Made by a program: the position numbers and the translations under genes
DNA from: a virus
Direction: 5' to 3' (one strand)
Length of the DNA stretch: 50,501 nt
IMG/VR virus record: IMGVR_UViG_3300005253_000162
Span: 1 to 50,501 of that record
Part shown: in pieces, positions 1-50,501 of the stretch
Position numbering within the stretch: the stretch's first letter is position 1
Layout of the letters: every line of letters begins with the position of its first letter
The notes under the pieces: generated by a model
Told to the model about the DNA's origin: nothing
Database searches by the model: none
What the model saw: only the letters and a program-made list of their open reading frames with translations

Positions 1-165
1 TTCTAATGCTCCTCTAGATTTCCCTGTTCCGACTGGCCCGCAAATAAGCATTTCATCGCCCTGATAGTACAGTGTTTCAAGCGCACTACCATAGGGTTGA
101 TATGCTTTATATCGCGGATCTTGCAATACCTGCTGATCCGCTACTGATAATTCTGTAGTAACCAT
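1..165 (-). CDS. terL: Terminase large subunit, N-terminal part (runs off the left edge)
   Basis: Only the first 55 residues are in the window. They contain a Walker A motif, GPVGTGKS at residues 43-50, preceded by a hydrophobic strand. This is the usual N-terminal layout of the phage packaging ATPase, which drives DNA into the prohead and cuts concatemers. The start is the ATG at 163-165, 6 bp after the upstream structural gene; the ribosome site is weak. The C-terminal nuclease domain lies outside the window. Another small P-loop protein is possible, but the position among late structural genes favours terminase. Confidence 0.75.
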   Translation of the reverse strand, partial: MVTTELSVADQQVLQDPRYKAYQPYGSALETLYYQGDEMLICGPVGTGKSRGALE

Positions 166-171
166 GTTTGA

Positions 172-507
172 CTAATTAGATTCTCGATAGTACAACAAAT
201 GCGCAATTTCTCCGAGCGCGCCCCAGAGACTTAATTGCGTCAAATTTGACAGCGGTCCATGAATTCTGCCGCCATTCTGCGGAACCCAACCACTTGAATT
301 CACATTAGCATTCAGTGTATTTATACTGTATGAGATATTGCCACCTTCCGCACTTATCTCAAAAATTTCCGTACCTTCTGGCAATGTGGCTGCGGTTGGT
401 CCTTCGTCCAATTCCAAACGTTCACCGCCAAGATAATGCCAACGGGGAAGATACGAAGGGTGAAATACCCTGTTTGCTTGCCGATGTAAAAAAGCTCTTA
501 GACCCAT
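172..507 (-). CDS. Small beta-rich structural protein, function unknown
   Basis: A 111-residue protein with a strong ribosome site (AAAGGAG, then ATG). Its N-terminus begins MGL, as does the LamG-like protein two genes upstream. The second half is rich in Gly, Asn and Ser and ends in a hydrophobic helix-like segment. It lies directly upstream of the terminase in the late leftward operon, which suggests a minor virion or head-associated protein. No family was recognised. Confidence 0.7.
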   Translation of the reverse strand: MGLRAFLHRQANRVFHPSYLPRWHYLGGERLELDEGPTAATLPEGTEIFEISAEGGNISYSINTLNANVNSSGWVPQNGGRIHGPLSNLTQLSLWGALGEIAHLLYYRESN

Positions 508-526
508 GATATTCTCCTTTCGTTAC

Positions 527-733
527 TTATAATCTAACCATATATGCATACTCAATGATGCAAAGAAAGCCAAACACAAACAAAATCGGTATATGTGCCG
601 GTCGTCCAGTCCAACTAGATATATTCCAAGTCTTCGATAATACGCTTGTAAAATGATCCAAGTCCAATAGTACACTGATAAACCCACTGAGGCCGAAGAT
701 ATAAAGTGAATGCTTGAGGAAGGCATATTTCAT
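527..733 (-). CDS. Small membrane protein with two hydrophobic segments
   Basis: A 68-residue protein whose ATG overlaps the TGA of the LamG-like gene (ATGA), giving translational coupling. It has hydrophobic stretches at about residues 8-24 and 48-62. Between them are an Asp-rich DLDH motif and GRPAH, faintly like the metal-binding motifs of membrane-bound YbcI-type hydrolases; that resemblance is too short to rely on. The other frame over the same bases gives an unnatural Ser/Ile/Tyr-rich peptide and was rejected. A holin-like or envelope role is possible. Confidence 0.55.
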   Translation of the reverse strand: MKYAFLKHSLYIFGLSGFISVLLDLDHFTSVLSKTWNISSWTGRPAHIPILFVFGFLCIIEYAYMVRL

Positions 734-1464
734 ACTACTGCCAAAGCAGCCATTGTCGTGGGAGCAAGTGGTGTATCCCAGACTACGCAGTGAGCGAGAT
801 AACCATACCATTGAGCTAGGCCCAAGGTTGCGATCACTATCGGACCGACAAATGTCCCTAAGATGGTGCGAGTTGGTATCACCTGCGAGCCATCCAGGTA
901 TAATTTAACCTCATCGGCAGTCTTGCTCCAGGTCATACCCCAACACATCCAGTCAGTGGTAGTAAGTGAAGACTTGTCATTGATTTCAGTTACACCGGCT
1001 GCTTTGTATTCACTTCTTGTACTGTTATTAGTTGTTTTTTTGCGAATTTGTAATAGATTTGATGCGTCATCTCGAAATCGTAGAAAGTATCTATCTAACC
1101 CATCCGTCCACACTCCGGAATCATAAACTTTGGCCCACACTATCCAAGTTCCCTCTTGGCCGTCAAAGGCGGCCCTAAGACCCGGAATATCCATGTCAAC
1201 ATTACCATTTGATCCATCAAACAACGGACAAGTTCTCCCATCACCAATGCCTAACTGCCCCAGTGTTACGTTAATATATACACCGTCAAAGTCGTTACCG
1301 GAAATATCTTCAGCAATGCCGCCACCAGCTTCCCATAGAGGCCAATAAGCGATAGGAGAATAATTGTTAACTTTGTCTGAATAAGAAAGAATAGCACTGT
1401 TTGAGAGTAAATTTGCTATGCGACGACGGTATTGAATTGAGCGTAAATTAGATGCAAGACCCAT
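730..1464 (-). CDS. LamG/concanavalin-like structural protein
   Basis: A 244-residue protein with a good ribosome site (AAGGAG). The central region shows the LamG jelly-roll signature: APYWPLWE-like start, DxSGNDFDG, a G-rich strand, FDG, then strands with LYLDG. This fold binds sugars or proteins and is common in phage decoration and fibre proteins. Its place just upstream of the terminase suggests a head fibre or decoration protein, inferred from context only. Confidence 0.7.
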   Translation of the reverse strand: MGLASNLRSIQYRRRIANLLSNSAILSYSDKVNNYSPIAYWPLWEAGGGIAEDISGNDFDGVYINVTLGQLGIGDGRTCPLFDGSNGNVDMDIPGLRAAFDGQEGTWIVWAKVYDSGVWTDGLDRYFLRFRDDASNLLQIRKKTTNNSTRSEYKAAGVTEINDKSSLTTTDWMCWGMTWSKTADEVKLYLDGSQVIPTRTILGTFVGPIVIATLGLAQWYGYLAHCVVWDTPLAPTTMAALAVV

Positions 1465-1479
1465 AATGCACTCCTTGAT

Positions 1480-1800
1480 TTAGAATGCTACGCACTCGAT
1501 TTGACGATCCCAAAGATCTGTCAGAAGCGTGTACTGCAATGTGAATTTAGTTCTACTTGAACAGTGTCGTAATGCAAATAGTATATTAATTGTAGCTGAT
1601 AACATCGCTTGCACAAACTCTGCATGAATATCTTGCGCATAAGCCACGAAACAATTGGATTTACGAACACAAACGGCTTCACCAGAATTTGTGAATTCAG
1701 TGTAAGTTTTTTCCTGTAAAACTTCAGCGAATTCATCCAACCGCAAATTTCGAAATTCTTCTGTTGTAATTTTTATTTGACCTAATGGTTGACATTCCAT
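1480..1800 (-). CDS. Hypothetical protein
   Basis: A 106-residue protein starting 2 bp after the stop of the upstream gene, with only a weak AAAG ribosome site, so probably translationally coupled. The N-terminal part resembles a helix-rich binding domain (EFRNLRLDEFAEVL) and the C-terminal part is beta-like. No family recognised. Its place in the late operon implies a virion or assembly role. Confidence 0.6.
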   Translation of the reverse strand: MECQPLGQIKITTEEFRNLRLDEFAEVLQEKTYTEFTNSGEAVCVRKSNCFVAYAQDIHAEFVQAMLSATINILFALRHCSSRTKFTLQYTLLTDLWDRQIECVAF

Positions 1801-1802
1801 CT

Positions 1803-2006
1803 TTAATCTTTTACAATTTTCAGCAATGATTTATCGTTCATTGCGGAAACTGCTGGACGAGCCATGATAATATGCTGTGCTCTGTGAATTGCGTCCATGA
1901 ATTCTTGTTTTTCCATGACGTGAGCAGAAGGTAATGATAAAAATTCGTTCCATACAAATGCCAACAGCAGTAGAACATGTTGTTCGTGTACAGTTAAATC
2001 TCGCAT
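1803..2006 (-). CDS. Small helical hypothetical protein
   Basis: A 67-residue, mostly helical protein. Its ATG overlaps the TAA of the upstream gene (TAATG), and AAGG sits 5 bp ahead as ribosome site. No family recognised. It sits between two unknown late genes and is probably translated together with them. Confidence 0.6.
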   Translation of the reverse strand: MRDLTVHEQHVLLLLAFVWNEFLSLPSAHVMEKQEFMDAIHRAQHIIMARPAVSAMNDKSLLKIVKD

Positions 2007-2455
2007 TATACCTTACTTTCGTCTATGCCAAGATAGACTTTGAAAATATTGACTCCGAGTGTATTGACTTCAAGATTAGCGCCTCCATCAAGATGCTGCG
2101 AAAGAAATCTTACAGTCTTTAACCACTGGTCGTAGTCCTCCATAACAAAAGTGTCGCCGTTTGCGAAAATAAATTTGCCTTCAGTAACGGCGTCCCAGAG
2201 CATAACAGCAAGATATTCGGCGTAAGGCATTTTCTCGCCCATGGGGGCGACGAATAGATCACGTTTGCCTACTGAGCGAATTAATTCGGCTATAAGGCGC
2301 TTTGATTCGATTGAAGATATCGGGGGCTGGATTACTTCTAAATCGTCCATAGGTACATTATACCATGGGTTGCGTTCTTTGTGTAGGGGTAAATTTTCAG
2401 GTTGCGGGATGTTGGGTTTTTGATATCCACTATTTTTATGCCCAATCACCTGCAA
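2006..2455 (-). CDS. Hypothetical late protein, possibly terminase small subunit-like
   Basis: Up to 149 residues from a TTG at 2455, with CAGG just upstream; an ATG at 2350 would give 114 residues. The N-terminal extension is Pro-rich and the body is helical, with a conserved-looking stretch YAEYLAVMLWDAVTEG. Being the first gene of the late operon that ends in the large terminase, it could be the small terminase subunit, but no helix-turn-helix is evident. A promoter-like TATAAT lies directly in front of the ATG at 2350, so the shorter, nearly leaderless form is a real alternative. Confidence 0.55.
   Translation of the reverse strand: MQVIGHKNSGYQKPNIPQPENLPLHKERNPWYNVPMDDLEVIQPPISSIESKRLIAELIRSVGKRDLFVAPMGEKMPYAEYLAVMLWDAVTEGKFIFANGDTFVMEDYDQWLKTVRFLSQHLDGGANLEVNTLGVNIFKVYLGIDESKV
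2352..2386 (-). promoter_or_regulatory. Candidate late promoter (leftward)
   Basis: On the minus strand TACACA at 2380-2385 and TATAAT at 2357-2362 are separated by 17 bp. An ACCC motif precedes the -35, as in the rightward promoters. Transcription would start at about 2350, on the internal ATG of the first late gene. It lies beyond the terminator of the GA-free cassette, so it could drive the late operon. Confidence 0.45.
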
Positions 2456-2504
2456 AGCAACCTGAATTTAGTGCAATTTGGGTAAACTTTACCCAATTTA
2501 CATG

Positions 2505-2543
2505 CAAAAAAAACTGTGGCTTGCTTGGCGCTTGCAAGCCACA
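2505..2543 (-). terminator. Intrinsic terminator of the GA-free cassette
   Basis: On the minus strand a perfect 10-bp stem (TGTGGCTTGC with GCAAGCCACA) with a 9-base loop is followed by eight U. It lies 25 bp beyond the stop of the leftward gene at 2568 and would end its transcript before the late operon. A second palindrome, TTGGGTAAA/TTTACCCAA, lies just beyond at about 2478-2497. Confidence 0.85.
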
Positions 2544-2567
2544 TTGCTGTAATAAAATTTGCGTTTT

Positions 2568-3218
2568 TTACTGGCCTTGCAACCTTACATTGTAAATTTT
2601 ATATGCGGGTTTTGTACCTTTTTGCAACATTGTTTGCAATTGGGCCGTTGTGGGCGGTGTTGGCGCTTTGCCAAAGTCACCGCTTGCCATAGCCTGTAAC
2701 CCCGCCGGTGTGCCACACCATGCGCTTATATACCGTGCACGGTTACCTACAATGTAGTAAAACTGTGCAATTGGGTGTGTAGGGGCATTGTACCCCTTGT
2801 CCGTACCAAATGCCCGTACCATACTACTAACCTTACACATAGTTTTGCCAGCCAGCGCCTGCGCTACAATGTGCTTGTGTAGCGCTGCTGTTTTTATGTA
2901 GCCTGGGGGTATGCCAGGTAAGGTTAACCTTACCCGTTGCGCCAGTGCTTTGGTGGGGCTGCCAAACTTTTTTTGTATTGCTGCGCAACGCATGCCATGG
3001 CCTGCTTTTAGCGTATTGCTTTTGCTAATACGCTTGCCACAGTATTGGCATTTGGTTGCCTTGGGGGTTGCTTTGGGGGTTGCTTTGGTGGGGGTTGCTT
3101 TGGTGGGGGTTGCTTTGGTGGGGGTTACTTTGGTGGTTGCTTTGGTGGCTGTGGTTGTGCTTACCATTGCAAAACCCATTGCCAAAAAACCAAAAAGTGT
3201 AACTAAAAATTGTAACAT
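2568..3218 (-). CDS. DUF6011-like zinc-finger protein with hydrophobic N-terminus and TKATP repeats
   Basis: A 216-residue protein. The start is the ATG at 3218, preceded by AAAGGTAGG; an ATG at 3275 overlaps the -10 box. Residues 1-18 are hydrophobic without charged residues, like an uncleaved signal anchor. About 25 residues of TKATP repeats follow, then a zinc-finger-like CQYCGK...GHGMRC, then a domain shared with the genes at 10974 and 20477 (PxGYIK, SSMVRAFGTDKG, RYIS, TPAGLQAM). The protein has no Glu and only two Asp, because the DNA avoids GA/TC. It has its own promoter and terminator, like a moron. Function unknown; DNA or RNA binding is a guess. Confidence 0.75.
   Translation of the reverse strand: MLQFLVTLFGFLAMGFAMVSTTTATKATTKVTPTKATPTKATPTKATPKATPKATKCQYCGKRISKSNTLKAGHGMRCAAIQKKFGSPTKALAQRVRLTLPGIPPGYIKTAALHKHIVAQALAGKTMCKVSSMVRAFGTDKGYNAPTHPIAQFYYIVGNRARYISAWCGTPAGLQAMASGDFGKAPTPPTTAQLQTMLQKGTKPAYKIYNVRLQGQ
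3048..3160 (-). repeat. Coding minisatellite (TKATP repeats)
   Basis: Inside the GA-free gene the minus strand repeats a 15-bp unit ACCAAAGCAACCCCC several times, with shortened units at the 3' end. It encodes TKATP/KATP repeats. The basic, disordered linker joins the hydrophobic N-terminus to the zinc-finger part, and its length can probably change by slippage. Confidence 0.8.
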
Positions 3219-3265
3219 TGTATTACCTACCTTTGGGTAACCTGCTTTGTTTGCGCCATAACCCC

Positions 3266-3296
3266 ATTGTAGCATAACCCACCATTTTTACAGTAA
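3266..3296 (-). promoter_or_regulatory. Candidate promoter of the GA-free cassette
   Basis: On the minus strand an extended -10, TGCTACAAT, lies at 3266-3274. No good -35 is visible at 17 bp (ACTGTA at best). Transcription would begin about 40 bases ahead of the chosen ATG at 3218. It abuts the 11-bp repeats, which could be operator sites. Confidence 0.4.
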
Positions 3297-3334
3297 AATT
3301 TGCGTAAAATTGGCGTAAAAATAGCATAAAAGTA
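3291..3334. repeat. Four phased 11-bp direct repeats (iteron or operator candidate)
   Basis: Four tandem units share the core G-C-G/A-T-A-A-A-A: CAGTAAAATTT, GCGTAAAATTG, GCGTAAAAATA and GCATAAAAGTA. The 11-bp period puts each copy on the same helix face. They lie in AT-rich DNA between divergent transcription units, upstream of the leftward cassette promoter. They could bind a repressor or a replication initiator. Confidence 0.65.
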
Positions 3335-3390
3335 CAAACTAATAAGGTAAATAATACCAATATAGTAATAATACCATAAAGGTATTGTTT

Positions 3391-3462
3391 ACCTTCTTTA
3401 CCTTTATTACCTTCTTTACCTTTATTACCTTCTTTACCTTTATTACCTTCTTTACCTTATTT
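3391..3462. repeat. Four 18-bp tandem repeats
   Basis: Three identical units ACCTTCTTTACCTTTATT are followed by a fourth with a small change. The run is pyrimidine-rich on the plus strand. A reading frame through it gives only Phe/Thr low-complexity peptide and was rejected. It ends the GA-depleted stretch and abuts the CGA-rich DNA. Confidence 0.9.
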
Positions 3463-3475
3463 ACCCACACCCCCC

Positions 3476-3606
3476 ACGAGCGTGACTGCGAGCGCGACCA
3501 CGAGTGCGAGCGCGAATCATGCGAATCACGAGCCCGAGCAACGATTAATGCGAATGACGAATTACGAATTACGATCCAGACGAATTACGATTTTTGCGAA
3601 TTGTCG
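3476..3606. repeat. CGA-rich degenerate repeat region 1
   Basis: About 17 CGA trinucleotides occur in 131 bp, in degenerate units of the form CGAATTACGA or GCGAGCGCGA. The same sequence type recurs at 4310-4435 and 5407-5512, each time directly ahead of a rightward promoter. No gene is evident in it. It could be a binding array or a repeat family derived from one ancestral intergenic sequence. Confidence 0.7.
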
Positions 3607-3613
3607 TACATCT

Positions 3614-3675
3614 TTATTAAAGTTTCATCAAATCACGACTAAACCCTTGCCAAACGAGAAGTTGTGTGCTATAAT
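3614..3675 (+). promoter_or_regulatory. Early promoter P1
   Basis: TTGCCA at 3647-3652, 17 bp, TATAAT at 3670-3675. An upstream box TTATTAAAGTTTCATCAAA at 3614 is shared with the promoters at 4477, 7768 and 10858. ACCC immediately precedes the -35, as in most members of the family. Confidence 0.85.
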
Positions 3676-3740
3676 GAAGTTACGCTGGGCAACAAACTCA
3701 GCAAGGCGCAAATCAGAATTTCAGAGAAAGGAGGTTCACA

Positions 3741-4046
3741 ATGTTAGAGATAGGACAAACGGCCAAAGTCAATAAGCACATAGATTTTGGACCAATCAAA
3801 TACACCGACGAAACAGGAGTTGTCGTACAAGTTGGACTCCAAGAATATGACAATCCTATGGTCTACAGGGTCGAGTTCGAAGATCTGCCTACAGCCTGGT
3901 TCTTTGAGTCAGAGGTCACGCTAATGAGACAAACCAAACACGTCACATACGCTTGTGGCTGTGTCGTTGATCTTGGCGGTTTTTATGAGTCATTTGCCCC
4001 GATGTTCTGCGGAGAACATGAAACCCGGATTACCAAGATAGCTTGA
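3741..4046 (+). CDS. Small SH3-like domain protein with a CGCVV tail motif
   Basis: A 101-residue protein with a strong AAAGGAGG site. Residues 1-62 match the phage's own repeated domain: MxEIGxxxKV at the start, a central GVVVQVG strand, then WFxxxEVTL at the end. The fold looks like a KOW/SH3-type small barrel (inference). Residues 68-95 carry YACGCVV and FCGEH, a putative zinc site that recurs in the protein at 14097. First gene after promoter P1. Confidence 0.75.
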   Translation: MLEIGQTAKVNKHIDFGPIKYTDETGVVVQVGLQEYDNPMVYRVEFEDLPTAWFFESEVTLMRQTKHVTYACGCVVDLGGFYESFAPMFCGEHETRITKIA

Positions 4047-4096
4047 AATTTATAATGCGATAGTTGTAAAAATTTCCTAAAATAAGGAGAACTAAA

Positions 4097-4234
4097 ATGT
4101 TCAAAAGCATCGCATTTTTCATCATAGTATTGGCAGTAATCAATACTCTAACTGCTAGAACTCAAGATGAAATTTTAACCTCGTTGGTTGCGATTATAAT
4201 AGTTGGCTTAGTCGCAACAATCAAAACTCGTTAA
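4097..4234 (+). CDS. 45-residue membrane protein
   Basis: A short frame with a good ribosome site (AAGGAG, then ATG). Nearly the whole product is hydrophobic, in two segments at about residues 4-18 and 27-42 separated by a charged turn (ARTQDE). It shares the transcript of the SH3-like gene upstream and is followed after 10 bp by an intrinsic terminator. No family recognised. Confidence 0.65.
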   Translation: MFKSIAFFIIVLAVINTLTARTQDEILTSLVAIIIVGLVATIKTR

Positions 4235-4244
4235 CAAATCGTAA

Positions 4245-4281
4245 ATTCCCACGTTCGGAGGATCGTGGGAATCTCTTTTTA
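4245..4281 (+). terminator. Intrinsic terminator of the P1 unit
   Basis: A perfect 9-bp stem (ATTCCCACG with CGTGGGAAT) with a 10-base loop is followed by TCTCTTTTT. It closes the two-gene unit started by P1. Confidence 0.9.
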
Positions 4282-4309
4282 TTTAGCGATCTACGAGCCA
4301 GAGCTTGCT

Positions 4310-4435
4310 GTGAGAAGATCTCGTACCTCGCAAATTACGATCTATGCGAATTATCGCGTTCGTAAATTCTCGCGAATCGTCGCGAATCGTCACGAATTAC
4401 GAGTTACCACGAATTACGACTACTACGAATTATCA
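4310..4435. repeat. CGA-rich degenerate repeat region 2
   Basis: The stretch contains repeated GCGAATCGTC, CACGAATTACGA and related units, like the region at 3476. It fills most of the gap between the terminator at 4281 and promoter P2. No gene is evident. Confidence 0.65.
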
Positions 4436-4442
4436 TAATATC

Positions 4443-4505
4443 TTTATTAAAGTTTGGTCAAATCACGAGTTTACCCTTGCATTATGAGGATTTATATAGT
4501 ATAAT
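4443..4505 (+). promoter_or_regulatory. Early promoter P2
   Basis: TTGCAT at 4477-4482, 17 bp, TATAAT at 4500-4505. The upstream TTATTAAAGTTTGGTCAAA box and the ACCC before the -35 match P1. Confidence 0.85.
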
Positions 4506-4577
4506 TATTGTAACAAGATGGGTAACCATTTTGCGCAAACCAGGTAAGTCGGAATTTCATAGAAAGGAGGTATCGCA

Positions 4578-4796
4578 ATGTTCGAAATTGGAGATAATGT
4601 AAAAGTAATCTGCACCAGCCCCGCAGTGTATCGCGATAAACAAGGTACAGTTTACGAAATAACACTGCAAGAGACTAGGGTTAGCTTCATGAATTCAGAG
4701 TTTACCCTCACTATTCTGGATAACGCTTACGCCAACGAAGATGATGACCATTGTCATTTAGTTTGGTTCGCGAATAACGAGCTAACTCTGATATAA
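4578..4796 (+). CDS. Small SH3-like domain protein
   Basis: A 72-residue protein that is one copy of the repeated domain: MFEIGDNVKV at the start, DKQGTVYEI, VSFMNSEF, and HLVWFANNEL at the end. It has a strong AAAGGAGG site and is the first gene of the P2 unit. It is closest in layout to the second domain of the protein at 9492. Function unknown. Confidence 0.75.
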   Translation: MFEIGDNVKVICTSPAVYRDKQGTVYEITLQETRVSFMNSEFTLTILDNAYANEDDDHCHLVWFANNELTLI

Positions 4797-4811
4797 ATCT
4801 CACATATCAAA

Positions 4812-4833
4812 TGGGGCGGCAGCAATGTCGCCC
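4812..4833 (+). other. GC-rich hairpin just ahead of a ribosome site
   Basis: GGGGCG pairs with CGCCCC across a 10-base loop, ending 3 bases before the AAGGAAGG ribosome site of the gene at 4851. There is no U-run, so it is not a normal terminator. It may set the translation or stability of the downstream gene. Confidence 0.5.
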
Positions 4834-4850
4834 CAAAGGAAGGTAGAAAC

Positions 4851-5141
4851 ATGACCACAGCACCGTGTATCGTCTGCAAAGGTTCGGGTATTCAGAAATG
4901 TCGTACCCAAACCATGACATCCGAAGGTTGGACTGAAGAAAAACCACTTGAGCTTACATGTATTTGGTGCGATGACGGCCAACAAACTGTTGCTCAGGCT
5001 CAAGACGTCATAAATTATCGCAATGCTTGGTGCAAATGCCCTCGTTACGGCTTTCGTAAACGTAACGTAAGATATATAGAACGTCGACACGCAATTGACG
5101 TCATGTGCAACAAGTGCGATAAATACCTACAGGTCGGTTAA
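4851..5141 (+). CDS. Cysteine-rich zinc-ribbon protein, DnaJ-type knuckles
   Basis: A 96-residue protein. Residues 6-45 contain CIVCKGSG and CIWCDDG, the CxxCxGxG pattern of DnaJ zinc knuckles. A second cysteine group, CKCP and CNKC, lies near the C-terminus. At least eight Cys suggest two zinc sites. Second gene of the P2 unit. It may act as a protein or nucleic acid binding adaptor; no specific family is claimed. Confidence 0.7.
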   Translation: MTTAPCIVCKGSGIQKCRTQTMTSEGWTEEKPLELTCIWCDDGQQTVAQAQDVINYRNAWCKCPRYGFRKRNVRYIERRHAIDVMCNKCDKYLQVG

Positions 5142-5191
5142 CATGACACGTTGGGCAAGTTTCGAAGTTCATATACAAAAAGGAGATTAAA

Positions 5192-5374
5192 ATGGCAACA
5201 CGCGAAGAAATGACCGTAGCTGCTAATCAGGCTCTAACGGAGCTCAGCAAACAAGACCTCACCACCATGCTCGCCATAGAGCTCATAGCATGGCTCAGGC
5301 GTTGGTTTCTAAAAGCAGGATACAAACGCCTGTGCAGAGGACTTTTGAGAATTGCACCACCGAAGTCTGATTAA
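5192..5374 (+). CDS. Small helical basic protein
   Basis: A 60-residue protein with a strong AAAGGAG site. The N-terminal half is an acidic amphipathic helix; the C-terminal half is basic (RRWFLKAGYKRLCRG). Last gene of the P2 unit, followed after 7 bp by a terminator. No family recognised. Confidence 0.65.
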   Translation: MATREEMTVAANQALTELSKQDLTTMLAIELIAWLRRWFLKAGYKRLCRGLLRIAPPKSD

Positions 5375-5381
5375 CTACATA

Positions 5382-5413
5382 GCCCCGTACCGAGATGGTG
5401 CGGGGCATCTCTT
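5382..5413 (+). terminator. Intrinsic terminator of the P2 unit
   Basis: A 10-bp stem (GCCCCGTACC with GGTGCGGGGC, one G-U pair) with a 5-base loop is followed by ATCTCTTT. The U-run is interrupted. Confidence 0.8.
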
Positions 5414-5512
5414 TGCCTGACAATTCACGAGCATGACCCAGACCAATAAAGGTCTCACGCTCACGCTCGCGAATTATGTGAATTACACGAATTACAACGA
5501 TCGTTGCGAATT
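5407..5512. repeat. CGA-rich degenerate repeat region 3
   Basis: Contains CACGCTCACGCTCGCGAATTA and ACACGAATTACAACGA type units, like the regions at 3476 and 4310. It precedes promoter P3. No gene is evident between 5375 and 5855; the rest of that gap holds P3, the structured RNA and P4. Confidence 0.55.
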
Positions 5513-5545
5513 ATGATTACAAATACCAAAACTTCACCTGCGCCA

Positions 5546-5574
5546 TTGCTGTATGAAATTTTTTGTGGTATAAT
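5546..5574 (+). promoter_or_regulatory. Early promoter P3, upstream of a structured RNA
   Basis: TTGCTG at 5546-5551, 17 bp, TATAAT at 5569-5574. It lacks the TTAAAGTTTCATCAA box of P1 and P2. No open frame with a ribosome site lies between it and the terminator at 5718-5746. Confidence 0.8.
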
Positions 5575-5580
5575 AAAGTC

Positions 5581-5746
5581 AATGCAGTGTTAGCTAGGAG
5601 TAAGAGCTAAGACTCTGCCTAAAAAGGGTGACGTGAATTTACCGTCATTCCGTTACTAACGGCGACGATGAACGTCCTGCGGGGGTGATCAGGGTGGGGA
5701 AAATTAAACTTCCACCAGGTCGGTGAACATTATCCGACCAATTTTT
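5581..5746 (+). ncRNA. Probable free-standing structured small RNA, about 165 nt
   Basis: A strong promoter leads to an intrinsic terminator with no gene between. Successive complementary segments predict a chain of hairpins: TTAGCT/AGCTAA closed by GCAG/CTGC; TGACG/CGTCA; CCGTT/AACGG; GACG/CGTC; CCTG/CAGG; GGTGG/CCACC; and the terminator GGTCGG/CCGACC. The density of short perfect stems exceeds that of the flanking DNA. I do not recognise a known RNA class. It may be a regulatory RNA, a decoy or a packaging RNA; all are inference. Confidence 0.65.
5718..5746 (+). terminator. Intrinsic terminator of the P3 small RNA
   Basis: A perfect 6-bp GC-rich stem (GGTCGG with CCGACC), 10-base loop, then AATTTTT. 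It separates the small RNA from promoter P4. Confidence 0.85.
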
Positions 5747-5794
5747 GGTTCTCAATATTCAATATTAGTATTTGGTCGCACTCGTGCTTTACCC

Positions 5795-5823
5795 TTGCCA
5801 AATGAGGATTTATATGTTATAAT
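5795..5823 (+). promoter_or_regulatory. Early promoter P4
   Basis: TTGCCA at 5795-5800, 17 bp, TATAAT at 5818-5823, with ACCC before the -35. It drives the gene at 5856, whose ATG is only about 26 bases beyond the expected start. Confidence 0.85.
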
Positions 5824-5855
5824 GAATTTACAGTAAGCTATATGCGAGGCAAACC

Positions 5856-6134
5856 ATGGTAATAAAGCGAAGGCACTACAACATAGCATCAACACCTTAC
5901 GAGTTGCCCCGTGCGCCTGGTGTACCAAGACCACCTAGCCGACGCCCACCCCCTGAGGAATGGCTCATAGCTAAAGCTCGGGGTAGTCGCGAAGGTGGAC
6001 GAGCACGGTGCATCAAGTGTCGCACCACCTACGGCATGACACCGGCGGTAATGCAGCTCGTACACTTGAGCTTCAGAAATACTGGCTACGCATGTCAATG
6101 GTGTCGTAAAAAGCACGACCTGCAACTCGCATAA
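5856..6134 (+). CDS. Small basic zinc-ribbon protein
   Basis: A 92-residue protein, basic and Pro-rich in its first half (PRPPSRRPPPEEW), with two CxxC pairs (CIKC, CQWC) in the second half that suggest a zinc ribbon. The ribosome site is GAGG 8 bases ahead. It is more GC-rich than its neighbours. First gene after P4. Nucleic acid binding is likely but not proven. Confidence 0.6.
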   Translation: MVIKRRHYNIASTPYELPRAPGVPRPPSRRPPPEEWLIAKARGSREGGRARCIKCRTTYGMTPAVMQLVHLSFRNTGYACQWCRKKHDLQLA

Positions 6135-6138
6135 CATC

Positions 6139-6169
6139 ACCCGCAACTCGTAATAAATTGCGGTATAAT
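6139..6169 (+). promoter_or_regulatory. Weak promoter candidate P5
   Basis: TATAAT at 6164-6169 lies 25 bp ahead of the gene at 6194. ACCC is present at 6139, but the -35 hexamer is poor and the spacing short. It may supplement read-through from P4. Confidence 0.4.
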
Positions 6170-6193
6170 CGCACGTCTAGAGGCAAATGAGAT

Positions 6194-6424
6194 ATGAAAT
6201 TTGAAGTCGGAGCACGAGTACGAGTAGTGAACAATGAGCACGTTGATCATTGGTGTGTCGGAAGAGTCGGCACAATCGCTAAGTTTCCTGAGACTGCGGC
6301 GACTTGCGGTATAATTCCTCATACAATATATGCCGTGAAGTTCGAGCACGTAGGTATATTCTACCTTCTTGATAGCGATCTGCATTGTCTAAAGTCCGAA
6401 TTGCAAGAGGTAAACGAATCATGA
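6194..6424 (+). CDS. Small SH3-like domain protein
   Basis: A 76-residue copy of the repeated domain: MKFEVGARVRV, then RVGTIAKF, YAVKFEHV, and the ending LLDSDLHCLKSELQEV. First of three successive family members. Its last codon overlaps the ATGA start of the next gene, so the set is translationally coupled. Confidence 0.75.
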   Translation: MKFEVGARVRVVNNEHVDHWCVGRVGTIAKFPETAATCGIIPHTIYAVKFEHVGIFYLLDSDLHCLKSELQEVNES

Positions 6425-6648
6425 CCATGAAAATCAAACGAGCAATCACACGGCAATACAAGGTGACCCAAACCCTTGAGGTCCTGATGCTGCGTCGTGA
6501 GCCACGCAACACTTCCAGAAATCGCTGTTGGCAGTGTGATGGCGAATTATCAACCGAGATAACGATTGCATTTACGAAATTAGGCGTGAAGTACCTTTGT
6601 GAAGAATGTACTGACGGACTGAAGGGTAAGGCGAAATATGAAATTTGA
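6421..6648 (+). CDS. Small zinc-ribbon protein
   Basis: A 75-residue protein starting at the ATG that overlaps the upstream TGA. The first third is very basic; a CWQC and CEEC pair 31 residues apart suggests a zinc ribbon. It lies between two SH3-like domain genes and overlaps the next by 11 bp. Confidence 0.65.
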   Translation: MTMKIKRAITRQYKVTQTLEVLMLRREPRNTSRNRCWQCDGELSTEITIAFTKLGVKYLCEECTDGLKGKAKYEI

Positions 6649-6856
6649 AATCGGTAGTAAAGTCAAAACACCTGACGGCAAGGACGTTGATTCTGGACTA
6701 ACCGGTACAATCTTACATCGTTATGAAATTTCTGCGCATTGCGTAGAGTACGCAATAAAGATCGACGAGCCTAACTTTTATGCTACGAGATGGGGTAGCT
6801 CGTTGGTGTTGTTTTATTTAGAGCGCGAATTACGAAAGGTGAGTAATGAAGTTTGA
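6638..6856 (+). CDS. Small SH3-like domain protein
   Basis: A 72-residue copy of the repeated domain: MKFEIGSKVK, LTGTILHRYE, then FYLERELRKV. Its start overlaps the end of the zinc-ribbon gene and its own end overlaps the next family copy, which carries an in-frame TGA. Confidence 0.75.
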   Translation: MKFEIGSKVKTPDGKDVDSGLTGTILHRYEISAHCVEYAIKIDEPNFYATRWGSSLVLFYLERELRKVSNEV

Positions 6857-7052
6857 GGTCGGAGACAAGGTACGAAATACGAGTACGAGATGAAACTGGT
6901 TATTAGGCGTCACAGGTACAATCGTGCGACGAGTGTCCGTGAACACTGACTACAGACTAAAGTACAGGAGCTATATTGTAGAGCTCGACGTTACGAACAA
7001 AACGCAACAAGTGAAAATGCGTTTTCGTGAAAGCGAATTACAGAAGGTGTAA
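6846..7052 (+). pseudogene. SH3-like domain gene interrupted by an in-frame TGA
   Basis: The frame from ATG 6846 to TAA 7052 encodes a clear family copy: MKFEVGDKVR at the start, GVTGTIVRR in the middle, FRESELQKV at the end. Codon 16 (6891-6893) is TGA. No good internal start follows. It is either a recently broken copy, a read-through gene or a sequence error. TGA serves as an ordinary stop elsewhere in the window. Confidence 0.7.
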
Positions 7053-7767
7053 CAAAAATTGTTGCAGGAGGCAGTTAGATGGTTTTTAGTTTGGGTCAGG
7101 TTAGCGCCAAATAATTAGTGTACCGTTTTGACCCCTCGAACCACAACTTTTATAATTATATATATACTCCCTACAAATTTGTAAACTTTTTACCTAAAAC
7201 CCTCAAAACGGTACACTAAGTATACGGCGCCAAACTGAGCACAAGTATTGCTTCTAATACGCCCAGCGAACCCATTGGACCCCATTAGAAGCATTACACC
7301 GACCAACAGTCAGCTGCGCTGAATATTTAGCCTAGCGTGCAAAAAAACCACCGTTTACCTACTTTTGAGGTATTAGAAACAGCCCTTTTCAGCGCCCTCG
7401 AAATCAATGCAACATTTTTTGCAATATGCTTCCAACTGCTTCTAACGCCTTCTTTTGCAATTCGCCCATGCAAAAGCTCTCACCATTAGCACTTTACCTT
7501 GCAAAATTTCACAAGTCTTCTTCAATTTTCACGCAATAATAAATGCCAATATGAGCCCACTGGCAACCAAAACGTACTGAGTACTATTGCAGCTTTTTGA
7601 CTGAATGAAGCCATATCCATGAAACCTTTTGAATCCTTTTGACGGATTAGAAGCCTAATATTTAGCTTTGCGTTATAATAACTTCTATTCTGACGTACAA
7701 AATGAATTGCGTATAGCCTGGCACTTTGTTCACACTTTTCATCATTATTAAAGTTTCATCAACGCCC
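7053..7767. other. Large non-coding region with inverted repeats
   Basis: No gene with a ribosome site is evident in about 700 bp. It contains a 17-bp inverted repeat flanking AT-rich DNA (7104-7231), the repeated word GCTTCTAAT in both orientations (7251, 7283, 7435, 7643), an 8-bp hairpin CTTTTGCA/TGCAAAAG near 7453-7477, and a GTACTGAGTAC palindrome near 7578. The composition differs from the CGA-rich genes just upstream. It is a candidate replication origin or recombination site. Confidence 0.55.
7104..7231. repeat. 17-bp perfect inverted repeat around an AT-rich core
   Basis: TTAGTGTACCGTTTTGA at 7115-7131 is exactly inverted at 7203-7219. Each arm is preceded, in its own orientation, by GCGCC and a partly shared 6-bp spacer, so the matching arms extend over 28 bp. 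The 71-bp core includes TATAATTATATATATA. This layout suits initiator binding around an unwinding element, or paired recombinase sites. Confidence 0.8.
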
Positions 7768-7796
7768 TTTACAGCAGAGATTTTATATGGTATAAT
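7744..7796 (+). promoter_or_regulatory. Early promoter P6
   Basis: TTTACA at 7768-7773, 17 bp, TATAAT at 7791-7796, with the ATTATTAAAGTTTCATCAA box directly upstream. Drives the gene at 7885 and probably those to about 10340. Confidence 0.85.
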
Positions 7797-7884
7797 GAAA
7801 TTACAGTGGGCAACCCCGGAGTAGCAGCATTTTTGAGGGTATGCCCAAACACGCAAACCAGACTTTTGATAAAAGGAGATTACA

Positions 7885-8190
7885 ATGCACGAAACAAGTT
7901 ACTACAAAGTCAATGGCGATCCTCTTGCCAAAATCGTAAAAGCCTACGACGAACTAGGACTACAAGTCGTTATATTTGCACAAACTCAAATAGTTTCGCA
8001 AACAGTTTATGATGGGCTGCCATATCATGACAAACAACGATACAACGCAGACGACCCCACAGGGTACGCAGACGACAAAACCTTGGTTTATTTCGTTACG
8101 CCTGACAGCGGCTTTTATGAAGTTTATTACGGCATGTTTGCAGCAAGTTGCGAGAACTGCCGTTATGAATTTGGTACGGGCATAATCTAA
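7885..8190 (+). CDS. Hypothetical protein
   Basis: A 101-residue protein with a strong AAAGGAG site. Mixed alpha/beta pattern, with a C-terminal CENC pair. No family recognised. First gene of the P6 unit, about 85 bases beyond the promoter. Confidence 0.65.
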   Translation: MHETSYYKVNGDPLAKIVKAYDELGLQVVIFAQTQIVSQTVYDGLPYHDKQRYNADDPTGYADDKTLVYFVTPDSGFYEVYYGMFAASCENCRYEFGTGII

Positions 8191-8209
8191 GTCAAAAGGT
8201 AGTTTACAT

Positions 8210-8653
8210 ATGAGAATAATAATGGTCACAGATAAGGACGAAGTAATAGACATTCTTGAAAAAGTAGAGGAATATGACCTAAGCAAACCTCTCGCAGCAG
8301 CAACGCTCATCGCCATAGTTGCCGAGGCAATTAGGTACGATAAGGTGCAAACTGCAAGAGAATTATACAAAGAGGAAATACTCGTGAAGCATAAAATTGG
8401 TGATATAGTAAAGGTTATTGAGGACTCAGAAGCAGACGCATTACATGAGACCTCAGACTACCTGGGCAAAACCGGCATAGTGCGTGGCATTGAACCCGGA
8501 GAACTGTATGTTAGTTTCTTGAATGCAGATTTTAACACTCTTGACTTCGTTGAAAGCGGGATTAAAGATGCATACCTTGACGATGGCTACCCAGGTAGGC
8601 ATCTAGCGTGGTTTTGCCACGACGAATTAGAGCCAGTAGTTGTCGAGGAATAG
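8210..8653 (+). CDS. Helical domain fused to an SH3-like domain
   Basis: A 147-residue protein. Residues 1-58 form an Ala-rich helical segment unlike other family members. Residues 59-142 are the phage's repeated SH3-like domain: KHKIGDIVKV, YLGKTGIVRGI, LYVSFLNADF, HLAWFCHDEL. It has an AAAGG site. The fusion suggests the domain is a reusable binding module. Confidence 0.75.
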   Translation: MRIIMVTDKDEVIDILEKVEEYDLSKPLAAATLIAIVAEAIRYDKVQTARELYKEEILVKHKIGDIVKVIEDSEADALHETSDYLGKTGIVRGIEPGELYVSFLNADFNTLDFVESGIKDAYLDDGYPGRHLAWFCHDELEPVVVEE

Positions 8654-8691
8654 CATTAGCCTCGCAGAATTTTATAAAAAAGGAGATAATG

Positions 8692-9072
8692 ATGCAAGCC
8701 ACGATCTTGATTATCCGTCGGGACAGCAGCGGGAATTGGTTACCCCCTGAAACCTACGATTTAGGTGAGGGTAAACTTACAGCGGTGATTGCCCTACTGG
8801 AAGAAGAAGATCCTCCCATGCAGCCTTCGCCATGGGAGGAGCTTTACGTCACGGGTGGGATAAACCTTCGCAGCGCCCCAGGAGTGTTTAACAGAATAAT
8901 TGGGGATTTACAGGAGGGAGACGTAATCCAGATCAGTGGAAGGCATACCATAGCGGGTTGGGATGCAGACTGGAGTCATGTGATTAAAATTAACGATGAC
9001 CCAGTGGAGGAGCTTACCTGGTGTTATTTAGCCCGAACACGGGCAGTTCATATTAGTGACGTTAGAACATAA
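8692..9072 (+). CDS. SH3b-like domain protein
   Basis: A 126-residue protein; the second ATG of ATGATG has the better spacing from AGGAG. Residues about 53-110 match the bacterial SH3 (SH3b) pattern: LYVTGGINLRSAPG, IGDLQEGDVIQI, W and SHVI. SH3b domains usually bind cell-wall peptides. Here no signal peptide or lytic domain is present, so the role in this early unit is unclear. Confidence 0.7.
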   Translation: MQATILIIRRDSSGNWLPPETYDLGEGKLTAVIALLEEEDPPMQPSPWEELYVTGGINLRSAPGVFNRIIGDLQEGDVIQISGRHTIAGWDADWSHVIKINDDPVEELTWCYLARTRAVHISDVRT

Positions 9073-9082
9073 GGAAATTTCC

Positions 9083-9346
9083 ATGCCAGTAGTAGATTTT
9101 TTCCATGTTTTACCCCAGGACTTGAAGTCAGGAGATTTGTTGATTTGTACTATCAAATGTATGATAGTCTACGAAGCTGATGTAAGAGGTAAACCAATGT
9201 TCAGGCTTTATCGTTGCCTTTACAGACCGGACTATGACGTACTTCACGGTGAACCGCAAGGAACACGAATAATGGTTGGTGTGGACGAGGTAGCAAAGTC
9301 TATTTTTCCAGTCTTGGGTTATGCTGAGTTACAGGCAAGCCCCTGA
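9083..9346 (+). CDS. Hypothetical protein
   Basis: An 87-residue protein starting at MPVVDFF after AAGGAAA. Beta-rich, with LKSGDLLICTIK near the start, which again suggests a small barrel. The stop is followed by a hairpin (AGCCCC with GGGGCT). No family recognised. Confidence 0.6.
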   Translation: MPVVDFFHVLPQDLKSGDLLICTIKCMIVYEADVRGKPMFRLYRCLYRPDYDVLHGEPQGTRIMVGVDEVAKSIFPVLGYAELQASP

Positions 9347-9464
9347 TTAAATTACGATTAATGGGGCTGTACTGTTAGCTAAACCCCCGTTTAAGATGGC
9401 CCAGGCCATGCCCAGGCCGCTTGTAAGGCGTCGTACCTACATATATAGGGTAAAGTACAGCCCC
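9339..9464. repeat. Inverted-repeat element between genes
   Basis: GGGGCTGTACT at 9363-9373 is exactly inverted at 9454-9464, bounding about 100 bp. A further AGCCCC at 9339-9344 can pair with the left arm. Inside is a direct repeat GCCCAGGCC-AT-GCCCAGGCC, GC-rich DNA unlike its surroundings. No target duplication is evident. It could be a MITE-like insertion or a structured leader for the gene at 9492. Confidence 0.5.
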
Positions 9465-9491
9465 ACAGAATCTTATAAAAAGGAGATTACA

Positions 9492-10340
9492 ATGAAATTT
9501 GCAATTGGCGACACAGTTAAGATAGTCAAGGACTACAACGCTGAGGAATACCACCAGGGCGTTTCTGATTACATTGGCAAAGTCGGCATAGTTCGACATA
9601 CCCAAGTCCAAGGCGTTCCAGCACCTGGGAACTATCAAGTTAGCTTGCTGACCAGCGATTTTCCTACTGGTCATAGTAAGGATGTTTTTACAGATTTTGG
9701 TCGTCCTGAGAGTTACTTGACGTGGTTTTATGATGATGAATTGGCAAAGGTCGAAACTAAGTCCGAAACTAAGTCCGAAACTATGTCCGAAGCCTCTGAA
9801 GAAAAGAGGCGTAAAATGTTTGAGATTAACGACAAAGTACAAGTTTCTGAACATGAAAAATCTACACATGACGCATATATCGGCAAACTAGGATTAGTTA
9901 CAGCGGTGACTACGCCAGGTGCGAAAAAATCGCAAGAAGCAAGAATTCGCTTTTTGAATGTAGATTTTTCATCGAGCATACTTGCCTACGCATCCAAAAA
10001 TACGGGATGCTACCATTTCGTATGGTTCGACAGTGCAGATTTGCAACTAGTCAAGAAAGCTGCAAAGATTAAAGTGCAAAAAGATGACACCGCACCAGAT
10101 GTACGGGATGTGCAAGTAGGTGATATTGTGCGTATGCGTCCCGATAACGACGACCTGGCGCACGTAGCCGGTATCGTCGGAATTATCGCAGGTGCAACAA
10201 AAGTCGGTGAATTCATAATTCACGCAAAATCACGGCAGTTTTCTCCGCACGTTAACTTTGAGGACTGCCCGTTTGCCGAAGACTCTGATGATACACGAGT
10301 CATGTGGGCTTGCTTGCACGAATTTACACTGCTTGACTAA
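9492..10340 (+). CDS. Three tandem SH3-like domains
   Basis: A 282-residue protein with an AAAAAGGAG site. Domain 1 (about 1-87) starts MKFAIGDTVKI and ends LTWFYDDELAKV. A linker of repeated KSET units, encoded by 12-bp DNA repeats, follows. Domain 2 (about 108-190) starts MFEINDKVQV and ends HFVWFDSADLQLV. Domain 3 (about 205-282) starts VQVGDIVRM and ends CLHEFTLL. It is a natural fusion of the domain found singly in six other genes here. Confidence 0.8.
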   Translation: MKFAIGDTVKIVKDYNAEEYHQGVSDYIGKVGIVRHTQVQGVPAPGNYQVSLLTSDFPTGHSKDVFTDFGRPESYLTWFYDDELAKVETKSETKSETMSEASEEKRRKMFEINDKVQVSEHEKSTHDAYIGKLGLVTAVTTPGAKKSQEARIRFLNVDFSSSILAYASKNTGCYHFVWFDSADLQLVKKAAKIKVQKDDTAPDVRDVQVGDIVRMRPDNDDLAHVAGIVGIIAGATKVGEFIIHAKSRQFSPHVNFEDCPFAEDSDDTRVMWACLHEFTLLD

Positions 10341-10384
10341 ACTAACTAAACTAACTATCCGAATCTTACAATAAGGAGGTTACA

Positions 10385-10819
10385 ATGTCCGGAACATCGT
10401 ACGTAAAACTAGACGACAACACCGTGTTAGAGATTATACACGACCTTCACGGCCATGCTGGTAAAATCTACACATGGGCTTTAGAGAATGACTTGTATGT
10501 GTCCGAATTACCGGAGGCAGTGCAAGAATTCACACAGGAATACGACGATTATGTGCAGAACATAGTAGCGGCAAAAGAAAATCATTTGAAGCTACAACTT
10601 GTTTTGAAGTCTGATACAGGCGCAGTCGTCGAAAGAACAACAGTTGCCGAGCTTAAACCAGAAGACATGGCGATAGTGCTCGATGAATTGGCGGCAGCTT
10701 TGCAGGATGCGTTTGAAAACACAGATAGCAAATTATTTGTGCAGTTCCATACTGTTGTGGAGCAATTACGTCATCTTGCTACTGTGGCTTACAATAAAAT
10801 TACTCTATTAGTAGGGTAA
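10385..10819 (+). CDS. Acidic helical hypothetical protein
   Basis: A 144-residue, strongly acidic, mostly helical protein with an AAGGAGG site 8 bases ahead. No cysteine clusters or membrane segments. It is the last gene before promoter P7. No family recognised; acidity and helicity could fit a DNA-mimic or binding partner, but that is speculation. Confidence 0.65.
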   Translation: MSGTSYVKLDDNTVLEIIHDLHGHAGKIYTWALENDLYVSELPEAVQEFTQEYDDYVQNIVAAKENHLKLQLVLKSDTGAVVERTTVAELKPEDMAIVLDELAAALQDAFENTDSKLFVQFHTVVEQLRHLATVAYNKITLLVG

Positions 10820-10826
10820 TCTCTAC

Positions 10827-10886
10827 ATTAAAGTTACATCAAAGCAAGAGTTTACCCTTGCCGAACGAGGAATTCTGTGTTATAAT
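10827..10886 (+). promoter_or_regulatory. Early promoter P7
   Basis: TTGCCG at 10858-10863, 17 bp, TATAAT at 10881-10886, with ACCC before the -35 and an upstream ATTAAAGTTACATCAAA box. Drives the gene at 10974 and probably the SLOG/GHKL group. Confidence 0.85.
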
Positions 10887-10973
10887 GATTGCATAGTGGG
10901 GTAACAACAGAACCTTACCAAACAGATGCACTGGAGTTGGTGCATCGCCTTACACAAAAAAAGGAGGTCCAAA

Positions 10974-11498
10974 ATGACCGCAAAAACTCAGAGTAAAACG
11001 CAAGAGATAGCAACCGCATTAGACCTGGCTGTGGGCGAAGATCCCACAACTCCAGCTAATGACCAAGCAAGATGCCGCCATTGCGGTAAGTGGCTGCTCA
11101 AAGAAAGCTCCGTTGAGATAGAGCAGGGCGACTACTGTGCCCACATTCGCGAGCAGGGTTGGGATGATGCCACACTCGTAAAGCACCGGCTGTCTATGAC
11201 TAAGGACGAAGTGCCCGAGAACTACATTAAGGTCACAGGGCAACTCAATCCTATATGCCGGAAAAACGGCGTGCCAGTTGGCAGGATGGTTACTGCAATC
11301 GGCGGCGATCGTTGCTTGGAGGGCGTAAGCCCCGTTGATCCAAGGCTTACCCCCATATACTCAGGGCGTAACAGGTGGGTTAGTCCCTGGGCCGCAACTC
11401 CCGAAGGCTTGGCCAGAATCATTGGGGTAAAGCCTTTGAGGAACATGGACAAGCTAGACAAGAAAGTTCTCTCTGCGTGGGAGAAAATGTACGGGTAA
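10974..11498 (+). CDS. DUF6011-like zinc-finger protein (paralogue of 2568 and 20477)
   Basis: A 174-residue protein starting at MTAKTQSK after AAAGGAGG. Residues 34-57 contain CRHCGK and GDYCAH, a DUF6011-like zinc site. Residues about 75-165 share with the other two paralogues PxNYIK, VGRMVTAIGGDR, NRWVSP and ATPEGLARI. This copy has normal base composition and plenty of Glu and Asp, in sharp contrast to the GA-free copy at 2568. Function unknown. Confidence 0.75.
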   Translation: MTAKTQSKTQEIATALDLAVGEDPTTPANDQARCRHCGKWLLKESSVEIEQGDYCAHIREQGWDDATLVKHRLSMTKDEVPENYIKVTGQLNPICRKNGVPVGRMVTAIGGDRCLEGVSPVDPRLTPIYSGRNRWVSPWAATPEGLARIIGVKPLRNMDKLDKKVLSAWEKMYG

Positions 11499-11526
11499 AT
11501 TGGAGAATAGCCTTTGCAAGTTGGAT

Positions 11527-11601
11527 AGGGGAGACAATAGTTTCCCCTCTCCTCCCCTGCTTCCTGGGGCTAGATTTGAGCTTCAGGAGGCAGCGGAGGA
11601 G
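11527..11601 (+). promoter_or_regulatory. Structured leader that can mask the ribosome site of the SLOG gene
   Basis: CTCCTCC at 11549-11555 is exactly complementary to the ribosome site GGAGGAG at 11595-11601. Competing hairpins AGGGGA/TCCCCT (11527-11548) and CCCC/GGGG (11554-11569) involve the same pyrimidine run. This arrangement could switch translation of the gene at 11608. The trigger is unknown. Confidence 0.45.
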
Positions 11602-11607
11602 TTACAA

Positions 11608-12021
11608 ATGAAAATAGGTTTTACAGGAACTCGTAAAGAATTAACGGCAGCGCAAGAGTTAGAACTTCTCTGCAAAGTGGTTCAATTAGAACCATTTGAA
11701 GTACATCATGGCGACTGCATTGGTGCAGATACACGATTTCATCGAATATGCGAATTACTAGGTATCCGAATTATCATTCATCCGCCAGAGTCCAACACTT
11801 ATCGAGCTTTTTGTATTGGCAATGAAGTACGTAAAATGTATGGATACATCGCACGAAACTGGAATATTGTTGATGAAACGGATGTATTGATTGCCTGCCC
11901 CGATGGTCCGCAAGAATACTTACGCTCAGGTACGTGGGCAACTATACGATATGCCCGCACGCAACGAAAAATGATTTATATTATTTATCCAAATGGACAA
12001 ACTCAGATAGAATATGGATAA
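11608..12021 (+). CDS. SLOG-domain (YspA/DUF2493-like) nucleotide-binding protein
   Basis: A 137-residue protein; the start MKIGFTGTR has GGAGGAG 6 bases ahead. It matches the SLOG Rossmann pattern: GFTGTR at the N-terminus, HHGDCIGAD at about 36-44, RNxxIVDETDVLIACPDG, and SGTWATIRYAR. SLOG proteins bind nucleotides or derived signals, and some feed conflict effectors. Here it precedes a tiny membrane protein and a GHKL-zincin fusion. Confidence 0.8.
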   Translation: MKIGFTGTRKELTAAQELELLCKVVQLEPFEVHHGDCIGADTRFHRICELLGIRIIIHPPESNTYRAFCIGNEVRKMYGYIARNWNIVDETDVLIACPDGPQEYLRSGTWATIRYARTQRKMIYIIYPNGQTQIEYG

Positions 12022-12035
12022 AAGAGGTAAGTAAC

Positions 12036-12125
12036 ATGACTTTCAAAGATGCGTTTGTTATTCTAGTTATTATCATAGCTGCAATTGCTTTTACTGAATA
12101 TTGGCTTGATAAGTACGGATATTAA
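12036..12125 (+). CDS. 29-residue single-span membrane peptide
   Basis: The short frame from ATG 12036 encodes one hydrophobic segment (residues 6-20) flanked by a polar N-terminus and an acidic/Tyr-rich tail. AGAGG lies ahead as ribosome site. It sits between the SLOG gene and the GHKL gene, 14 bp after the first, so the three are probably co-transcribed. Confidence 0.55.
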   Translation: MTFKDAFVILVIIIAAIAFTEYWLDKYGY

Positions 12126-12154
12126 TTTATTAGAATCCTGTAAAAAGGAGGTTT

Positions 12155-13627
12155 ATGATGGCTAGAGCGCAAATAACGGTAGCACCAAGACTATTGAAAC
12201 TAGTTGGACGAGCCCAATATACAGGTCATCCATTAACAATCTGTGTACGCGAGCTGCTGCAAAACAGTCGCGACGCATGTGTCCGCAAGGGTGTTGAACC
12301 TGAGATTTACATAGCCATACATCGAGTCGACGATAAGACACTTATTATTTGTCGAGATAACGGCATTGGCATGACTGCTGATCAGATTGAAAACGACTTC
12401 TTACAACTCGGTGGCGTAGGTAAAACCGAGAACAGCGAAGTTGGTGGCTTCGGCATTGCCAAGGCTGCGATCATGAGTGGCGAATTCTGGCAAATTAGAA
12501 GTCTTAACAACACCTGTAATATACACGATGTAGAAGCAGGTAATGTAATTCGCAAAACCCCGTTTCTCGATGGCACAGAAGTTCGTATAATGATCACCGA
12601 AAGTATATATTACGGTAGCATACACGACACTACATCAATCATATACGCCAGCGATGTCAAACTACATTTCAAATATACATGGGAGGGCAAAATAATATTT
12701 GATGAACCTACCGCCGGTTTTCCTAAAGCATTGGAGTCGTTTGATGTACATACGGGAGATACATTTGATATTCGTACAACGATGCAACCTATAGACTTAC
12801 CAGACATTAAAGGTTTAGAAAAGCATAAAGTTATTTCAGGCGTTAATATCATTCGTGTCGGCGGTCTGGCGCAGTTCATACAAGGTCATAACAATAGCCG
12901 TGAAACAACACTGATTATTGATCTAAAGCCTAAGGTACGTCCGGATCACGAATTATATCCGTTAACCATGAATCGCGAATCATTTAGCGGTATAATCGGT
13001 AAAGCTGTAGATGCGATTATCCAAGCGCATAATACGAATGTAATGGAAAGTGTTATGATTGCCAGTGGTAAAAGCGAAGAAAAGAACGTTTTGAAAATAG
13101 TTCGTGGAAAATTTGTTAGTGGCAAACGCAAAGGTCAAACTGTTGGATACGCAACAAATACAGAAGATAGTTTCATGGGCAATAGCGGTTACGAAACAAG
13201 CGATAATGACAATGAGGAACAAGAATTATACGGCAACGGCATTGCCATGATCGTTGAAGAATACAGTGCTGATAGAAATACACGTAATCAGCACGCTAAA
13301 ATTCTCGCGCTTTGGCAGGAAATATTAGAATTAACTGTCGGCAACGATGAGAAATTCGGTATCGGCATTACAGGAAAACGTTGGTACGATGCGCTGCGTT
13401 GGATACATAATGGCGATATTTATTATGTGATAAATCCAGATATGCTGAAGAATACGAATGGCAAAGGTGGACTGGTTCTTCGACTATGGACGTTGGCCGC
13501 ACACGAAGCAACACACGCTTTGAATTCAGCACATAACGAGAATTTTTCTTCGCTTATGGATTGCGTATGCAGTGAAAGCGCAGACGCAATTTATGAAAGT
13601 ATGACAAGGCTAAAGAGGCTAGTATAA
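12155..13627 (+). CDS. GHKL (HSP90-type) ATPase with C-terminal HExxH zincin motif
   Basis: A 490-residue protein with an AAAAAGGAGG site. The ATPase shows the N-box ELLQNSRDA (E33, N37), the DNGIGM G1 box (68-73) and the GGFGIAKA lid (97-104). The C-terminal region has HEATHALNSAH at 450-460, the HExxHxxxxxH spacing of metzincin-type metalloproteases, with Asn replacing the usual Gly. T4 rIIA is also a GHKL protein, so an rIIA-like anti-exclusion role is possible. The protease assignment rests on this motif alone. Confidence 0.8.
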   Translation: MMARAQITVAPRLLKLVGRAQYTGHPLTICVRELLQNSRDACVRKGVEPEIYIAIHRVDDKTLIICRDNGIGMTADQIENDFLQLGGVGKTENSEVGGFGIAKAAIMSGEFWQIRSLNNTCNIHDVEAGNVIRKTPFLDGTEVRIMITESIYYGSIHDTTSIIYASDVKLHFKYTWEGKIIFDEPTAGFPKALESFDVHTGDTFDIRTTMQPIDLPDIKGLEKHKVISGVNIIRVGGLAQFIQGHNNSRETTLIIDLKPKVRPDHELYPLTMNRESFSGIIGKAVDAIIQAHNTNVMESVMIASGKSEEKNVLKIVRGKFVSGKRKGQTVGYATNTEDSFMGNSGYETSDNDNEEQELYGNGIAMIVEEYSADRNTRNQHAKILALWQEILELTVGNDEKFGIGITGKRWYDALRWIHNGDIYYVINPDMLKNTNGKGGLVLRLWTLAAHEATHALNSAHNENFSSLMDCVCSESADAIYESMTRLKRLV

Positions 13628-13665
13628 TAATGAAATACAATATGAATATAGATGGCCGTTGAAAA

Positions 13666-13845
13666 ATGCACGAACAAGCTTCGCAAATGCGGAAAGTATT
13701 ACAGGAAATAGTCAAAGAGGCAAGTTTGTCTGATGTGGATACATTTGAAGAAGCAACAGCAAGTATTCTGTATTTAAAGGATATTGCAGAAGATGTTCTT
13801 GACAAAATGACAGAGGATTCAAAGGAGGAAAAAAATGAAAAATAA
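13666..13845 (+). CDS. Small helical protein; upstream frame carries an in-frame TGA
   Basis: A 59-residue helical protein from ATG 13666. The same frame reaches back to an ATG at 13630 with an AGAGG site, but codon 11 from there (13660-13662) is TGA. The ATG at 13666 has no ribosome site of its own, which makes its expression puzzling. Its C-terminus (DVLDKMTEDSKEE) is echoed by a remnant at 14040-14102. Confidence 0.5.
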   Translation: MHEQASQMRKVLQEIVKEASLSDVDTFEEATASILYLKDIAEDVLDKMTEDSKEEKNEK

Positions 13846-14038
13846 CTTAGAATATAAAGAGGAATTTAATCGTCTAATTGACGATTATGCACGGAGTATT
13901 CTGCGGAAGAAACTTTCTATGGCGAATAGTCAGCAAATAGAGCTATTCAATCGTCTGTATAAAAGTATAGATGAAATACCTCTAGATAAAATGGCGTGGG
14001 CATATTCGCAAGTAATGCGAACTGTTGACACAGAATAA
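13835..14038 (+). CDS. Small helical hypothetical protein
   Basis: A 67-residue charged helical protein with an AAAGGAGG site, overlapping the upstream gene by 11 bp. No family recognised. It lies between two related sequence pieces (13666 gene and the 14040 remnant), so the area looks like a local duplication. Confidence 0.65.
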   Translation: MKNNLEYKEEFNRLIDDYARSILRKKLSMANSQQIELFNRLYKSIDEIPLDKMAWAYSQVMRTVDTE

Positions 14039-14039
14039 A

Positions 14040-14102
14040 AAATCTTGCAGCAGACGCCCTTGAGAAAATAGCAGACGATTCAAAGGAGCTTAAAAAATGC
14101 TT
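14040..14102 (+). pseudogene. Remnant of a duplicated gene 3' end
   Basis: The frame here reads KNLAADALEKIADDSKELKK, matching the C-terminus of the gene at 13666 (KDIAEDVLDKMTEDSKEEK) position for position. It has no start codon and follows directly on a stop. It supplies the ribosome site of the next gene. Probably left by a tandem duplication and deletion. Confidence 0.6.
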
Positions 14103-14357
14103 GAAACTGTCAATACATATAGTTGCGGATGTGTAGTACGCTCTGACACGGAGCACATAGATTATGCCGATGTAGTATATTGCCGTATGCACGATAAAGC
14201 ACCGTTGATGTTAAAAGCATTGCGGGAGATTTCTGAAGGGCGAGGTGCATATGCGCTCGACGCATATAAACACGCACGCAATACTATCGTCGATATGAAA
14301 AGCATAGCTGTAACTACTATCGCTGAAGTAGAGGAAACGAAAATTGAAAATGTCTGA
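14097..14357 (+). CDS. Small putative zinc-binding protein (CGCVV family)
   Basis: An 86-residue protein with an AAAGGAG site. YSCGCVV and YCRMHDK near the N-terminus match YACGCVV and FCGEHE in the C-terminal part of the protein at 3741, so this is a second copy of that Cys/His module. The rest is helical. Its stop TGA overlaps the ATG of the next gene. Confidence 0.65.
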   Translation: MLETVNTYSCGCVVRSDTEHIDYADVVYCRMHDKAPLMLKALREISEGRGAYALDAYKHARNTIVDMKSIAVTTIAEVEETKIENV

Positions 14358-14736
14358 AAATACTATTCCTAACAAGATGAAAAAATTGCCGGTCAAAAAA
14401 CTTGTAGAGATAATGCAGAGATTTTTTTATGCATCAAAAATTCACAGCGAAACATATAAGACTCAACAAGGAGATTCGAAAATGGAAAAACCTTATTCGG
14501 AAGCGACATTGAATTTTGCTAAGAAATTTAATTGTACACCTGAACAAGTAATAGAATTCGCTAAAGAATTTAGTCGTTCGCTTTGTCTAGCTTCAGAAAT
14601 GAAGCTTAAAAGTAATAAAGAACTTGCAACGTTACTTATGAACGAAATTTGGGCAGATCTCGACATATTTTCTAAAGGCTCGAGCATAATAAGCGAAACT
14701 ATACAAAGGCTCGAAAAGGAGACTAAAAATGGATAA
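14350..14736 (+). CDS. Helical hypothetical protein with a second internal start
   Basis: A 128-residue protein from the overlapping ATG at 14350. An internal ATG at 14482 has a far better ribosome site (CAAGGAG) and would give an 84-residue product starting MEKPYSEATL. Both may be made, or two small genes may have fused. No family recognised. Confidence 0.6.
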   Translation: MSENTIPNKMKKLPVKKLVEIMQRFFYASKIHSETYKTQQGDSKMEKPYSEATLNFAKKFNCTPEQVIEFAKEFSRSLCLASEMKLKSNKELATLLMNEIWADLDIFSKGSSIISETIQRLEKETKNG

Positions 14737-14998
14737 GGAAGTTATATTAGGTCGCAACAAAACTCATGGGTTACATAAGGATAATAGTGGACTTTACACT
14801 GTTATACGAGAAATAATCGTTGCCGCGACCAATACTCACGATAACGAATTATTTGACTGGGCTGCATACCAAGGATTCGTTACAGAGCATGTATATTTGA
14901 TGATAGCAAAGGATATTATTGCCGCTCATGGAGATAAACTCATTGCAGAGGAAGCAATCCTGATTTTTCCACAATTTCCACTAGAAAAGTATCGTTGA
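14729..14998 (+). CDS. Hypothetical protein
   Basis: An 89-residue protein with an AAAGGAG site, overlapping the upstream gene by 8 bp. Mostly helical and mildly acidic. No family recognised. Confidence 0.6.
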   Translation: MDKEVILGRNKTHGLHKDNSGLYTVIREIIVAATNTHDNELFDWAAYQGFVTEHVYLMIAKDIIAAHGDKLIAEEAILIFPQFPLEKYR

Positions 14999-15011
14999 CA
15001 AGGAGTGAATA

Positions 15012-15281
15012 ATGTTTTATGTAGATACAGTAGGACATGGAGCATTTCGATGGCAGCGATCTCGCTATCATTCAAAGGTGTACATACCAGTTGTAATTGA
15101 TGAACGTGGTGAACCTCGTACATTACGAAGAATTATATTCTTCGACACGAATGGTAAATTAAAGTCTCCTACACAGCGCGACGCCAATACCTATGCAGAA
15201 GCGGTTTGCGCTCGATACGCCTCGGCAAAAACCAGAATGGACAATCTTACTTCTGAAAAGGAGTCCGACAATGGACAATGA
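15012..15281 (+). CDS. Hypothetical protein
   Basis: An 89-residue protein with a CAAGGAG site. The N-terminal half looks beta-rich (FYVDTVGHGAFRW, VYIPVVID), the rest helical and basic. Overlaps the next gene by 11 bp. No family recognised. Confidence 0.6.
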   Translation: MFYVDTVGHGAFRWQRSRYHSKVYIPVVIDERGEPRTLRRIIFFDTNGKLKSPTQRDANTYAEAVCARYASAKTRMDNLTSEKESDNGQ

Positions 15282-15570
15282 ACAAATTGAGCATATACTT
15301 TCTCTTTTGCAAGAGGGCGTGCAACGTTCTGGTGAAGAAGGCATCTCTGAAAACATAAGTCTTGGCGATGCGTATGCGCTCGTACAGAAAACTATAACGT
15401 TTATGATGCATTCTGCCGTAGAAAAAGGGAACATTAAGATAATGGCAGCTTATATGGTTGATCCTAATTTCGCTTTATTCGTCTATTCTTTCCGGTTAGG
15501 AGTTGGGTTTGAGGTGAGTAGAGCTCGTGAAAAAGAATTGAATCGTATGATGAATGACTCGGAGGATTAA
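15271..15570 (+). CDS. Helical hypothetical protein
   Basis: A 99-residue helical protein starting at MDNEQIEHIL after AAAAGGAG. Overlaps its upstream neighbour. No family recognised. Confidence 0.6.
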   Translation: MDNEQIEHILSLLQEGVQRSGEEGISENISLGDAYALVQKTITFMMHSAVEKGNIKIMAAYMVDPNFALFVYSFRLGVGFEVSRAREKELNRMMNDSED

Positions 15571-15571
15571 T

Positions 15572-15775
15572 GTGGAGATCAAAGACGTAACTGCTTCAGT
15601 AAAGTTTGGACCTGGTAGAGATGAGCTCTTACCGTTGACAAAATGCGTTTGTGGTGAATTATTTTATCCATGGGATTTTGTTCTCGACACAGATAATGAC
15701 AGCAATGCCTGTCATAAATGCGGACGACGATATTACTTCAAATCTGTCATTACCGTCTACACGATAAAACGTTAA
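15572..15775 (+). CDS. Small zinc-ribbon protein, tandem copy 1
   Basis: A 67-residue protein from a GTG with GGAGG 6 bases ahead. It carries LPLTKCVCGELF and CHKCGRRYYF, a CxC...CxxC zinc ribbon. The next gene is an obvious tandem duplicate with the same layout. Known zinc-ribbon folds of this size often bind nucleic acid. Confidence 0.75.
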   Translation: MEIKDVTASVKFGPGRDELLPLTKCVCGELFYPWDFVLDTDNDSNACHKCGRRYYFKSVITVYTIKR

Positions 15776-15777
15776 CG

Positions 15778-15987
15778 ATGTTAATTAAAGACGTAACTAA
15801 TAAAGTATGTTTTGGACTCAACGATGATGAATATTTACCTTTGACTAAATGTGTTTGTGATGAGAAATTTCCTTTATGGGAATTTATTCTCAGCATATAC
15901 AAGGACGATATAAGAGCTTGCACGGCTTGCGGTCGTAAGCTATTTTTCGAAACATCTATTAAAGTTTACGAGCTTATAAAGGAGTAG
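15778..15987 (+). CDS. Small zinc-ribbon protein, tandem copy 2
   Basis: A 69-residue protein starting 2 bp after copy 1. MLIKDVTNKVCFG, LPLTKCVCDEKF and CTACGRKLFF align without gaps to copy 1 over most of the length. The copies have diverged enough that the duplication is not recent. Confidence 0.75.
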   Translation: MLIKDVTNKVCFGLNDDEYLPLTKCVCDEKFPLWEFILSIYKDDIRACTACGRKLFFETSIKVYELIKE

Positions 15988-15992
15988 ATAAA

Positions 15993-16202
15993 ATGGGACG
16001 GATTGGATTCATCATACTTAATCAAATTAAACGTTACATGGAAAAACTGGTAGATGCAAATACATATCCATTTGATAATTTAAATCATTTGGTGAAGAAT
16101 GTATCTACTGCACTCGAATTATCAGAAAGTACAACTGAGTGGATGATTCGAGAAATTTTTAGGCAAGACCAAATTCTAAAAATTTGTTTGCTTACAAAAT
16201 AA
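15993..16202 (+). CDS. Small helical hypothetical protein
   Basis: A 69-residue helical protein with an AAAGGAG site located inside the end of the zinc-ribbon gene. No family recognised. Confidence 0.6.
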   Translation: MGRIGFIILNQIKRYMEKLVDANTYPFDNLNHLVKNVSTALELSESTTEWMIREIFRQDQILKICLLTK

Positions 16203-16229
16203 TCTATATATGCTTGCAAAGGAGCAATT

Positions 16230-16463
16230 ATGGAATGGAGTGGGACGAATGCCTTTCAAAAAACTATACATACAGAAAAAGGTATGTTTCAAGGTTTCCT
16301 TACGGGAAAATATCCAGGAATGTACACAGTACGAATAGAAAAAGTCGACTCATCTCTAACAGGAGACTCAGAATTACTTACTACAAATAAATTTGAATCA
16401 CCACATGAAGCATGGGCTTCCGCTAAACGCCTATTAGAATTTCACGTAGGTGAGGATAAATAA
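16230..16463 (+). CDS. Hypothetical protein
   Basis: A 77-residue protein with a CAAAGGAG site. Beta-rich first half (TAKGMFQGFLTG, YTVRIEKV) and a helical end, which resembles DUF1508-type small phage proteins only vaguely. Last gene before promoter P8. Confidence 0.6.
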   Translation: MEWSGTNAFQKTIHTEKGMFQGFLTGKYPGMYTVRIEKVDSSLTGDSELLTTNKFESPHEAWASAKRLLEFHVGEDK

Positions 16464-16482
16464 TACACAATCCCCACCGCCC

Positions 16483-16511
16483 TTGCCAACAGAGATTCTT
16501 TAGGGTATAAT
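16483..16511 (+). promoter_or_regulatory. Early promoter P8
   Basis: TTGCCA at 16483-16488, 17 bp, TATAAT at 16506-16511. It lacks the TTAAAGTTTCATCAA box. Drives the gene at 16555 and probably the overlapping genes to about 20369. Confidence 0.85.
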
Positions 16512-16554
16512 TACCATAGAATAATAAGCTATTGATTTAAAAAAGGAGATTGTA

Positions 16555-16770
16555 ATGGAACATATAATTGCAATAGAATGCCCCTCATGTTTTTATATAA
16601 ATAGATTCAAGATCGCCCATTCTGAGCTTATTCAGACCGATCGAAGAGTCGTTGAATGTACTCGTCGCAGTTGCAGAGAGATGTTCGTAGTTGAAATAAA
16701 AATGCAACTTATTACGAAAGTTTGGGAAACATCCGAAATACTTGGAAAAGTAGAAATTACTGATGGATAA
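16555..16770 (+). CDS. Small zinc-ribbon protein
   Basis: A 71-residue protein with an AAAGGAG site. CPSC near residue 9 and CTRRSC near residue 35 form a likely zinc ribbon, resembling the CPxC...CxxxxC ribbons of MJ0042 type. Overlaps the next gene by 8 bp. Confidence 0.65.
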   Translation: MEHIIAIECPSCFYINRFKIAHSELIQTDRRVVECTRRSCREMFVVEIKMQLITKVWETSEILGKVEITDG

Positions 16771-17107
16771 AATATTACATCTTATACGCCCTTTAGGTAA
16801 TGCTGACTATACGCATATCATTATTGCCAGAACTCGTCAAGATGCTTTGGAAAAAGCAGAAGATATTGTTGAGCATACTGATGCGCAGAATGTTACGGTA
16901 ATTGGAGTCAAATCTTTAAATAAAGGTGAAAACCATTTGGTTAGAATGAGTTTTATTCACTTAATTTATCCTGGTATATCGTATGCCGAACTTTCTTGGG
17001 CATGGCTGGCACTTGCCGAAGGTTTTTGGCAAAGAGATTTTGTTGATTGCTCCAGTCGCATAATCGACCAAGTGGCTGACGCAATCAATGAAGATTTAAT
17101 ACAATGA
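16763..17107 (+). CDS. Hypothetical protein
   Basis: A 114-residue alpha/beta protein. Its ATG overlaps the upstream stop and its own stop overlaps the next start (ATGA). No family recognised. Confidence 0.6.
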   Translation: MDKILHLIRPLGNADYTHIIIARTRQDALEKAEDIVEHTDAQNVTVIGVKSLNKGENHLVRMSFIHLIYPGISYAELSWAWLALAEGFWQRDFVDCSSRIIDQVADAINEDLIQ

Positions 17108-17316
17108 ATGGTTTGTACGATAAGTATATCGTTACAAAAATTGGTGCTGTTAATGAGCCTATTGCAGATTATTTTGTGTTGCGTCTCGATACGGATAGAC
17201 ACGCTCGTATTGCAGTATTAGTATATGCCGAGTTAATATCTGACAAGAAATTGGCAGAGGATATAAAACAACGAGTAAAACTTTATGAGCAAAAATATTC
17301 GGAGGAAAAGAAATGA
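17104..17316 (+). CDS. Hypothetical protein
   Basis: A 70-residue protein in a chain of overlapping genes, with a short beta start and a helical, charged end. No family recognised. Confidence 0.6.
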   Translation: MNGLYDKYIVTKIGAVNEPIADYFVLRLDTDRHARIAVLVYAELISDKKLAEDIKQRVKLYEQKYSEEKK

Positions 17317-17501
17317 TTGGACGTTGTGGTGGATGTATATATCTGAAACCAACAGAGAGAGAACAAAATAAAGATTCGCAAAAGCCTAACCACATTTGCA
17401 CTCTCTACAATAAACGTGTTATTCACGGCTATCATCATCCATCTATTTTGAAATTAAGAAAATGCACCGAAGAAAATTCTTTCAAATCAGGACGTAAATA
17501 A
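17313..17501 (+). CDS. Small Cys-rich protein
   Basis: A 62-residue protein with a GGAGG site and ATGA overlap. It has CGGC near the start, CTLY in the middle and C near the end, a possible single metal or zinc site. No family recognised. Confidence 0.6.
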   Translation: MIGRCGGCIYLKPTEREQNKDSQKPNHICTLYNKRVIHGYHHPSILKLRKCTEENSFKSGRK

Positions 17502-17716
17502 TGATTATAAATGATGATCAGATAATTGGATTGCATCCACTTCACCCAAGCGGCACAAATAGCACTTTCTTCACACAATGTTGTTCCGTCGCCATTTGCA
17601 ATGATGAATCATATTGTCCTAGATGCAGGCGCAAAGTAATTGGTTATGATGCAAAAACAAATCATGAACGTGGCTTGATTAGATGGAAACATGCTTATAA
17701 ACCAAATGCAAGATGA
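17501..17716 (+). CDS. Small zinc-binding protein
   Basis: A 71-residue protein overlapping the previous stop by one base (TAATG). CC, C and CPRC in the middle suggest a zinc ribbon; His residues near the N-terminus could also take part. No family recognised. Confidence 0.6.
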   Translation: MIINDDQIIGLHPLHPSGTNSTFFTQCCSVAICNDESYCPRCRRKVIGYDAKTNHERGLIRWKHAYKPNAR

Positions 17717-17962
17717 ATGAATACCATGATGTTTATACACGTAAGTATATCCATACTTAATGGTCTATTATGGGCAGGCATTATTGGAGGTATCTTCAAA
17801 TTATTTGCCATAAAAGGATGGCCAAGTATGCTTACTATGATATTTTTTGTTGTGATGTTACTGACATTTCTATTGCTAAAAGTTTCATTAAAAATTACGG
17901 ATGCTGACGAACATACTGGAATCGTACATCTAACGATTGAGTTTTGGGATTATGAAGAGTAA
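17717..17962 (+). CDS. Membrane protein with two to three spans
   Basis: An 81-residue protein. Hydrophobic segments lie at about residues 5-27 and 35-56, followed by a polar C-terminal tail ending in DYEE. No ribosome site of note, so expression probably depends on coupling to the gene just upstream. Role unknown; an envelope function is likely. Confidence 0.65.
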   Translation: MNTMMFIHVSISILNGLLWAGIIGGIFKLFAIKGWPSMLTMIFFVVMLLTFLLLKVSLKITDADEHTGIVHLTIEFWDYEE

Positions 17963-17986
17963 ACATTGTAGAACAAGGAGAATAAA

Positions 17987-18385
17987 ATGACACAAAATAT
18001 AGCAAAGATGGTAAGCATTGTTCCGTTAGGTAAAGAGAACTTTGAGGATTTTCTCGAGGACATGCAAAATTATCAAGTTCGAGTAATCATTAAGGCTGTC
18101 CGTATGGAAGGAATTTTCTCGGTAGAAACGCAGAGCGGTGAAATTATTACTTGTCGTGATGGGTATTTAGCTGTCGACGCAGAAGGTTATCCATATCCAA
18201 TCGATGCGGAAACAACAGAAATACATATTTTGGGAGACGGTACGTGTTGTGAGCTTTTTTGCAATTCCGACGCAACAATAGAAATATGCTATGGTCCAAC
18301 TCCTGATGATATTACATACTCATGCCCTGAACATATCTATGCTCTAATGTCGGATGCTCCAGAGCATACAATCCGATTTTTGTAG
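17987..18385 (+). CDS. Hypothetical protein
   Basis: A 132-residue, acidic, beta-rich protein with a CAAGGAG site. Four Cys in the second half are spread out. No family recognised. Confidence 0.6.
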   Translation: MTQNIAKMVSIVPLGKENFEDFLEDMQNYQVRVIIKAVRMEGIFSVETQSGEIITCRDGYLAVDAEGYPYPIDAETTEIHILGDGTCCELFCNSDATIEICYGPTPDDITYSCPEHIYALMSDAPEHTIRFL

Positions 18386-18392
18386 GGATAGA

Positions 18393-18611
18393 ATGAATAA
18401 AATACTGAAAAGATTAGGAAATAAGGTAGTTGTGAATGGTATTTTGCATCAAAAAAATTCGAAGGGTGAATTAGTTGCATTTTCCATTCAAGAACTTACA
18501 ATGCTATTTCTTATCATGCGTGATCTCTACAGAAATGAGCTGGAACATAGAACTGAATTAGAATCTCATTTTGAACATATGAGAACGGCATGGGCGGAGG
18601 GAATTAGATGA
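18393..18611 (+). CDS. Small helical hypothetical protein
   Basis: A 72-residue protein starting at MNKILKRLG after AGGGA. The N-terminal KVVVNGILHQ strand is followed by two helices. Overlaps the next gene (ATGA). No family recognised. Confidence 0.55.
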   Translation: MNKILKRLGNKVVVNGILHQKNSKGELVAFSIQELTMLFLIMRDLYRNELEHRTELESHFEHMRTAWAEGIR

Positions 18612-19057
18612 TTGACGAAGACGGATTGGAGGAAATAAAAATAGTTTATCACGGTGTACGGCTAGGTCGTAACTATGCAAAATTACATGTTTACCAAGAA
18701 ATTGATGCAGAAAATAACTTGATAGGCGAGATAACAGGATTTTCAGGCAAAAAAAGTTTGCTACCCGGAACACCTGGCACTATTCTTACGGCTAACGTCA
18801 GCAGAGATGAAGCAGGCGAAATGCAGACAATTCGCGGTCAATGCAATTGGACAGGATTATATCCCGATTTAGATATGCGTGCCAAATGGAGAGTTGAGCA
18901 CGATTCTGCACTTACTATATTGCGTCTCAAAAAAGAAGCGCAAGAAAATGCTTTGTTAGAATGTTTAGAGCCCGTTAAAGAAGCATATTCGGAAAGTTAT
19001 ACTCCTCTACAACGGCGTGTACTTTTAGCGACGGTTATCGAATATATCACAAGATAA
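18608..19057 (+). CDS. Hypothetical protein
   Basis: A 149-residue protein with a GGAGG site and ATGA overlap. Beta-rich until about residue 90, then helical. No family recognised. Confidence 0.6.
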   Translation: MIDEDGLEEIKIVYHGVRLGRNYAKLHVYQEIDAENNLIGEITGFSGKKSLLPGTPGTILTANVSRDEAGEMQTIRGQCNWTGLYPDLDMRAKWRVEHDSALTILRLKKEAQENALLECLEPVKEAYSESYTPLQRRVLLATVIEYITR

Positions 19058-19065
19058 TAAATATT

Positions 19066-19176
19066 ATGCGAAAATTATTTAACTTCCTTTGGGCTTGGTC
19101 CACGGTACGATTTCTTTTAGCCATGCTCATTGGTTATTATCTAGCTGAAATTACAAGGAGCCTAGGATTCTTATGA
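19066..19176 (+). CDS. 36-residue membrane peptide
   Basis: A short frame from ATG 19066 with a basic and aromatic N-terminus (MRKLFNFLWAW) and one hydrophobic segment. Its stop overlaps the next start. No clear ribosome site, so support is moderate. Confidence 0.45.
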   Translation: MRKLFNFLWAWSTVRFLLAMLIGYYLAEITRSLGFL

Positions 19177-19598
19177 CTGAAAATGAAGACATATATAAAA
19201 TTACTGCGTCAAAAATTTACGGCGTACCTGTTGAAGAAGTAACAGAAGAACAACGTCAAAAAGCAAAAGCGATAAGTTTTGGATATTTATATCAAAGTTT
19301 ACCTGAAGACGCAATACAAATAGCTCGTGATGAATTGATAAATACACTTTCAAAGATGACTGGAGCAATGGAAAGAGCAAACGAAGCGATGTTCCAACAC
19401 TTTGCGGAATGGTTTGAAGAGCTAATTGAACTAATAAAACCCATAGTGATTATATTTCAACGAGCTTATTTGTACTCACAATTGTCGAAATATTTACCGG
19501 ATAAATTAGCGATATTTATATCCGAAAAATGTCCTGTTCGGTGGCTACCCACAATTACGGAAAAACGGGTACATTCATTACAAGAGGAGTTAGAGTGA
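19173..19598 (+). CDS. Protein with a family A DNA polymerase O-helix segment
   Basis: A 141-residue protein. Residues 5-45 read like motif B of DNA polymerase I: DIYKITASKIYGV, EEVTEEQRQKAKAISFGYLY, with the conserved Arg, Lys, Phe-Gly and Tyr in register. The final Gly of FGxxYG is Gln. The palm motifs A and C are absent and the rest is helical. The window's own polymerase (32222-34042) has a different motif B sequence, so this is not a recent copy of it. It could be a polymerase mimic or a domain relic. Confidence 0.65.
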   Translation: MTENEDIYKITASKIYGVPVEEVTEEQRQKAKAISFGYLYQSLPEDAIQIARDELINTLSKMTGAMERANEAMFQHFAEWFEELIELIKPIVIIFQRAYLYSQLSKYLPDKLAIFISEKCPVRWLPTITEKRVHSLQEELE

Positions 19599-19888
19599 GA
19601 AAACCACTAGATATTCGTCGAAATATAACCAGACAAAGCACATATCGAAATCGATTAGATCTTATTGAAAATAAGATTGCAAATGTAATCGATACGGTAT
19701 GTGAAGATTGCCCACAAAATATTGAAGATACATGCCGTGCATTCAATGTTCCGCACAGTGATGAAGAACGTGTGCAACGTTCACAATTAACAGTTAGCGG
19801 TAAGACGCAAAACTGTATGGATCAAACTGTTTTGGATAAATGCTACACTAAATACAGATTACGAGATGAGGAGCGAAAAAATGAGTGA
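19595..19888 (+). CDS. Small Cys-rich basic protein
   Basis: A 97-residue protein from a GTG with AAGAGGAG ahead, overlapping the previous stop (GTGA). CEDCPQ, C, C and C spaced through the second half suggest a metal site. No family recognised. Confidence 0.6.
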   Translation: MRKPLDIRRNITRQSTYRNRLDLIENKIANVIDTVCEDCPQNIEDTCRAFNVPHSDEERVQRSQLTVSGKTQNCMDQTVLDKCYTKYRLRDEERKNE

Positions 19889-20369
19889 AAATATTTCAGT
19901 CAGTTCATTAAACATTCCGTGGACAAAAGTTACAGACTTGAACATCATTTGGCCTCAAACTCAACGAATGCCAAGGCCATATGAAGAGGTTAATCTAGCA
20001 AAATTCATGCAACTAATGTTTCTATCTGAGTACTCTTTACGAGGCATTCATTTTGCTTCTCTTTATATTAACGTTCCAGACGACGAAGCAATCAAACATG
20101 ATAGAGACCAATTATGGGATGTCAATTTTTACTGGTTCCCCTCTTACGGTGTAGCAAATGCGTCACTATCGACCTATATGCGACAACAAATTGGCACTGA
20201 ACTCGGTATATTTATACCAGAACAAGGAGAAGCAGTTGATGGACATATCATGCGTTTCTTCCACATCGGTTGCAAACATGTAGATGAAACATACAGCTCT
20301 AATCCTATGTATGTAAAGAAAACAATTTGCAACTCTTGCGGCATGACTCGTAATTACGATAGCTCATAA
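19881..20369 (+). CDS. Hypothetical protein with C-terminal zinc site
   Basis: A 162-residue protein starting at MSENISVSS after GAGGAG. The C-terminal 35 residues contain HIGCKH and CNSCGM, a probable zinc ribbon. The remainder is alpha/beta. No family recognised. Last gene of the P8 unit. Confidence 0.65.
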   Translation: MSENISVSSLNIPWTKVTDLNIIWPQTQRMPRPYEEVNLAKFMQLMFLSEYSLRGIHFASLYINVPDDEAIKHDRDQLWDVNFYWFPSYGVANASLSTYMRQQIGTELGIFIPEQGEAVDGHIMRFFHIGCKHVDETYSSNPMYVKKTICNSCGMTRNYDSS

Positions 20370-20397
20370 AGATGAGAACAAACATTCGCCTACACCC

Positions 20398-20426
20398 TTT
20401 ACACGCGAGATGATTTATGGTATACT
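20398..20426 (+). promoter_or_regulatory. Early promoter P9
   Basis: TTTACA at 20398-20403, 17 bp, TATACT at 20421-20426. The flanks match the family (CACCC before, TTTATGG before the -10). Drives the third DUF6011-family paralogue. Confidence 0.8.
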
Positions 20427-20476
20427 TATTATAGTAAAGAATTTTAATCTTGCCAACAAAAAGGAGACAATAAAAG

Positions 20477-20959
20477 ATGGCAGAAAAATCCACCGCGATT
20501 GCGGACAAAGCAAAAAAGAAAGAAAGTACACGTCGTAAGTTCCGGGACGAAAACTGGACGGAAGAGCAGGTTATTGCTCGACGTGCGAAACTAACCGTAA
20601 AGGAACTTCCTGAAGGTTGGATTAAACTCGCACATGTAGCAGACGTCTTTCGCGAGAAGAAAATTGCAGTTTCTCGCCTTGTGCGTGCGACTGGCGGTGA
20701 CAGAGGTATGTATCCGCCCAAGGATCCAGTTTTCCGGATCGTATACTTCAATGGCGCACGTTACTTGCATCCAGATGTCCTTACCGCAGGTATCAGTCTT
20801 ATGGCTGATCCAAACTACGGTAAAGTTCCCCGCAAAAAGAAAGCCAAAACAGACAAAGCAGCGAGCAAAACTTCGAAAAAGAAAGCTGCTCCGCAAGCGA
20901 AGAAAGCCACGGTTAAATCCGTTGGACGTCCGAGTCCTCTTCAAGGACAAAAAGGTTAG
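20477..20959 (+). CDS. Paralogue of the 2568/10974 family with a histone-like basic tail
   Basis: A 160-residue protein with an AAAAAGGAG site. Residues about 40-115 match the family core: PEGWIK, VSRLVRATGGDRGM, ARYLH. It lacks the zinc finger. The N-terminus and the C-terminal 45 residues are very rich in Lys and Ala, like histone H1 tails, which points to DNA binding. It stands alone behind its own promoter. Confidence 0.75.
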   Translation: MAEKSTAIADKAKKKESTRRKFRDENWTEEQVIARRAKLTVKELPEGWIKLAHVADVFREKKIAVSRLVRATGGDRGMYPPKDPVFRIVYFNGARYLHPDVLTAGISLMADPNYGKVPRKKKAKTDKAASKTSKKKAAPQAKKATVKSVGRPSPLQGQKG

Positions 20960-21046
20960 GCTATTCATTCAATGGTTCTTGGGGTTTTTTTACCTTCCTT
21001 TCCCCATCTGGTTTGCGCCAAAGAACTGTTGAATTTAAGCGCCGAT

Positions 21047-21110
21047 GGGCAGCGGCATATAAAATCTACCGATCTATCATGTGCAGATCATCAGTTGTGG
21101 TAGACTGCCC
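21047..21110 (+). ncRNA. Candidate structured RNA element
   Basis: GGGCAG (21047) pairs with CTGCCC (21105); TCTACC (21065) pairs with GGTAGA (21099); GATCT (21071) pairs with AGATC (21085). The two outer stems are contiguous on the 3' side and separated by a 12-base bulge on the 5' side; a 9-base bulge separates the inner stem. The nested 17-bp arrangement is unlikely to be chance. No U-run follows, so it is not a terminator. Confidence 0.55.
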
Positions 21111-21222
21111 AAAACTTTATTTATTACACCGAGGACAGAATGTAAAGTGTAGGTGTGATAAAATTCGATCTAGTCCTAGACTAGCATAAGATCAATGCAA
21201 AGTCACGACAATAAGATCGAAG

Positions 21223-21291
21223 TTTGTCAGAGGTGCAATGGAAGCACACTACAATAGGTAGAGGTGCAGGTTCGAGTCCTGCCTGACAAAT
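21223..21291 (+). tRNA. tRNA-like element with truncated anticodon arm
   Basis: An 8-bp acceptor stem (TTTGTCAG with CTGACAAA), a canonical D arm (GTGC, loop AATGGAA, GCAC) and a canonical T arm (GCAGG, loop TTCGAGT, CCTGC) are present. The anticodon arm is only 13 nt (CTAC, AATAG, GTAG), four short, and lacks U33, so no anticodon can be named. CCA is not encoded. It is probably not a decoding tRNA: a decayed tRNA, a mimic or an attachment-site relic. Confidence 0.55.
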
Positions 21292-21356
21292 TTCTTGGAC
21301 ATGCTATTTCACTAACCGTATCTGGCAGTTCGGGCTTATAGACATGTTCAAGTTCT

Positions 21357-21391
21357 GGGGCAAGCTGGATAGTTGGTATCTTGCTTGCCCC
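21357..21391 (+). promoter_or_regulatory. Leader hairpin before the gene at 21421
   Basis: GGGGCAAGC and GCTTGCCCC form a perfect 9-bp stem with a 17-base loop, ending 18 bases ahead of the AAAAGGAGG ribosome site. There is no U-run. It may protect the mRNA end or mark a processing site. Confidence 0.5.
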
Positions 21392-21420
21392 TATGACTAT
21401 ATACAAAAGGAGGCTCTAGT

Positions 21421-21690
21421 ATGTCATACATTCAATTTCAACCAAAAGAAGATATAACTGCATTTGAAGTAGCTAACTGCGTCAATATTGTTGCTTGGGG
21501 TTTAGGTGAGGCTATTCAGCGAGGTCACGCAAAAGAGTGGTCGATGGAGAAAATTTTTCCTGGTTATACTGTAAACTATATGACTGAACTGATTGAGAAG
21601 TTTCATCTAGAACGTCACTTTGAAATTTCCCCTGGCGAGCAACCAATTATTGTAGAAGTAAAAAGAGGCAACTGGCTAGAATCTACATAA
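21421..21690 (+). CDS. Hypothetical protein
   Basis: An 89-residue alpha/beta protein with a strong AAAAGGAGG site. No family recognised. Its stop overlaps the start of the SWIM gene by one base. Confidence 0.65.
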   Translation: MSYIQFQPKEDITAFEVANCVNIVAWGLGEAIQRGHAKEWSMEKIFPGYTVNYMTELIEKFHLERHFEISPGEQPIIVEVKRGNWLEST

Positions 21691-21965
21691 TGGACACACC
21701 ACGAAGCCTAATCTTTAAATATTACAACAGAGCAAAAGAACAAACAAAACCGGGAGGAAAATTAGAAAAAGGTCGTGTCAATCGTGCCTTGGGTCTCTGC
21801 TTGTCTAAAGAGCGGTACGACTTAATGCTCAAGAAATACCAAACGACCGTTATTGACTGTACTTGCCCGGATAGAACACATAGGGTCTATTGGTGCAAGC
21901 ACCGAGTGGCTGTTGGCATTATGTATCGCGTAAAACAAGACATTCAAAAGCAGTGGTTGCAATGA
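21690..21965 (+). CDS. SWIM zinc-finger protein
   Basis: A 91-residue protein. The C-terminal half carries CTCPDRTHRVYWCKH at 57-71, the CxCx9CxH signature of SWIM domains, which bind DNA or protein partners. The N-terminal half is basic and helical (SLIFKYYNRAKEQTK). It overlaps both neighbours, placing it in one transcript with the HNH gene. Confidence 0.8.
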   Translation: MDTPRSLIFKYYNRAKEQTKPGGKLEKGRVNRALGLCLSKERYDLMLKKYQTTVIDCTCPDRTHRVYWCKHRVAVGIMYRVKQDIQKQWLQ

Positions 21966-22447
21966 GAGAAATAATACTTACTCAGGGAAAAGTCTCATTA
22001 GTAGATGATAAAGACTACAAGTGGCTAAATGAATACAAATGGTATGCGCATAAAGATGGATATACTTATTATGCTGTTAGGAATAGATCTATTTGGACAG
22101 ATGGAGTTGGACCTGGATTAATATCTATACATAGAGTAATCTTAAAAGCTAAAAAAGGAGAAATATGCGATCATATAGATAGAAACGGATTAAATAACCG
22201 ACGAAGTAATTTACAGATTGTTTCGGCTAGAAAAAACAGTTTAAATAGTCGCCTTTCGAAGAGCAATACTTCTGGGTTTAAAGGTGTGTATTATGTTGGT
22301 TTAGATATTAATTTAAACGAGCGATGGACAGCACAAATAATAATAAATGGAATTCATAAATATATAGATGTTTTTGCAACGCCGGAAGAAGCACATGAAG
22401 CTCGTCAAATTTATTTAGAACAATATGAAGAAAGTATTGCACAATGA
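21962..22447 (+). CDS. HNH-AP2 homing endonuclease-like protein
   Basis: A 161-residue protein starting at MREIILTQGK. It shows the usual layout: an N-terminal strand region (DYKWLNEYKWYA), an HNH core with CDHIDRNGLNNRRSNLQ, then an AP2-like end (GFKGVYY, RWTAQIIINGIHKYI, TPEEAHEAR). Such endonucleases are mobile in phages. It overlaps the SWIM and lipoprotein genes, so it is inserted without any intron evident here. Confidence 0.85.
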   Translation: MREIILTQGKVSLVDDKDYKWLNEYKWYAHKDGYTYYAVRNRSIWTDGVGPGLISIHRVILKAKKGEICDHIDRNGLNNRRSNLQIVSARKNSLNSRLSKSNTSGFKGVYYVGLDINLNERWTAQIIINGIHKYIDVFATPEEAHEARQIYLEQYEESIAQ

Positions 22448-22923
22448 AAAATCCATTATTTTTCATAGGCGTACTTGCTTCAATTTTAATAGGCTGTACC
22501 CCTAAAATACCCTTAACAGCAATTCACTATAAGCCTGTACCCCCTCTAACGAAGCCACCACGCTTCGAGTCCGCTGTTAACCCTATGGTAACGCATACAA
22601 GCCCAATTAGAAGCGCCACGGCGCAATGGGCGGCACAAGAGGAAATACAAGTAAGTTCAGACTACATAACCGACTTAAATGAAGTTTTTGCTGTGGGCAA
22701 AGAAGCATTGCAAACAGGTATCGAAAATATGAGTTGGCCTAAGCGGGTCGCATTGTATGCTCAACTTGAACATATGGTTACGCTCACAACAAATCAAAAG
22801 TTACAAGCACAAACAGAACGACTTTTAGTTGACTTTAAAATAGGGCTGGAGTTAATAGATGAGCGTACTGTCAAAAAAGCACTGGAGAATATACGGAAAA
22901 TACGAGAAATGATCAACGACTAA
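22444..22923 (+). CDS. Predicted lipoprotein
   Basis: A 159-residue protein. Residues 1-18 form a lipoprotein signal peptide with the lipobox SILIGC. A Pro-rich segment follows and the last 60 residues are helical and charged. Phage lipoproteins often block superinfection or DNA injection at the envelope, which is a reasonable but unproven role. Last gene of the rightward block, meeting the leftward block 17 bp later. Confidence 0.7.
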   Translation: MKNPLFFIGVLASILIGCTPKIPLTAIHYKPVPPLTKPPRFESAVNPMVTHTSPIRSATAQWAAQEEIQVSSDYITDLNEVFAVGKEALQTGIENMSWPKRVALYAQLEHMVTLTTNQKLQAQTERLLVDFKIGLELIDERTVKKALENIRKIREMIND

Positions 22924-22940
22924 AACTATATCAGTAATAT

Positions 22941-23234
22941 CTAGGGATCAACAATTTGTATTTCCTGCATTAACATCCAAGATAAATTTTTAGATACAAC
23001 GTCGTCAAGATATTTATCATTAACATACCTTTCTATTCTAGGATATTGAACCTGGAATCGTTCTACATATTCACAATGCGAACATTTATGTAGATATAAA
23101 TACTGTTCAACATCTTCTCCCTGCAACATTGTACGGAAAGATAAAAGTGAATCATAATTCATCCATCCCTTTTCGCATTCATCACAACGAAAACGAATTA
23201 GTTTTTCTTCAATTACATTGCTTTGTATCGACAT
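22941..23234 (-). CDS. Small zinc-ribbon protein
   Basis: A 97-residue protein with CDEC near residue 17 and CSHC near residue 51, suggesting a zinc ribbon; the ribosome site is AAGGAAGG. Last gene of the leftward replication module. Function unknown. Confidence 0.65.
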   Translation of the reverse strand: MSIQSNVIEEKLIRFRCDECEKGWMNYDSLLSFRTMLQGEDVEQYLYLHKCSHCEYVERFQVQYPRIERYVNDKYLDDVVSKNLSWMLMQEIQIVDP

Positions 23235-23237
23235 ATT

Positions 23238-23813
23238 TTACCTTCCTTCGTCTGCGTAAGCATTTCTTTCCATAAAATGGAACGGTTCACAAACTCCAGT
23301 GCTGTAATAAGCAGCGATTTCAAGAGCTTTCTCAACTTTTTCCCGACCATTAAATGCAGGGTCAAATTGCATAGCCTTCAAAGCAGCTAATGCATAACTT
23401 TCGCCACAGCCAACGACATCAAAGCCATCTGTATAAATACCCACTTGCATATCATTATTTATATGATAGATATTGTGTCTGAATACAACCAAGAACTCAC
23501 CCATATATTCATTTTCATTCTCTTTATACATGTATCCATATTCTTTAAGGCAAGATCTAACTTCCGGTATAAATTGAGTTACCATATATCGATGATTTGC
23601 TCTATAATCATTAAGTCCAGGTTTTGTTTCAACTGTTAAATGATATCGTAGAATTTGCCCCATCCTTATGGAACCTGTAGTTCCAATAACAAATCTACCA
23701 AGCGAGAACACTTTGGCGAATCCCATTTTTCGTATAGCTTGACCGCTAATAGATGCACTATCCCAACCAAGATAAACTATACCTTCTTCTTTATATGCTA
23801 TTACACAGGTCAC
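23238..23813 (-). CDS. Proteasome/HslV-type Ntn hydrolase
   Basis: A 191-residue protein from a GTG with AAGGAG 5 bases ahead, overlapping the previous stop (GTGA). The sequence begins Met-Thr, so Met removal exposes a Thr nucleophile. Counting from it, Asp17 (GWDS) and Lys33 (FAKV) fall on the canonical proteasome positions. FVIGTTGS and VVGCGESYALAALKA match conserved HslV and beta-subunit strands. Length fits HslV (about 175). No HslU-like unfoldase is in the window. It may process virion proteins or degrade host proteins. Confidence 0.85.
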   Translation of the reverse strand: MTCVIAYKEEGIVYLGWDSASISGQAIRKMGFAKVFSLGRFVIGTTGSIRMGQILRYHLTVETKPGLNDYRANHRYMVTQFIPEVRSCLKEYGYMYKENENEYMGEFLVVFRHNIYHINNDMQVGIYTDGFDVVGCGESYALAALKAMQFDPAFNGREKVEKALEIAAYYSTGVCEPFHFMERNAYADEGR

Positions 23814-24181
23814 GTCGACTCCTTTTCCAACTCTCTTTGCTTTGCTAAAATTTGTCCGAGCATTGCTCGCGAGCCAGTACTCGATTTCCAAGTTTTGAAC
23901 CACTGAAACAATTCGGGATTATTCAGATCAACGGCCTCGGTTAATGCAATAAATTCTTTGTGACTTGCAAAACCTCGTTCACGTGCTCTTTCGTCGAGAG
24001 AAATTGGTGCAATCTCTTTACGAATTTCTTGTACGAGTGCATCAGTGGACACGGGTGGATTTCCAATAGGATTATTGAACCACGAAGCCCAGGCTATAGC
24101 TTGACGCTCAAGTATAGATTGCTTCATAGCTGACTTTTCTTCTAATTTACTAACAAATTCAAGAATTTCAAATCCACTCAT
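23810..24181 (-). CDS. Helical hypothetical protein
   Basis: A 123-residue protein starting at MSGFEILEFV after AAGGAG. It is helical, with Trp-rich patches (WASWFNNP, LFQWFKTWK). Translationally coupled to the proteasome-like gene, so it could be its adaptor or regulator, though this is inferred from position alone. No family recognised. Confidence 0.65.
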   Translation of the reverse strand: MSGFEILEFVSKLEEKSAMKQSILERQAIAWASWFNNPIGNPPVSTDALVQEIRKEIAPISLDERARERGFASHKEFIALTEAVDLNNPELFQWFKTWKSSTGSRAMLGQILAKQRELEKEST

Positions 24182-24256
24182 CGTATTTTTCTCCTTGGGT
24201 AATTTTTTGTACCGCCAGGTAAACCATACATCAACACAGCCAAACAGCACCGCTAT

Positions 24257-24281
24257 ACGCTTCCCTAGGCTTCTAATTGGG
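24257..24281. repeat. 25-bp intergenic repeat, copy 1
   Basis: ACGCTTCCCTAGGCTTCTAA followed by TTGGG matches 24 of 25 positions at 27346-27370. Both copies lie between leftward genes in the same orientation. The core GCTTCTAATTGGG also occurs inverted inside the lipoprotein gene near 22605. Confidence 0.75.
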
Positions 24282-24316
24282 CATAACCTATACCATACTA
24301 CCTATAGGTTACGCCC
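24279..24316. other. Long hairpin downstream of the ligase gene
   Basis: GGGCATAACCTATA and TATAGGTTACGCCC form a 14-bp stem with one mismatch and a 10-base loop. No U-run follows in either direction. It lies 35 bp beyond the ligase stop and directly abuts the 25-bp repeat. It may protect or process mRNA, or be part of a small mobile element. Confidence 0.6.
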
Positions 24317-24350
24317 CAAAACTGCGCAATCTCAACCACATGCTCTTCAT

Positions 24351-25178
24351 TTACAACACACATTGTTCGGGCGTTTTGTCGTCACGCCAGGGAGTATCTT
24401 CTCTTCTACTCAATGATGGGTGTCTCAAAGCACCACTTGCAAACAGTCGGTATCCAGTAGCAACAAACACTTTACCGATGAAGTCTTTCTGGTTCTGCCA
24501 AAAATTCTGACGTTCAATTTCCACCAATCCGGCCACGTTGCACACCTGGGTGAGCTCGTCGTCAACATATAGACCGGCTTTTACACTACCTGCCATTCCT
24601 TTGTATTTCCCGCTTCCTTCATTAAAGCCCAGACAAACATAATCGACCGTGAAAGTGCGTTTGATCCTACCCCAATTTTTACCATAAGCGTCGTTGGAAT
24701 TTTTGAATACCACTCCCTCATAATCGTTATCTTCAACCCAATTCTTCCAAATATAATCCGTCCGACTAATATCCCACTGCGGGCAAATTTGAAACCAACT
24801 CCACTCTTGACCATGGAGGAGATTGAATACCTCCAACTCCGCTCGTCTTTCGCGTAAAGGGCTATCACGAAGATTGTTGTCAGCATACTCGATAATGTCG
24901 AATGCCCTGAACTGACCGCTTACGCTGTGCTTGATAGCCCAATTACTGCCGAACATATATTCACCAAGTATCATAATGTCAGAAACATTATCGCCAAGAG
25001 TGGGGAACACTTTCCTCCAATCACCACTAGGGCCGTAAATCCGCATATCGCCAGCTTTTATTCCAAGCACCGCCCACATACCATCTTGTTTAAGCTCCAC
25101 TAGATCGAATCTGCTACGATCACTGTCAGCAGTCATATCAATAAATCTTGGTCGAGCAACTTTCAGTTTATATTCCAT
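24351..25178 (-). CDS. ATP-dependent DNA ligase
   Basis: A 275-residue protein with a GGAGG site. The nucleotidyltransferase motifs are clear: KQDG with the adenylated Lys30 (motif I), GEYMF (motif III), EGVVFK at 154-159 (motif IV) and GRIKRTF (motif V). A short OB-fold end follows. The size matches compact phage ligases. It seals nicks during phage replication. Confidence 0.9.
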   Translation of the reverse strand: MEYKLKVARPRFIDMTADSDRSRFDLVELKQDGMWAVLGIKAGDMRIYGPSGDWRKVFPTLGDNVSDIMILGEYMFGSNWAIKHSVSGQFRAFDIIEYADNNLRDSPLRERRAELEVFNLLHGQEWSWFQICPQWDISRTDYIWKNWVEDNDYEGVVFKNSNDAYGKNWGRIKRTFTVDYVCLGFNEGSGKYKGMAGSVKAGLYVDDELTQVCNVAGLVEIERQNFWQNQKDFIGKVFVATGYRLFASGALRHPSLSRREDTPWRDDKTPEQCVL

Positions 25179-25192
25179 TGTGTAACCTCCAG

Positions 25193-25429
25193 TTATTCAT
25201 TTCTCAACATACATTCAAGCCATTGTACCGCAACGGCAGCGACATGAATCAATTCTGTCCTCGTCATTCCCGCCGCACGACCACCGAATTCGTCATGCAA
25301 AATCGATTGCGAAAGTTCGCCTACTTCCTCAGTTAAAATAGCAAGCCAACGATAATTATCATGATTTTGTTGACCCCATTTATCTTCTTGCCTTTGTCGT
25401 TCTTTTTGTATTGTCTCGAATATGTCCAT
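25193..25429 (-). CDS. MazG-like nucleotide pyrophosphohydrolase
   Basis: A 78-residue protein starting at MDIFETIQKERQRQEDKWG. It has the phage MazG-like pattern: QxHDNYRW, LTEEVGELSQ, HVAAVAVQWLECM. These proteins cleave NTPs or dNTPs, or lower alarmone levels. It begins 1 bp after the upstream stop, so it is coupled. A second MazG-like gene lies at 27377. Confidence 0.75.
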   Translation of the reverse strand: MDIFETIQKERQRQEDKWGQQNHDNYRWLAILTEEVGELSQSILHDEFGGRAAGMTRTELIHVAAVAVQWLECMLRNE

Positions 25430-25430
25430 T

Positions 25431-25736
25431 TTACTTTTGAACTTTCTTGTATAAATCGTATAAAGCCATATTAGGATCATCCCCGTGACCAATACATTCT
25501 TCATGCTCTACAGCTGTAATGAATCTTGTATGCACTAATTTACTCGCATTTATCTCTTCTGGTATTTCGGTATCAAGGCATAAAAATGCGAGCCATTTAC
25601 CGCCATATTCCCAATGTTTATAACCAGTCACAAGGTGATTGCGAATTATCGTTACGGGCGCAATATCATTAGATGTATGGACTTTATTCTGTAAATTCTC
25701 AACATATCGCTCAAAAATTTTTGTATAGTTGCTCAT
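25431..25736 (-). CDS. Hypothetical protein
   Basis: A 101-residue alpha/beta protein with an AGGAG site. No family recognised. It precedes the MazG-like gene. Confidence 0.6.
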   Translation of the reverse strand: MSNYTKIFERYVENLQNKVHTSNDIAPVTIIRNHLVTGYKHWEYGGKWLAFLCLDTEIPEEINASKLVHTRFITAVEHEECIGHGDDPNMALYDLYKKVQK

Positions 25737-25751
25737 GGAATACTCCTAAAA

Positions 25752-26168
25752 TTATAAGTAGTCGCGTTTTTCTAATTCCTTTCGCCAAAATTTTACAAAA
25801 GATTCGATCTGCTCGAAAGAGCAAATATGAAAACGAATGAACTCTTCTGAATTATCTATAGGAAACTCACCATCACTACAAATAACCCATTCCAAGCAAC
25901 CATCGGCTTCTTCTGTAAACCACATATGAGTATAGTATCCACCAACTTGAAAACCAAATTGAGGATTTACTTTTTCGCACTTAAGCATATCATCTAAAGT
26001 GTGTATTTCCGAATTATCAACATTCAAGCTACATTCATACGCCCATCCACGCCCCTGAATGACCGTAGGATTACAACTATTCTGGCACTTAAAGCATCCA
26101 GATCCTTCGAGTGGACCCATAGCATGGAGTTTACGCAGATCTTTAATAAATTCTTCTTGCTCGGTCAT
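25752..26168 (-). CDS. Cys-rich hypothetical protein
   Basis: A 138-residue acidic protein. Cys residues near the N-terminus (CFKCQNSC) and at positions about 46 and 64 suggest a metal site. ATGA overlap with the exonuclease gene. No family recognised. Confidence 0.6.
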   Translation of the reverse strand: MTEQEEFIKDLRKLHAMGPLEGSGCFKCQNSCNPTVIQGRGWAYECSLNVDNSEIHTLDDMLKCEKVNPQFGFQVGGYYTHMWFTEEADGCLEWVICSDGEFPIDNSEEFIRFHICSFEQIESFVKFWRKELEKRDYL

Positions 26169-26983
26169 GTCAAATACTCCTCAATCCAAGTAGTAAATTT
26201 CATTCTTGTTGGCGGGTCGGTCATCCAGCTTGTATCCGGCATAGGCAATTTTACGGCCTCACGAACGGTCAGCCAATTTTCAAAATCAAAATGATTAACT
26301 CGCTTACTTCTGGAAATCCATCTTAAACTACCTTTAGTTCCGCATACTTCTGCAACTTGCAGCGTAGTAACAACATCCTGTTTAACGTATTCGAGCACTT
26401 TTAATCTATCTTCAGCTGTACCGTTCCGCCACATTGCAGGAACTTTAGCACCGTCCATTCCCTCTGTTTTACCTTCTAAACCTTGCCCTTTGGCAGCAGT
26501 ATTTAGACCTAAATAATGACCTAATGCACAAAATATATGGAACATTAAATCAATATGATCTACGGCAAGCTCCTTGCATTCCTCGTGCAAACCACTTTCT
26601 TCAGCAAGTATAGGAAAATCAAAACCGAGCCCATTCCAAGTTAAAATCATAAATCCTTCTTTTCTCATGTACTGTAAATAATAAACGAATTGTGCTACTT
26701 CTTGTTTACTCATAGTCCTACCACTGCTAAGTCGCTCGTTAGTAGAACTGCTTGCGTGCCATGCAACTTTCGTACCCGCAATTACGTCAGAGCTAGATTG
26801 CTTGTGTAATGGATCAATAGAGCGCCATGCAACAGGATCGCACATATTTCCATATCGTGTATGCCGTGCGTTCACTATTGAGCCGATACAACTGATCCCT
26901 AACGGCGTACGCATACGCCAATCGGTTGCGTCCTTAGGTATATCGTTATAAATTTCTATGTCGAAAGCTAGATATTTACGCAT
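26165..26983 (-). CDS. DEDD-type 3'-5' exonuclease
   Basis: A 272-residue protein from ATG 26983 with GGAG ahead. The RNase H-fold exonuclease motifs are visible: AFDIEIY (D8, E10), TWNGLGFDFPIL (motif II Asp), DHIDLMF and YVKQDVVTT (motif III, YxxxD). It is separate from the polymerase's own exonuclease domain and may proofread or trim ends in replication or recombination. Confidence 0.8.
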   Translation of the reverse strand: MRKYLAFDIEIYNDIPKDATDWRMRTPLGISCIGSIVNARHTRYGNMCDPVAWRSIDPLHKQSSSDVIAGTKVAWHASSSTNERLSSGRTMSKQEVAQFVYYLQYMRKEGFMILTWNGLGFDFPILAEESGLHEECKELAVDHIDLMFHIFCALGHYLGLNTAAKGQGLEGKTEGMDGAKVPAMWRNGTAEDRLKVLEYVKQDVVTTLQVAEVCGTKGSLRWISRSKRVNHFDFENWLTVREAVKLPMPDTSWMTDPPTRMKFTTWIEEYLT

Positions 26984-26984
26984 A

Positions 26985-27263
26985 TTACTTTTCTCCAAGA
27001 TAATTGCGGTATTCTCTATTACTGAGCATACGAAAACATCCCCGCCAGAATGCTGGAAAGATATCTTCTAATATATCCAAAACTTTTTTTGTACATTCAC
27101 AACGATTAAATACTCCACTTTTTTCGTCCGAATGAACTAGAACACTTTCATTGTCATAATTTTCTATCCATACCATATCTCCTTTTACTCCTAATTTTCG
27201 TAATATAGCAAGATCTTCCTCGTCTGCCATGATCCATCCAACATAGATTTTATCTTTTGACAC
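26985..27263 (-). CDS. Hypothetical protein
   Basis: A 92-residue protein from a GTG with AAAGGAG 5 bases ahead; a start further upstream lacks support. Alpha/beta, with CEC in the middle. No family recognised. The intergenic DNA upstream holds the second 25-bp repeat. Confidence 0.6.
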   Translation of the reverse strand: MSKDKIYVGWIMADEEDLAILRKLGVKGDMVWIENYDNESVLVHSDEKSGVFNRCECTKKVLDILEDIFPAFWRGCFRMLSNREYRNYLGEK

Positions 27264-27345
27264 AAATACTCCTTTTTGCCTGATGGCAAAATGTGCCCTG
27301 GCCAGGCCCAAAACCCCTAATCGTAGCCAAAAACAAGCGCCCTGT

Positions 27346-27370
27346 ACGCTTCCCTACGCTTCTAATTGGG
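27346..27370. repeat. 25-bp intergenic repeat, copy 2
   Basis: Differs from 24257-24281 at one position. Flanked by GC-rich words such as GGCCAGGCCCAAAACCCC, unlike the AT-rich coding DNA around. Lies just beyond the 3' end of the MazG-like gene at 27377. Confidence 0.75.
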
Positions 27371-27376
27371 GTGTAG

Positions 27377-27703
27377 CTAGGGTTTAGTACCTTTATTATA
27401 TGCACGTTTTATACTATTTCGCAATTTATACTTCATAGATAACAATGGATTACTAACACCTTGTACGAGAGTCGTGACTAACAACATGAGTATAACATCG
27501 CCAAGTTCTTCAGCAAATCTACCATCAGAGTAATGTTCTTTATCGTCAGAGTTATTTCGTATCCAACCGCCTTTTTTATCAAGCAGTAATTCTTTAACTT
27601 CACCAAGTTCAGTATCCACCCATAGTAAAGATTCTTCAACGGTAGGTCATTTCCTTTTGGTTACTGTATACCATTCAAGAATTAGATTATTTATATCAAC
27701 CAT
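27377..27703 (-). pseudogene. MazG-like pyrophosphohydrolase with an in-frame TGA
   Basis: The frame from ATG 27703, with GAGG 6 bases ahead and overlapping the previous gene, is interrupted by TGA at 27647-27649 (codon 19). After it the frame continues in register as PTVEESLLWVDTELGEV and FAEELGDVILMLL, the MazG metal-binding motifs. A GTG at 27619 could start a shortened product lacking the first helix. Broken gene, read-through or sequence error are all possible. Confidence 0.65.
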
Positions 27704-28130
27704 TTATGACCTCAAATTTGATACGTAAACCATATTCTTCAACAAATTCACCTGTTAGATTTCCACGATGACCTTCTGCATTTTTAATGTACACAATTCT
27801 AGCTATGAACATTTGAGCGGCAATCAGCGTGCAATCTTGACAAGGAATACCAGTTACATATATCGTAGCTTCTTGTAATTCTTCCGGTGTTGCAAATAAC
27901 ATCGCATTCATTTCGCTATGAATACAGCATATCGGTCCAAGCGAATTATCGGGTAAACCGATCCGATAACACATCTCATCATTGCTAGCTCCTCGAGGTT
28001 TGCCATTGTATCCAGTTGAAATGATTCTGCCATCTTTAGAAACTATGACAGTTCCGTATTTAGCTCGTTGACATTTGCTTCGCCCAGCTGTTGCAATTGC
28101 TATATTCATGAAATATGTGTCTTTATCCAT
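27696..28130 (-). CDS. dCMP deaminase family protein
   Basis: A 144-residue protein starting at MDKDTYFMNIA; an ATG at 28145 would add 5 residues. Zinc-deaminase motifs are present: GYNGKPRG, HSEMNAM with the catalytic Glu, and PCQDC. It converts dCMP to dUMP, the substrate of the ThyX encoded in this module. Its start overlaps the end of the upstream gene. Confidence 0.85.
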   Translation of the reverse strand: MDKDTYFMNIAIATAGRSKCQRAKYGTVIVSKDGRIISTGYNGKPRGASNDEMCYRIGLPDNSLGPICCIHSEMNAMLFATPEELQEATIYVTGIPCQDCTLIAAQMFIARIVYIKNAEGHRGNLTGEFVEEYGLRIKFEVING

Positions 28131-29127
28131 ATAAAAATTTTCCATATCTTTTGATAAATTCCTTGGCTGTTGTCGCAGGAACTCTGGTTAGAGCTTCTTT
28201 AAAATATTCAAAATAATTTGGATGAAACAAAATTAATTTTGCATCAGCACTTTGTAGGATGATAGCAATTGGTTCATATTTCTTATCCATCATAGATAAC
28301 TTTGGCATAGTCTCATTCATTGTATAGAAAATCTTTTGTGTTTTTTCTTGTACACGTAATATTTCGTTTGCAATTTCATTGCCTGTGATAATTGACATAT
28401 CTCTCAGATAAGCAAATCTATAGAAAAAGTCGAATTTTTTAACGCCAGATATATCGCCCTCACAACAGTAACGAATATATGCTGCGGAAATACCTGTATA
28501 CTTGGCTGTTGCATTTATTGAACCAAATATTTTAGCGTCATTTAAGCGAATTACTGGTCGACCTTTGCCGTCTATTTGACTGCCTTGTATTTCTATATCA
28601 TAATTGGCGTTTGGAAATTCTGGTTTATCAAATGTGATATAGAAAACTTTTTTACGAGCACGCAACGAATGATGTCTTGATAAACGTAACCCTACAGTTT
28701 TCTTGTAGACTGGTTCCCAAGCTCGGAAATGCTTAGATAATCCGCCTACTGTGCAAGGCCATTCAAATTCGTAATAGTCCTCAACAAATGGTTTGAATGC
28801 CTGAAAAAATTGTCGCATTGGAACACTGTGTGGACCTCCTGGCGTCTCCTTTAAAAACATCTTCAATGGAGGAAGTAAAAATCTAACATAAGCTCGTAGT
28901 GAAAGACTTTTAAATTTTCCTATTCGTTTATAATAACTGAGATCTGGTATAACAGATTTATCAGGTGAAGGTGCGAATGACCATTCATATTTTATGCCAG
29001 CAACATCCAACAAATATCCGTCGCAACACCATACGATATCTTTACGCGAAATTCCTTCTGTCGCGATAACAACAGCCATTGCAGAGCTGAATATTTTGCC
29101 ATCGCTAAGTCTACGTACTCTCGGCAT
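28123..29127 (-). CDS. Protein with two NUMOD1-like DNA-binding repeats
   Basis: A 334-residue protein. Residues 1-48 (RVRRLSDGKIFSS...GISRKDIVWCCDG) and about 196-240 (PVIRLNDAKIFGS...GISAAYIRYCCEG) are two copies of a NUMOD1-like helix-turn-helix motif, usually found in homing endonucleases. No HNH or GIY-YIG core is visible. It may be a regulator or a homing-enzyme relic. It overlaps the dCMP deaminase gene. Confidence 0.65.
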   Translation of the reverse strand: MPRVRRLSDGKIFSSAMAVVIATEGISRKDIVWCCDGYLLDVAGIKYEWSFAPSPDKSVIPDLSYYKRIGKFKSLSLRAYVRFLLPPLKMFLKETPGGPHSVPMRQFFQAFKPFVEDYYEFEWPCTVGGLSKHFRAWEPVYKKTVGLRLSRHHSLRARKKVFYITFDKPEFPNANYDIEIQGSQIDGKGRPVIRLNDAKIFGSINATAKYTGISAAYIRYCCEGDISGVKKFDFFYRFAYLRDMSIITGNEIANEILRVQEKTQKIFYTMNETMPKLSMMDKKYEPIAIILQSADAKLILFHPNYFEYFKEALTRVPATTAKEFIKRYGKFLYG

Positions 29128-29136
29128 ATTTGAAAT

Positions 29137-29328
29137 TTATACTAAACTTATTAACCAACCAAGGATAACGGAGACTATTAACAGGTACACAAGAGCGATA
29201 GAAAATTGAATTTCTTTTGGTATATCTTTTATTAGACGAACGATAAGAACTATAGGAACTATGAACAAAAGAACTATGAACAAAAATCCTCGTGCTACAT
29301 AGTCAAAAAGCATTAAAAATTCGAACAT
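29137..29328 (-). CDS. Small membrane protein, two spans
   Basis: A 63-residue protein with an AAGGAG site. Hydrophobic segments at residues about 13-33 and 43-62 flank a short charged loop (RLIKDIPKE). No family recognised. Confidence 0.65.
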   Translation of the reverse strand: MFEFLMLFDYVARGFLFIVLLFIVPIVLIVRLIKDIPKEIQFSIALVYLLIVSVILGWLISLV

Positions 29329-29347
29329 TTTTTTTCTCCTTATATCT

Positions 29348-29620
29348 TTAATTATTGAAAAACTTTATTCCTGTAGTATGTTGCGAAAGAATCAATTGCG
29401 AAATAGGCATTTCAGCCTCTAACCGTATTGGGCAATGTATCTCAAGAGCTAGTATAACAGTGGGGCATGGAAAATTATCGCATCCAACACAGGAATCGAA
29501 ATCAAAATTAGCTAACATTGTAGCCGTTTCCATTAAAGAATGCTCTGTTTGAAGATTCAATTTTACAAGCAAAACTGCAATGTTTTTTACTGATATAGGA
29601 TGCCTCTGTTTGAATAACAT
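29348..29620 (-). CDS. Hypothetical protein
   Basis: A 90-residue protein with a GGAG site and a Cys group in the middle (CVGCDNFPC). It is the first gene behind the leftward promoter at 29649-29677. No family recognised. Confidence 0.6.
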   Translation of the reverse strand: MLFKQRHPISVKNIAVLLVKLNLQTEHSLMETATMLANFDFDSCVGCDNFPCPTVILALEIHCPIRLEAEMPISQLILSQHTTGIKFFNN

Positions 29621-29648
29621 TTATCTTCTCCAAAAGGTGTGTTTATTT

Positions 29649-29677
29649 ATTATACCATATATGAAGTCAGTTGGCAA
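29649..29677 (-). promoter_or_regulatory. Leftward promoter of the early family
   Basis: On the minus strand TTGCCA (29672-29677), 17 bp, TATAAT (29649-29654), with ATATGG before the -10. It matches the rightward early promoters and lies at the 3' end of the primase gene, driving the gene at 29620 and those beyond. Confidence 0.8.
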
Positions 29678-29689
29678 TATGTTTGTAGA

Positions 29690-32209
29690 TTATTGCAACA
29701 TGACATTGAAACGTATTTTTAGAACCTCTTTGCGTTTATGCGGATCAAACTCATCTTTAAATTCAGCTTGAAAATCGTCGCACAACCTTTCTTTTAGCGT
29801 AGAAAAGTGTCGATAAAGTCCTTGCGAACTTTTCCATTTAAATGTTTGGCGACGTGCTTGCGACATAGTTTGTAAGATATCAAATAATTGTGGGAATGTT
29901 TTCCATTCAGAAGCTTCTTGTGGTTTCAAAGTTAACCACTCTTCCAATAAAAATATCGCTTGCGAGCTTTCTTTTAATTGTTTCATTTGGCTATCAACCA
30001 TTGACAACAATCCGCCGGATAAATTTTTCGCGTGAATAATTTTAGATTTTTTTATTTTTTCACAGAAGACAGTAAAGTCAACCAATCTACTTTTAGTGGG
30101 CGGTAGAACCATTGGATCGTCTTTCAAAATTTCAACAACACTGCTTAATTTGATTAATAAATCTGCCCATATTGCTGGACCGTACTCCCTGATTTTACGC
30201 TGCAAAACATATTCAGGTAATGGTGTAGTCAGTTTAGTCATCTCAAGTACAAGCAATCGTGTAAATAATGTTTCATCACTAAACGGCATATTTACGGCTG
30301 TGATAGCAACAAAACATTGTGGAACAATCGTATATTTTCTATTCGTATGGTACAATTTACGAAGCTCAATATGACTTCCGGTTGAGAGTTTGTTCAATAA
30401 ATCAACTAGCCACCAAACGCCTGATTTTTCTAGATTGTCCAGTGCCAATAATCTATGCGAAGAAATACTCGCTCGCAACGCATCTTGTTTATCTGTAGGT
30501 ATTGATAATACGTCTGAATCAGGTTCTTCCAAAATTCGCAATATACGACGTATAGCCGTAGTTTTCCCTGAACCTTGTATTCCAAGCATTGCAAGTATCG
30601 GTTTCGTCGGCAACATCTCTTGAAAAAAATATGCTAATAACCACGCTTTCAATAATTCTTTTTGCTCATCCGGTGTAGCTGGAGCTTCTGAGGATGTTGT
30701 AAAAGACAAATCGTTAACCAAATGATCCCAAGTATCAACTCGCTGAGTGTCAAAATCAGGTATGACATATTCACCAGAAATATTTGTTATGAACATATAA
30801 CCGCATTCACCATTGTATGACTTATCAATTTTACCTTCACCACTAATTATGTATACCTCAGGGCCACCTAGATTAACATATAATTTTTTTGCCGACTCAG
30901 ACCAAAAAGTTCGATGCAAAATTGGAATAATCGGTGCATCACGAATTATCCGTAGCCGTAATTCAGTAGCAGTTAATTTGCTGAAATTTTCTATAGGATT
31001 TAAGCCAAAAATCTTGTTCAATAATGAATCCCATTGTTCGCTACCTTCATCAATAACTGTATGCGTTTCCGAATCGTACCAGTATGCCAAATTTTCTTTA
31101 TTTTGAAATATCTTACAGCCACTGTCATGTAGAATAGTCCATATAACTGATGCGGCAAGTCTAGCTGACTCCAGCTTTGGTCGTCCTCTGGAATATCGTA
31201 TGTCATCAATTTGCGCAACAGTATCTGGAGCACGTATAAGCGATACAAGCTCAGATAACTTCTGCATCGCTGAAACGGGTAATATTTCTCCCAGACCTTG
31301 TCGTCCACGAACACTTTTTCCTTCTTTATGTCGACTGAACGTTGTTTGAACTGTTTGTAATCGGTTGCGTAGTTCGTCATCGTCACTACGTGTAACTATT
31401 TTACGAATTAATTCCTTCGTTTGGTCAACACCCCATCCTTCATGTGCTAAGTAACCACTGAGAAATAAACTAAGATCATGCCTAACTCCATCACGCCAAT
31501 AGGCTGAAATAAGCTCTACTAATTGTGTCTCTAAATCTGGACCTGACTCTATTATTGCTAAGACATCTTCAGCAGAAGCTTTGTAAGATAAAATATCACA
31601 AGGTTCTAATATAGGTCCAGTTTCCCAACCGTTCAGCATATCCACGAATATACTTTGCGCATGTGACCGTGGATGAACACCTAAAGGAATTTTTAGTAGA
31701 TTACCTTTTGGTCTACTACGAGTTAATCTATCTTGTTTGGGAAAACATTCAACATGTGTTGACCCACGTTTCTGTAAACCCTCACTTTCACGTACCCAGT
31801 CAACAATCTTTTTTGCATCTACTGCTGGTAAAGGTTCTTTTAAGAAAACTAGCACATGATAACCTTTGCCGCCAGAATATTCCACGGCATACGGTACATG
31901 CTCTAGATATTTTGTAATTTGCTCGACTAACTTTCTTGCTTTTAGAATATCTGAGCTATCTACATCCCAACCAAACCATTTAACAGCATCAATACCCTGC
32001 ATTAATTGATAACTGCCTAGAATGACCTTGCCCTTTGTATGTTCTTTAATATTTTCGTATTCTAATGCAAGCTCCACAGGCTTGTAATACATATCTGCAT
32101 CGGAAACAATACACTTTGCATAGTAAGGATTTCCGCCAAATATTTCTAATAATAATTTTTCAACATTTTTAGAGCGTATCTTATCTTGAACTGCAAGTTG
32201 AGCCGTCAT
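29690..32209 (-). CDS. AEP primase-helicase fusion
   Basis: An 839-residue protein with an AGGAAGG site. The N-terminal part is an archaeo-eukaryotic primase of the TOTE-like type: WDVD (D82, D84), SGGKGYH at 112-118, VECFPKQD and GNLLKIPLGVH. The C-terminal half is a P-loop helicase with GIQGSGKTT at 543-551 and LLALDN at 587-592. It primes and unwinds DNA at the phage fork. It lies next to the family A polymerase. Confidence 0.88.
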   Translation of the reverse strand: MTAQLAVQDKIRSKNVEKLLLEIFGGNPYYAKCIVSDADMYYKPVELALEYENIKEHTKGKVILGSYQLMQGIDAVKWFGWDVDSSDILKARKLVEQITKYLEHVPYAVEYSGGKGYHVLVFLKEPLPAVDAKKIVDWVRESEGLQKRGSTHVECFPKQDRLTRSRPKGNLLKIPLGVHPRSHAQSIFVDMLNGWETGPILEPCDILSYKASAEDVLAIIESGPDLETQLVELISAYWRDGVRHDLSLFLSGYLAHEGWGVDQTKELIRKIVTRSDDDELRNRLQTVQTTFSRHKEGKSVRGRQGLGEILPVSAMQKLSELVSLIRAPDTVAQIDDIRYSRGRPKLESARLAASVIWTILHDSGCKIFQNKENLAYWYDSETHTVIDEGSEQWDSLLNKIFGLNPIENFSKLTATELRLRIIRDAPIIPILHRTFWSESAKKLYVNLGGPEVYIISGEGKIDKSYNGECGYMFITNISGEYVIPDFDTQRVDTWDHLVNDLSFTTSSEAPATPDEQKELLKAWLLAYFFQEMLPTKPILAMLGIQGSGKTTAIRRILRILEEPDSDVLSIPTDKQDALRASISSHRLLALDNLEKSGVWWLVDLLNKLSTGSHIELRKLYHTNRKYTIVPQCFVAITAVNMPFSDETLFTRLLVLEMTKLTTPLPEYVLQRKIREYGPAIWADLLIKLSSVVEILKDDPMVLPPTKSRLVDFTVFCEKIKKSKIIHAKNLSGGLLSMVDSQMKQLKESSQAIFLLEEWLTLKPQEASEWKTFPQLFDILQTMSQARRQTFKWKSSQGLYRHFSTLKERLCDDFQAEFKDEFDPHKRKEVLKIRFNVMLQ

Positions 32210-32221
32210 TGCTCTACCTTC

Positions 32222-34042
32222 CTATTCTAAATAATGCTCCTTTTTACCGCTGACTTTTTGCAATGTTCCATAGGTTTTGCCTAATTTAACGTCAGTAACA
32301 AATGGAATTGAAAAAATATCTTCTACCTGCATAATTTCTGAAATGTTTTTTGAGCATTCCTCTGTTGAGTTCTCAGGAATTTCTGTAATAATTTCGTCAT
32401 GCACAAAGTTTATGATATTACAGTCATTGCCATACTTATTCAACCATTTATTTACGCGAATTCCCGCAATAGATAGAAGTTCAGCACAACCACCCTGAAT
32501 TTGTGCATTAGCTCCTTTATACATAAATTTTGGATTATCTTCCTTCCAAAGTCTACCGCTCCAATATCTTAAAAATCCTGCCTCTTTACATTGGTCAATA
32601 CGTTCAAATAGCCAAGGTTGAATTCGAGGAAATGCTTTCCAATAATTGTCGCACACGTTAGAAGCTTCAGGAGCAGTCATGTTTAATTTAAACATCAATG
32701 AACCAATTGTCATACCATAAATCAATCCAAAACTAATTGTTTTACTCCATTCACGATGAACCTTATCACGAACACCCCAAACTCGCTCAGCAATATCCGC
32801 ATGTATATCTTTGCCAGCTGCCAAAGAATCTAACATGAACGGGTCCTCTGATAAGATCCCAAACATTCGCATTTCCATTTGCTTGTAGTCTACTGCGAGA
32901 AATATTTTTCCCTCCGGCGCTATAAACGCTTTTCGTAAATTATATTCATCAGTACGTTTTGTTTCACCCGTAAAGATACTTTGTGTAAATCTACCTCTAT
33001 GGTCGCTCGGCACGTTCTGCATATTCGGCTTAGACGAACTTAGTCTACCAGTACGTGTTCCTGTTAAATTAAAATTCGTGTGTACTCTATTATTGTCATC
33101 CATCAATTCAAGATACTTTTTCATGGTAGCTCTCATACGGTGTGATTCGCGTAAAGCACCTATTAAAGTTCCTAATGGATGATGCACTTTTTCTGTTAAC
33201 AGAAACATACTGGTACAAGTAGATTTATATAAACCTGCATCTGCAAATTTACTGCGGTCAACACCATCTGAGTCTGCAAATGGATTTTTAGGCTTTTCTA
33301 TGCCTAGATCGTCATAAATCGCTTTGCTTAATTGTTGATGTGAACGCCAATTGAATGTATAACCTATTGAGTCATATAAACGCTCCTCCAATTTAAGAAG
33401 TGTTACGTCCTGTAACACAATTCCTTTCTCCAAAAACTCTGGATCCATTTCTATACCATGTCGTTCCGTTTTCCATAAGACTTTCAAATATTGCATATCC
33501 TTGATAAAAATATTCCATAGACCCCACTTTTTTACTCTTGATGCAAGTTCTGTAAAAAGTTGTTCTGTAATTAGTACATCATTACAAGCGTAATCAGCAA
33601 CAACTTCTAAAGGCCAATTGTGAATTTTTGTACGCACAGGCGCTTGCAGGATGTGATCTCGTTTACTATCCTCGCCAAGAAAAATTGCTTCTGCTGTTGC
33701 CAATGCCTTTTTGTTTCGACTATCTAGTAAATGAATTAAATCAGTCGTATCGTAAATATTCCAAGCTAGTTTTTCAGGATTAGCGTTCAAAAAATGAAGA
33801 TCAAATTTTGCATTATGCATGATTACATTTGTATCAGGCGCTAATTCTTGAAATACACCGTATGCGTCTCTACGTTCCTGCTCAGTTAACGTAGGTAGAT
33901 AACCATGAATATTTTCTTGCGGACAATAAACAGCCACGCCTATTATATGATTATGCGGCCATAAGAGACCATTAGTTTCAGTATCAATTGTGACCCATTT
34001 ACCTGAGCATCTTGGAATATCGGATAGTTTCAATAATTTCAT
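32222..34042 (-). CDS. Family A DNA polymerase with 3'-5' exonuclease
   Basis: A 606-residue replicative polymerase. Exonuclease motifs: DTET (D20, E22), HNAKFDLHFL and YACND. Polymerase motifs: DYKQMEMRMFGILSED (A), SKTISFGLIYG (B) and FVHDEII (C). There is no 5'-nuclease domain. The start overlaps the upstream stop (ATGA). Confidence 0.95.
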   Translation of the reverse strand: MKLLKLSDIPRCSGKWVTIDTETNGLLWPHNHIIGVAVYCPQENIHGYLPTLTEQERRDAYGVFQELAPDTNVIMHNAKFDLHFLNANPEKLAWNIYDTTDLIHLLDSRNKKALATAEAIFLGEDSKRDHILQAPVRTKIHNWPLEVVADYACNDVLITEQLFTELASRVKKWGLWNIFIKDMQYLKVLWKTERHGIEMDPEFLEKGIVLQDVTLLKLEERLYDSIGYTFNWRSHQQLSKAIYDDLGIEKPKNPFADSDGVDRSKFADAGLYKSTCTSMFLLTEKVHHPLGTLIGALRESHRMRATMKKYLELMDDNNRVHTNFNLTGTRTGRLSSSKPNMQNVPSDHRGRFTQSIFTGETKRTDEYNLRKAFIAPEGKIFLAVDYKQMEMRMFGILSEDPFMLDSLAAGKDIHADIAERVWGVRDKVHREWSKTISFGLIYGMTIGSLMFKLNMTAPEASNVCDNYWKAFPRIQPWLFERIDQCKEAGFLRYWSGRLWKEDNPKFMYKGANAQIQGGCAELLSIAGIRVNKWLNKYGNDCNIINFVHDEIITEIPENSTEECSKNISEIMQVEDIFSIPFVTDVKLGKTYGTLQKVSGKKEHYLE

Positions 34043-34209
34043 TCATCTTCCTCTACTTTATTTAGAATAATTTTATCAGAGGATACGCACATAAATCTAG
34101 CGTTGAAGACATCAAAAATTTTACCACAGTCATCGCATTTATACTTCCAACGTATACCGCAGTCACATAAATTATATCCAGAACATATTTCACATGCCAA
34201 AATAATCAT
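34039..34209 (-). CDS. Small zinc-ribbon protein before the polymerase
   Basis: A 56-residue frame between two overlapping starts (TAATG at its start, ATGA at its end). It carries CEIC, CDCG and CDDCG, enough Cys for one or two zinc sites. Tight coupling to the polymerase gene suggests co-expression; a function in replication is only inferred. Confidence 0.6.
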   Translation of the reverse strand: MIILACEICSGYNLCDCGIRWKYKCDDCGKIFDVFNARFMCVSSDKIILNKVEEDE

Positions 34210-34415
34210 TATTTATGCTTAATCCACCAGCCATGTCTTTGAGAAATATTTCCATTCAAAGCTAATATTACGTCATCAAGAGCATCGCGATATCCACCGT
34301 TGTATCCCTCGCCTGCCATAGCGCCAGCAATTCTACCACGTTTAGCATGAGCAGAAATTTCTCTTGTAACATTTTTATAAACTATATTGATAAGTCTTTT
34401 TATTCCTTTTACCAT
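34209..34415 (-). CDS. Small basic protein
   Basis: A 68-residue protein starting at MVKGIKRLIN; the ATG overlaps the ThyX stop (TGATG) and AAAGGAAAG serves as ribosome site. Basic, with a Gly-rich centre (AGAMAGEGYNGGYRDAL). No family recognised. Confidence 0.6.
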   Translation of the reverse strand: MVKGIKRLINIVYKNVTREISAHAKRGRIAGAMAGEGYNGGYRDALDDVILALNGNISQRHGWWIKHK

Positions 34416-35164
34416 CAACTTTCCTTTTGCCACTTGCAAGGTCGATCAAATGAAGCTCGATATCCGCATGGCTCACCTCTTTCGTACGGAGCTCTTAGTA
34501 ATTCTTCCAGATGCGTTCCCATTTCTTCTTTAATGATTGCACGCATTTTTCGAAGTATGAATTGCCACTCTCCAGGCTGAACTTGACAACAGAGGCGCTG
34601 TGGGAAAATAACATTTTGCAATGTTCGAAATGAACACTTGAAGAATATATTTGTCAATGTATCTGCTGGCAGTATTCCACGTGCAACTTCGCTAGGAACA
34701 CCCTTTTCAATAAGTTCCACATATGCAGTCACAGCAATGACTGCCGTATTAGCGTATCGTTCAAATAATTCTTCTTCGCCTTTATACAGAATTCTATACA
34801 CCTGCTTTGCACCGAAAAATCGCATACTCTCTTGAACGAAAGCAGTACCAATACGATAACGAACTAATTGATGTGTAAATGTGCGAGAGACATTGTTTAA
34901 CAGCCATACAATATCAAGCATTTCTAATGGTGTTTGCAACTTAGTCTTTACAATATCGTCAAAAGCATCATCAATACTATACTCGTTATATCTATGTTTA
35001 GGGTCAAAATTGTAGATACCTTTATAACCACGGGTCGTTAAATGAACAACATCTTCAGGATATGCGCTATGACTTATAAGATGAACCTCGGCTACGGGTG
35101 GAGAGACTATCTCCACCCGATACTCGCCGAATTTCTTAGAAACGAGTGTTCTTTGGTAAATCAT
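34415..35164 (-). CDS. thyX: FAD-dependent thymidylate synthase ThyX
   Basis: A 249-residue protein starting at MIYQRTLV, overlapping the previous stop (ATGA). The ThyX motif is present as RYRIGTAFVQES (RHRx7S, with Tyr for His), and ARGILPADTLTN and RLCCQVQPGEWQ match the conserved second half. It makes dTMP from dUMP with folate and FAD. The His-to-Tyr change is unusual and its effect unknown. Confidence 0.85.
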   Translation of the reverse strand: MIYQRTLVSKKFGEYRVEIVSPPVAEVHLISHSAYPEDVVHLTTRGYKGIYNFDPKHRYNEYSIDDAFDDIVKTKLQTPLEMLDIVWLLNNVSRTFTHQLVRYRIGTAFVQESMRFFGAKQVYRILYKGEEELFERYANTAVIAVTAYVELIEKGVPSEVARGILPADTLTNIFFKCSFRTLQNVIFPQRLCCQVQPGEWQFILRKMRAIIKEEMGTHLEELLRAPYERGEPCGYRASFDRPCKWQKES

Positions 35165-35484
35165 GCCCCATCCCAATTATCCGCAGCTAACATCATAAGC
35201 GCAATATTCGCATAATTGTGCAGATCCTTAAACACATTAATCAATGCTTCACGGTTATTTTTACCATGTCCAGGATCTTTAAGAACTAGGGGTCGTAACC
35301 TGGCAGACACACCAATCAACTCTACTGATGCCCCTAATACGCCGGTCACAGTAATTGTATCACCATATTCTTCATTCCTCTGCACAAAGATTTTCTTGCC
35401 AGATGCACAGGCTTTGTTGAATTGATTACTTCTTGCTTTCTGCAGAGTAGTTCGTGATTCTAATTGTTCTGGTTGTTGAGTCAT
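35161..35484 (-). CDS. DUF1599/Nmad1-like protein
   Basis: A 107-residue protein starting at MTQQPEQLE, with GAAGGAG 11 bases ahead. The frame is open for 67 further codons upstream, but that part would overlap the previous gene by 92 bp. The core RNEEYGDTITVTG, LIGVSARLRPLVL and NVFKDLHNYANIALMML fits the DUF1599 nucleotide-modification-associated helical fold, akin to MazG. Substrate unknown. Confidence 0.65.
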   Translation of the reverse strand: MTQQPEQLESRTTLQKARSNQFNKACASGKKIFVQRNEEYGDTITVTGVLGASVELIGVSARLRPLVLKDPGHGKNNREALINVFKDLHNYANIALMMLAADNWDGA

Positions 35485-35593
35485 TTCTTTTGTTTCTCCT
35501 TCAAGTCTGATTAGTCTACGGCTATTGTTTATGCCTGCTGAGGCAAGCATTGTCCTAAAATCATCAGCTACAGTACTCGGTCTCCAACTTGCT

Positions 35594-36559
35594 TTATACT
35601 GAGCAATTTTTTCTGAAATATCCTTCTGGAGTGAACTCAGTGTATCTCGTAACTGTTTGGATATTTTCGTGCCTGATTGTTTCATTGTAAGGTTGCCTCC
35701 GCATAAAAACTCTTATACCGCTATTCGCAGCTCTGAGGGCTAATCCTGGATCATCTTCAAACATTATCACATTTTCATTTGGGAGAGAATCAGCAAGTAA
35801 AACTCTTGAACTCGAACCTATACGCAATTGGTCAACATTAATTCCATAATATTGAAGCCACCGCCATGTGTCCATCCATATTCGGTGATACACATCAGCG
35901 GGCCTCGCTGTGATAATAATAATGTAAATATCCAGATCTTCTTTCATTTTACATAATGTTGCAATTCCATCCATATATGGTTCTATATATCTGTATCCTC
36001 CTTCGCTCTCAAACTGCTCTTTTAGAGCATAATATTCTGGATAATGCATTGACAGATCATTATCGAGCATTAACGTACTACCTGAATCAGCAATTGTAGA
36101 TTGATAACCCTGCTCTGAAACCCACGAGATAAATGAACTACGCCAATCAGCAATTGTACCGTCAAGATCACAAATCAAAATGGGTTTATCCGCAGGTATT
36201 ATTGCAAATTCTTGTTGATACTTCAAATCAAGAATTCTTGTCTTAATCTCTACAAAATTTAACATATCAACAGCAGTAAAATCCCAAAGATCCCATAAAG
36301 ATATCACATATTTTGTAAGATCAGCTAATTCATATGCAAGGTTTTGTCTATCAATCTTTCGCCCTTCTTTTTTTCTATGCCGCTTCCATTGTATGTCAGA
36401 TAATATTTCATCAATTTCGCTTACAATGCCAAGAAGATATATTTGCGTCCAATGTTCGCGATCATATATATCGGTTTCTTCGCGAATTTTACGATTATAT
36501 CTTCGTTGATCTGTCCAAAGATCTTCTAAATAGTTGTTTTCTCGCAGAAGTTTCTTCAT
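35594..36559 (-). CDS. dUTPase/MazG-like domain fused to a HAD phosphatase
   Basis: A 321-residue protein, ATGA-coupled. Residues about 25-110 form an all-alpha NTP-pyrophosphatase domain with EIDEIL and ELADLTKYV metal motifs, like dimeric dUTPases. Residues about 125-300 are a HAD phosphatase: DLDGT, IIITARP and FEDDP. The fusion could convert a dNTP to dNMP and then to the nucleoside, or supply dUMP to ThyX; the substrate is inferred. Confidence 0.8.
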   Translation of the reverse strand: MKKLLRENNYLEDLWTDQRRYNRKIREETDIYDREHWTQIYLLGIVSEIDEILSDIQWKRHRKKEGRKIDRQNLAYELADLTKYVISLWDLWDFTAVDMLNFVEIKTRILDLKYQQEFAIIPADKPILICDLDGTIADWRSSFISWVSEQGYQSTIADSGSTLMLDNDLSMHYPEYYALKEQFESEGGYRYIEPYMDGIATLCKMKEDLDIYIIIITARPADVYHRIWMDTWRWLQYYGINVDQLRIGSSSRVLLADSLPNENVIMFEDDPGLALRAANSGIRVFMRRQPYNETIRHENIQTVTRYTEFTPEGYFRKNCSV

Positions 36560-37350
36560 GAATATTTTCTTAAAATTTTCGTAGCTTCATCATATGCTTC
36601 ATGCGCAAGCATACGTCGTTTAAATTGTGCATATCTTCCAATAAGATATAAATTAGATGCATATAATTCAGACATAAGCGGGGGTGACATAGGATGTATA
36701 TCCGTCATTGTTCCTAGTTTTCCATACTTGTATTGATGAGGTTCAATAACTTTGAGATGTAAAAATTCATAATGAGCTCTTCTAAATAAAACAGAAAATC
36801 GCACCAACTCATCATTTTCTATTCCATTATACATAACAAGATTTTGAAGCAAATTTGAATCAATATATGTAACAACTGGAAAAGTACAAAGATACTTTTG
36901 ATGTTGCTTTATATCACATGTATTAGGAAATGTTTTGAATACAATATCATATTCTAAAGTCAAATCATATGCACGAGCATCTGAAATATTACCCGATGAC
37001 GCAACATCCGTATCCTGCCATAAAAATGGAAGAATATATGCAGGATCATATCCATATACAATTTCAGCTTGTACGGGAAATGAGCTTGACTCATCAGTTA
37101 CGCGAACATTGCCCCATTGTTTTTTGACATAGTTTTCTTCAGTACCAATACTAGAAAGATAAATTCTTTCATACTTTAATCCTTTTTTGAATAAACTTTT
37201 AGGAATCCAATGTAACCAAAAACAACCGGCTGAAGCGCCAGTTTTAGCTTTTGATATTACAAACGGTTTTATACCAACTTCCAAACATGCATAATTGATG
37301 TATGCTGCTGAAATACCGCCGCCAAGAATAGCAACCTTTAGATTAGTCAC
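36556..37350 (-). CDS. FAD-dependent oxidoreductase-like protein
   Basis: A 264-residue protein from a GTG overlapping the previous stop (GTGA). The N-terminus VAILGGGISAAYINYAC is a dinucleotide-binding Rossmann start. NLYLIGRYAQFKRRM near the C-terminus resembles the FAD-contact region of UDP-galactopyranose mutase and amine-oxidase type enzymes. Phage FAD enzymes of this size occur in DNA base modification, but no partner genes are recognised here. Confidence 0.7.
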   Translation of the reverse strand: MTNLKVAILGGGISAAYINYACLEVGIKPFVISKAKTGASAGCFWLHWIPKSLFKKGLKYERIYLSSIGTEENYVKKQWGNVRVTDESSSFPVQAEIVYGYDPAYILPFLWQDTDVASSGNISDARAYDLTLEYDIVFKTFPNTCDIKQHQKYLCTFPVVTYIDSNLLQNLVMYNGIENDELVRFSVLFRRAHYEFLHLKVIEPHQYKYGKLGTMTDIHPMSPPLMSELYASNLYLIGRYAQFKRRMLAHEAYDEATKILRKYS

Positions 37351-37724
37351 ATGTCACCAATATTTGTTTTGAGTTTGGTTAATATCCAATAACGCATCAT
37401 ATTATATGCATCTTTTTCATGTTTTGTTCTGCCATATTTAAATTTCCATTTTTGTGCTTTCGCTATAGGTTTCCATAAACCTGGCAAAATTTTATTCACT
37501 TTAGGATACTCTCTGAGAATTTTATAATAATGTTCCATATATATTGTTGAAAATTCCACAATCTTTGGTGGACTTTCTATTACAATATGCTGCGGATCTT
37601 GCCATCTAAGCATCCCTATGACATTCCGCATAATGAGCGTGGCAGAATGGATTAGTCGCCGTTCTGTAAAATTATATGCGACACATCCAGCATGTACTCC
37701 TGGATCAATAGACATTATAATCAT
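37347..37724 (-). CDS. RuvC-like Holliday junction resolvase
   Basis: A 125-residue protein with the RNase H-fold resolvase motifs: SIDPGVHAG (first Asp), IVIESPP (Glu), and KHEKDAYNMMRYW (last His and Asp). It would cut branched DNA before packaging. The second ATG (MSIDPG) is an alternative start. Confidence 0.8.
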   Translation of the reverse strand: MIIMSIDPGVHAGCVAYNFTERRLIHSATLIMRNVIGMLRWQDPQHIVIESPPKIVEFSTIYMEHYYKILREYPKVNKILPGLWKPIAKAQKWKFKYGRTKHEKDAYNMMRYWILTKLKTNIGDM

Positions 37725-37734
37725 ATAATTGCAG

Positions 37735-37762
37735 AAAGTGTCCGCTATGAAGCGGACACTTT
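37735..37762 (-). terminator. Strong hairpin terminator or attenuator
   Basis: AAAGTGTCCGC and GCGGACACTTT form a perfect 11-bp stem with a 6-base loop, between the SSB-like stop and the resolvase start. The following U-run is poor in both directions, so it may only attenuate read-through into the resolvase and nucleotide genes. Confidence 0.65.
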
Positions 37763-37775
37763 GTTTAGAGTGCGA

Positions 37776-38207
37776 TCAGAATGGTAAGTCGGATTCTTCT
37801 GGTACTACATCTTCTGGCATACCCTGAACCTCGTCCATGGGCAATTGTGCGGTAGATGCAGTATACGGCATCGTTTGTTCAATCTTTGCACGCAGATTTC
37901 CCTCGTACGTATCGTGCGAAACCGTACCGCGAAAAACCTTACCGATTACTTCTTCTAATTTTATGTTGCCGTCTTCAGGTGCATTTATTGCATCCAAAAA
38001 GCCATCAACACGAAATCGTGCATCTGGAGAATGACTTAACAAAATCGAAGCTTGTTTTTCGCGATCTTCGCTTTTATCAATAACTTTACAGAATAGAAGC
38101 CAATATGGATAATTTTCACCATCTCGCTCCATTGCACGAGTTACTTTGAATGTGTGTGTTCCCAAGGCTGGCAACCCACTGTTTCGTTTTAAATCAAATG
38201 TAGTCAT
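37776..38207 (-). CDS. Single-stranded DNA-binding-like protein
   Basis: A 143-residue protein with an AAGGAG site. The beta-rich body resembles the phage DUF669-type SSB group, and the acidic C-terminus ends EESDLPF, the classic SSB tail that recruits replication proteins. It lies between the Sak4-like recombinase and the resolvase. Confidence 0.75.
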   Translation of the reverse strand: MTTFDLKRNSGLPALGTHTFKVTRAMERDGENYPYWLLFCKVIDKSEDREKQASILLSHSPDARFRVDGFLDAINAPEDGNIKLEEVIGKVFRGTVSHDTYEGNLRAKIEQTMPYTASTAQLPMDEVQGMPEDVVPEESDLPF

Positions 38208-38984
38208 TTACTTCTCCTTATTCCAAAATTCATAAAGTACATTATGTGTTGGATTATTCACAACTGAAGGTAACTTGTCACTTCGATCTTTTGTAACGAA
38301 ATTTGCTACGTCAAATGCCATTATACGCGATTTCTTAGGTTTGTCGCCAGAGTCGGCTTTATACAAATATCCAACTATATCCATCATACGTGCTACATTT
38401 CTTGCAGTATTTTTACCTACAAATTGTGGTTGAATAGCATCTGTTTCATATTCCTGTACAGCACGGTTAGCGATAAAAACAACGTTCATTCGCAATGCTC
38501 GCAAATTACGCATGTATTTATCAAAATCCATTAATGCTTTACCATAGTCTGATTGACTCGCCAAATCTTTATATGGTCTACGTACATCTGGAAATTTACT
38601 AATTACATTCTGCATTACAAAAAACTGAACTTCGTTTAACGAGTCAACAACAACTGTTTTGTAAGGATGAGCAGAATGAAGTAAATATCTTATTGCATTT
38701 TCCAAATCAGCCCATTTTGCAATTTCAATTCGTCCAACATTTCTAGAAACTGAAGACATTCCACGATCAGCATCAAGAAAAACTGGGTCAGGCCATGTTG
38801 ATGCGAAAACAGTTTTGCCGACACCACTTTCTGCATACACTAAAAACTTCACTTCTTCGGTATTAAATTTGCCTTCATGAGTTACTACATTGATATGATA
38901 ATCTTCAGCTGAAGGTCCCTCAACAACAGGAACTTCTATAGTCTCTGGACCTTCTCCTTCATATGTTAAATCAAGTTCTGTCAT
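38208..38984 (-). CDS. Sak4-like RecA-family ATPase
   Basis: A 258-residue protein with an AGGAG site. Walker A is ESGVGKT at 52-58, Walker B TVVVDSLNEV; a conserved FIANR strand follows. Layout and length fit the Sak4 single-strand annealing ATPases of phages. It lies between the Cas4-like nuclease and the SSB, a typical phage recombination set. Confidence 0.8.
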   Translation of the reverse strand: MTELDLTYEGEGPETIEVPVVEGPSAEDYHINVVTHEGKFNTEEVKFLVYAESGVGKTVFASTWPDPVFLDADRGMSSVSRNVGRIEIAKWADLENAIRYLLHSAHPYKTVVVDSLNEVQFFVMQNVISKFPDVRRPYKDLASQSDYGKALMDFDKYMRNLRALRMNVVFIANRAVQEYETDAIQPQFVGKNTARNVARMMDIVGYLYKADSGDKPKKSRIMAFDVANFVTKDRSDKLPSVVNNPTHNVLYEFWNKEK

Positions 38985-38997
38985 AAAATCTCCTATG

Positions 38998-39792
38998 TCA
39001 TTTTAGACGTTTTTCAAATGTTTTGAGAACACTTTTTGCTTCTCCACTATCATTTATGCTAAGGCAAACTGGATAAAAGTTACAATCCCATGTACAATCA
39101 CGTGTAGAATTTCTATACATTTCGCCTCCATCTCTATGGAACTTTGTCATTTCATTTGCTTGGTTTACCAATTCCCTTTCTATCGCCACAAGACCCTCTT
39201 GATTTCTGAATGCCTTGACCCGTACAACGGGTTCAGTTTTTGCTATGCCACCTTTGGTCATACGAATAACGTTGAAAAAAGTGCCTCTTGGATTAAACTC
39301 TAACTTACGCATCGCAAGCATATACATACTTATTTGAGGATCAATACTAACATGTTTCATACTTACTTGTTTCAAAAACTTATGCTCCAAAAGCCAAATA
39401 ATTCCATCAATTTCTACTACACCATCAATGTATCCTAGAAACACATGTTTATCAATCTTAAACTCAAACTTTAATTCTGCTTCAATTAATTCAAACTTAT
39501 CATTTTCAATTGACCATTCAAAATATCTATTCAAAATAAATTTCATTAATTCCCAAACATCGTCGAGTCCCCTATTCAATTCCATTTCATATTCAAAAAG
39601 TTTATCATTTGCCGCATGTAACGCTTCATCTTTATCACCGGTTTTATACCATACGGCAAGAGCCGAATGTCCTATTGAACCGCGAATTTGCCCCATACTT
39701 GAGGGTAATACATAATTTTCAATATATTTAAGAAAATATTTATATTTACATCTACGCCAACAACTCATACTAGAATGCGATAACTTACGCAT
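38998..39792 (-). CDS. PD-(D/E)XK nuclease, Cas4/RecB-like
   Basis: A 264-residue protein starting MRKLSHSSMSCWRRC. It shows GHSA, GYIDGVVE, LLEHKF (catalytic D, E, K) and a C-terminal DCTWDCNFYPVC group; with an N-terminal Cys these can hold an iron-sulphur cluster. It probably resects DNA ends for the Sak4-like recombinase. Confidence 0.85.
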   Translation of the reverse strand: MRKLSHSSMSCWRRCKYKYFLKYIENYVLPSSMGQIRGSIGHSALAVWYKTGDKDEALHAANDKLFEYEMELNRGLDDVWELMKFILNRYFEWSIENDKFELIEAELKFEFKIDKHVFLGYIDGVVEIDGIIWLLEHKFLKQVSMKHVSIDPQISMYMLAMRKLEFNPRGTFFNVIRMTKGGIAKTEPVVRVKAFRNQEGLVAIERELVNQANEMTKFHRDGGEMYRNSTRDCTWDCNFYPVCLSINDSGEAKSVLKTFEKRLK

Positions 39793-39800
39793 ATTACATC

Positions 39801-40097
39801 CTATATAAAAACATACTCATTATTTTGATAAATCGCTATTTCAATTTTACCGTCAAATCTTCTACCTAATACGATTCCAACCATCAAAGCAGTAGTTACT
39901 TTACCAATAGGAAGTATGACATCCTGACATGGGTCAAATTTACGATTAATTAATTCGTCATAAATAATGGTTCCTAAATCATAAGCCTCTTCATATCCTG
40001 TTGATAACAATATTATTTTCTCAGCGTATTGTTTCAAAGCACTTAAATCATGCTGTGTTGCCTCTGTAACAAATATATTTCTGAATTTTTTATCCAT
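39801..40097 (-). CDS. Hypothetical alpha/beta protein
   Basis: A 98-residue Rossmann-like protein (IFVTEAT, IILLSTG, DVILPIGKVTTALMVG, IEIAIYQ). The GKVTTALMVG segment may bind a phosphate. Overlaps the end of the helicase gene by 8 bp. No family recognised. Confidence 0.65.
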   Translation of the reverse strand: MDKKFRNIFVTEATQHDLSALKQYAEKIILLSTGYEEAYDLGTIIYDELINRKFDPCQDVILPIGKVTTALMVGIVLGRRFDGKIEIAIYQNNEYVFI

Positions 40098-42024
40098 TAA
40101 GAATTTCTCGCACTAAACCGCTTGTTAGCCGAATGCTACTTTCTTTGCGATAACTCAACACTCTGTCAATTACATGATCAATTGTTTGTGCTCCAGAAGA
40201 TGTAGTTGACAAAAGATGAATAATATACGGCGAACTAACAGTACCAATTCTGCGAACTCTGTGCAGAGACTGATAATAATCGTCACCATTGTATGATCGC
40301 TCAAGATATATTGCAGTTCTAGCTTTCGTTAGCGTAAATCCGAATTTACCTACAGCAGGATGTGCAACTATCACATCAGTCTGACCTCTTTGAAACGAGT
40401 CAACTATGTTTTGTCGCGATGCTTTGCTTGTACGACCCGTTAATTCACTTACTTTAAATCGTTTTCCTTCTAACTGTCGCCGTATTCTAGTAGCAGTTTC
40501 TATGAATGTAGTCCAGATGATAACAGGTTTTTCAACGAATTGCATCATCTCAATTGCAGCTTGCCACTTGGCTGAAATATCTTTGCCTTCAACTAATATC
40601 GGATTTGATGCTAGTTGTATCAAACGCAACATTTGCGTCAAAATATTTGGAGCCAATAATGCATCATTTTCAGTTAGCTGTGCAACAAACGTTTCTTCCA
40701 TCTCTCCGTACACACGTTCTTGATCTTTAGGCATGGGAATATCAAAAGAGTCAAAAATCCAATCTGGTAAATTTGGCAGGACTTGTTTTTGTGTACGAGC
40801 ATAATAAATATGCTCTAAATCTTCATGCAGTTCGGCAGCAGCATTTTTCTTATTTCCATGTATTTGATATCCCCATTTTGTTTGTTCAACATCGCAATAA
40901 TTTTCTGCAAAGCGCCAAAAAGCAGAAAAATGTTTTGAGTCCAATATATTTAATTGACTCCATAAATCGCTATAATTCTTCGATGTTGGTGAACCACTCA
41001 ACATCCATACTACTTTATGTTGACCAGAAAGTGCTTTAATAGCGCGAGTTCGTTGAGACTTCCTATTTTTGATTAAAATTGACTCATCAATAATTACAAT
41101 ATCAAAACCATAATCTTTATTTACTTTCCAGGCAGGAGGTTCTTTACCGCTGTCAGGATCCTCGTGTGTCATCCTTGTACGCACTGTATCATAATTTGTA
41201 ATTACCCACTGTGCGTCAGGACTAGTATTTTGATGCCATATTACAGACTCGTCGCCTGTCCACTTTTTGATCTCTTGTTGCCAATTGCGCAGAAGGGACA
41301 AAGGTGAAATGACTAGAACTCTCGAAGAATGCGTTGTCTCGCAAATATCTTTTGCAGCAAGAATAGCGCATAAAGATTTGCCTAGACCAGGAGCAAGACA
41401 AAGCATAGCTTCATGCCGTTTTATCAAAAATCTGATTGCTTCTATTTGATATGGGAAAGCATTATTGGATTCTACCAAAAATTCTGTAAAAGAGGCTAAG
41501 GAAACACGTTCAGCATCTTTTTCTTCCCATAAAGAAACGCTTGATTCTTTTGTCAAATTAGGAAAAAGTCGCATAACAGCGTTAATATTACCTTGAGTCA
41601 ATGAACCTTTCCACGTTTTGTTCCGCCAAAAGAATGTATGTGCTTTTATCTGCTTCGAAGGATGTATATTAGGTGAAAATCTTAAAAATCCCTTTGAATC
41701 AACATACAATAATCCATCTGACTTTTTCTCACTAGCATAGACAATAGCTGTTGACGGCAGTACAATGGTCTGTAAATCATATTCATCGATTTGACGTGAA
41801 TACTTCTTTAGTTTCACGCTAATCCAATGATATTGTCTTTCAGAAATTCCTTTTCCACGAACAAATAATTGCTCTGCTACCGACGTCAAAAACGTTGCAT
41901 CAACTGCATTAAATCCTTGTTTATTATCGTAAACAGTAACCCCCTGTTCTTGTTCATCTCTTGTTTGTAAATTATAAAGGAGCTTTAATGATTTTAATAC
42001 ATCTGTTTGACAATCCCAATCCAT
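40090..42024 (-). CDS. SNF2-like helicase
   Basis: A 644-residue protein from ATG 42024 with AAAGGA ahead; a TTG at 42033 is an alternative. Superfamily 2 motifs are present: APGLGKS (I), VISPLSLLRNW (Ia), IDES (II, in place of DEAH), LSGSPT (III), and the C-terminal RecA fold with VAHPAVGKFGFTLTKA and QSLHRVRRIG (VI). It probably remodels forks or recombination intermediates. First gene of the replication operon. Confidence 0.88.
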   Translation of the reverse strand: MDWDCQTDVLKSLKLLYNLQTRDEQEQGVTVYDNKQGFNAVDATFLTSVAEQLFVRGKGISERQYHWISVKLKKYSRQIDEYDLQTIVLPSTAIVYASEKKSDGLLYVDSKGFLRFSPNIHPSKQIKAHTFFWRNKTWKGSLTQGNINAVMRLFPNLTKESSVSLWEEKDAERVSLASFTEFLVESNNAFPYQIEAIRFLIKRHEAMLCLAPGLGKSLCAILAAKDICETTHSSRVLVISPLSLLRNWQQEIKKWTGDESVIWHQNTSPDAQWVITNYDTVRTRMTHEDPDSGKEPPAWKVNKDYGFDIVIIDESILIKNRKSQRTRAIKALSGQHKVVWMLSGSPTSKNYSDLWSQLNILDSKHFSAFWRFAENYCDVEQTKWGYQIHGNKKNAAAELHEDLEHIYYARTQKQVLPNLPDWIFDSFDIPMPKDQERVYGEMEETFVAQLTENDALLAPNILTQMLRLIQLASNPILVEGKDISAKWQAAIEMMQFVEKPVIIWTTFIETATRIRRQLEGKRFKVSELTGRTSKASRQNIVDSFQRGQTDVIVAHPAVGKFGFTLTKARTAIYLERSYNGDDYYQSLHRVRRIGTVSSPYIIHLLSTTSSGAQTIDHVIDRVLSYRKESSIRLTSGLVREILNG

Positions 42025-42074
42025 TTTAGGCAATCCTTTATTTTTACTTTACACTTCTTTACTTATTACTTGTA

Positions 42075-42115
42075 GCTATATTGTAACACAAATTACATCA
42101 TTTTGGGTATAGTTT
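42075..42115 (-). promoter_or_regulatory. Weak leftward promoter candidate of the replication operon
   Basis: On the minus strand a TACAAT -10 lies about 45 bp ahead of the helicase ATG, with ATACCC upstream as in the early family, but the -35 is poor. The lysis operon ends at the hairpin just upstream, so some promoter is expected here. Confidence 0.4.
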
Positions 42116-42129
42116 GAATATGTATATTC

Positions 42130-42167
42130 AGCCGAGAACCTCATATTTGGGAGTGAAGTTCTCGGCT
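42130..42167 (-). terminator. Hairpin after the endolysin gene
   Basis: AGCCGAGAAC and GTTCTCGGCT form a perfect 10-bp stem with an 18-base loop, beginning 10 bp beyond the endolysin stop. The U-run is missing on the minus strand. It separates the lysis and replication operons. Confidence 0.65.
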
Positions 42168-42176
42168 ATCAAATTC

Positions 42177-43109
42177 TCACAGATTTTTTGTGAGCCAGCG
42201 AGCTATCCAAGCAGTTGGACATTTAATTTTAATCCACTGCCTGTCATATTCGTCTACGGCAACCTCGCCCGCAGTCAGCCATTGTGATCCTTCAAATGCT
42301 TGAGCAAACGGTGTATTGTTTCTTATCGTAGGAATTACACGCATACTGAGTCTTCGAGAAGTTACCACAATACAGTCGGGAATGGTTGGTTTTGGCGGTT
42401 CTGCAGAATCCAATCCAAAAAATTCCGCAAATTCTTGCGCAGTACCCGCACGCATGTTCTTAATGAAACGACCACGATCTAAGTGGTGAGCATGTACAAA
42501 ACCGTTTGATTTAGCTTCATTATTAGGTTGACCTTCATATTGCCATAAAACACATTTATCCTCGCGACCCGTTTTACTCCAAGTATATGGAATATACGGA
42601 GATTGAGTTAAAGGAGGTTTATGTTCATATTCAGGATAATACGGCCAATTTGCATTCCAAAGATAAAAATCACTGAGCCACTCTAGAACACCATATGGAT
42701 TGAGAGAGCCTGGATTTGTATACATTCCTGTCAGAACGAACAAATCTCTTGAGGTAAACATAGCATCTCGCATTTGTTTTACGCTCAAGCCAGGTTCCTC
42801 GCAGTCTTGCCAATTGCCAAGTTTAAACTTATCCAAACCAAATACATCTCTGCAAACATTGCGGAAATATACGGCCTGAGCCTCGCCGCCATATCTAGGA
42901 TCTAGATAGCAATACGCACCTAAAGGAATACCATTATCTAAGGCTTGCCATCCATTATATTCAAACTGCGGATCAGTCCACAGACCCTGTGTAGCTTTGA
43001 GGATCAGGCCACGGTTTTGATTGTCGACGAAGGCTTGAACATCCGTAAGCGGACCATTCCAATGGCTGGTATCTCTTACTTTGAGTTCACCCTCGACAAT
43101 CTGACTCAT
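42177..43109 (-). CDS. GH25 lysozyme endolysin
   Basis: A 310-residue protein. Residues about 10-220 are a glycoside hydrolase 25 barrel: DTSHWNG, LILKATQG, GAYCYLDP, NWQDCEEPG and VLWQYEG. The C-terminal 80 residues look like an SH3-type wall-binding domain (LSMRVIPTIRNNTPFAQAFEG). It cuts peptidoglycan at lysis. No signal peptide, so it depends on a holin, and two candidates lie directly upstream. Confidence 0.9.
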   Translation of the reverse strand: MSQIVEGELKVRDTSHWNGPLTDVQAFVDNQNRGLILKATQGLWTDPQFEYNGWQALDNGIPLGAYCYLDPRYGGEAQAVYFRNVCRDVFGLDKFKLGNWQDCEEPGLSVKQMRDAMFTSRDLFVLTGMYTNPGSLNPYGVLEWLSDFYLWNANWPYYPEYEHKPPLTQSPYIPYTWSKTGREDKCVLWQYEGQPNNEAKSNGFVHAHHLDRGRFIKNMRAGTAQEFAEFFGLDSAEPPKPTIPDCIVVTSRRLSMRVIPTIRNNTPFAQAFEGSQWLTAGEVAVDEYDRQWIKIKCPTAWIARWLTKNL

Positions 43110-43480
43110 CCGGTATCTCCCATTGCTCGCTTAGGTGGTTTTGGTCGTGCAATTCGCGGACTGAGCTTATACATTTCTTGATTGCCAATCCAAGCACCAC
43201 CGATAGCCAGAACTACTTCAACAAGTCCAGCCTCAGAACAAACAAGCGTGATACTTATTGAATTCAACAATTGCACTCCAAAACTAGAGCAACTGAGACC
43301 TAGTGAAATAAAGCCGATAACGGTAACACTTCCGAGCATTACAAGACGTTTAAGATTACCGTCATTGGACCCATCTGGTTTTTGTCCCAAAGTTTTAAAC
43401 CAGGTATTAAAGCCAGGAATGTAAGAAGTACATAGAGATAGAAGAACACCGAGCATTGCAGATAAAATAGGGGCAGTCAT
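43106..43480 (-). CDS. Holin-like membrane protein
   Basis: A 124-residue protein with hydrophobic segments at about 4-22, 46-62 and 73-96 and a Pro/Lys-rich C-terminal tail (RPKPPKRAM). ATGA overlap with the endolysin gene. Size, topology and position fit a phage holin. Confidence 0.7.
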   Translation of the reverse strand: MTAPILSAMLGVLLSLCTSYIPGFNTWFKTLGQKPDGSNDGNLKRLVMLGSVTVIGFISLGLSCSSFGVQLLNSISITLVCSEAGLVEVVLAIGGAWIGNQEMYKLSPRIARPKPPKRAMGDTG

Positions 43481-43797
43481 TTTTTCTCCTTTGAGTCTAA
43501 TTTTCCATATAAAGCTTCCAATCGTCTAGAATTATCTTTTATTTCTTCCGCTAGACGTGCCGTTGATTCAGAATGTTGTTTATATATAGCTTCTAATGTT
43601 TGTACAAATCTTATCTCCTCTCGTTCAATAAATCCACGCCAATCTTTGGATTGACCTTCTAAATATGTTTTCCACCCTTCAGTTACAGATGAAATATATT
43701 CACGATTTGCTTTGGACATTTGCAAAGCAAATACTACTACAATGATTAACGCAGCAAATTGTGGTACATTTTGACTTAGTGTTATCCAATCTATCAT
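43477..43797 (-). CDS. Holin/XhlA-like protein, one span plus coiled coil
   Basis: A 106-residue protein with an AGGAG site. One hydrophobic span (about 12-28) is followed by a long charged coiled coil. This resembles haemolysin XhlA-type or spanin-like helpers. It overlaps the holin gene, so the three lysis genes are coupled. Confidence 0.65.
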   Translation of the reverse strand: MIDWITLSQNVPQFAALIIVVVFALQMSKANREYISSVTEGWKTYLEGQSKDWRGFIEREEIRFVQTLEAIYKQHSESTARLAEEIKDNSRRLEALYGKLDSKEKK

Positions 43798-43812
43798 GTA
43801 CTTCTCCTATTT

Positions 43813-44571
43813 TTATGTTTCTGCCCATGACAAAAGTGTCATAGCAGTAGGATAGGTAGCATTATTTGAATTTGTAAAAAAGAATATCTCGTCAGCAGTC
43901 AAAAAATCTGTTCTACCTACACTGTGAAATTCAAACCAATGTCGTCCATCCACAGACCAATGACACTTCCTATTTGTATTATTATCTTCAATACGAAGCC
44001 ACATTACCGGACTACTTCCAGCTTGAACAATTTCTTGTTCTAGATATGTAGCACTCCATGTAGTTGGATTAGTAAATTTGATACTTGCAATACTATTTAC
44101 ACTAATACTTAAATGAAAGGTATGCAATTTTCCATCAGAACTTTGTCTAAAACCAATACCGACACCACTATAATTAACTTTATATCCATGCGGCATAAAT
44201 GCGACAGTAATTACATAAGGTACACTAGGAATGGTTTTCTTACGAATACGAAGATTATCCCCTGCTAATGTCGGCGCAAGTAAGTAGATACCTCCTCCAT
44301 CAACATCTACACTACCCGTTCCTTGATTTATCCAAGCAAAATCTCCGTTTACAGGCGCAACAAATGGAAATAGCGGACCCCAAGGAATCCACGCCGCACC
44401 TGTATCTCGCTCTATAACAAAACCATCGCTAGGTAAAAACAAATCGCCATCGTTACTGGCTGCCGGACGACTTCCATATACTGACGTGAATGTATTATCT
44501 CCCCCACCATCCCCAGTATGAATTTTTCGAATGTCCGCAGGACCTGGCTGTCTAGTTCGTGTGTTAGCCAT
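43813..44571 (-). CDS. Tail-associated beta-sandwich protein
   Basis: A 252-residue protein; residues about 75-250 look like a concanavalin-type beta sandwich (NGDFAWINQG, YVITVAFMP, CHWSVDGRHWFEF). The N-terminal 60 residues are Gly/Asp-rich with PAASNDGDLFLPSDGF, typical of fibre adaptor segments. A receptor-binding role is likely by position. Confidence 0.65.
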   Translation of the reverse strand: MANTRTRQPGPADIRKIHTGDGGGDNTFTSVYGSRPAASNDGDLFLPSDGFVIERDTGAAWIPWGPLFPFVAPVNGDFAWINQGTGSVDVDGGGIYLLAPTLAGDNLRIRKKTIPSVPYVITVAFMPHGYKVNYSGVGIGFRQSSDGKLHTFHLSISVNSIASIKFTNPTTWSATYLEQEIVQAGSSPVMWLRIEDNNTNRKCHWSVDGRHWFEFHSVGRTDFLTADEIFFFTNSNNATYPTAMTLLSWAET

Positions 44572-44918
44572 TAAGTTATCCTATTGACGTATCCACCAAT
44601 CATTATTACATTAGCTGTACCTGCAAATGCTCTCACAATCAAACTATTTTGCAATAACAGACCAGGAACAATCAAGTATAAACCATCCTCAGCAGGTACA
44701 GTCACTTCAATCAAATCGTCTGGCGATGCTACTCCTCCATATTCAATTGTCAGTTTCACATCTAAACTATCAGAATTAACTGCCCATAAGTGTATTTCAT
44801 CCAAATCACTAGATCCTGCAACAGCGGTATGTATCAATGTTCCTGCTGTTGCAACAGGAACAACTTTTATCATACGTCCATTCGTTGAACCTGATAATAA
44901 TACTTTCGTATATGCCAT
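44571..44918 (-). CDS. Small beta-rich tail protein
   Basis: A 115-residue beta-rich protein with an AAGG site, coupled to the next gene through TAATG. The pattern of short strands (IHLWAVNSD, VKLTIEYGG, LIVRAFAG) is common in phage fibre-associated small proteins. No specific family claimed. Confidence 0.65.
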   Translation of the reverse strand: MAYTKVLLSGSTNGRMIKVVPVATAGTLIHTAVAGSSDLDEIHLWAVNSDSLDVKLTIEYGGVASPDDLIEVTVPAEDGLYLIVPGLLLQNSLIVRAFAGTANVIMIGGYVNRIT

Positions 44919-44927
44919 AAATCACCT

Positions 44928-45194
44928 TTAGCTAAATACTTGTACTTCTAATACGTCAGTAGCTCCTGCTCCTCCGCCTGGAATAGTTATATCTGTTTGA
45001 TTATTTCCAGCGTCATCAGTAGCTGTTACACCAGCGCCGGTAAAGTTCAAATTTATACGTTGAGCCAGCGAAACACTTTCGTCTTGAATAATATGACCAC
45101 TAATCGTACCACCAGTAACCAATATTTCTAATTTTCGTATACGTTTTGCAATAGCCAATATTGAATTAGTTAAGTCATTAAGTATATCGCTCAT
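44928..45194 (-). CDS. Short tail-fibre-like protein
   Basis: An 88-residue protein: a helical, probably trimeric coiled-coil start, then INLNFTGAGVTATDDAGNNQ and TDITIPGGGAG, a motif frequent in phage fibres and head fibres. ATGA overlap with the upstream gene. Confidence 0.7.
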   Translation of the reverse strand: MSDILNDLTNSILAIAKRIRKLEILVTGGTISGHIIQDESVSLAQRINLNFTGAGVTATDDAGNNQTDITIPGGGAGATDVLEVQVFS

Positions 45195-46591
45195 ACTACT
45201 TTCAAGGGTATATCAGCAAATTCCATAACAATCTCTTCTCGTTTGTTTTCGCCGGAGATTAATATTCTACGTCCAACTATACGTTTATTTCTCTGTACAT
45301 CACCATATTTTGCAGTTACACGATCGCCAAGAAAATAATGTACACCATATAATGAATTTGGTTGTTGTAAAGGCGAGAAAATAAAAATTTCTTTAGCTTG
45401 CAATTCTTGCAAAGATTCACTACCAGCTGTCTCCAATTGATAGACGAATTCTTGTCCGGAAGCATTACGTGTTACCTCACGTCTATTCCATGGCGAATCT
45501 GCAATAGCTGTTTCATCGCGAGAAACTTGTACAGAACGTGTTGAAAGATCGCCTTGTCCAAGTACAAAAATAATATTCGCTTCGGACATACGGTCATATT
45601 GATAAGTCATATTTTGTACACTTCCCATAGGTACACTGAATACTACTGGAACATTACCCGCAGCATTTTTACCTGTTGACGAATTTAAACCCTCAACTGT
45701 TCGATCAGCACCTAATTGTCCAACAAAAGTTTTGAAAATAAATTTTGCGAGAGCTTGTCCTTCAACTTTATAATCGATTCCAGAAAAATTTGCAATGTCT
45801 ATTAAAACATCCAATAAATTTTCAGCAGGTCTGCTACCACTCCATAATTTACCTGCACCATTATCAACGTCAATTGAAAATCCAGGAAGAACTCCAGGCG
45901 CATCAATAAATGTACCGCTTCCATAATCAGCTTCGAACTTACGTCCATTAGCAGGAGTTGCTGATGGACCGCAATTTTCTTCAGCATATTCTTTCATTGC
46001 AGTTTCCGATGGTATTAAATTTTTGTCTGCTCTGACCGTTCCACCAAGATATGCAATTGTAGTTCGCGCTAATAAATCTGCGTAATCAAATCCAGAACTA
46101 GAAAAAACTTTTACACCGTTTTGATTGATGCCACGAAATGGCGTACGATGTAGCCCTTCAAATTCTAAAGCCCACGGCAACATCCCAGGAATTGAACGAT
46201 AAATTTCTATTTGTCCATCCAACTCGAATAAATTAAACCTTGAATCCGAGTTATCGCGAAAAGTCAAAACATATGTACCAAGACTGTTTACTTTAGACGA
46301 AATTTCTAATGACAACCAATCATCAAATAATGCAACTTGTACACCACTTTGATCTTTTAATCGTATATAATATCTTGATGCAATATTTCCAAAAGCTGGA
46401 GTTGTAACAGCGCAGGGAATAACAATAGGTTCAACATATTTAACAAGTACTTCTAAAACAGCTTGTGTTACTCTTCCTTTTTGAGTACTTGGTTCAGCAA
46501 GTACCTCCAAAGGAGATTGAGTTACCCTTCCTTTTTGGGTATTGGGTTCTGCCAATACTTCTAAAGGAGCTTGAGTTACTCGTCCTGACAT
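45191..46591 (-). CDS. Tail protein, Gp37-like domain, with N-terminal 18-residue repeats
   Basis: A 466-residue protein with a GGAG site. Residues 3-50 are three copies of an 18-residue unit (GRVTQAPLEVLAEPNTQK). The main part (about 70-460) resembles the siphovirus ReqiPepy6 Gp37-like tail domain: long beta domain, NLLDVLIDIANFSGIDY, and a C-terminal GDRVTAKYG strand. It is probably a baseplate hub component. Confidence 0.75.
   Translation of the reverse strand: MSGRVTQAPLEVLAEPNTQKGRVTQSPLEVLAEPSTQKGRVTQAVLEVLVKYVEPIVIPCAVTTPAFGNIASRYYIRLKDQSGVQVALFDDWLSLEISSKVNSLGTYVLTFRDNSDSRFNLFELDGQIEIYRSIPGMLPWALEFEGLHRTPFRGINQNGVKVFSSSGFDYADLLARTTIAYLGGTVRADKNLIPSETAMKEYAEENCGPSATPANGRKFEADYGSGTFIDAPGVLPGFSIDVDNGAGKLWSGSRPAENLLDVLIDIANFSGIDYKVEGQALAKFIFKTFVGQLGADRTVEGLNSSTGKNAAGNVPVVFSVPMGSVQNMTYQYDRMSEANIIFVLGQGDLSTRSVQVSRDETAIADSPWNRREVTRNASGQEFVYQLETAGSESLQELQAKEIFIFSPLQQPNSLYGVHYFLGDRVTAKYGDVQRNKRIVGRRILISGENKREEIVMEFADIPLKVV
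46440..46588 (-). repeat. Three 54-bp in-frame repeats at the 5' end of the tail gene
   Basis: Three copies encode GRVTQ-x-x-LEVL units of 18 residues; the third is truncated and more diverged. The copies share most bases, so the expansion is fairly recent. They may be a flexible tether or docking motif. Confidence 0.8.
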
Positions 46592-47613
46592 TATGCACTC
46601 CGTCGATAGCCAAATTCAACACTATTTATACCTGCAATAGTCCAGGGAGCGGCGGTGTCAGGATCGCTCTCAACAATTTCTTGATGATATAAATAATTAT
46701 CACCTAAATTGAAATTAGATTGCACATGATCAGCACCCCCCTGCCTAAAGACAGGTTGACATGTTACCGCACCCGCATCATCTTTTCTTGCATCCAATAA
46801 AGTCTGTACGCCAGCAACTAAGCCAGCAGTCGTAACCAAGTTATCCATTAGATGAGTGTCTAGCTGTGGTAATCCTGCACCATCTTGGTGAGTATAGGTC
46901 GTATCATCATCAGCAGGATTCTCATCAACGTCTTCGTAATTGACTTCGCCAGTATCAGGAAATCTATCCCACTGTGCTGCATTACCAGCACCATTTGGAA
47001 GTAATGCTTCTACACGATAATCGCCAATGAAGTCGTTATTGACTGCACCAGAATTATTCATTACATACAAGTCATCAATATAAGAGGAAACAACGCTAGT
47101 TCCGCCCCTAAATTTAATGACATTAACGCTATTGTTAGCAGTTTGTTGTGTGTCCTGAGCCACCTCCGATATCCAACTAATTTCATTGACTCTAAGATCT
47201 ATTGTACCAGCACCATTGTTGATAAGAACTTTGAATTCTAAAAAGTACCATGCATCTATTTGAAACGACTCAGAAGAAGTAGCTAATACAGCTCCGCCTC
47301 GTTTGACTGAAATAGTACCATCAGCATTAATATCAAGACTAACTTGCTCTGTAGCCATATCAATTAAATAGAAAAATGTAGATGAAAATGGAGTAAAGGC
47401 TGCAAATTTTACAGCAAAACCAACTATCAACGTAGTATGTGAGCTGGATAATGTTTTTAGTACCTCCCTTCCCCCGCTACCTCCCAAAAATAACGCATCT
47501 GTTCCATTACGCCCATTACCTGCTGATATTGTAATACCATAACCAGAAGTCCATTTTTTCAGAATATCACCAATATCGTAGTGATCGAAACTATCCATAA
47601 ATAATAGTGTCAT
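46591..47613 (-). CDS. LamG/concanavalin-like virion protein
   Basis: A 340-residue protein with a GGAG site. The first 190 residues show a concanavalin-like pattern: MDSFDHYD, TLIVGFAVKF, YLIDM, FLEFKVLIN, DLYVMNN. The C-terminal part (YTHQDGAGLPQLDTHLMDN, AGVQTLLDARKDDAG, WTIAGINSVEFGYRR) is a recurrent phage tail module. Confidence 0.75.
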   Translation of the reverse strand: MTLLFMDSFDHYDIGDILKKWTSGYGITISAGNGRNGTDALFLGGSGGREVLKTLSSSHTTLIVGFAVKFAAFTPFSSTFFYLIDMATEQVSLDINADGTISVKRGGAVLATSSESFQIDAWYFLEFKVLINNGAGTIDLRVNEISWISEVAQDTQQTANNSVNVIKFRGGTSVVSSYIDDLYVMNNSGAVNNDFIGDYRVEALLPNGAGNAAQWDRFPDTGEVNYEDVDENPADDDTTYTHQDGAGLPQLDTHLMDNLVTTAGLVAGVQTLLDARKDDAGAVTCQPVFRQGGADHVQSNFNLGDNYLYHQEIVESDPDTAAPWTIAGINSVEFGYRRSA

Positions 47614-47616
47614 GTG

Positions 47617-47817
47617 TTATCTCCGTTTTATACTAGGCAAAAATATCCTATGTTGTGGTTTACGCTCAGCAAATGTTATTGGAAATGTACCAGGAAATAC
47701 CATTCCTTGTTTGTCACTTTCTGCAATTTCCTTTATCGCAAATATATCTCTCGTGCGTACAATCAAAGCCACGATTGAATAGAATGCAGCATGTAAGAAA
47801 TTTCGTCTAGTAATCAT
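47617..47817 (-). CDS. Small protein with a Tat-like signal
   Basis: A 66-residue protein. Its N-terminus, MITRRNFLHAAFYSIVALI, has the twin-arginine RRxFL motif and a short hydrophobic core. The remaining 45 residues are too few for a folded cofactor protein and end in a basic Pro-rich tail. There is no clear ribosome site. It is odd in a tail operon. Confidence 0.5.
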   Translation of the reverse strand: MITRRNFLHAAFYSIVALIVRTRDIFAIKEIAESDKQGMVFPGTFPITFAERKPQHRIFLPSIKRR

Positions 47818-47844
47818 AGCATAATAAATGAGTATATTAACTTC

Positions 47845-48795
47845 TTATCTAACTTTATATGTGACATAAAAGCCTATAGTAAACATATCCTGATTAACTG
47901 TGTCAAGAACATCGACCGCATCTCGTACAAAAGTAAGTAATACTATATTTCCTGAATATGCAGTGAAGTCAATCGTTGTTTCCATTTGACAACTATGATA
48001 ACCATCGTTAGATTCAACCGCTTCCTGTGCAAAAGCAGGTTCTATAATACCGATACTTCCTACTGTGCCACCACATTCACCTACTGCAATTACCATCTTG
48101 GCATAAATATTATTGCCATTACCGCCAAAGAGTACAGCTTTAACAGTTAGATCTGAATAATAATTCGCTGGCAAAATAAACCACCCATGCGCTTCAGAAT
48201 TTTTAGCATCTTGCATTTTTACGCCGGTCAAACCAATTGCTGTTTCTTCAAGATATTCGTTTATTGGATCTGTTCTATTATAAACAAATCCACAAGGTAT
48301 GAATATAGTTTCAAGTAGTGGACGCAGTACCCATACACGCTGATCTGTAACTACGTCAACATCACCGGCAGCATCAGTAAGAACGGTAGCTAATGGTATT
48401 TCCCAAATTACTCCATCAGTTTGAATTAATGCTAACAGAGCGGCTGCTTCACTAGCATACGGACCTCGTGCAAATATTCGAACTTCTTGCCCTGCAAAAT
48501 CTTTTTGCAAACCAACGAGCCAATAGACTGTATTGCCAGAAGACGCATTATCTACATTGACTGTATTTTCATAAAACTTTCCGTCAACCAATGCTATACC
48601 AGTAGCAACACGTATCGTAGTACCACCAGCGTCCGTTACTTCTAATTCATTTGCATAGCCACCAACAACACCTTGAACTGTACGATCACGTATAAACATC
48701 TTACGATACATATCTGACCACTGATCGTCGCTGTATGGCGCTAAAATTGCGTCTCCAGTCACTATACCGCCCCAGGGTAATGAGCTTTCAACCAT
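47845..48795 (-). CDS. Baseplate/upper fibre-like structural protein
   Basis: A 316-residue protein with an AGGAG site. The first half resembles the N-terminal domains of phage fibre-attachment proteins (GVVGGYANELEV, TGIALVDGKFYEN, YWLVGLQKDF, VTDQRVWVL). The second half is a separate beta domain. It lies directly after the Dit-like gene. Confidence 0.7.
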   Translation of the reverse strand: MVESSLPWGGIVTGDAILAPYSDDQWSDMYRKMFIRDRTVQGVVGGYANELEVTDAGGTTIRVATGIALVDGKFYENTVNVDNASSGNTVYWLVGLQKDFAGQEVRIFARGPYASEAAALLALIQTDGVIWEIPLATVLTDAAGDVDVVTDQRVWVLRPLLETIFIPCGFVYNRTDPINEYLEETAIGLTGVKMQDAKNSEAHGWFILPANYYSDLTVKAVLFGGNGNNIYAKMVIAVGECGGTVGSIGIIEPAFAQEAVESNDGYHSCQMETTIDFTAYSGNIVLLTFVRDAVDVLDTVNQDMFTIGFYVTYKVR

Positions 48796-48805
48796 AATAA
48801 ATCTC

Positions 48806-49765
48806 CTAAATTCCTATATATTTCGTAAAGTATGCTACTTGAACTGCTGTATTCACATTTGCACCTCCACCTAAAACACGAAGTGTATTTATTCCATTAG
48901 GTGCTATTGGACGTTCAGCAATATGAAAATCAACTAAGTTACTATCTGTTGTTACCGTACCGATTAAGCTTATTCCTAAATTATTTTGCACAACTTTATT
49001 TCCATATTGTAATCCAATCGTAACAACTTCTCCAGCTGAAATTACATAATTAAGTCGAATAAATTGATTTGTTGCTAAATTCGTAATAATAAATCCAGAT
49101 AACGGACCTGTAATTTCAATAGTCGGAAATGTAAACCACGTGCCTACATATGAAACAATTCGATCACTATCAATAACGTCAGAACCAAATCGTAAACCAT
49201 CACCAACACCATCTTTATGAAATATTAATGAACCAAACGAAGTATCAAATACTAATTGATCGCTTGTTGCCAATGTCCACTCTAAACACACTTCAACTGG
49301 ATCATAAATTATTGGATTGTGCGCAATAAATCGTAACGGTTCTGTAAATCCATGCTCATCCCAAAGACGTCCTTTTTTGCTTTGAAATATTGGACCTTTT
49401 TGTATTAAAACATCTAAATCACGAATACTACCATCAGGTAAATATTTCCGTAAAACACCTGGGCCGAATGCATTTAAATTATGTCTATTAGGACGAATCG
49501 CATCTATTAGAGTACTGCGATCTTCCCAATAATCATACCTACTACAGCCATTATTTCGAAGAACCATTTGTACAATACGAGTTTGCAAACGAAAATCTAC
49601 AACAGTTGCGCCGTGTTGTGTCGGTCCTCGTTGCGTAATGTATTCTATGGGTGGCAAACCCCAACCTTCCCAACTTGTTAAAAATTTATCCTCGGATTCA
49701 AAATCAAGAACAGTTCCGTCAGAAGCAATATATTGGTTATATTCGGGAAATTCTTTTTTAATCAT
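48806..49765 (-). CDS. Distal tail protein (Dit-like)
   Basis: A 319-residue protein, ATGA-coupled to the tape-measure gene. It fits the siphovirus Dit family: an N-terminal beta domain (GLPPIEYITQRGPTQHGATV, LRNNGCSRYDYWEDR), PGVLRKYLPDG, and a C-terminal galectin-like half. Position right after the tape measure is typical. Confidence 0.75.
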   Translation of the reverse strand: MIKKEFPEYNQYIASDGTVLDFESEDKFLTSWEGWGLPPIEYITQRGPTQHGATVVDFRLQTRIVQMVLRNNGCSRYDYWEDRSTLIDAIRPNRHNLNAFGPGVLRKYLPDGSIRDLDVLIQKGPIFQSKKGRLWDEHGFTEPLRFIAHNPIIYDPVEVCLEWTLATSDQLVFDTSFGSLIFHKDGVGDGLRFGSDVIDSDRIVSYVGTWFTFPTIEITGPLSGFIITNLATNQFIRLNYVISAGEVVTIGLQYGNKVVQNNLGISLIGTVTTDSNLVDFHIAERPIAPNGINTLRVLGGGANVNTAVQVAYFTKYIGI

Positions 49766-50501
49766 CGCAATGCCATTGATAACGCCATACTTAGATCATC
49801 CCTAACCGAAGCTGGTGATTGAATGTCTTGATATGTCGGTGTCATTTCAATACTAATACTTTGGTCAATATGTGTAGTTACGGCTCCCGGTAAAGTGCTA
49901 CCAATCACGGAACCATTTGCTAACGGCGAGCCACTAACACCTATACCTAAATCAGTCGTACTTATAGGCAAACTCATCAAATCTGCAATTATTTTTCCTA
50001 CAGAAAGATTGGCTTTCTTTGCTTCACTAGCCATACCTATTTCCAAACCTTGAATCCAACTCATACCTAATTTAGCAAATTTTCTTGAATACGAATGTGC
50101 ATCAGATTCAGTGAATGCACCAGTAATAGCAGTACGAATTAATTTTTTAATGAATGCCCAAAGTTTACTTGCACCAGATGCAAGACCTTCTAAGACACCT
50201 GCTATTAAATCTGCACCTAACGCAATCCAATCATCAAGAGTATCCAAAACGGCATCAATAGCATCGTCAATGAATTCTACAATTTTAACTAGAATACCGT
50301 GCTCAGGAGCAAAGAATTTATCTTTTATGCCTGCAAGAAAATCTGTAAGTAAATCCACTCCTGCATTAAAGAAGTCTGTAAGTTTTCCAAGAATTTTAGT
50401 AATTACCTTATCAATATACTCGCCGGTTTTTGTAATGATACCCTCTGGACCCAAAAATATCTGATACATTCCATTTGCAAGATTCGTAATAATCGTGACG
50501 C
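49762..50501 (-). CDS. Tape-measure protein, C-terminal part (runs off the right edge)
   Basis: The frame is open to the window edge, and the ATG at 50469 is internal (upstream residues read VTIITNLANG). The 246 visible residues have repeated hydrophobic helices (VDLLTDFLAGIKD, ADLIAGVLEGLASGASKL) and end in a polar tail, as in tape-measure C-termini. It determines tail length in siphoviruses. Confidence 0.8.
   Translation of the reverse strand, partial: VTIITNLANGMYQIFLGPEGIITKTGEYIDKVITKILGKLTDFFNAGVDLLTDFLAGIKDKFFAPEHGILVKIVEFIDDAIDAVLDTLDDWIALGADLIAGVLEGLASGASKLWAFIKKLIRTAITGAFTESDAHSYSRKFAKLGMSWIQGLEIGMASEAKKANLSVGKIIADLMSLPISTTDLGIGVSGSPLANGSVIGSTLPGAVTTHIDQSISIEMTPTYQDIQSPASVRDDLSMALSMALR

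Follow-up and report, generated by a model that had tools for sequence, protein, structure and literature searches.

Strand-specific exclusion of the dinucleotide TC beside terS in metagenomic phages

The window analyzed here (50,501 nt; positions 1 to 50,501 of IMG/VR record IMGVR_UViG_3300005253_000162) opens with the start of a terL gene (terminase large subunit; 1 to 120, minus strand, cut by the window edge) and carries a terS-like gene at 2009 to 2455 (minus strand), assigned from position and conservation, with no Pfam match. Four genes separate the two (172 to 2006), one of which matches PHROG 18503 (E value, 1e-12; function unknown); in the relatives described below, terL comes closely after terS. 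One copy of the motif AAAAATA[GT][TC][GC]GA[CT], AAAAATAGTGGAT (2425 to 2437, minus strand), is a candidate terminase or TerS site. An AEP-TOTE primase fused to a helicase-like ATPase is encoded at 29690 to 32209 (minus strand; Pfam PF22548; E value, 6e-20). Two other genes contain in-frame tandem repeats of 12 bp (9752 to 9791) and 54 bp (46444 to 46586).

Directly upstream of the terS-like gene lies a tract poor in GA and TC (hereafter the desert), which holds a gene on the minus strand (2571 to 3218) for a zinc-finger-type protein (CxxCGK...GxxC). As the initial annotation of this DNA had stated, the 216-residue product has no Glu and two Asp (Asp plus Glu, 2). A longer open reading frame (to 3275) begins within an apparent −10 box, so the start at 3218 is preferred. 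That box is a candidate extended −10 element (TGC TACAAT; 3266 to 3271, minus strand), read by eye and weak, with no match in a promoter scan. The gene ends in a predicted intrinsic terminator (2505 to 2545, minus strand; −17 kcal/mol; 10-bp stem and then a run of 8 T). Upstream of the gene are 11-bp-phased repeats of TTTACG type (3293 to 3331, minus strand), a tandem repeat of TTACCTTCTTTACCTTTA that closes the desert on the early-gene side (3388 to 3465), and intergenic DNA rich in CGA (3474 to 3650), the reverse of the desert in composition, which bears out the CGA-rich flank described earlier. Further GA/TC-rich intergenic repeats occur in early regions, at 4300 to 4440 and 5440 to 5530 as well as 3474 to 3650 in the window (repeat unit, CGAATTACGA), their composition again opposite to that of the desert.

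Two paralogues of the desert gene in the window (10926 to 11498 and 20477 to 20959, both plus strand) have normal GA/TC content, and the CxxCGK...GxxC zinc-finger-like motif is shared across the gene's phage family. Searches of Pfam, PHROGs, and NCBIfam placed the desert protein in no family beyond weak matches, and a fold search with its predicted structure (mean pLDDT, 75) gave no convincing match. Among viral contigs and cultured phages, a direct protein search with the desert gene came up empty; relatives were reached via the paralogues and the neighboring terminase genes instead.

Positions 2466 to 3394 (929 bp) contain no GA and two TC (at 2677 and 2800), where base composition predicts ~50 GA and ~71 TC; the recount returned figures identical to those first reported. 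The nearest bounding dinucleotides are a GA at 2464 and a TC at 3395. The plus strand has no GA for 1014 bp (2464 to 3478), which gives a single-strand tract without 5′-TC-3′ on the minus, gene-sense strand (2465 to 3478; 1014 bp), although the portion past 3394 is the C-poor tandem repeat and is given little weight. Outside the desert, the longest run in the window without GA or TC is 58 bp. Dinucleotide odds, a check proposed with the initial annotation, are normal for the window as a whole (GA and TC both 0.96). Under the genome's own P(C|T), zero TC on the gene-sense strand has a log10 P of −19.6. The GC content of the desert is 0.44 versus 0.39 for the genome of the window phage, and CT/AG is mildly depleted inside the desert in all six phages of this study. 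The initial annotation, exact in its counts, had missed this mild depletion, the raised GC, and the strand specificity seen in relatives.

In six phages, including that of the window, a GA/TC-poor tract lies directly upstream of a terS-like gene and holds a homologous zinc-finger gene. A first comparison covered contigs with the same polymerase/primase set, three of which hold terS (G002, G005, and G011; IMG/VR records IMGVR_UViG_3300024265_000045, 3300005077_000018, and 3300035701_000016), and all three have a GA/TC trough directly upstream of it. L139 and L140 (records 3300027885_000133 and 3300021069_000117) came from searching viral contigs with the terminase genes and have 0 and 3 GA plus TC in a 400-bp interval versus 51 and 56 expected. 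All five closest terL relatives have the trough, and the remaining loci among 83 from the terL searches have no such trough in GA/TC or any other dinucleotide. In the terL tree, built without the window's terL, which is too short, the five desert phages form one clade (support, 100/99). The sister clade (L226, L232, and G009) also has this zinc-finger gene a short distance upstream of terS, with no desert where examined. Across 3.16 Mb of viral loci, the top 22 dinucleotide-free gaps, when ranked by expected count, consist of TC or GA gaps only, every one at the desert locus of the window phage or its relatives. The group comprises six members, all on metagenomic contigs and several of these incomplete. 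No seventh came from searches with terS or the zinc-finger family, and among desert-bearing phages a search of viral contigs with the boundary motif again returned L139 and L140 only.

Other dinucleotide gaps were weighed and rejected: those in L014 (an acidic repeat), L150, and G011 (57.6 kb) are smaller in scale and fall in acidic-repeat or low-complexity genes. The deserts of L139 (4227 to 5166) and L140 (4427 to 5431) are equally extreme; Asp and Glu are both missing from the L139 desert protein (204 aa), and its paralogue at 2304 to 2675 is normal. Weaker secondary GA/TC troughs (odds, ~0.5 to 0.65) occur in the early regions of G002 (40.2 to 40.7 kb), the window (7001 to 7500), and L139 (801 to 1600), and GA/TC-rich early-region repeats are also present in L140 (3497 to 3600; unit, CGTGGTATCGCGCTCAAGAACGAT) and G011 (71.16 to 73.0 kb). 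A further relative with the same primase family, G015 (59,731 bp), is without the TerL-terS-desert segment, its contig starting in the gene located just after terL in G002.

The tract is not represented in any close relative, and alignable nucleotide sequence is almost nil between the tracts, the exception being 27 bp upstream of the desert gene that are alike in the window and G002. The TTTACG-type repeats upstream of the desert gene in these two phages are helically phased and iteron- or operator-like; L140 carries other repeats, TTACATTTGGC, at their position. The conserved feature is a composition rule at one place rather than a nucleotide sequence. The desert is confirmed as neither an artefact nor a one-off: the metagenome search for further deserts and homologues that the initial annotation had called for yielded five diverged phages whose tract has the same location. 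The annotation had also offered, as one origin, transfer from a genome with this bias, which does not fit a tract kept at one syntenic position with almost no shared nucleotide sequence.

TC and GA were counted on the strand that is sense for each desert's zinc-finger gene. The TC-free sense strand measures 1014 bp in the window, 1009 bp in G005, 1023 bp in L139, 1004 bp in L140, and 1366 bp in G011, i.e., near 1.0 kb in four phages despite differing gene lengths; G002 is the exception (15 TC in 1060 bp), and an extended-motif analysis found no context rule for its residual TC. GA on the same strand, in the islands as delimited, numbers 2 in the window, 33 in G005, 1 in L139, 7 in L140, 69 in G011, and 41 in G002. 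The TC/GA asymmetry is significant in G005 (P = 2e-10), G011 (P = 3e-21), and G002 (P = 7e-4) and borderline in L140 (P = 0.07). Sense-strand TC is the lower count in 6/6 phages, with a nonsignificant difference in the window and L139, where almost empty strands on both sides leave asymmetry beyond assessment. The strict strand is terS-antisense in G002, G005, G011, and L140; the gene unit of the window is inverted relative to terS. Depletion extends to all eight GA- or TC-containing trinucleotides, which makes the unit two bases long. TC exclusion beside terS is both conserved and strand specific, and asymmetries of 0 TC to 33 GA and 0 TC to 69 GA require a reader of single strands.

The initial annotation held that the depletion is a property of DNA rather than protein and spans the gene, its terminator, and upstream DNA, with protein composition bending to it. 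Both points stand. With amino acids held fixed, TC on the sense strand is 0 versus 25 expected (minimum of 12 in 500 draws), and Asp plus Glu number 0 to 3 in the proteins of two-strand deserts versus 9 to 16 in those of one-strand deserts, so that protein composition follows the DNA rule. Whether the rule acts on DNA or on the transcript bears on one of the two stronger alternatives, namely, that a UC-free desert mRNA survives an RNase or toxin cutting at UC during infection. Such avoidance would agree with UC of the sense strand being the lower count throughout and with a strong terminator 18 to 165 nt before the end of each tract. TC is also missing, however, upstream of predicted transcription start sites (2 versus 12.1 expected; P = 5e-4; fixed windows), whose promoters are consensus matches mostly no commoner than in shuffled sequence (that of the window being read by eye), and after terminators (5 versus 16.1 expected; P = 1e-3; fixed windows). 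Since the tract passes both predicted promoter and predicted terminator, it looks like a property of DNA and not of mRNA; depletion past the transcript ends is support rather than proof, because those ends are predicted. Three phages have lost GA too, and paralogous genes of the same family retain normal UC. Selection on the message is, on balance, unlikely.

An alternative of the same standing is that TC is read on a single strand, or strand specifically, by another enzyme, whether one that makes genome ends (terminase or nickase), an exonuclease of recombination, or a nuclease of the host that attacks ssDNA in first-entering or terminal DNA. The location favors it, with the desert directly beside terS and the motif AAAAATA[GT][TC][GC]GA[CT] between desert and terS in 6/6 phages, nearly unique per contig, albeit defined post hoc and shorter or degenerate in G011 and G002. 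So does a cultured relative. By TerL, the two closest cultured phages are Streptomyces phage Dagobah (MT711977), which is annotated with a primase/polymerase, and Thermobifida phage P1312. Dagobah has a 1187-bp direct terminal repeat, deduced from coverage steps, immediately upstream of the gene before terL (PMC7650747), which is the place taken by the desert. The strongest GA/TC trough of Dagobah falls within this repeat (5 versus 30.7 expected), although it covers only ~200 of the 1187 bp and affects both strands. For P1312, an equally near relative by TerL, circular permutation is reported (PMC6893835), so the cultured relatives disagree on a terminus setting. Strand also speaks against an end-making or entry-related enzyme, the gene unit of the window being inverted with respect to terS while the strict strand is terS-antisense in four relatives. 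We know of no enzyme with a two-base, strand-specific site in these phages, and we regard this explanation, too, as doubtful.

A very short site avoided in dsDNA (because of restriction, a CRISPR PAM, or dsDNA modification of first-injected DNA) would suit the two empty strands of the window, L139, and L140, but G005 and G011 have no TC and yet 33 and 69 GA, so that the duplex site in question is present many times over. Because a dsDNA reader cannot tell TC from GA, 0 versus 69 excludes restriction, PAM, dsDNA deaminase, and dsDNA modification alike; the equal depletion on both strands expected of restriction or PAM avoidance is absent from G011 (0/69) and G005 (0/33), the strand asymmetry contradicts evasion of a very short recognition site as first suggested, and this family of explanations is very improbable. 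Erasure of TC through a cytosine deaminase with TC specificity (DddA-like or of APOBEC/AID type), the cause that the initial annotation had put forward, matches the two-base context, a strand-specific ssDNA deaminase could give the asymmetry, and the TC-free strand of G011 has less C than G. The footprint of low GC, scarce C, and excess TT is nevertheless absent from the six-phage counts: four deserts exceed the genome in GC and two match it, C equals or outnumbers G on the TC-free strand of the window, L139, and G005, most phages have TT no higher than renormalized expectation, and sharp edges are retained across long divergence. C-to-T deamination does not fit such counts, a DddA-type enzyme being further contradicted by 0 TC with 33 or 69 GA on one strand, and we consider it extremely unlikely. 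Equally implausible is that the desert is left unmodified while a DpdA-like enzyme hypermodifies GA elsewhere in the genome, GA being a known modification context (DpdA of phage CAjan reportedly has GA and GGC motifs), since one strand keeps GA in three phages; no TGT/DpdA (PF01702) or QueC (PF06508) member was found in the window, G002, G005, G011, or G015, records that may be incomplete, with positive controls.

The evidence points to a process that reads a two-letter word on ssDNA, perhaps the work of a strand-initiating enzyme. Whatever reads the word must see one strand, need two bases, and matter over ~1 kb, and primases fit this description. The explanation that we favor, at a probability of roughly 0.4, takes the desert to be primase silent and to lie at a genome terminus or origin, one strand being free of the two-base start word of the phage primase to the point of overriding amino-acid choice. 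We infer for it a single-strand step, the primase as reader of TC, and a terminus or origin as the setting. At some step, one strand of the ~1-kb zone by the terminase genes would be exposed as ssDNA and would have to escape an enzyme recognizing TC, most likely the phage's own AEP-TOTE primase, which would start with pppG-A opposite 5′-TC-3′. A lagging-strand template lacking TC would stay unprimed, with no lagging-strand primers within the zone. At a genome end or terminal repeat, the result would be a long 3′ overhang through which ends could more readily be joined into concatemers; at an origin, the displaced strand would be silent and initiation would stay one-directional. Where both strands must be silent, GA would vanish too and the protein would lose Asp and Glu; terminal repeats at both ends would expose opposite strands, which would explain why both are cleared in some phages.

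An AEP-TOTE primase is encoded in the window, G002, G005, and G011, with the same family also in G015. AEP primases start on 2- to 3-nt pyrimidine templates, and several favor GTP first (PMC10345425). The mild AG/CT depletion is what a second-best start site would give. Also in favor are the restriction of the desert to one terL clade, the TC depletion past the predicted transcript ends, and the terminal repeat of Dagobah with its trough, while the reported permutation of P1312 speaks against a terminus. Against a primase-silent zone, CC and TT are not depleted, and G002 has a similar primase and a leaky desert. The T7 primase recognizes GTC, and the 160-bp terminal repeat of T7 is not depleted in that site. 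In the literature searched, we found neither a published primase-silent zone nor a natural 1-kb zone without primase sites.

A two-base, strand-specific exclusion under selection across deep divergence suggests an enzyme that reads one strand with almost no sequence demand, and here a constraint on DNA drives protein composition, all Glu and nearly all Asp being lost. Were the primase explanation true, the desert would be a genome element defined by the absence of a word rather than by sequence; sequence alone would then be enough to locate, through deserts, primase start sites and genome ends or origins, and the handling of lagging-strand ends by linear phage DNA would become directly testable.

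Among known systems, restriction-site and PAM avoidance in phage genomes likewise reflects selection against a short DNA word, but there the duplex site is lost from both strands, whereas here one strand is empty and the other may keep the word. ACA-free messages resist the MazF interferase and resemble the desert in that a word is absent from the sense strand of one gene; the desert, in contrast, also affects flanks outside the predicted transcript, and its word is two bases. The Dagobah-type repeat is similar in size (~1.2 kb) and position, abutting the upstream side of the gene before terL, and has small genes in antisense orientation, but only ~200 bp of it is depleted, without strand specificity, and the desert phages are known from metagenomic records classed as linear. 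Primase template sites are two- to three-base words read on ssDNA, e.g., 3′-RCC-5′ for CAPP and 3′-GYY-5′ for HSV (PMC10345425), and an AEP-type primase, with TC as its putative start word, is encoded here. As a class, the single-strand TC-exclusion zone, a TC-free strand of ~1 kb beside terS that carries a zinc-finger gene, is present in the window, G005, G011, L139, and L140 and in part in G002.

Follow-up and report, generated by a model that had tools for sequence, protein, structure and literature searches.

The window, a virus record of 50,501 bases analysed here at its full length, comes from a tailed phage that encodes a family A DNA polymerase, a TOTE-type primase, a helicase and siphovirus-type tail proteins, and it carries at positions 21224-21290 of the + strand a genuine tRNA fold that is unable to decode. 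Phage genomes repeatedly show tRNA-like elements in which the anticodon arm is clipped, and this element is one of that recurrent class. Its best explanation, which we favour tentatively and at somewhat less than an even chance, is that of a non-decoding mimic resembling the t-elements of plant mitochondria and recognised by RNase P and RNase Z. On the wider proposition, that many phage lineages encode tRNA mimics with the anticodon removed and a short capped hairpin in its place, selected for a non-decoding role, often within tRNA or small-RNA clusters and with the window element as one of them, we consider the case evenly balanced.

The element lies in a gene-free locus of 461 bp (20960-21420, + strand) between a 160-aa gene without a family match (20477-20959) and a gene at 21421-21690, both on the + strand, and the only ORFs inside it, of 25-59 aa, are not credible. 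The 3' end of the slot is marked by a SWIM zinc-finger gene (PF04434; 21690-21965, + strand). The preliminary description had seen this region as filled by RNA structures, which proved real in aggregate: the whole 461 nt folds with a z of -4.8 on the + strand and -3.5 on the - strand, and the tile 21161-21390 ranks first by structure among the 219 tiles of the genome (230 nt each, presumed coding strand; z -6.69). Hairpin c (21164-21221; TTCGATCT/AGATCGAA with inner stems; z -4.5 over 21163-21222), which abuts the tRNA-like element, is beyond chance on its own, as are the 3' hairpins e (21294-21352; CTTGGACATGCTAT/ATAGACATGTTCAAG) and f (21357-21391; GGGGCAAGC/GCTTGCCCC), taken jointly over 21292-21398 (z -4.6), all on the + strand. 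Hairpin f has no T-run 3' of its stem and was not called a terminator. On the same strand, hairpins a (21047-21110; GGGCAG/CTGCCC, inner TCTACC/GGTAGA; z -1.3) and b (21120-21162; TTTATTACACC/GGTGTGATAAA, 11 bp; z -1.6) are within chance when taken alone, and the first of these, previously singled out as a nested 17-bp hairpin, is no evidence by itself, its minimum free energy (MFE) fold being a different one. No promoter was seen at the locus, and the Gamma RNA motif was absent from the window.

Elsewhere in the window, further strongly structured 230-nt tiles are those at 11501, 16101, 13801 and 4601 (z -4.8 to -5.3). The first 45 or so residues of a 141-aa ORF at 19173-19595 match the DNA polymerase family phrog_17, making it a second, partial polymerase copy beside the one at 32222-34042, and two stretches of about 40 bp, 24242-24281 and 27331-27370, repeat each other in direct orientation with 88% identity.

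A covariance search, proposed in the preliminary description, matched the Rfam tRNA model RF00005 at 21224-21290 with a score of 48.5 bits, the cut-off being 29 (E 2e-7 for the whole window), and the element's MFE fold coincides with the cloverleaf (z -3.1), bearing out the earlier reading of perfect acceptor, D and T arms with a shortened anticodon arm. The acceptor TTGTCAG/CTGACAA forms all seven pairs, the D arm is GTGC-AATGGAA-GCAC (4/4) and the T arm GCAGG-TTCGAGT-CCTGC (5/5), so that a canonical elongator body is present, with a 7-bp acceptor, a 4-bp D stem, a 5-bp T stem and a TTCRA loop. The remaining bases comprise A8, G9, A26, a variable region AGGT and A73, CCA is not encoded, and the elbow positions G18-G19, T54-A58 and 15/48 (A-U) are unexceptional. 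Position 8, usually U, is A here; A8 occurs in 3 of 98 normal phage tRNAs and in none of 53 short ones. What the element lacks is the canonical anticodon arm, in which a 5-bp stem carries a 7-nt loop that includes U33 and an anticodon that can be read. In its place stands CTAC-AATAG-GTAG (21249-21261, + strand), a 4-bp stem with a 5-nt loop, 13 nt in all against the usual 17; this cap hairpin alone is not significant against shuffles (P 0.27). A 7-nt loop could be had only by shortening the stem to 3 bp, and it would lack U33, so that decoding by the element is implausible. ARAGORN called neither a tRNA nor a tmRNA in the window.

Several known kinds of tRNA-like RNA were compared with this fold. 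The earlier suggestion of selenocysteine-type geometry does not hold, as there is no RF01852 match and the variable region has 4 nt and the D stem 4 bp, against the long variable arm and 6-bp D stem of the selenocysteine tRNA; the possible eighth acceptor pair (T21223-A21290), considered as a sign of that geometry, is position -1 paired with the discriminator base. Neither Rfam nor ARAGORN gave a tmRNA family match to the element. A tmRNA-like or suppressor-like tRNA that can be charged with an amino acid is a very improbable reading: the alanine, serine and leucine synthetases of E. coli work independently of the anticodon and would not need one, but the third acceptor pair is G-C rather than G-U, the long variable arm is missing, and tmRNA and selenocysteine matches are lacking. 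YrlA, a bacterial Y RNA (RF02553), is likewise a tRNA-like module without a decoding role, but neither a long Ro-binding stem nor, in 20900-21450 at E up to 10, an RF02553 match was found. MALAT1 mascRNA (RF01684) and viral tRNA-like structures achieve processing or mimicry through a tRNA-like fold; they too gave no match in the window and are unrelated to it in sequence and host. Bacterial tRNAs with 4-bp anticodon stems have been described in a study that excluded elements without an assigned anticodon (PMC13092985), and the window element shares their 4-bp stem but has a loop of 5 nt, no U33 and no anticodon.

The viral collection was scanned for elements of this kind with a D-loop pattern ATGGNAGNNC and a T-loop pattern GGTTCGANTCC separated by a D-to-T gap of 14-22 nt (25-26 in ordinary tRNAs), which returned at least 120 viral contigs, 119 matches being analysed. 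Membership was defined by at least six of seven acceptor pairs, four of four D pairs, five of five T pairs and a gap of 14-22, and the window element has 7/7, 4/4, 5/5 and a gap of 21, the mode of the short class. Intact folds made up 45/119 among the viral matches listed and 6/117 in bacterial and archaeal genomes (Fisher 3e-10), several of these six being copies of phage ones; the class counts are approximate, as L138 and L186 have ordinary 5+7 arms and should not count and L181 and L204 are borderline. Decoy positions never reached six or seven acceptor pairs; of the 53 short elements whose D and T stems are intact, 40 did. When the gap was left open, ordinary tRNAs dominated and short ones came to about 1% (1 of 100 intact folds). 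The clipped arms are mostly small capped hairpins, of at least 3 bp in 35/40 (p 0.007 against shuffles). Some members sit within large tRNA clusters and others stand alone, and one is carried, unannotated, by a named phage, Lactobacillus phage JNU_P2 (45317-45387). Near-identical anticodon-less tRNA-like elements at L162 and L167 lie directly upstream of a gene whose protein reads as a putative TnpB-like transposon product.

By a simple ORF rule, the downstream ORFs run in the same direction as the class elements in 17 of 19 cases, and at L137 a start codon stands 3 nt 3' of the acceptor. Both observations would suit a cis-acting leader structure that controls the downstream gene without a separate RNA product. 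We regard such a leader as improbable, because the members differ in their downstream genes and the conserved bases of the T and D loops point to tRNA-type recognition.

The clearest indication of upkeep comes from one member family, here called X, which occupies the same slot in three phage tRNA clusters (L203, L215 and L201), preceding tRNA-Met and tRNA-Ser(gct) in all three and following tRNA-Trp in L203 and L215. All 19 of its pairs are kept in the three phages, while all seven acceptor pairs have changed on both sides, an outcome matched by none of 500 shuffles; the D arm and a CCC/GGG cap are invariant, as is most of the T arm. The Rfam tRNA scores of X, 47.9 (L203) and 50.4 bits (L201), bracket that of the window element. 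The retention of pairing while the acceptor sequence changes shows that the family is under selection and marks X as a maintained, non-decoding tRNA mimic. Further conserved stretches that are not tRNAs, for example GTCCGTACAT...CAACGGAC, lie beside X in the same clusters (L203 8600-8990, L215 420-785, L201 12300-12640) and gave no Rfam match above threshold.

That the acceptor of X is free to change argues against an aminoacylation identity or a single specific target and for recognition by shape. This bears on the idea that the elements are decoys or sponges, either for host tRNA-binding proteins or for tRNA defences directed at the acceptor, elbow or variable region, while being immune to anticodon nucleases. 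The intact elbow and acceptor and the missing anticodon loop would fit such a role; phage tRNAs are known for changes in the anticodon loop that are predicted to let them escape anticodon nucleases (PMC10264068), and other defences cut tRNA elsewhere, such as Septu, which cuts tRNA-Tyr at the variable loop (PMC13096335). The freely changing acceptor of X leaves no fixed target, however, and a single copy per genome would be a weak sponge, so that we think a decoy unlikely and place it after tRNA-gene decay among the rivals. The preliminary description had conceived of the window element both as a tRNA mimic and as a bait for tRNA-cutting defences; its intact arms, its membership in a recurrent class and the compensatory change in one family speak for the non-decoding mimic, whereas the bait for anticodon nucleases falls away, since the element offers such enzymes no anticodon loop.

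A different picture emerges from a series of elements upstream of the terminase gene (TerL; L485-L500), which runs from a full tRNA (L496) to clipped elements (L494, L485), one with a broken D arm (L493), an acceptor and T arm only (L491/L492), and finally half an acceptor (L495) or nothing. Along it, the acceptor and T stem outlast the D and anticodon arms and the T-stem pairs still covary; as a set of sequences, the series would also fit stepwise decay of a tRNA gene. An attachment site was considered for these elements on account of the conserved 3' half and judged doubtful, as they lie by the terminase. The class as a whole thus comprises both maintained and decaying elements, and the placement of the window copy is uncertain because it has no diverged homologs. 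Its sole close relative, IMGVR_UViG_3300005663_000148, shows 100% identity wherever the two were compared (18896-44042) and is therefore uninformative as to selection on the window copy. Searched at the nucleotide level against 50,697 phages, the 461-bp region gave no matches other than those at chance level or in the T arm.

For the window copy, the strongest competing reading is a recently damaged ordinary tRNA gene, in which a deletion of about 4 nt took the anticodon and the remainder has not yet decayed. Polymerase searches placed the phage in a family at 42-60% identity, four members of which (G002, G005, G011, G015) carry an ordinary tRNA-Arg(TCT), two of them with tRNA-Met(CAT) as well. 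These ordinary genes have the acceptor, D and T arms and the elbow bases in common with the window element, which differs from them in having neither the 7-nt anticodon loop nor an anticodon. Damage is also suggested by the TerL series, by A8 in the window copy and by perfect acceptors being rarer in short elements with intact arms (26/40) than in ordinary tRNAs (86/96; p 0.001). Yet every arm of the window copy is perfect and its remaining bases fit no obvious parent anticodon. The relatives' tRNA-Arg(TCT), moreover, adjoins the primase gene, a different slot, which rules it out as the direct parent. The long upkeep of the anticodon-less state in X and the far greater frequency of clipped elements among the viral matches listed than among cellular ones also count against damage, and we rate it as possible but doubtful.

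The slot itself can be followed through the family by its flanking genes. Homologs of the 160-aa gene are present in G004, G005, G006, G007, G011, G015, G019, G021 and G029, and those of the SWIM gene in G004, G005, G011 and G015, with one also read in G021. Between the two, the slot measures only about 60-90 bp in G004, G005, G011 and G015; in G021, whose polymerase is about 54% identical, it extends to about 870 bp, contains no gene and is crowded with hairpins (z -8.0, 20 shuffles). It holds no tRNA-like element, and sequence homology between its cluster and that of the window was rejected, there being none beyond chance (best E 0.05). Two members of the family have thus had an RNA cluster in this slot, and the content of the clusters differs.

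Other small RNAs were noted in these relatives. A compact RNA of about 65 nt, made up of an outer stem and an inner hairpin and having a core GTGAGTNCCAGTCCTGCAACCC that hardly varies, occurs at L085 (about 1615-1682), L087 (about 1583-1640), L567 (about 715-790, - strand) and L577 (about 4600-4680, - strand), the only four contigs of the viral collection that match the pattern. Three belong to the family of the window phage, where the RNA stands beside tRNA-Arg in two and in the RNA slot of G021, and the fourth is a GC-rich phage contig without detectable tblastx similarity to the window; Rfam gave no match in the two loci scanned (L085, L087). In G011, a tRNA-like element at L113 position 3910, whose acceptor, D and T arms are all perfect, has a long variable arm and an anticodon loop of 6 nt, CTTCAA (TCA-like), and was called by neither ARAGORN nor the Rfam search. 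In G002, a degenerate 94-nt tRNA-like element (L092 1501-1594) directly precedes tRNA-Arg and scores 20.5 bits as tRNA, overlapping a YrlA match of 27 bits, both below threshold; as three extra bases separate its T arm from the acceptor and its D arm is weak, it was treated as degenerate and does not count as support.

A close known parallel is offered by the t-elements of plant mitochondria, tRNA-like sequences that are cut by RNase P and RNase Z, CCA-tailed and left uncharged (PMC11658184). Like these, the window element is a non-decoding tRNA-like fold beside mRNAs, lying between co-directional genes. The phage elements differ in being carried by bacteriophage genomes and in having the anticodon arm clipped to a capped hairpin, and their processing is predicted. 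RNase P recognises its substrates by the acceptor-T stack and the T/D elbow and can do without the anticodon arm (PMC4975455), and as the parts kept in the phage elements are those read by RNase P and kept in t-elements, a t-element-like processing signal or stabiliser is favoured. The RNA cluster would be transcribed rightwards together with its neighbouring genes, and the element, retaining the acceptor-T stack and D/T elbow with the anticodon arm reduced to a short capped hairpin, would be recognised within the polycistronic transcript by host RNase P and RNase Z and possibly by the CCA-adding enzyme. Cleavage at its ends may then punctuate the transcript, or set free the structured RNAs and mRNA on either side and stabilise them. 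The analysis establishes the fold, the missing anticodon, the recurrence in phages and the selection on one member family; engagement of host tRNA-processing enzymes is plausible, and transcription, processing and purpose are inferred. We count in favour of the mimic its three perfect arms, the tRNA-grade score, the recurrence of the class, family X, the longer survival of the acceptor and T stem, features that RNase P reads, in the TerL series, the co-directional ORFs and the structured slot of G021, and against it A8, the lack of a homolog beyond the identical contig, the fit of the TerL series to decay, the lack of a visible promoter and the absence of a tRNA-like element from the slot of G021.

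We found no description of anticodon-less phage tRNAs in the open-access full text searched, a partial coverage that leaves room for an earlier description; the nearest approach was the study of tRNAs with 4-bp anticodon stems (PMC13092985). Such elements have probably been missed since gene finders skip them or mark them undetermined. The presence of tRNA genes in phages has long called for an explanation, the usual ones being codon supply and the replacement of cut tRNAs. Where the tRNA body is kept and the anticodon gone, neither explanation is possible, and anticodon-less elements thus separate the tRNA as decoder from the tRNA as shape. If made and processed, they would give direct access to the study of RNA processing or tRNA mimicry in the course of infection. 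Their recurrence in unrelated phages, together with their upkeep in one family, suggests that phages use them for something besides translation.

Follow-up and report, generated by a model that had tools for sequence, protein, structure and literature searches.

Proteasome homologs encoded by phages, PPH and AAH, were reported by Fuchs, Alva and Lupas in 2021 (PMC8665760), with an active site of Thr1, Asp17 and Lys33 plus Gly47; according to that paper, the phage homologs have neither an AAA+ partner that its authors could find nor an informative genomic context, PPH comprise about 140 residues and lack helix H2, and BPH (beta-proteobacterial proteasome homolog) carries a long acidic pore loop. 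In two further reports, a Salmonella jumbo phage has two HslV genes with HslU absent (PMC7823757), and the gene list of an Alteromonas phage includes a proteasome-like CDS (PMC7289586); the word 'phage' does not occur in the searched passages of a 2026 proteasome review (PMC13022661). For HslV, activation by C-terminal peptides of HslU, inserted between the HslV subunits, is described in PMC6429459. A literature search with most subscription papers and all preprints outside its scope found no functional study of phage proteasome homologs.

The window analysed here is the whole 50,501-nucleotide stretch of the IMG/VR record IMGVR_UViG_3300005253_000162, a linear fragment of which one end falls in a tape-measure-like gene. 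A minus-strand frame from a GTG at 23,813 to a stop at 23,238 encodes a protein that begins MTCVIAY (Table 1; residues are numbered after removal of Met), and upstream of this GTG the frame stays open. The initial annotation had set the start by the ribosome site and deduced from it a Thr N-terminus, which is borne out by the relatives: their alignment begins at the Thr that a GTG start would place next to the initiator Met, and this Thr comes immediately after a start codon in 90 of the 93 dereplicated relatives (in 166 when all 169 loci are counted). In-frame stops at most 10 codons upstream in 49 of these 90 leave no room for a long propeptide. In the viral relatives L023 and L029 (matches at 4001), unlike in those 90, MKTT precedes Thr1 and cleavage would be needed; L046 has a gap at Thr1 in the alignment. 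By their codon-usage scores, the peptidase and the upstream gene both fall in the coding range of this genome, a level reached by 0 of 665 non-coding-frame segments. The overlap of the two genes suggests that their translation is coupled.

Table 1. Features at and around the peptidase gene, with positions in the window
Feature	Position	Strand	Details
Proteasome-like (AAH-type, PHROG 1040) threonine peptidase gene	23238..23813	-	191 aa, GTG start; Thr1, Asp17, Lys33, Gly43
AAGGAG ribosome-binding site of peptidase gene	23819..23824	-	5 nt before GTG, inside end of upstream gene
GTGA overlap	23810..23813	-	Peptidase start codon over TGA stop of upstream gene
Upstream, putatively coupled gene	23810..24181	-	ATG at 24181, 123 aa, orphan
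AAGGAG ribosome-binding site of upstream gene	24191..24196	-	
Downstream zinc-ribbon gene	22941..23234	-	97 aa; Pfam Zn_ribbon_3CxxC 29 bits vs cut-off 23; 3 nt after peptidase stop, same run

The AlphaFold2 model of the peptidase, built from 60 sequences (mean pLDDT 94.8, pTM 0.90), has the strand and helix order of a proteasome-type Ntn subunit, with helices at residues 49-58, 70-91 (H2), 138-148 and 156-170; the alpha-beta-beta-alpha Ntn fold is seen in the model and in the comparisons with Foldseek and VIA-align alike. Foldseek retrieved 984 PDB chains at E <= 0.001, and the 50 listed are all of the proteasome family, with BPH as the top match (E 2.9e-12). BPH also ranks first in VIA-align (Z 21.9; 2.0 Å over 172 residues, 19% identity), followed by HslV (Z about 19.8) and then by 20S beta subunits. 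The protein has the N-terminal nucleophile (Thr or Ser in proteasome-fold Ntn hydrolases), Asp17, Lys33 and the oxyanion-type Gly43; among the dereplicated relatives, Asp17, Lys33 and Gly43 are each invariant (93 of 93), and Thr1 occurs in all 92 that are not gapped at its column. Thus Thr1, Asp17 and Lys33 stand as first claimed, family, fold, conservation and codon usage place the gene beyond chance, and the two outcomes named in advance as refuting a proteasome-type protease, a predicted structure lacking the Ntn fold and loss of Thr1 in homologues, did not occur. The initial annotation had also seen HslV-like strands, of which the GSG-type one is here corrected to GCG (82 of the 93 relatives likewise have Cys at this position); we take this motif to correspond to the Ser129 position of the proteasome. 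Beside Asp17 stands Trp16, where 88 of 93 relatives have Gly or Ala, and with this residue and a long branch in the tree of relatives (1.64) the activity of the window peptidase could differ.

These counts rest on relatives found via a pattern at residues about 45-54 (IMG/VR), via TSSFRMGQ (bacterial genomes) or by whole-protein searches; conservation of residues about 45-54 is therefore partly by construction, and the columns of Thr1, Asp17, Lys33 and Gly43 all lie outside that stretch. Alignment-based scans confirmed 496 stretches in IMG/VR and 100 loci in bacterial genomes, of which 80 each were kept. Dropped before counting were L001 and L014/L015 (same phage), L003 (truncated at a contig edge), L171 (a 779-aa open frame) and L114, L118, L119 and L120, Rhizobium copies in which a stop after 38 codons interrupts the gene.

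Proteasome-fold peptidases had been called unusual in phages, and a search for homologues in other phages had been proposed. This search by tblastn gave 178 phage records at E <= 0.1, of which 40 align over 80% or more of the query at a single site, with Salmonella, Escherichia, Vibrio, Aeromonas, Geobacillus, Moorella, Microbacterium and others as hosts named in the phage listings; together with the IMG/VR count, PHROG 1040 and the 2021 report (PMC8665760), it shows that among phages the gene is not unusual. The 80 listed of the 100 bacterial loci belong chiefly to Azospirillum, rhizobia, Frankia and other Actinobacteria, and Paenibacillus and other Bacillota. Closely similar copies occur in Azospirillaceae (L102, L107-L109, L113, L115, L121 and others; a group of 31 loci, mostly Azospirillum, is linked at >75% identity), for which no head or packaging neighbour was recognised within five genes; both features suggest a cellular role there. 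Long C-terminal extensions are seen in a Vibrio phage (L008, 4001-4984; 327 aa) and in Actinoplanes couchii (L171, 6001 onward; the 779-aa frame), and in Vibrio phage henriette 12B8 (L013, 2633-3130) a gene for peptide deformylase, whose action comes ahead of Met removal, lies three genes before the relative.

With respect to family, the peptidase matches the PHROG 1040 profile ('peptidase HslV family') over residues 1-180 (E 3.3e-19), and Pfam Proteasome at E 0.097, below the family cut-off; the profile match, the fold, the structural neighbours and the conserved catalytic residues support the proteasome-type threonine peptidase that was first proposed. True HslV was rejected as a candidate: TIGR03692 scores 20.0 bits against a curated cut-off of 157.75, and six HslV proteins form a clade of their own (support 0.997) with the window peptidase outside. 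PPH as described is excluded by the 191 residues and the presence of helix H2. Both helix pairs, the lack of a large insertion and of a propeptide, and the taxa of the relatives (mainly alpha-proteobacteria, Actinobacteria and phages, judging from IMG/VR and from the 80 genome loci retained out of 100) fit the AAH type by its published description, and AAH probably overlaps PHROG 1040. In the tree of relatives, the window peptidase sits on its long branch beside L016 and L019, and in a second tree, extended by six out of eight HslV sequences and all four proteasome-beta sequences, it sits near the base; such different placements are expected for a long branch. We place it in an already known family, as a new and divergent member, and regard it as most likely a self-compartmentalised threonine peptidase.

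The peptidase gene is preceded on the same strand by genes for thymidylate synthase, a Sak4-like protein, exonuclease, helicase, Pol A, primase and DNA ligase. Within the replication primase (29690-32209, minus strand), Pfam recognises an AEP domain of the TOTE-conflict type (AEP-TOTE, E 6.4e-20), and the C-terminal half gives weak P-loop matches; elsewhere in the window, a plus-strand gene at 12155-13627 has a weak match resembling the rIIA lysis inhibitor, and another at 21890-22447, near the meeting point of the gene runs of the two strands, reads by eye like an HNH/AP2 homing endonuclease. By plain count, five of nine named phage regions have a gene for thymidylate synthase or ribonucleotide reductase no more than about 5 kb from the relative. 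Of the 73 dereplicated viral relatives (IMG/VR plus named phages), 22 have a TerL, portal, prohead protease, ClpP or capsid gene at most two genes away. Association with a head module looked promising in clustering and in Pfam tallies and is not claimed here, as it was not significant against a rough length-based null (11 of 29 vs 6.8 expected on 25-70 kb contigs, P 0.057; 2 of 22 vs 1.96 expected on longer contigs), itself crude, with an assumed 10-kb target per contig; genes were called by a simple greedy choice of ORFs, which performs poorly in GC-rich DNA. The contexts are mixed and do not support one shared role for the relatives; in line with the 2021 paper, genomic context gives no firm function.

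The absence of a visible unfoldase gene, noted initially, holds for the 50.5-kb fragment, in which hslU, AAA_2 and AAA profiles had no match. The contig is incomplete, and among the window proteins scanned (a subset of the open frames) no terminase, portal or capsid match counts, with one protein giving weak 'head protein' matches and another a chance-level terminase match; for a fragment with no packaging or head genes matched, lack of an AAA+ unfoldase is no proof of absence. HslU and HslV were also searched for in 18 bacterial genomes carrying a relative, for which completeness values are not given. In all 10 actinobacterial genomes, neither HslU nor HslV exceeded the cut-off and only sub-cut-off matches occurred, whereas all eight proteobacterial and firmicute genomes had both over the cut-off. 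A mode of action through HslU only can therefore not be general, and obligatory use of HslU by the family appears unlikely from these profile searches.

The explanation that we favour, and regard as probable, is a propeptide-less, self-compartmentalised threonine peptidase that works without a dedicated phage unfoldase. It would be translated from the GTG, coupled to the preceding gene, and host deformylase and methionine aminopeptidase would strip the Met and expose Thr1; since Met removal alone frees Thr1, propeptide cleavage would not be needed. Thr1 would serve as the nucleophile, with Lys33 and Asp17 activating it and Gly43 occupying the oxyanion position, and the subunits most likely assemble as a closed BPH-like double ring with the active sites inside; BPH is a tetradecamer. 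Such a ring may degrade peptides and unfolded proteins alone, or may borrow a housekeeping chaperone or ATPase. As the gene stands at the end of a replication/recombination run, the peptidase is probably made with the DNA-replication genes, and it could clear host or phage proteins during their expression. A more specific proposal, that the virus encodes a mini-proteasome independent of ATP (a ring peptidase expressed together with the replication genes and active in infected cells with no dedicated unfoldase), is possible but tentative; ATP independence does not follow from the genome survey, because the HslU-less Actinobacteria have other AAA+ proteins (sub-cut-off matches).

It is unlikely, if conceivable for the window phage, that phage rings replace host HslV and redirect degradation via the host unfoldase HslU (ClpY). 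The hijack of a host HslU, as first suggested, would be consistent with the rank of HslV among the nearest solved relatives (VIA-align Z about 19.8), with the HslU genes of the eight non-actinobacterial genomes and with the reported activation of HslV by HslU peptides (PMC6429459); as a general mode of the family, however, it disagrees with the 10 actinobacterial genomes without HslU over the cut-off, and the identity to the six HslV proteins is only 17-20%. Rather unlikely, too, is an enzyme of narrow specificity for maturation or transfer that processes a single phage protein, e.g. a head or packaging protein, despite the head-related neighbours of 22 of the 73 viral relatives and the portal genes that lie no more than two genes away from the window's sister rows, L016 and L019. 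The null comparison described above (P 0.057; 2 of 22 vs 1.96) speaks against this enzyme, as do the additional prohead protease in several of the cassettes and the position of the window copy in a replication run. Connectase, a ligase, is the analogy for a transfer enzyme.

The initial annotation had further considered the overlapping upstream gene as an adaptor, and a unit in which the 123-aa protein recruits substrates or caps the ring could be read from the GTGA overlap, the gene's own ribosome site and its coding score. This proposal is very improbable, however, and the adaptor role found no backing: homology searches gave relatives of the upstream protein in the same phage only, tblastn gave no match in 11 loci drawn from other phages and from viral contigs, Pfam gave no match at E <= 1, and a PHROG of unknown function was matched weakly (E 0.0074). 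Its single-sequence model is all-helical and of low confidence (pLDDT 55.8), too weak for a fold search. A non-proteolytic protein or inactive remnant, as might be suspected from the long branch and Trp16, is the least probable of these explanations, since all catalytic residues are kept in an open frame with coding signal.

Phage proteasome homologs are thus common and catalytically conserved in sequence, with no tested role found in print. The favoured peptidase without dedicated unfoldase agrees with the relatives in genomes without HslU over the cut-off, which argue against obligate HslU use; the ATP-independent mini-proteasome, if true, would represent a ring peptidase family that also persists in bacteria lacking both HslU and HslV. 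The role is testable in an ordinary laboratory system, because a relative with Thr1, Asp17 and Lys33, annotated as hypothetical only, is encoded by Escherichia phage SuperGirl (Bas29; bas29_0065, L189 5001-5579), whose listed host is E. coli K-12.

Compared with the known systems, the window peptidase shares with PPH the nature of a phage-borne proteasome homolog, and differs by its length (191 vs about 140 residues) and helix H2. With HslV/ClpQ it has in common the fold, Thr1, Asp17, Lys33 and a Thr near the start, but identity is low (17-20%), the profile score is 20 vs 157.75 bits, no hslU adjoins the gene or is matched in the 50.5-kb record, GCG replaces GSG, and its family has an FRMGQ-type motif. 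BPH (5ovs, 5ovt) is the nearest solved fold (Z 21.9, 19% identity), though BPH is bacterial and the comparison concerns the fold alone. The closest likeness in type is to AAH, the phage and bacterial group I homologs, with a compact group I subunit, two helix pairs, no AAA+ partner, and a spread over phages, alpha-proteobacteria and Actinobacteria; from these the window copy differs by its divergence (25.9-45.7% identity to relatives) and Trp16, and it adds a divergent member to a family already described in print.
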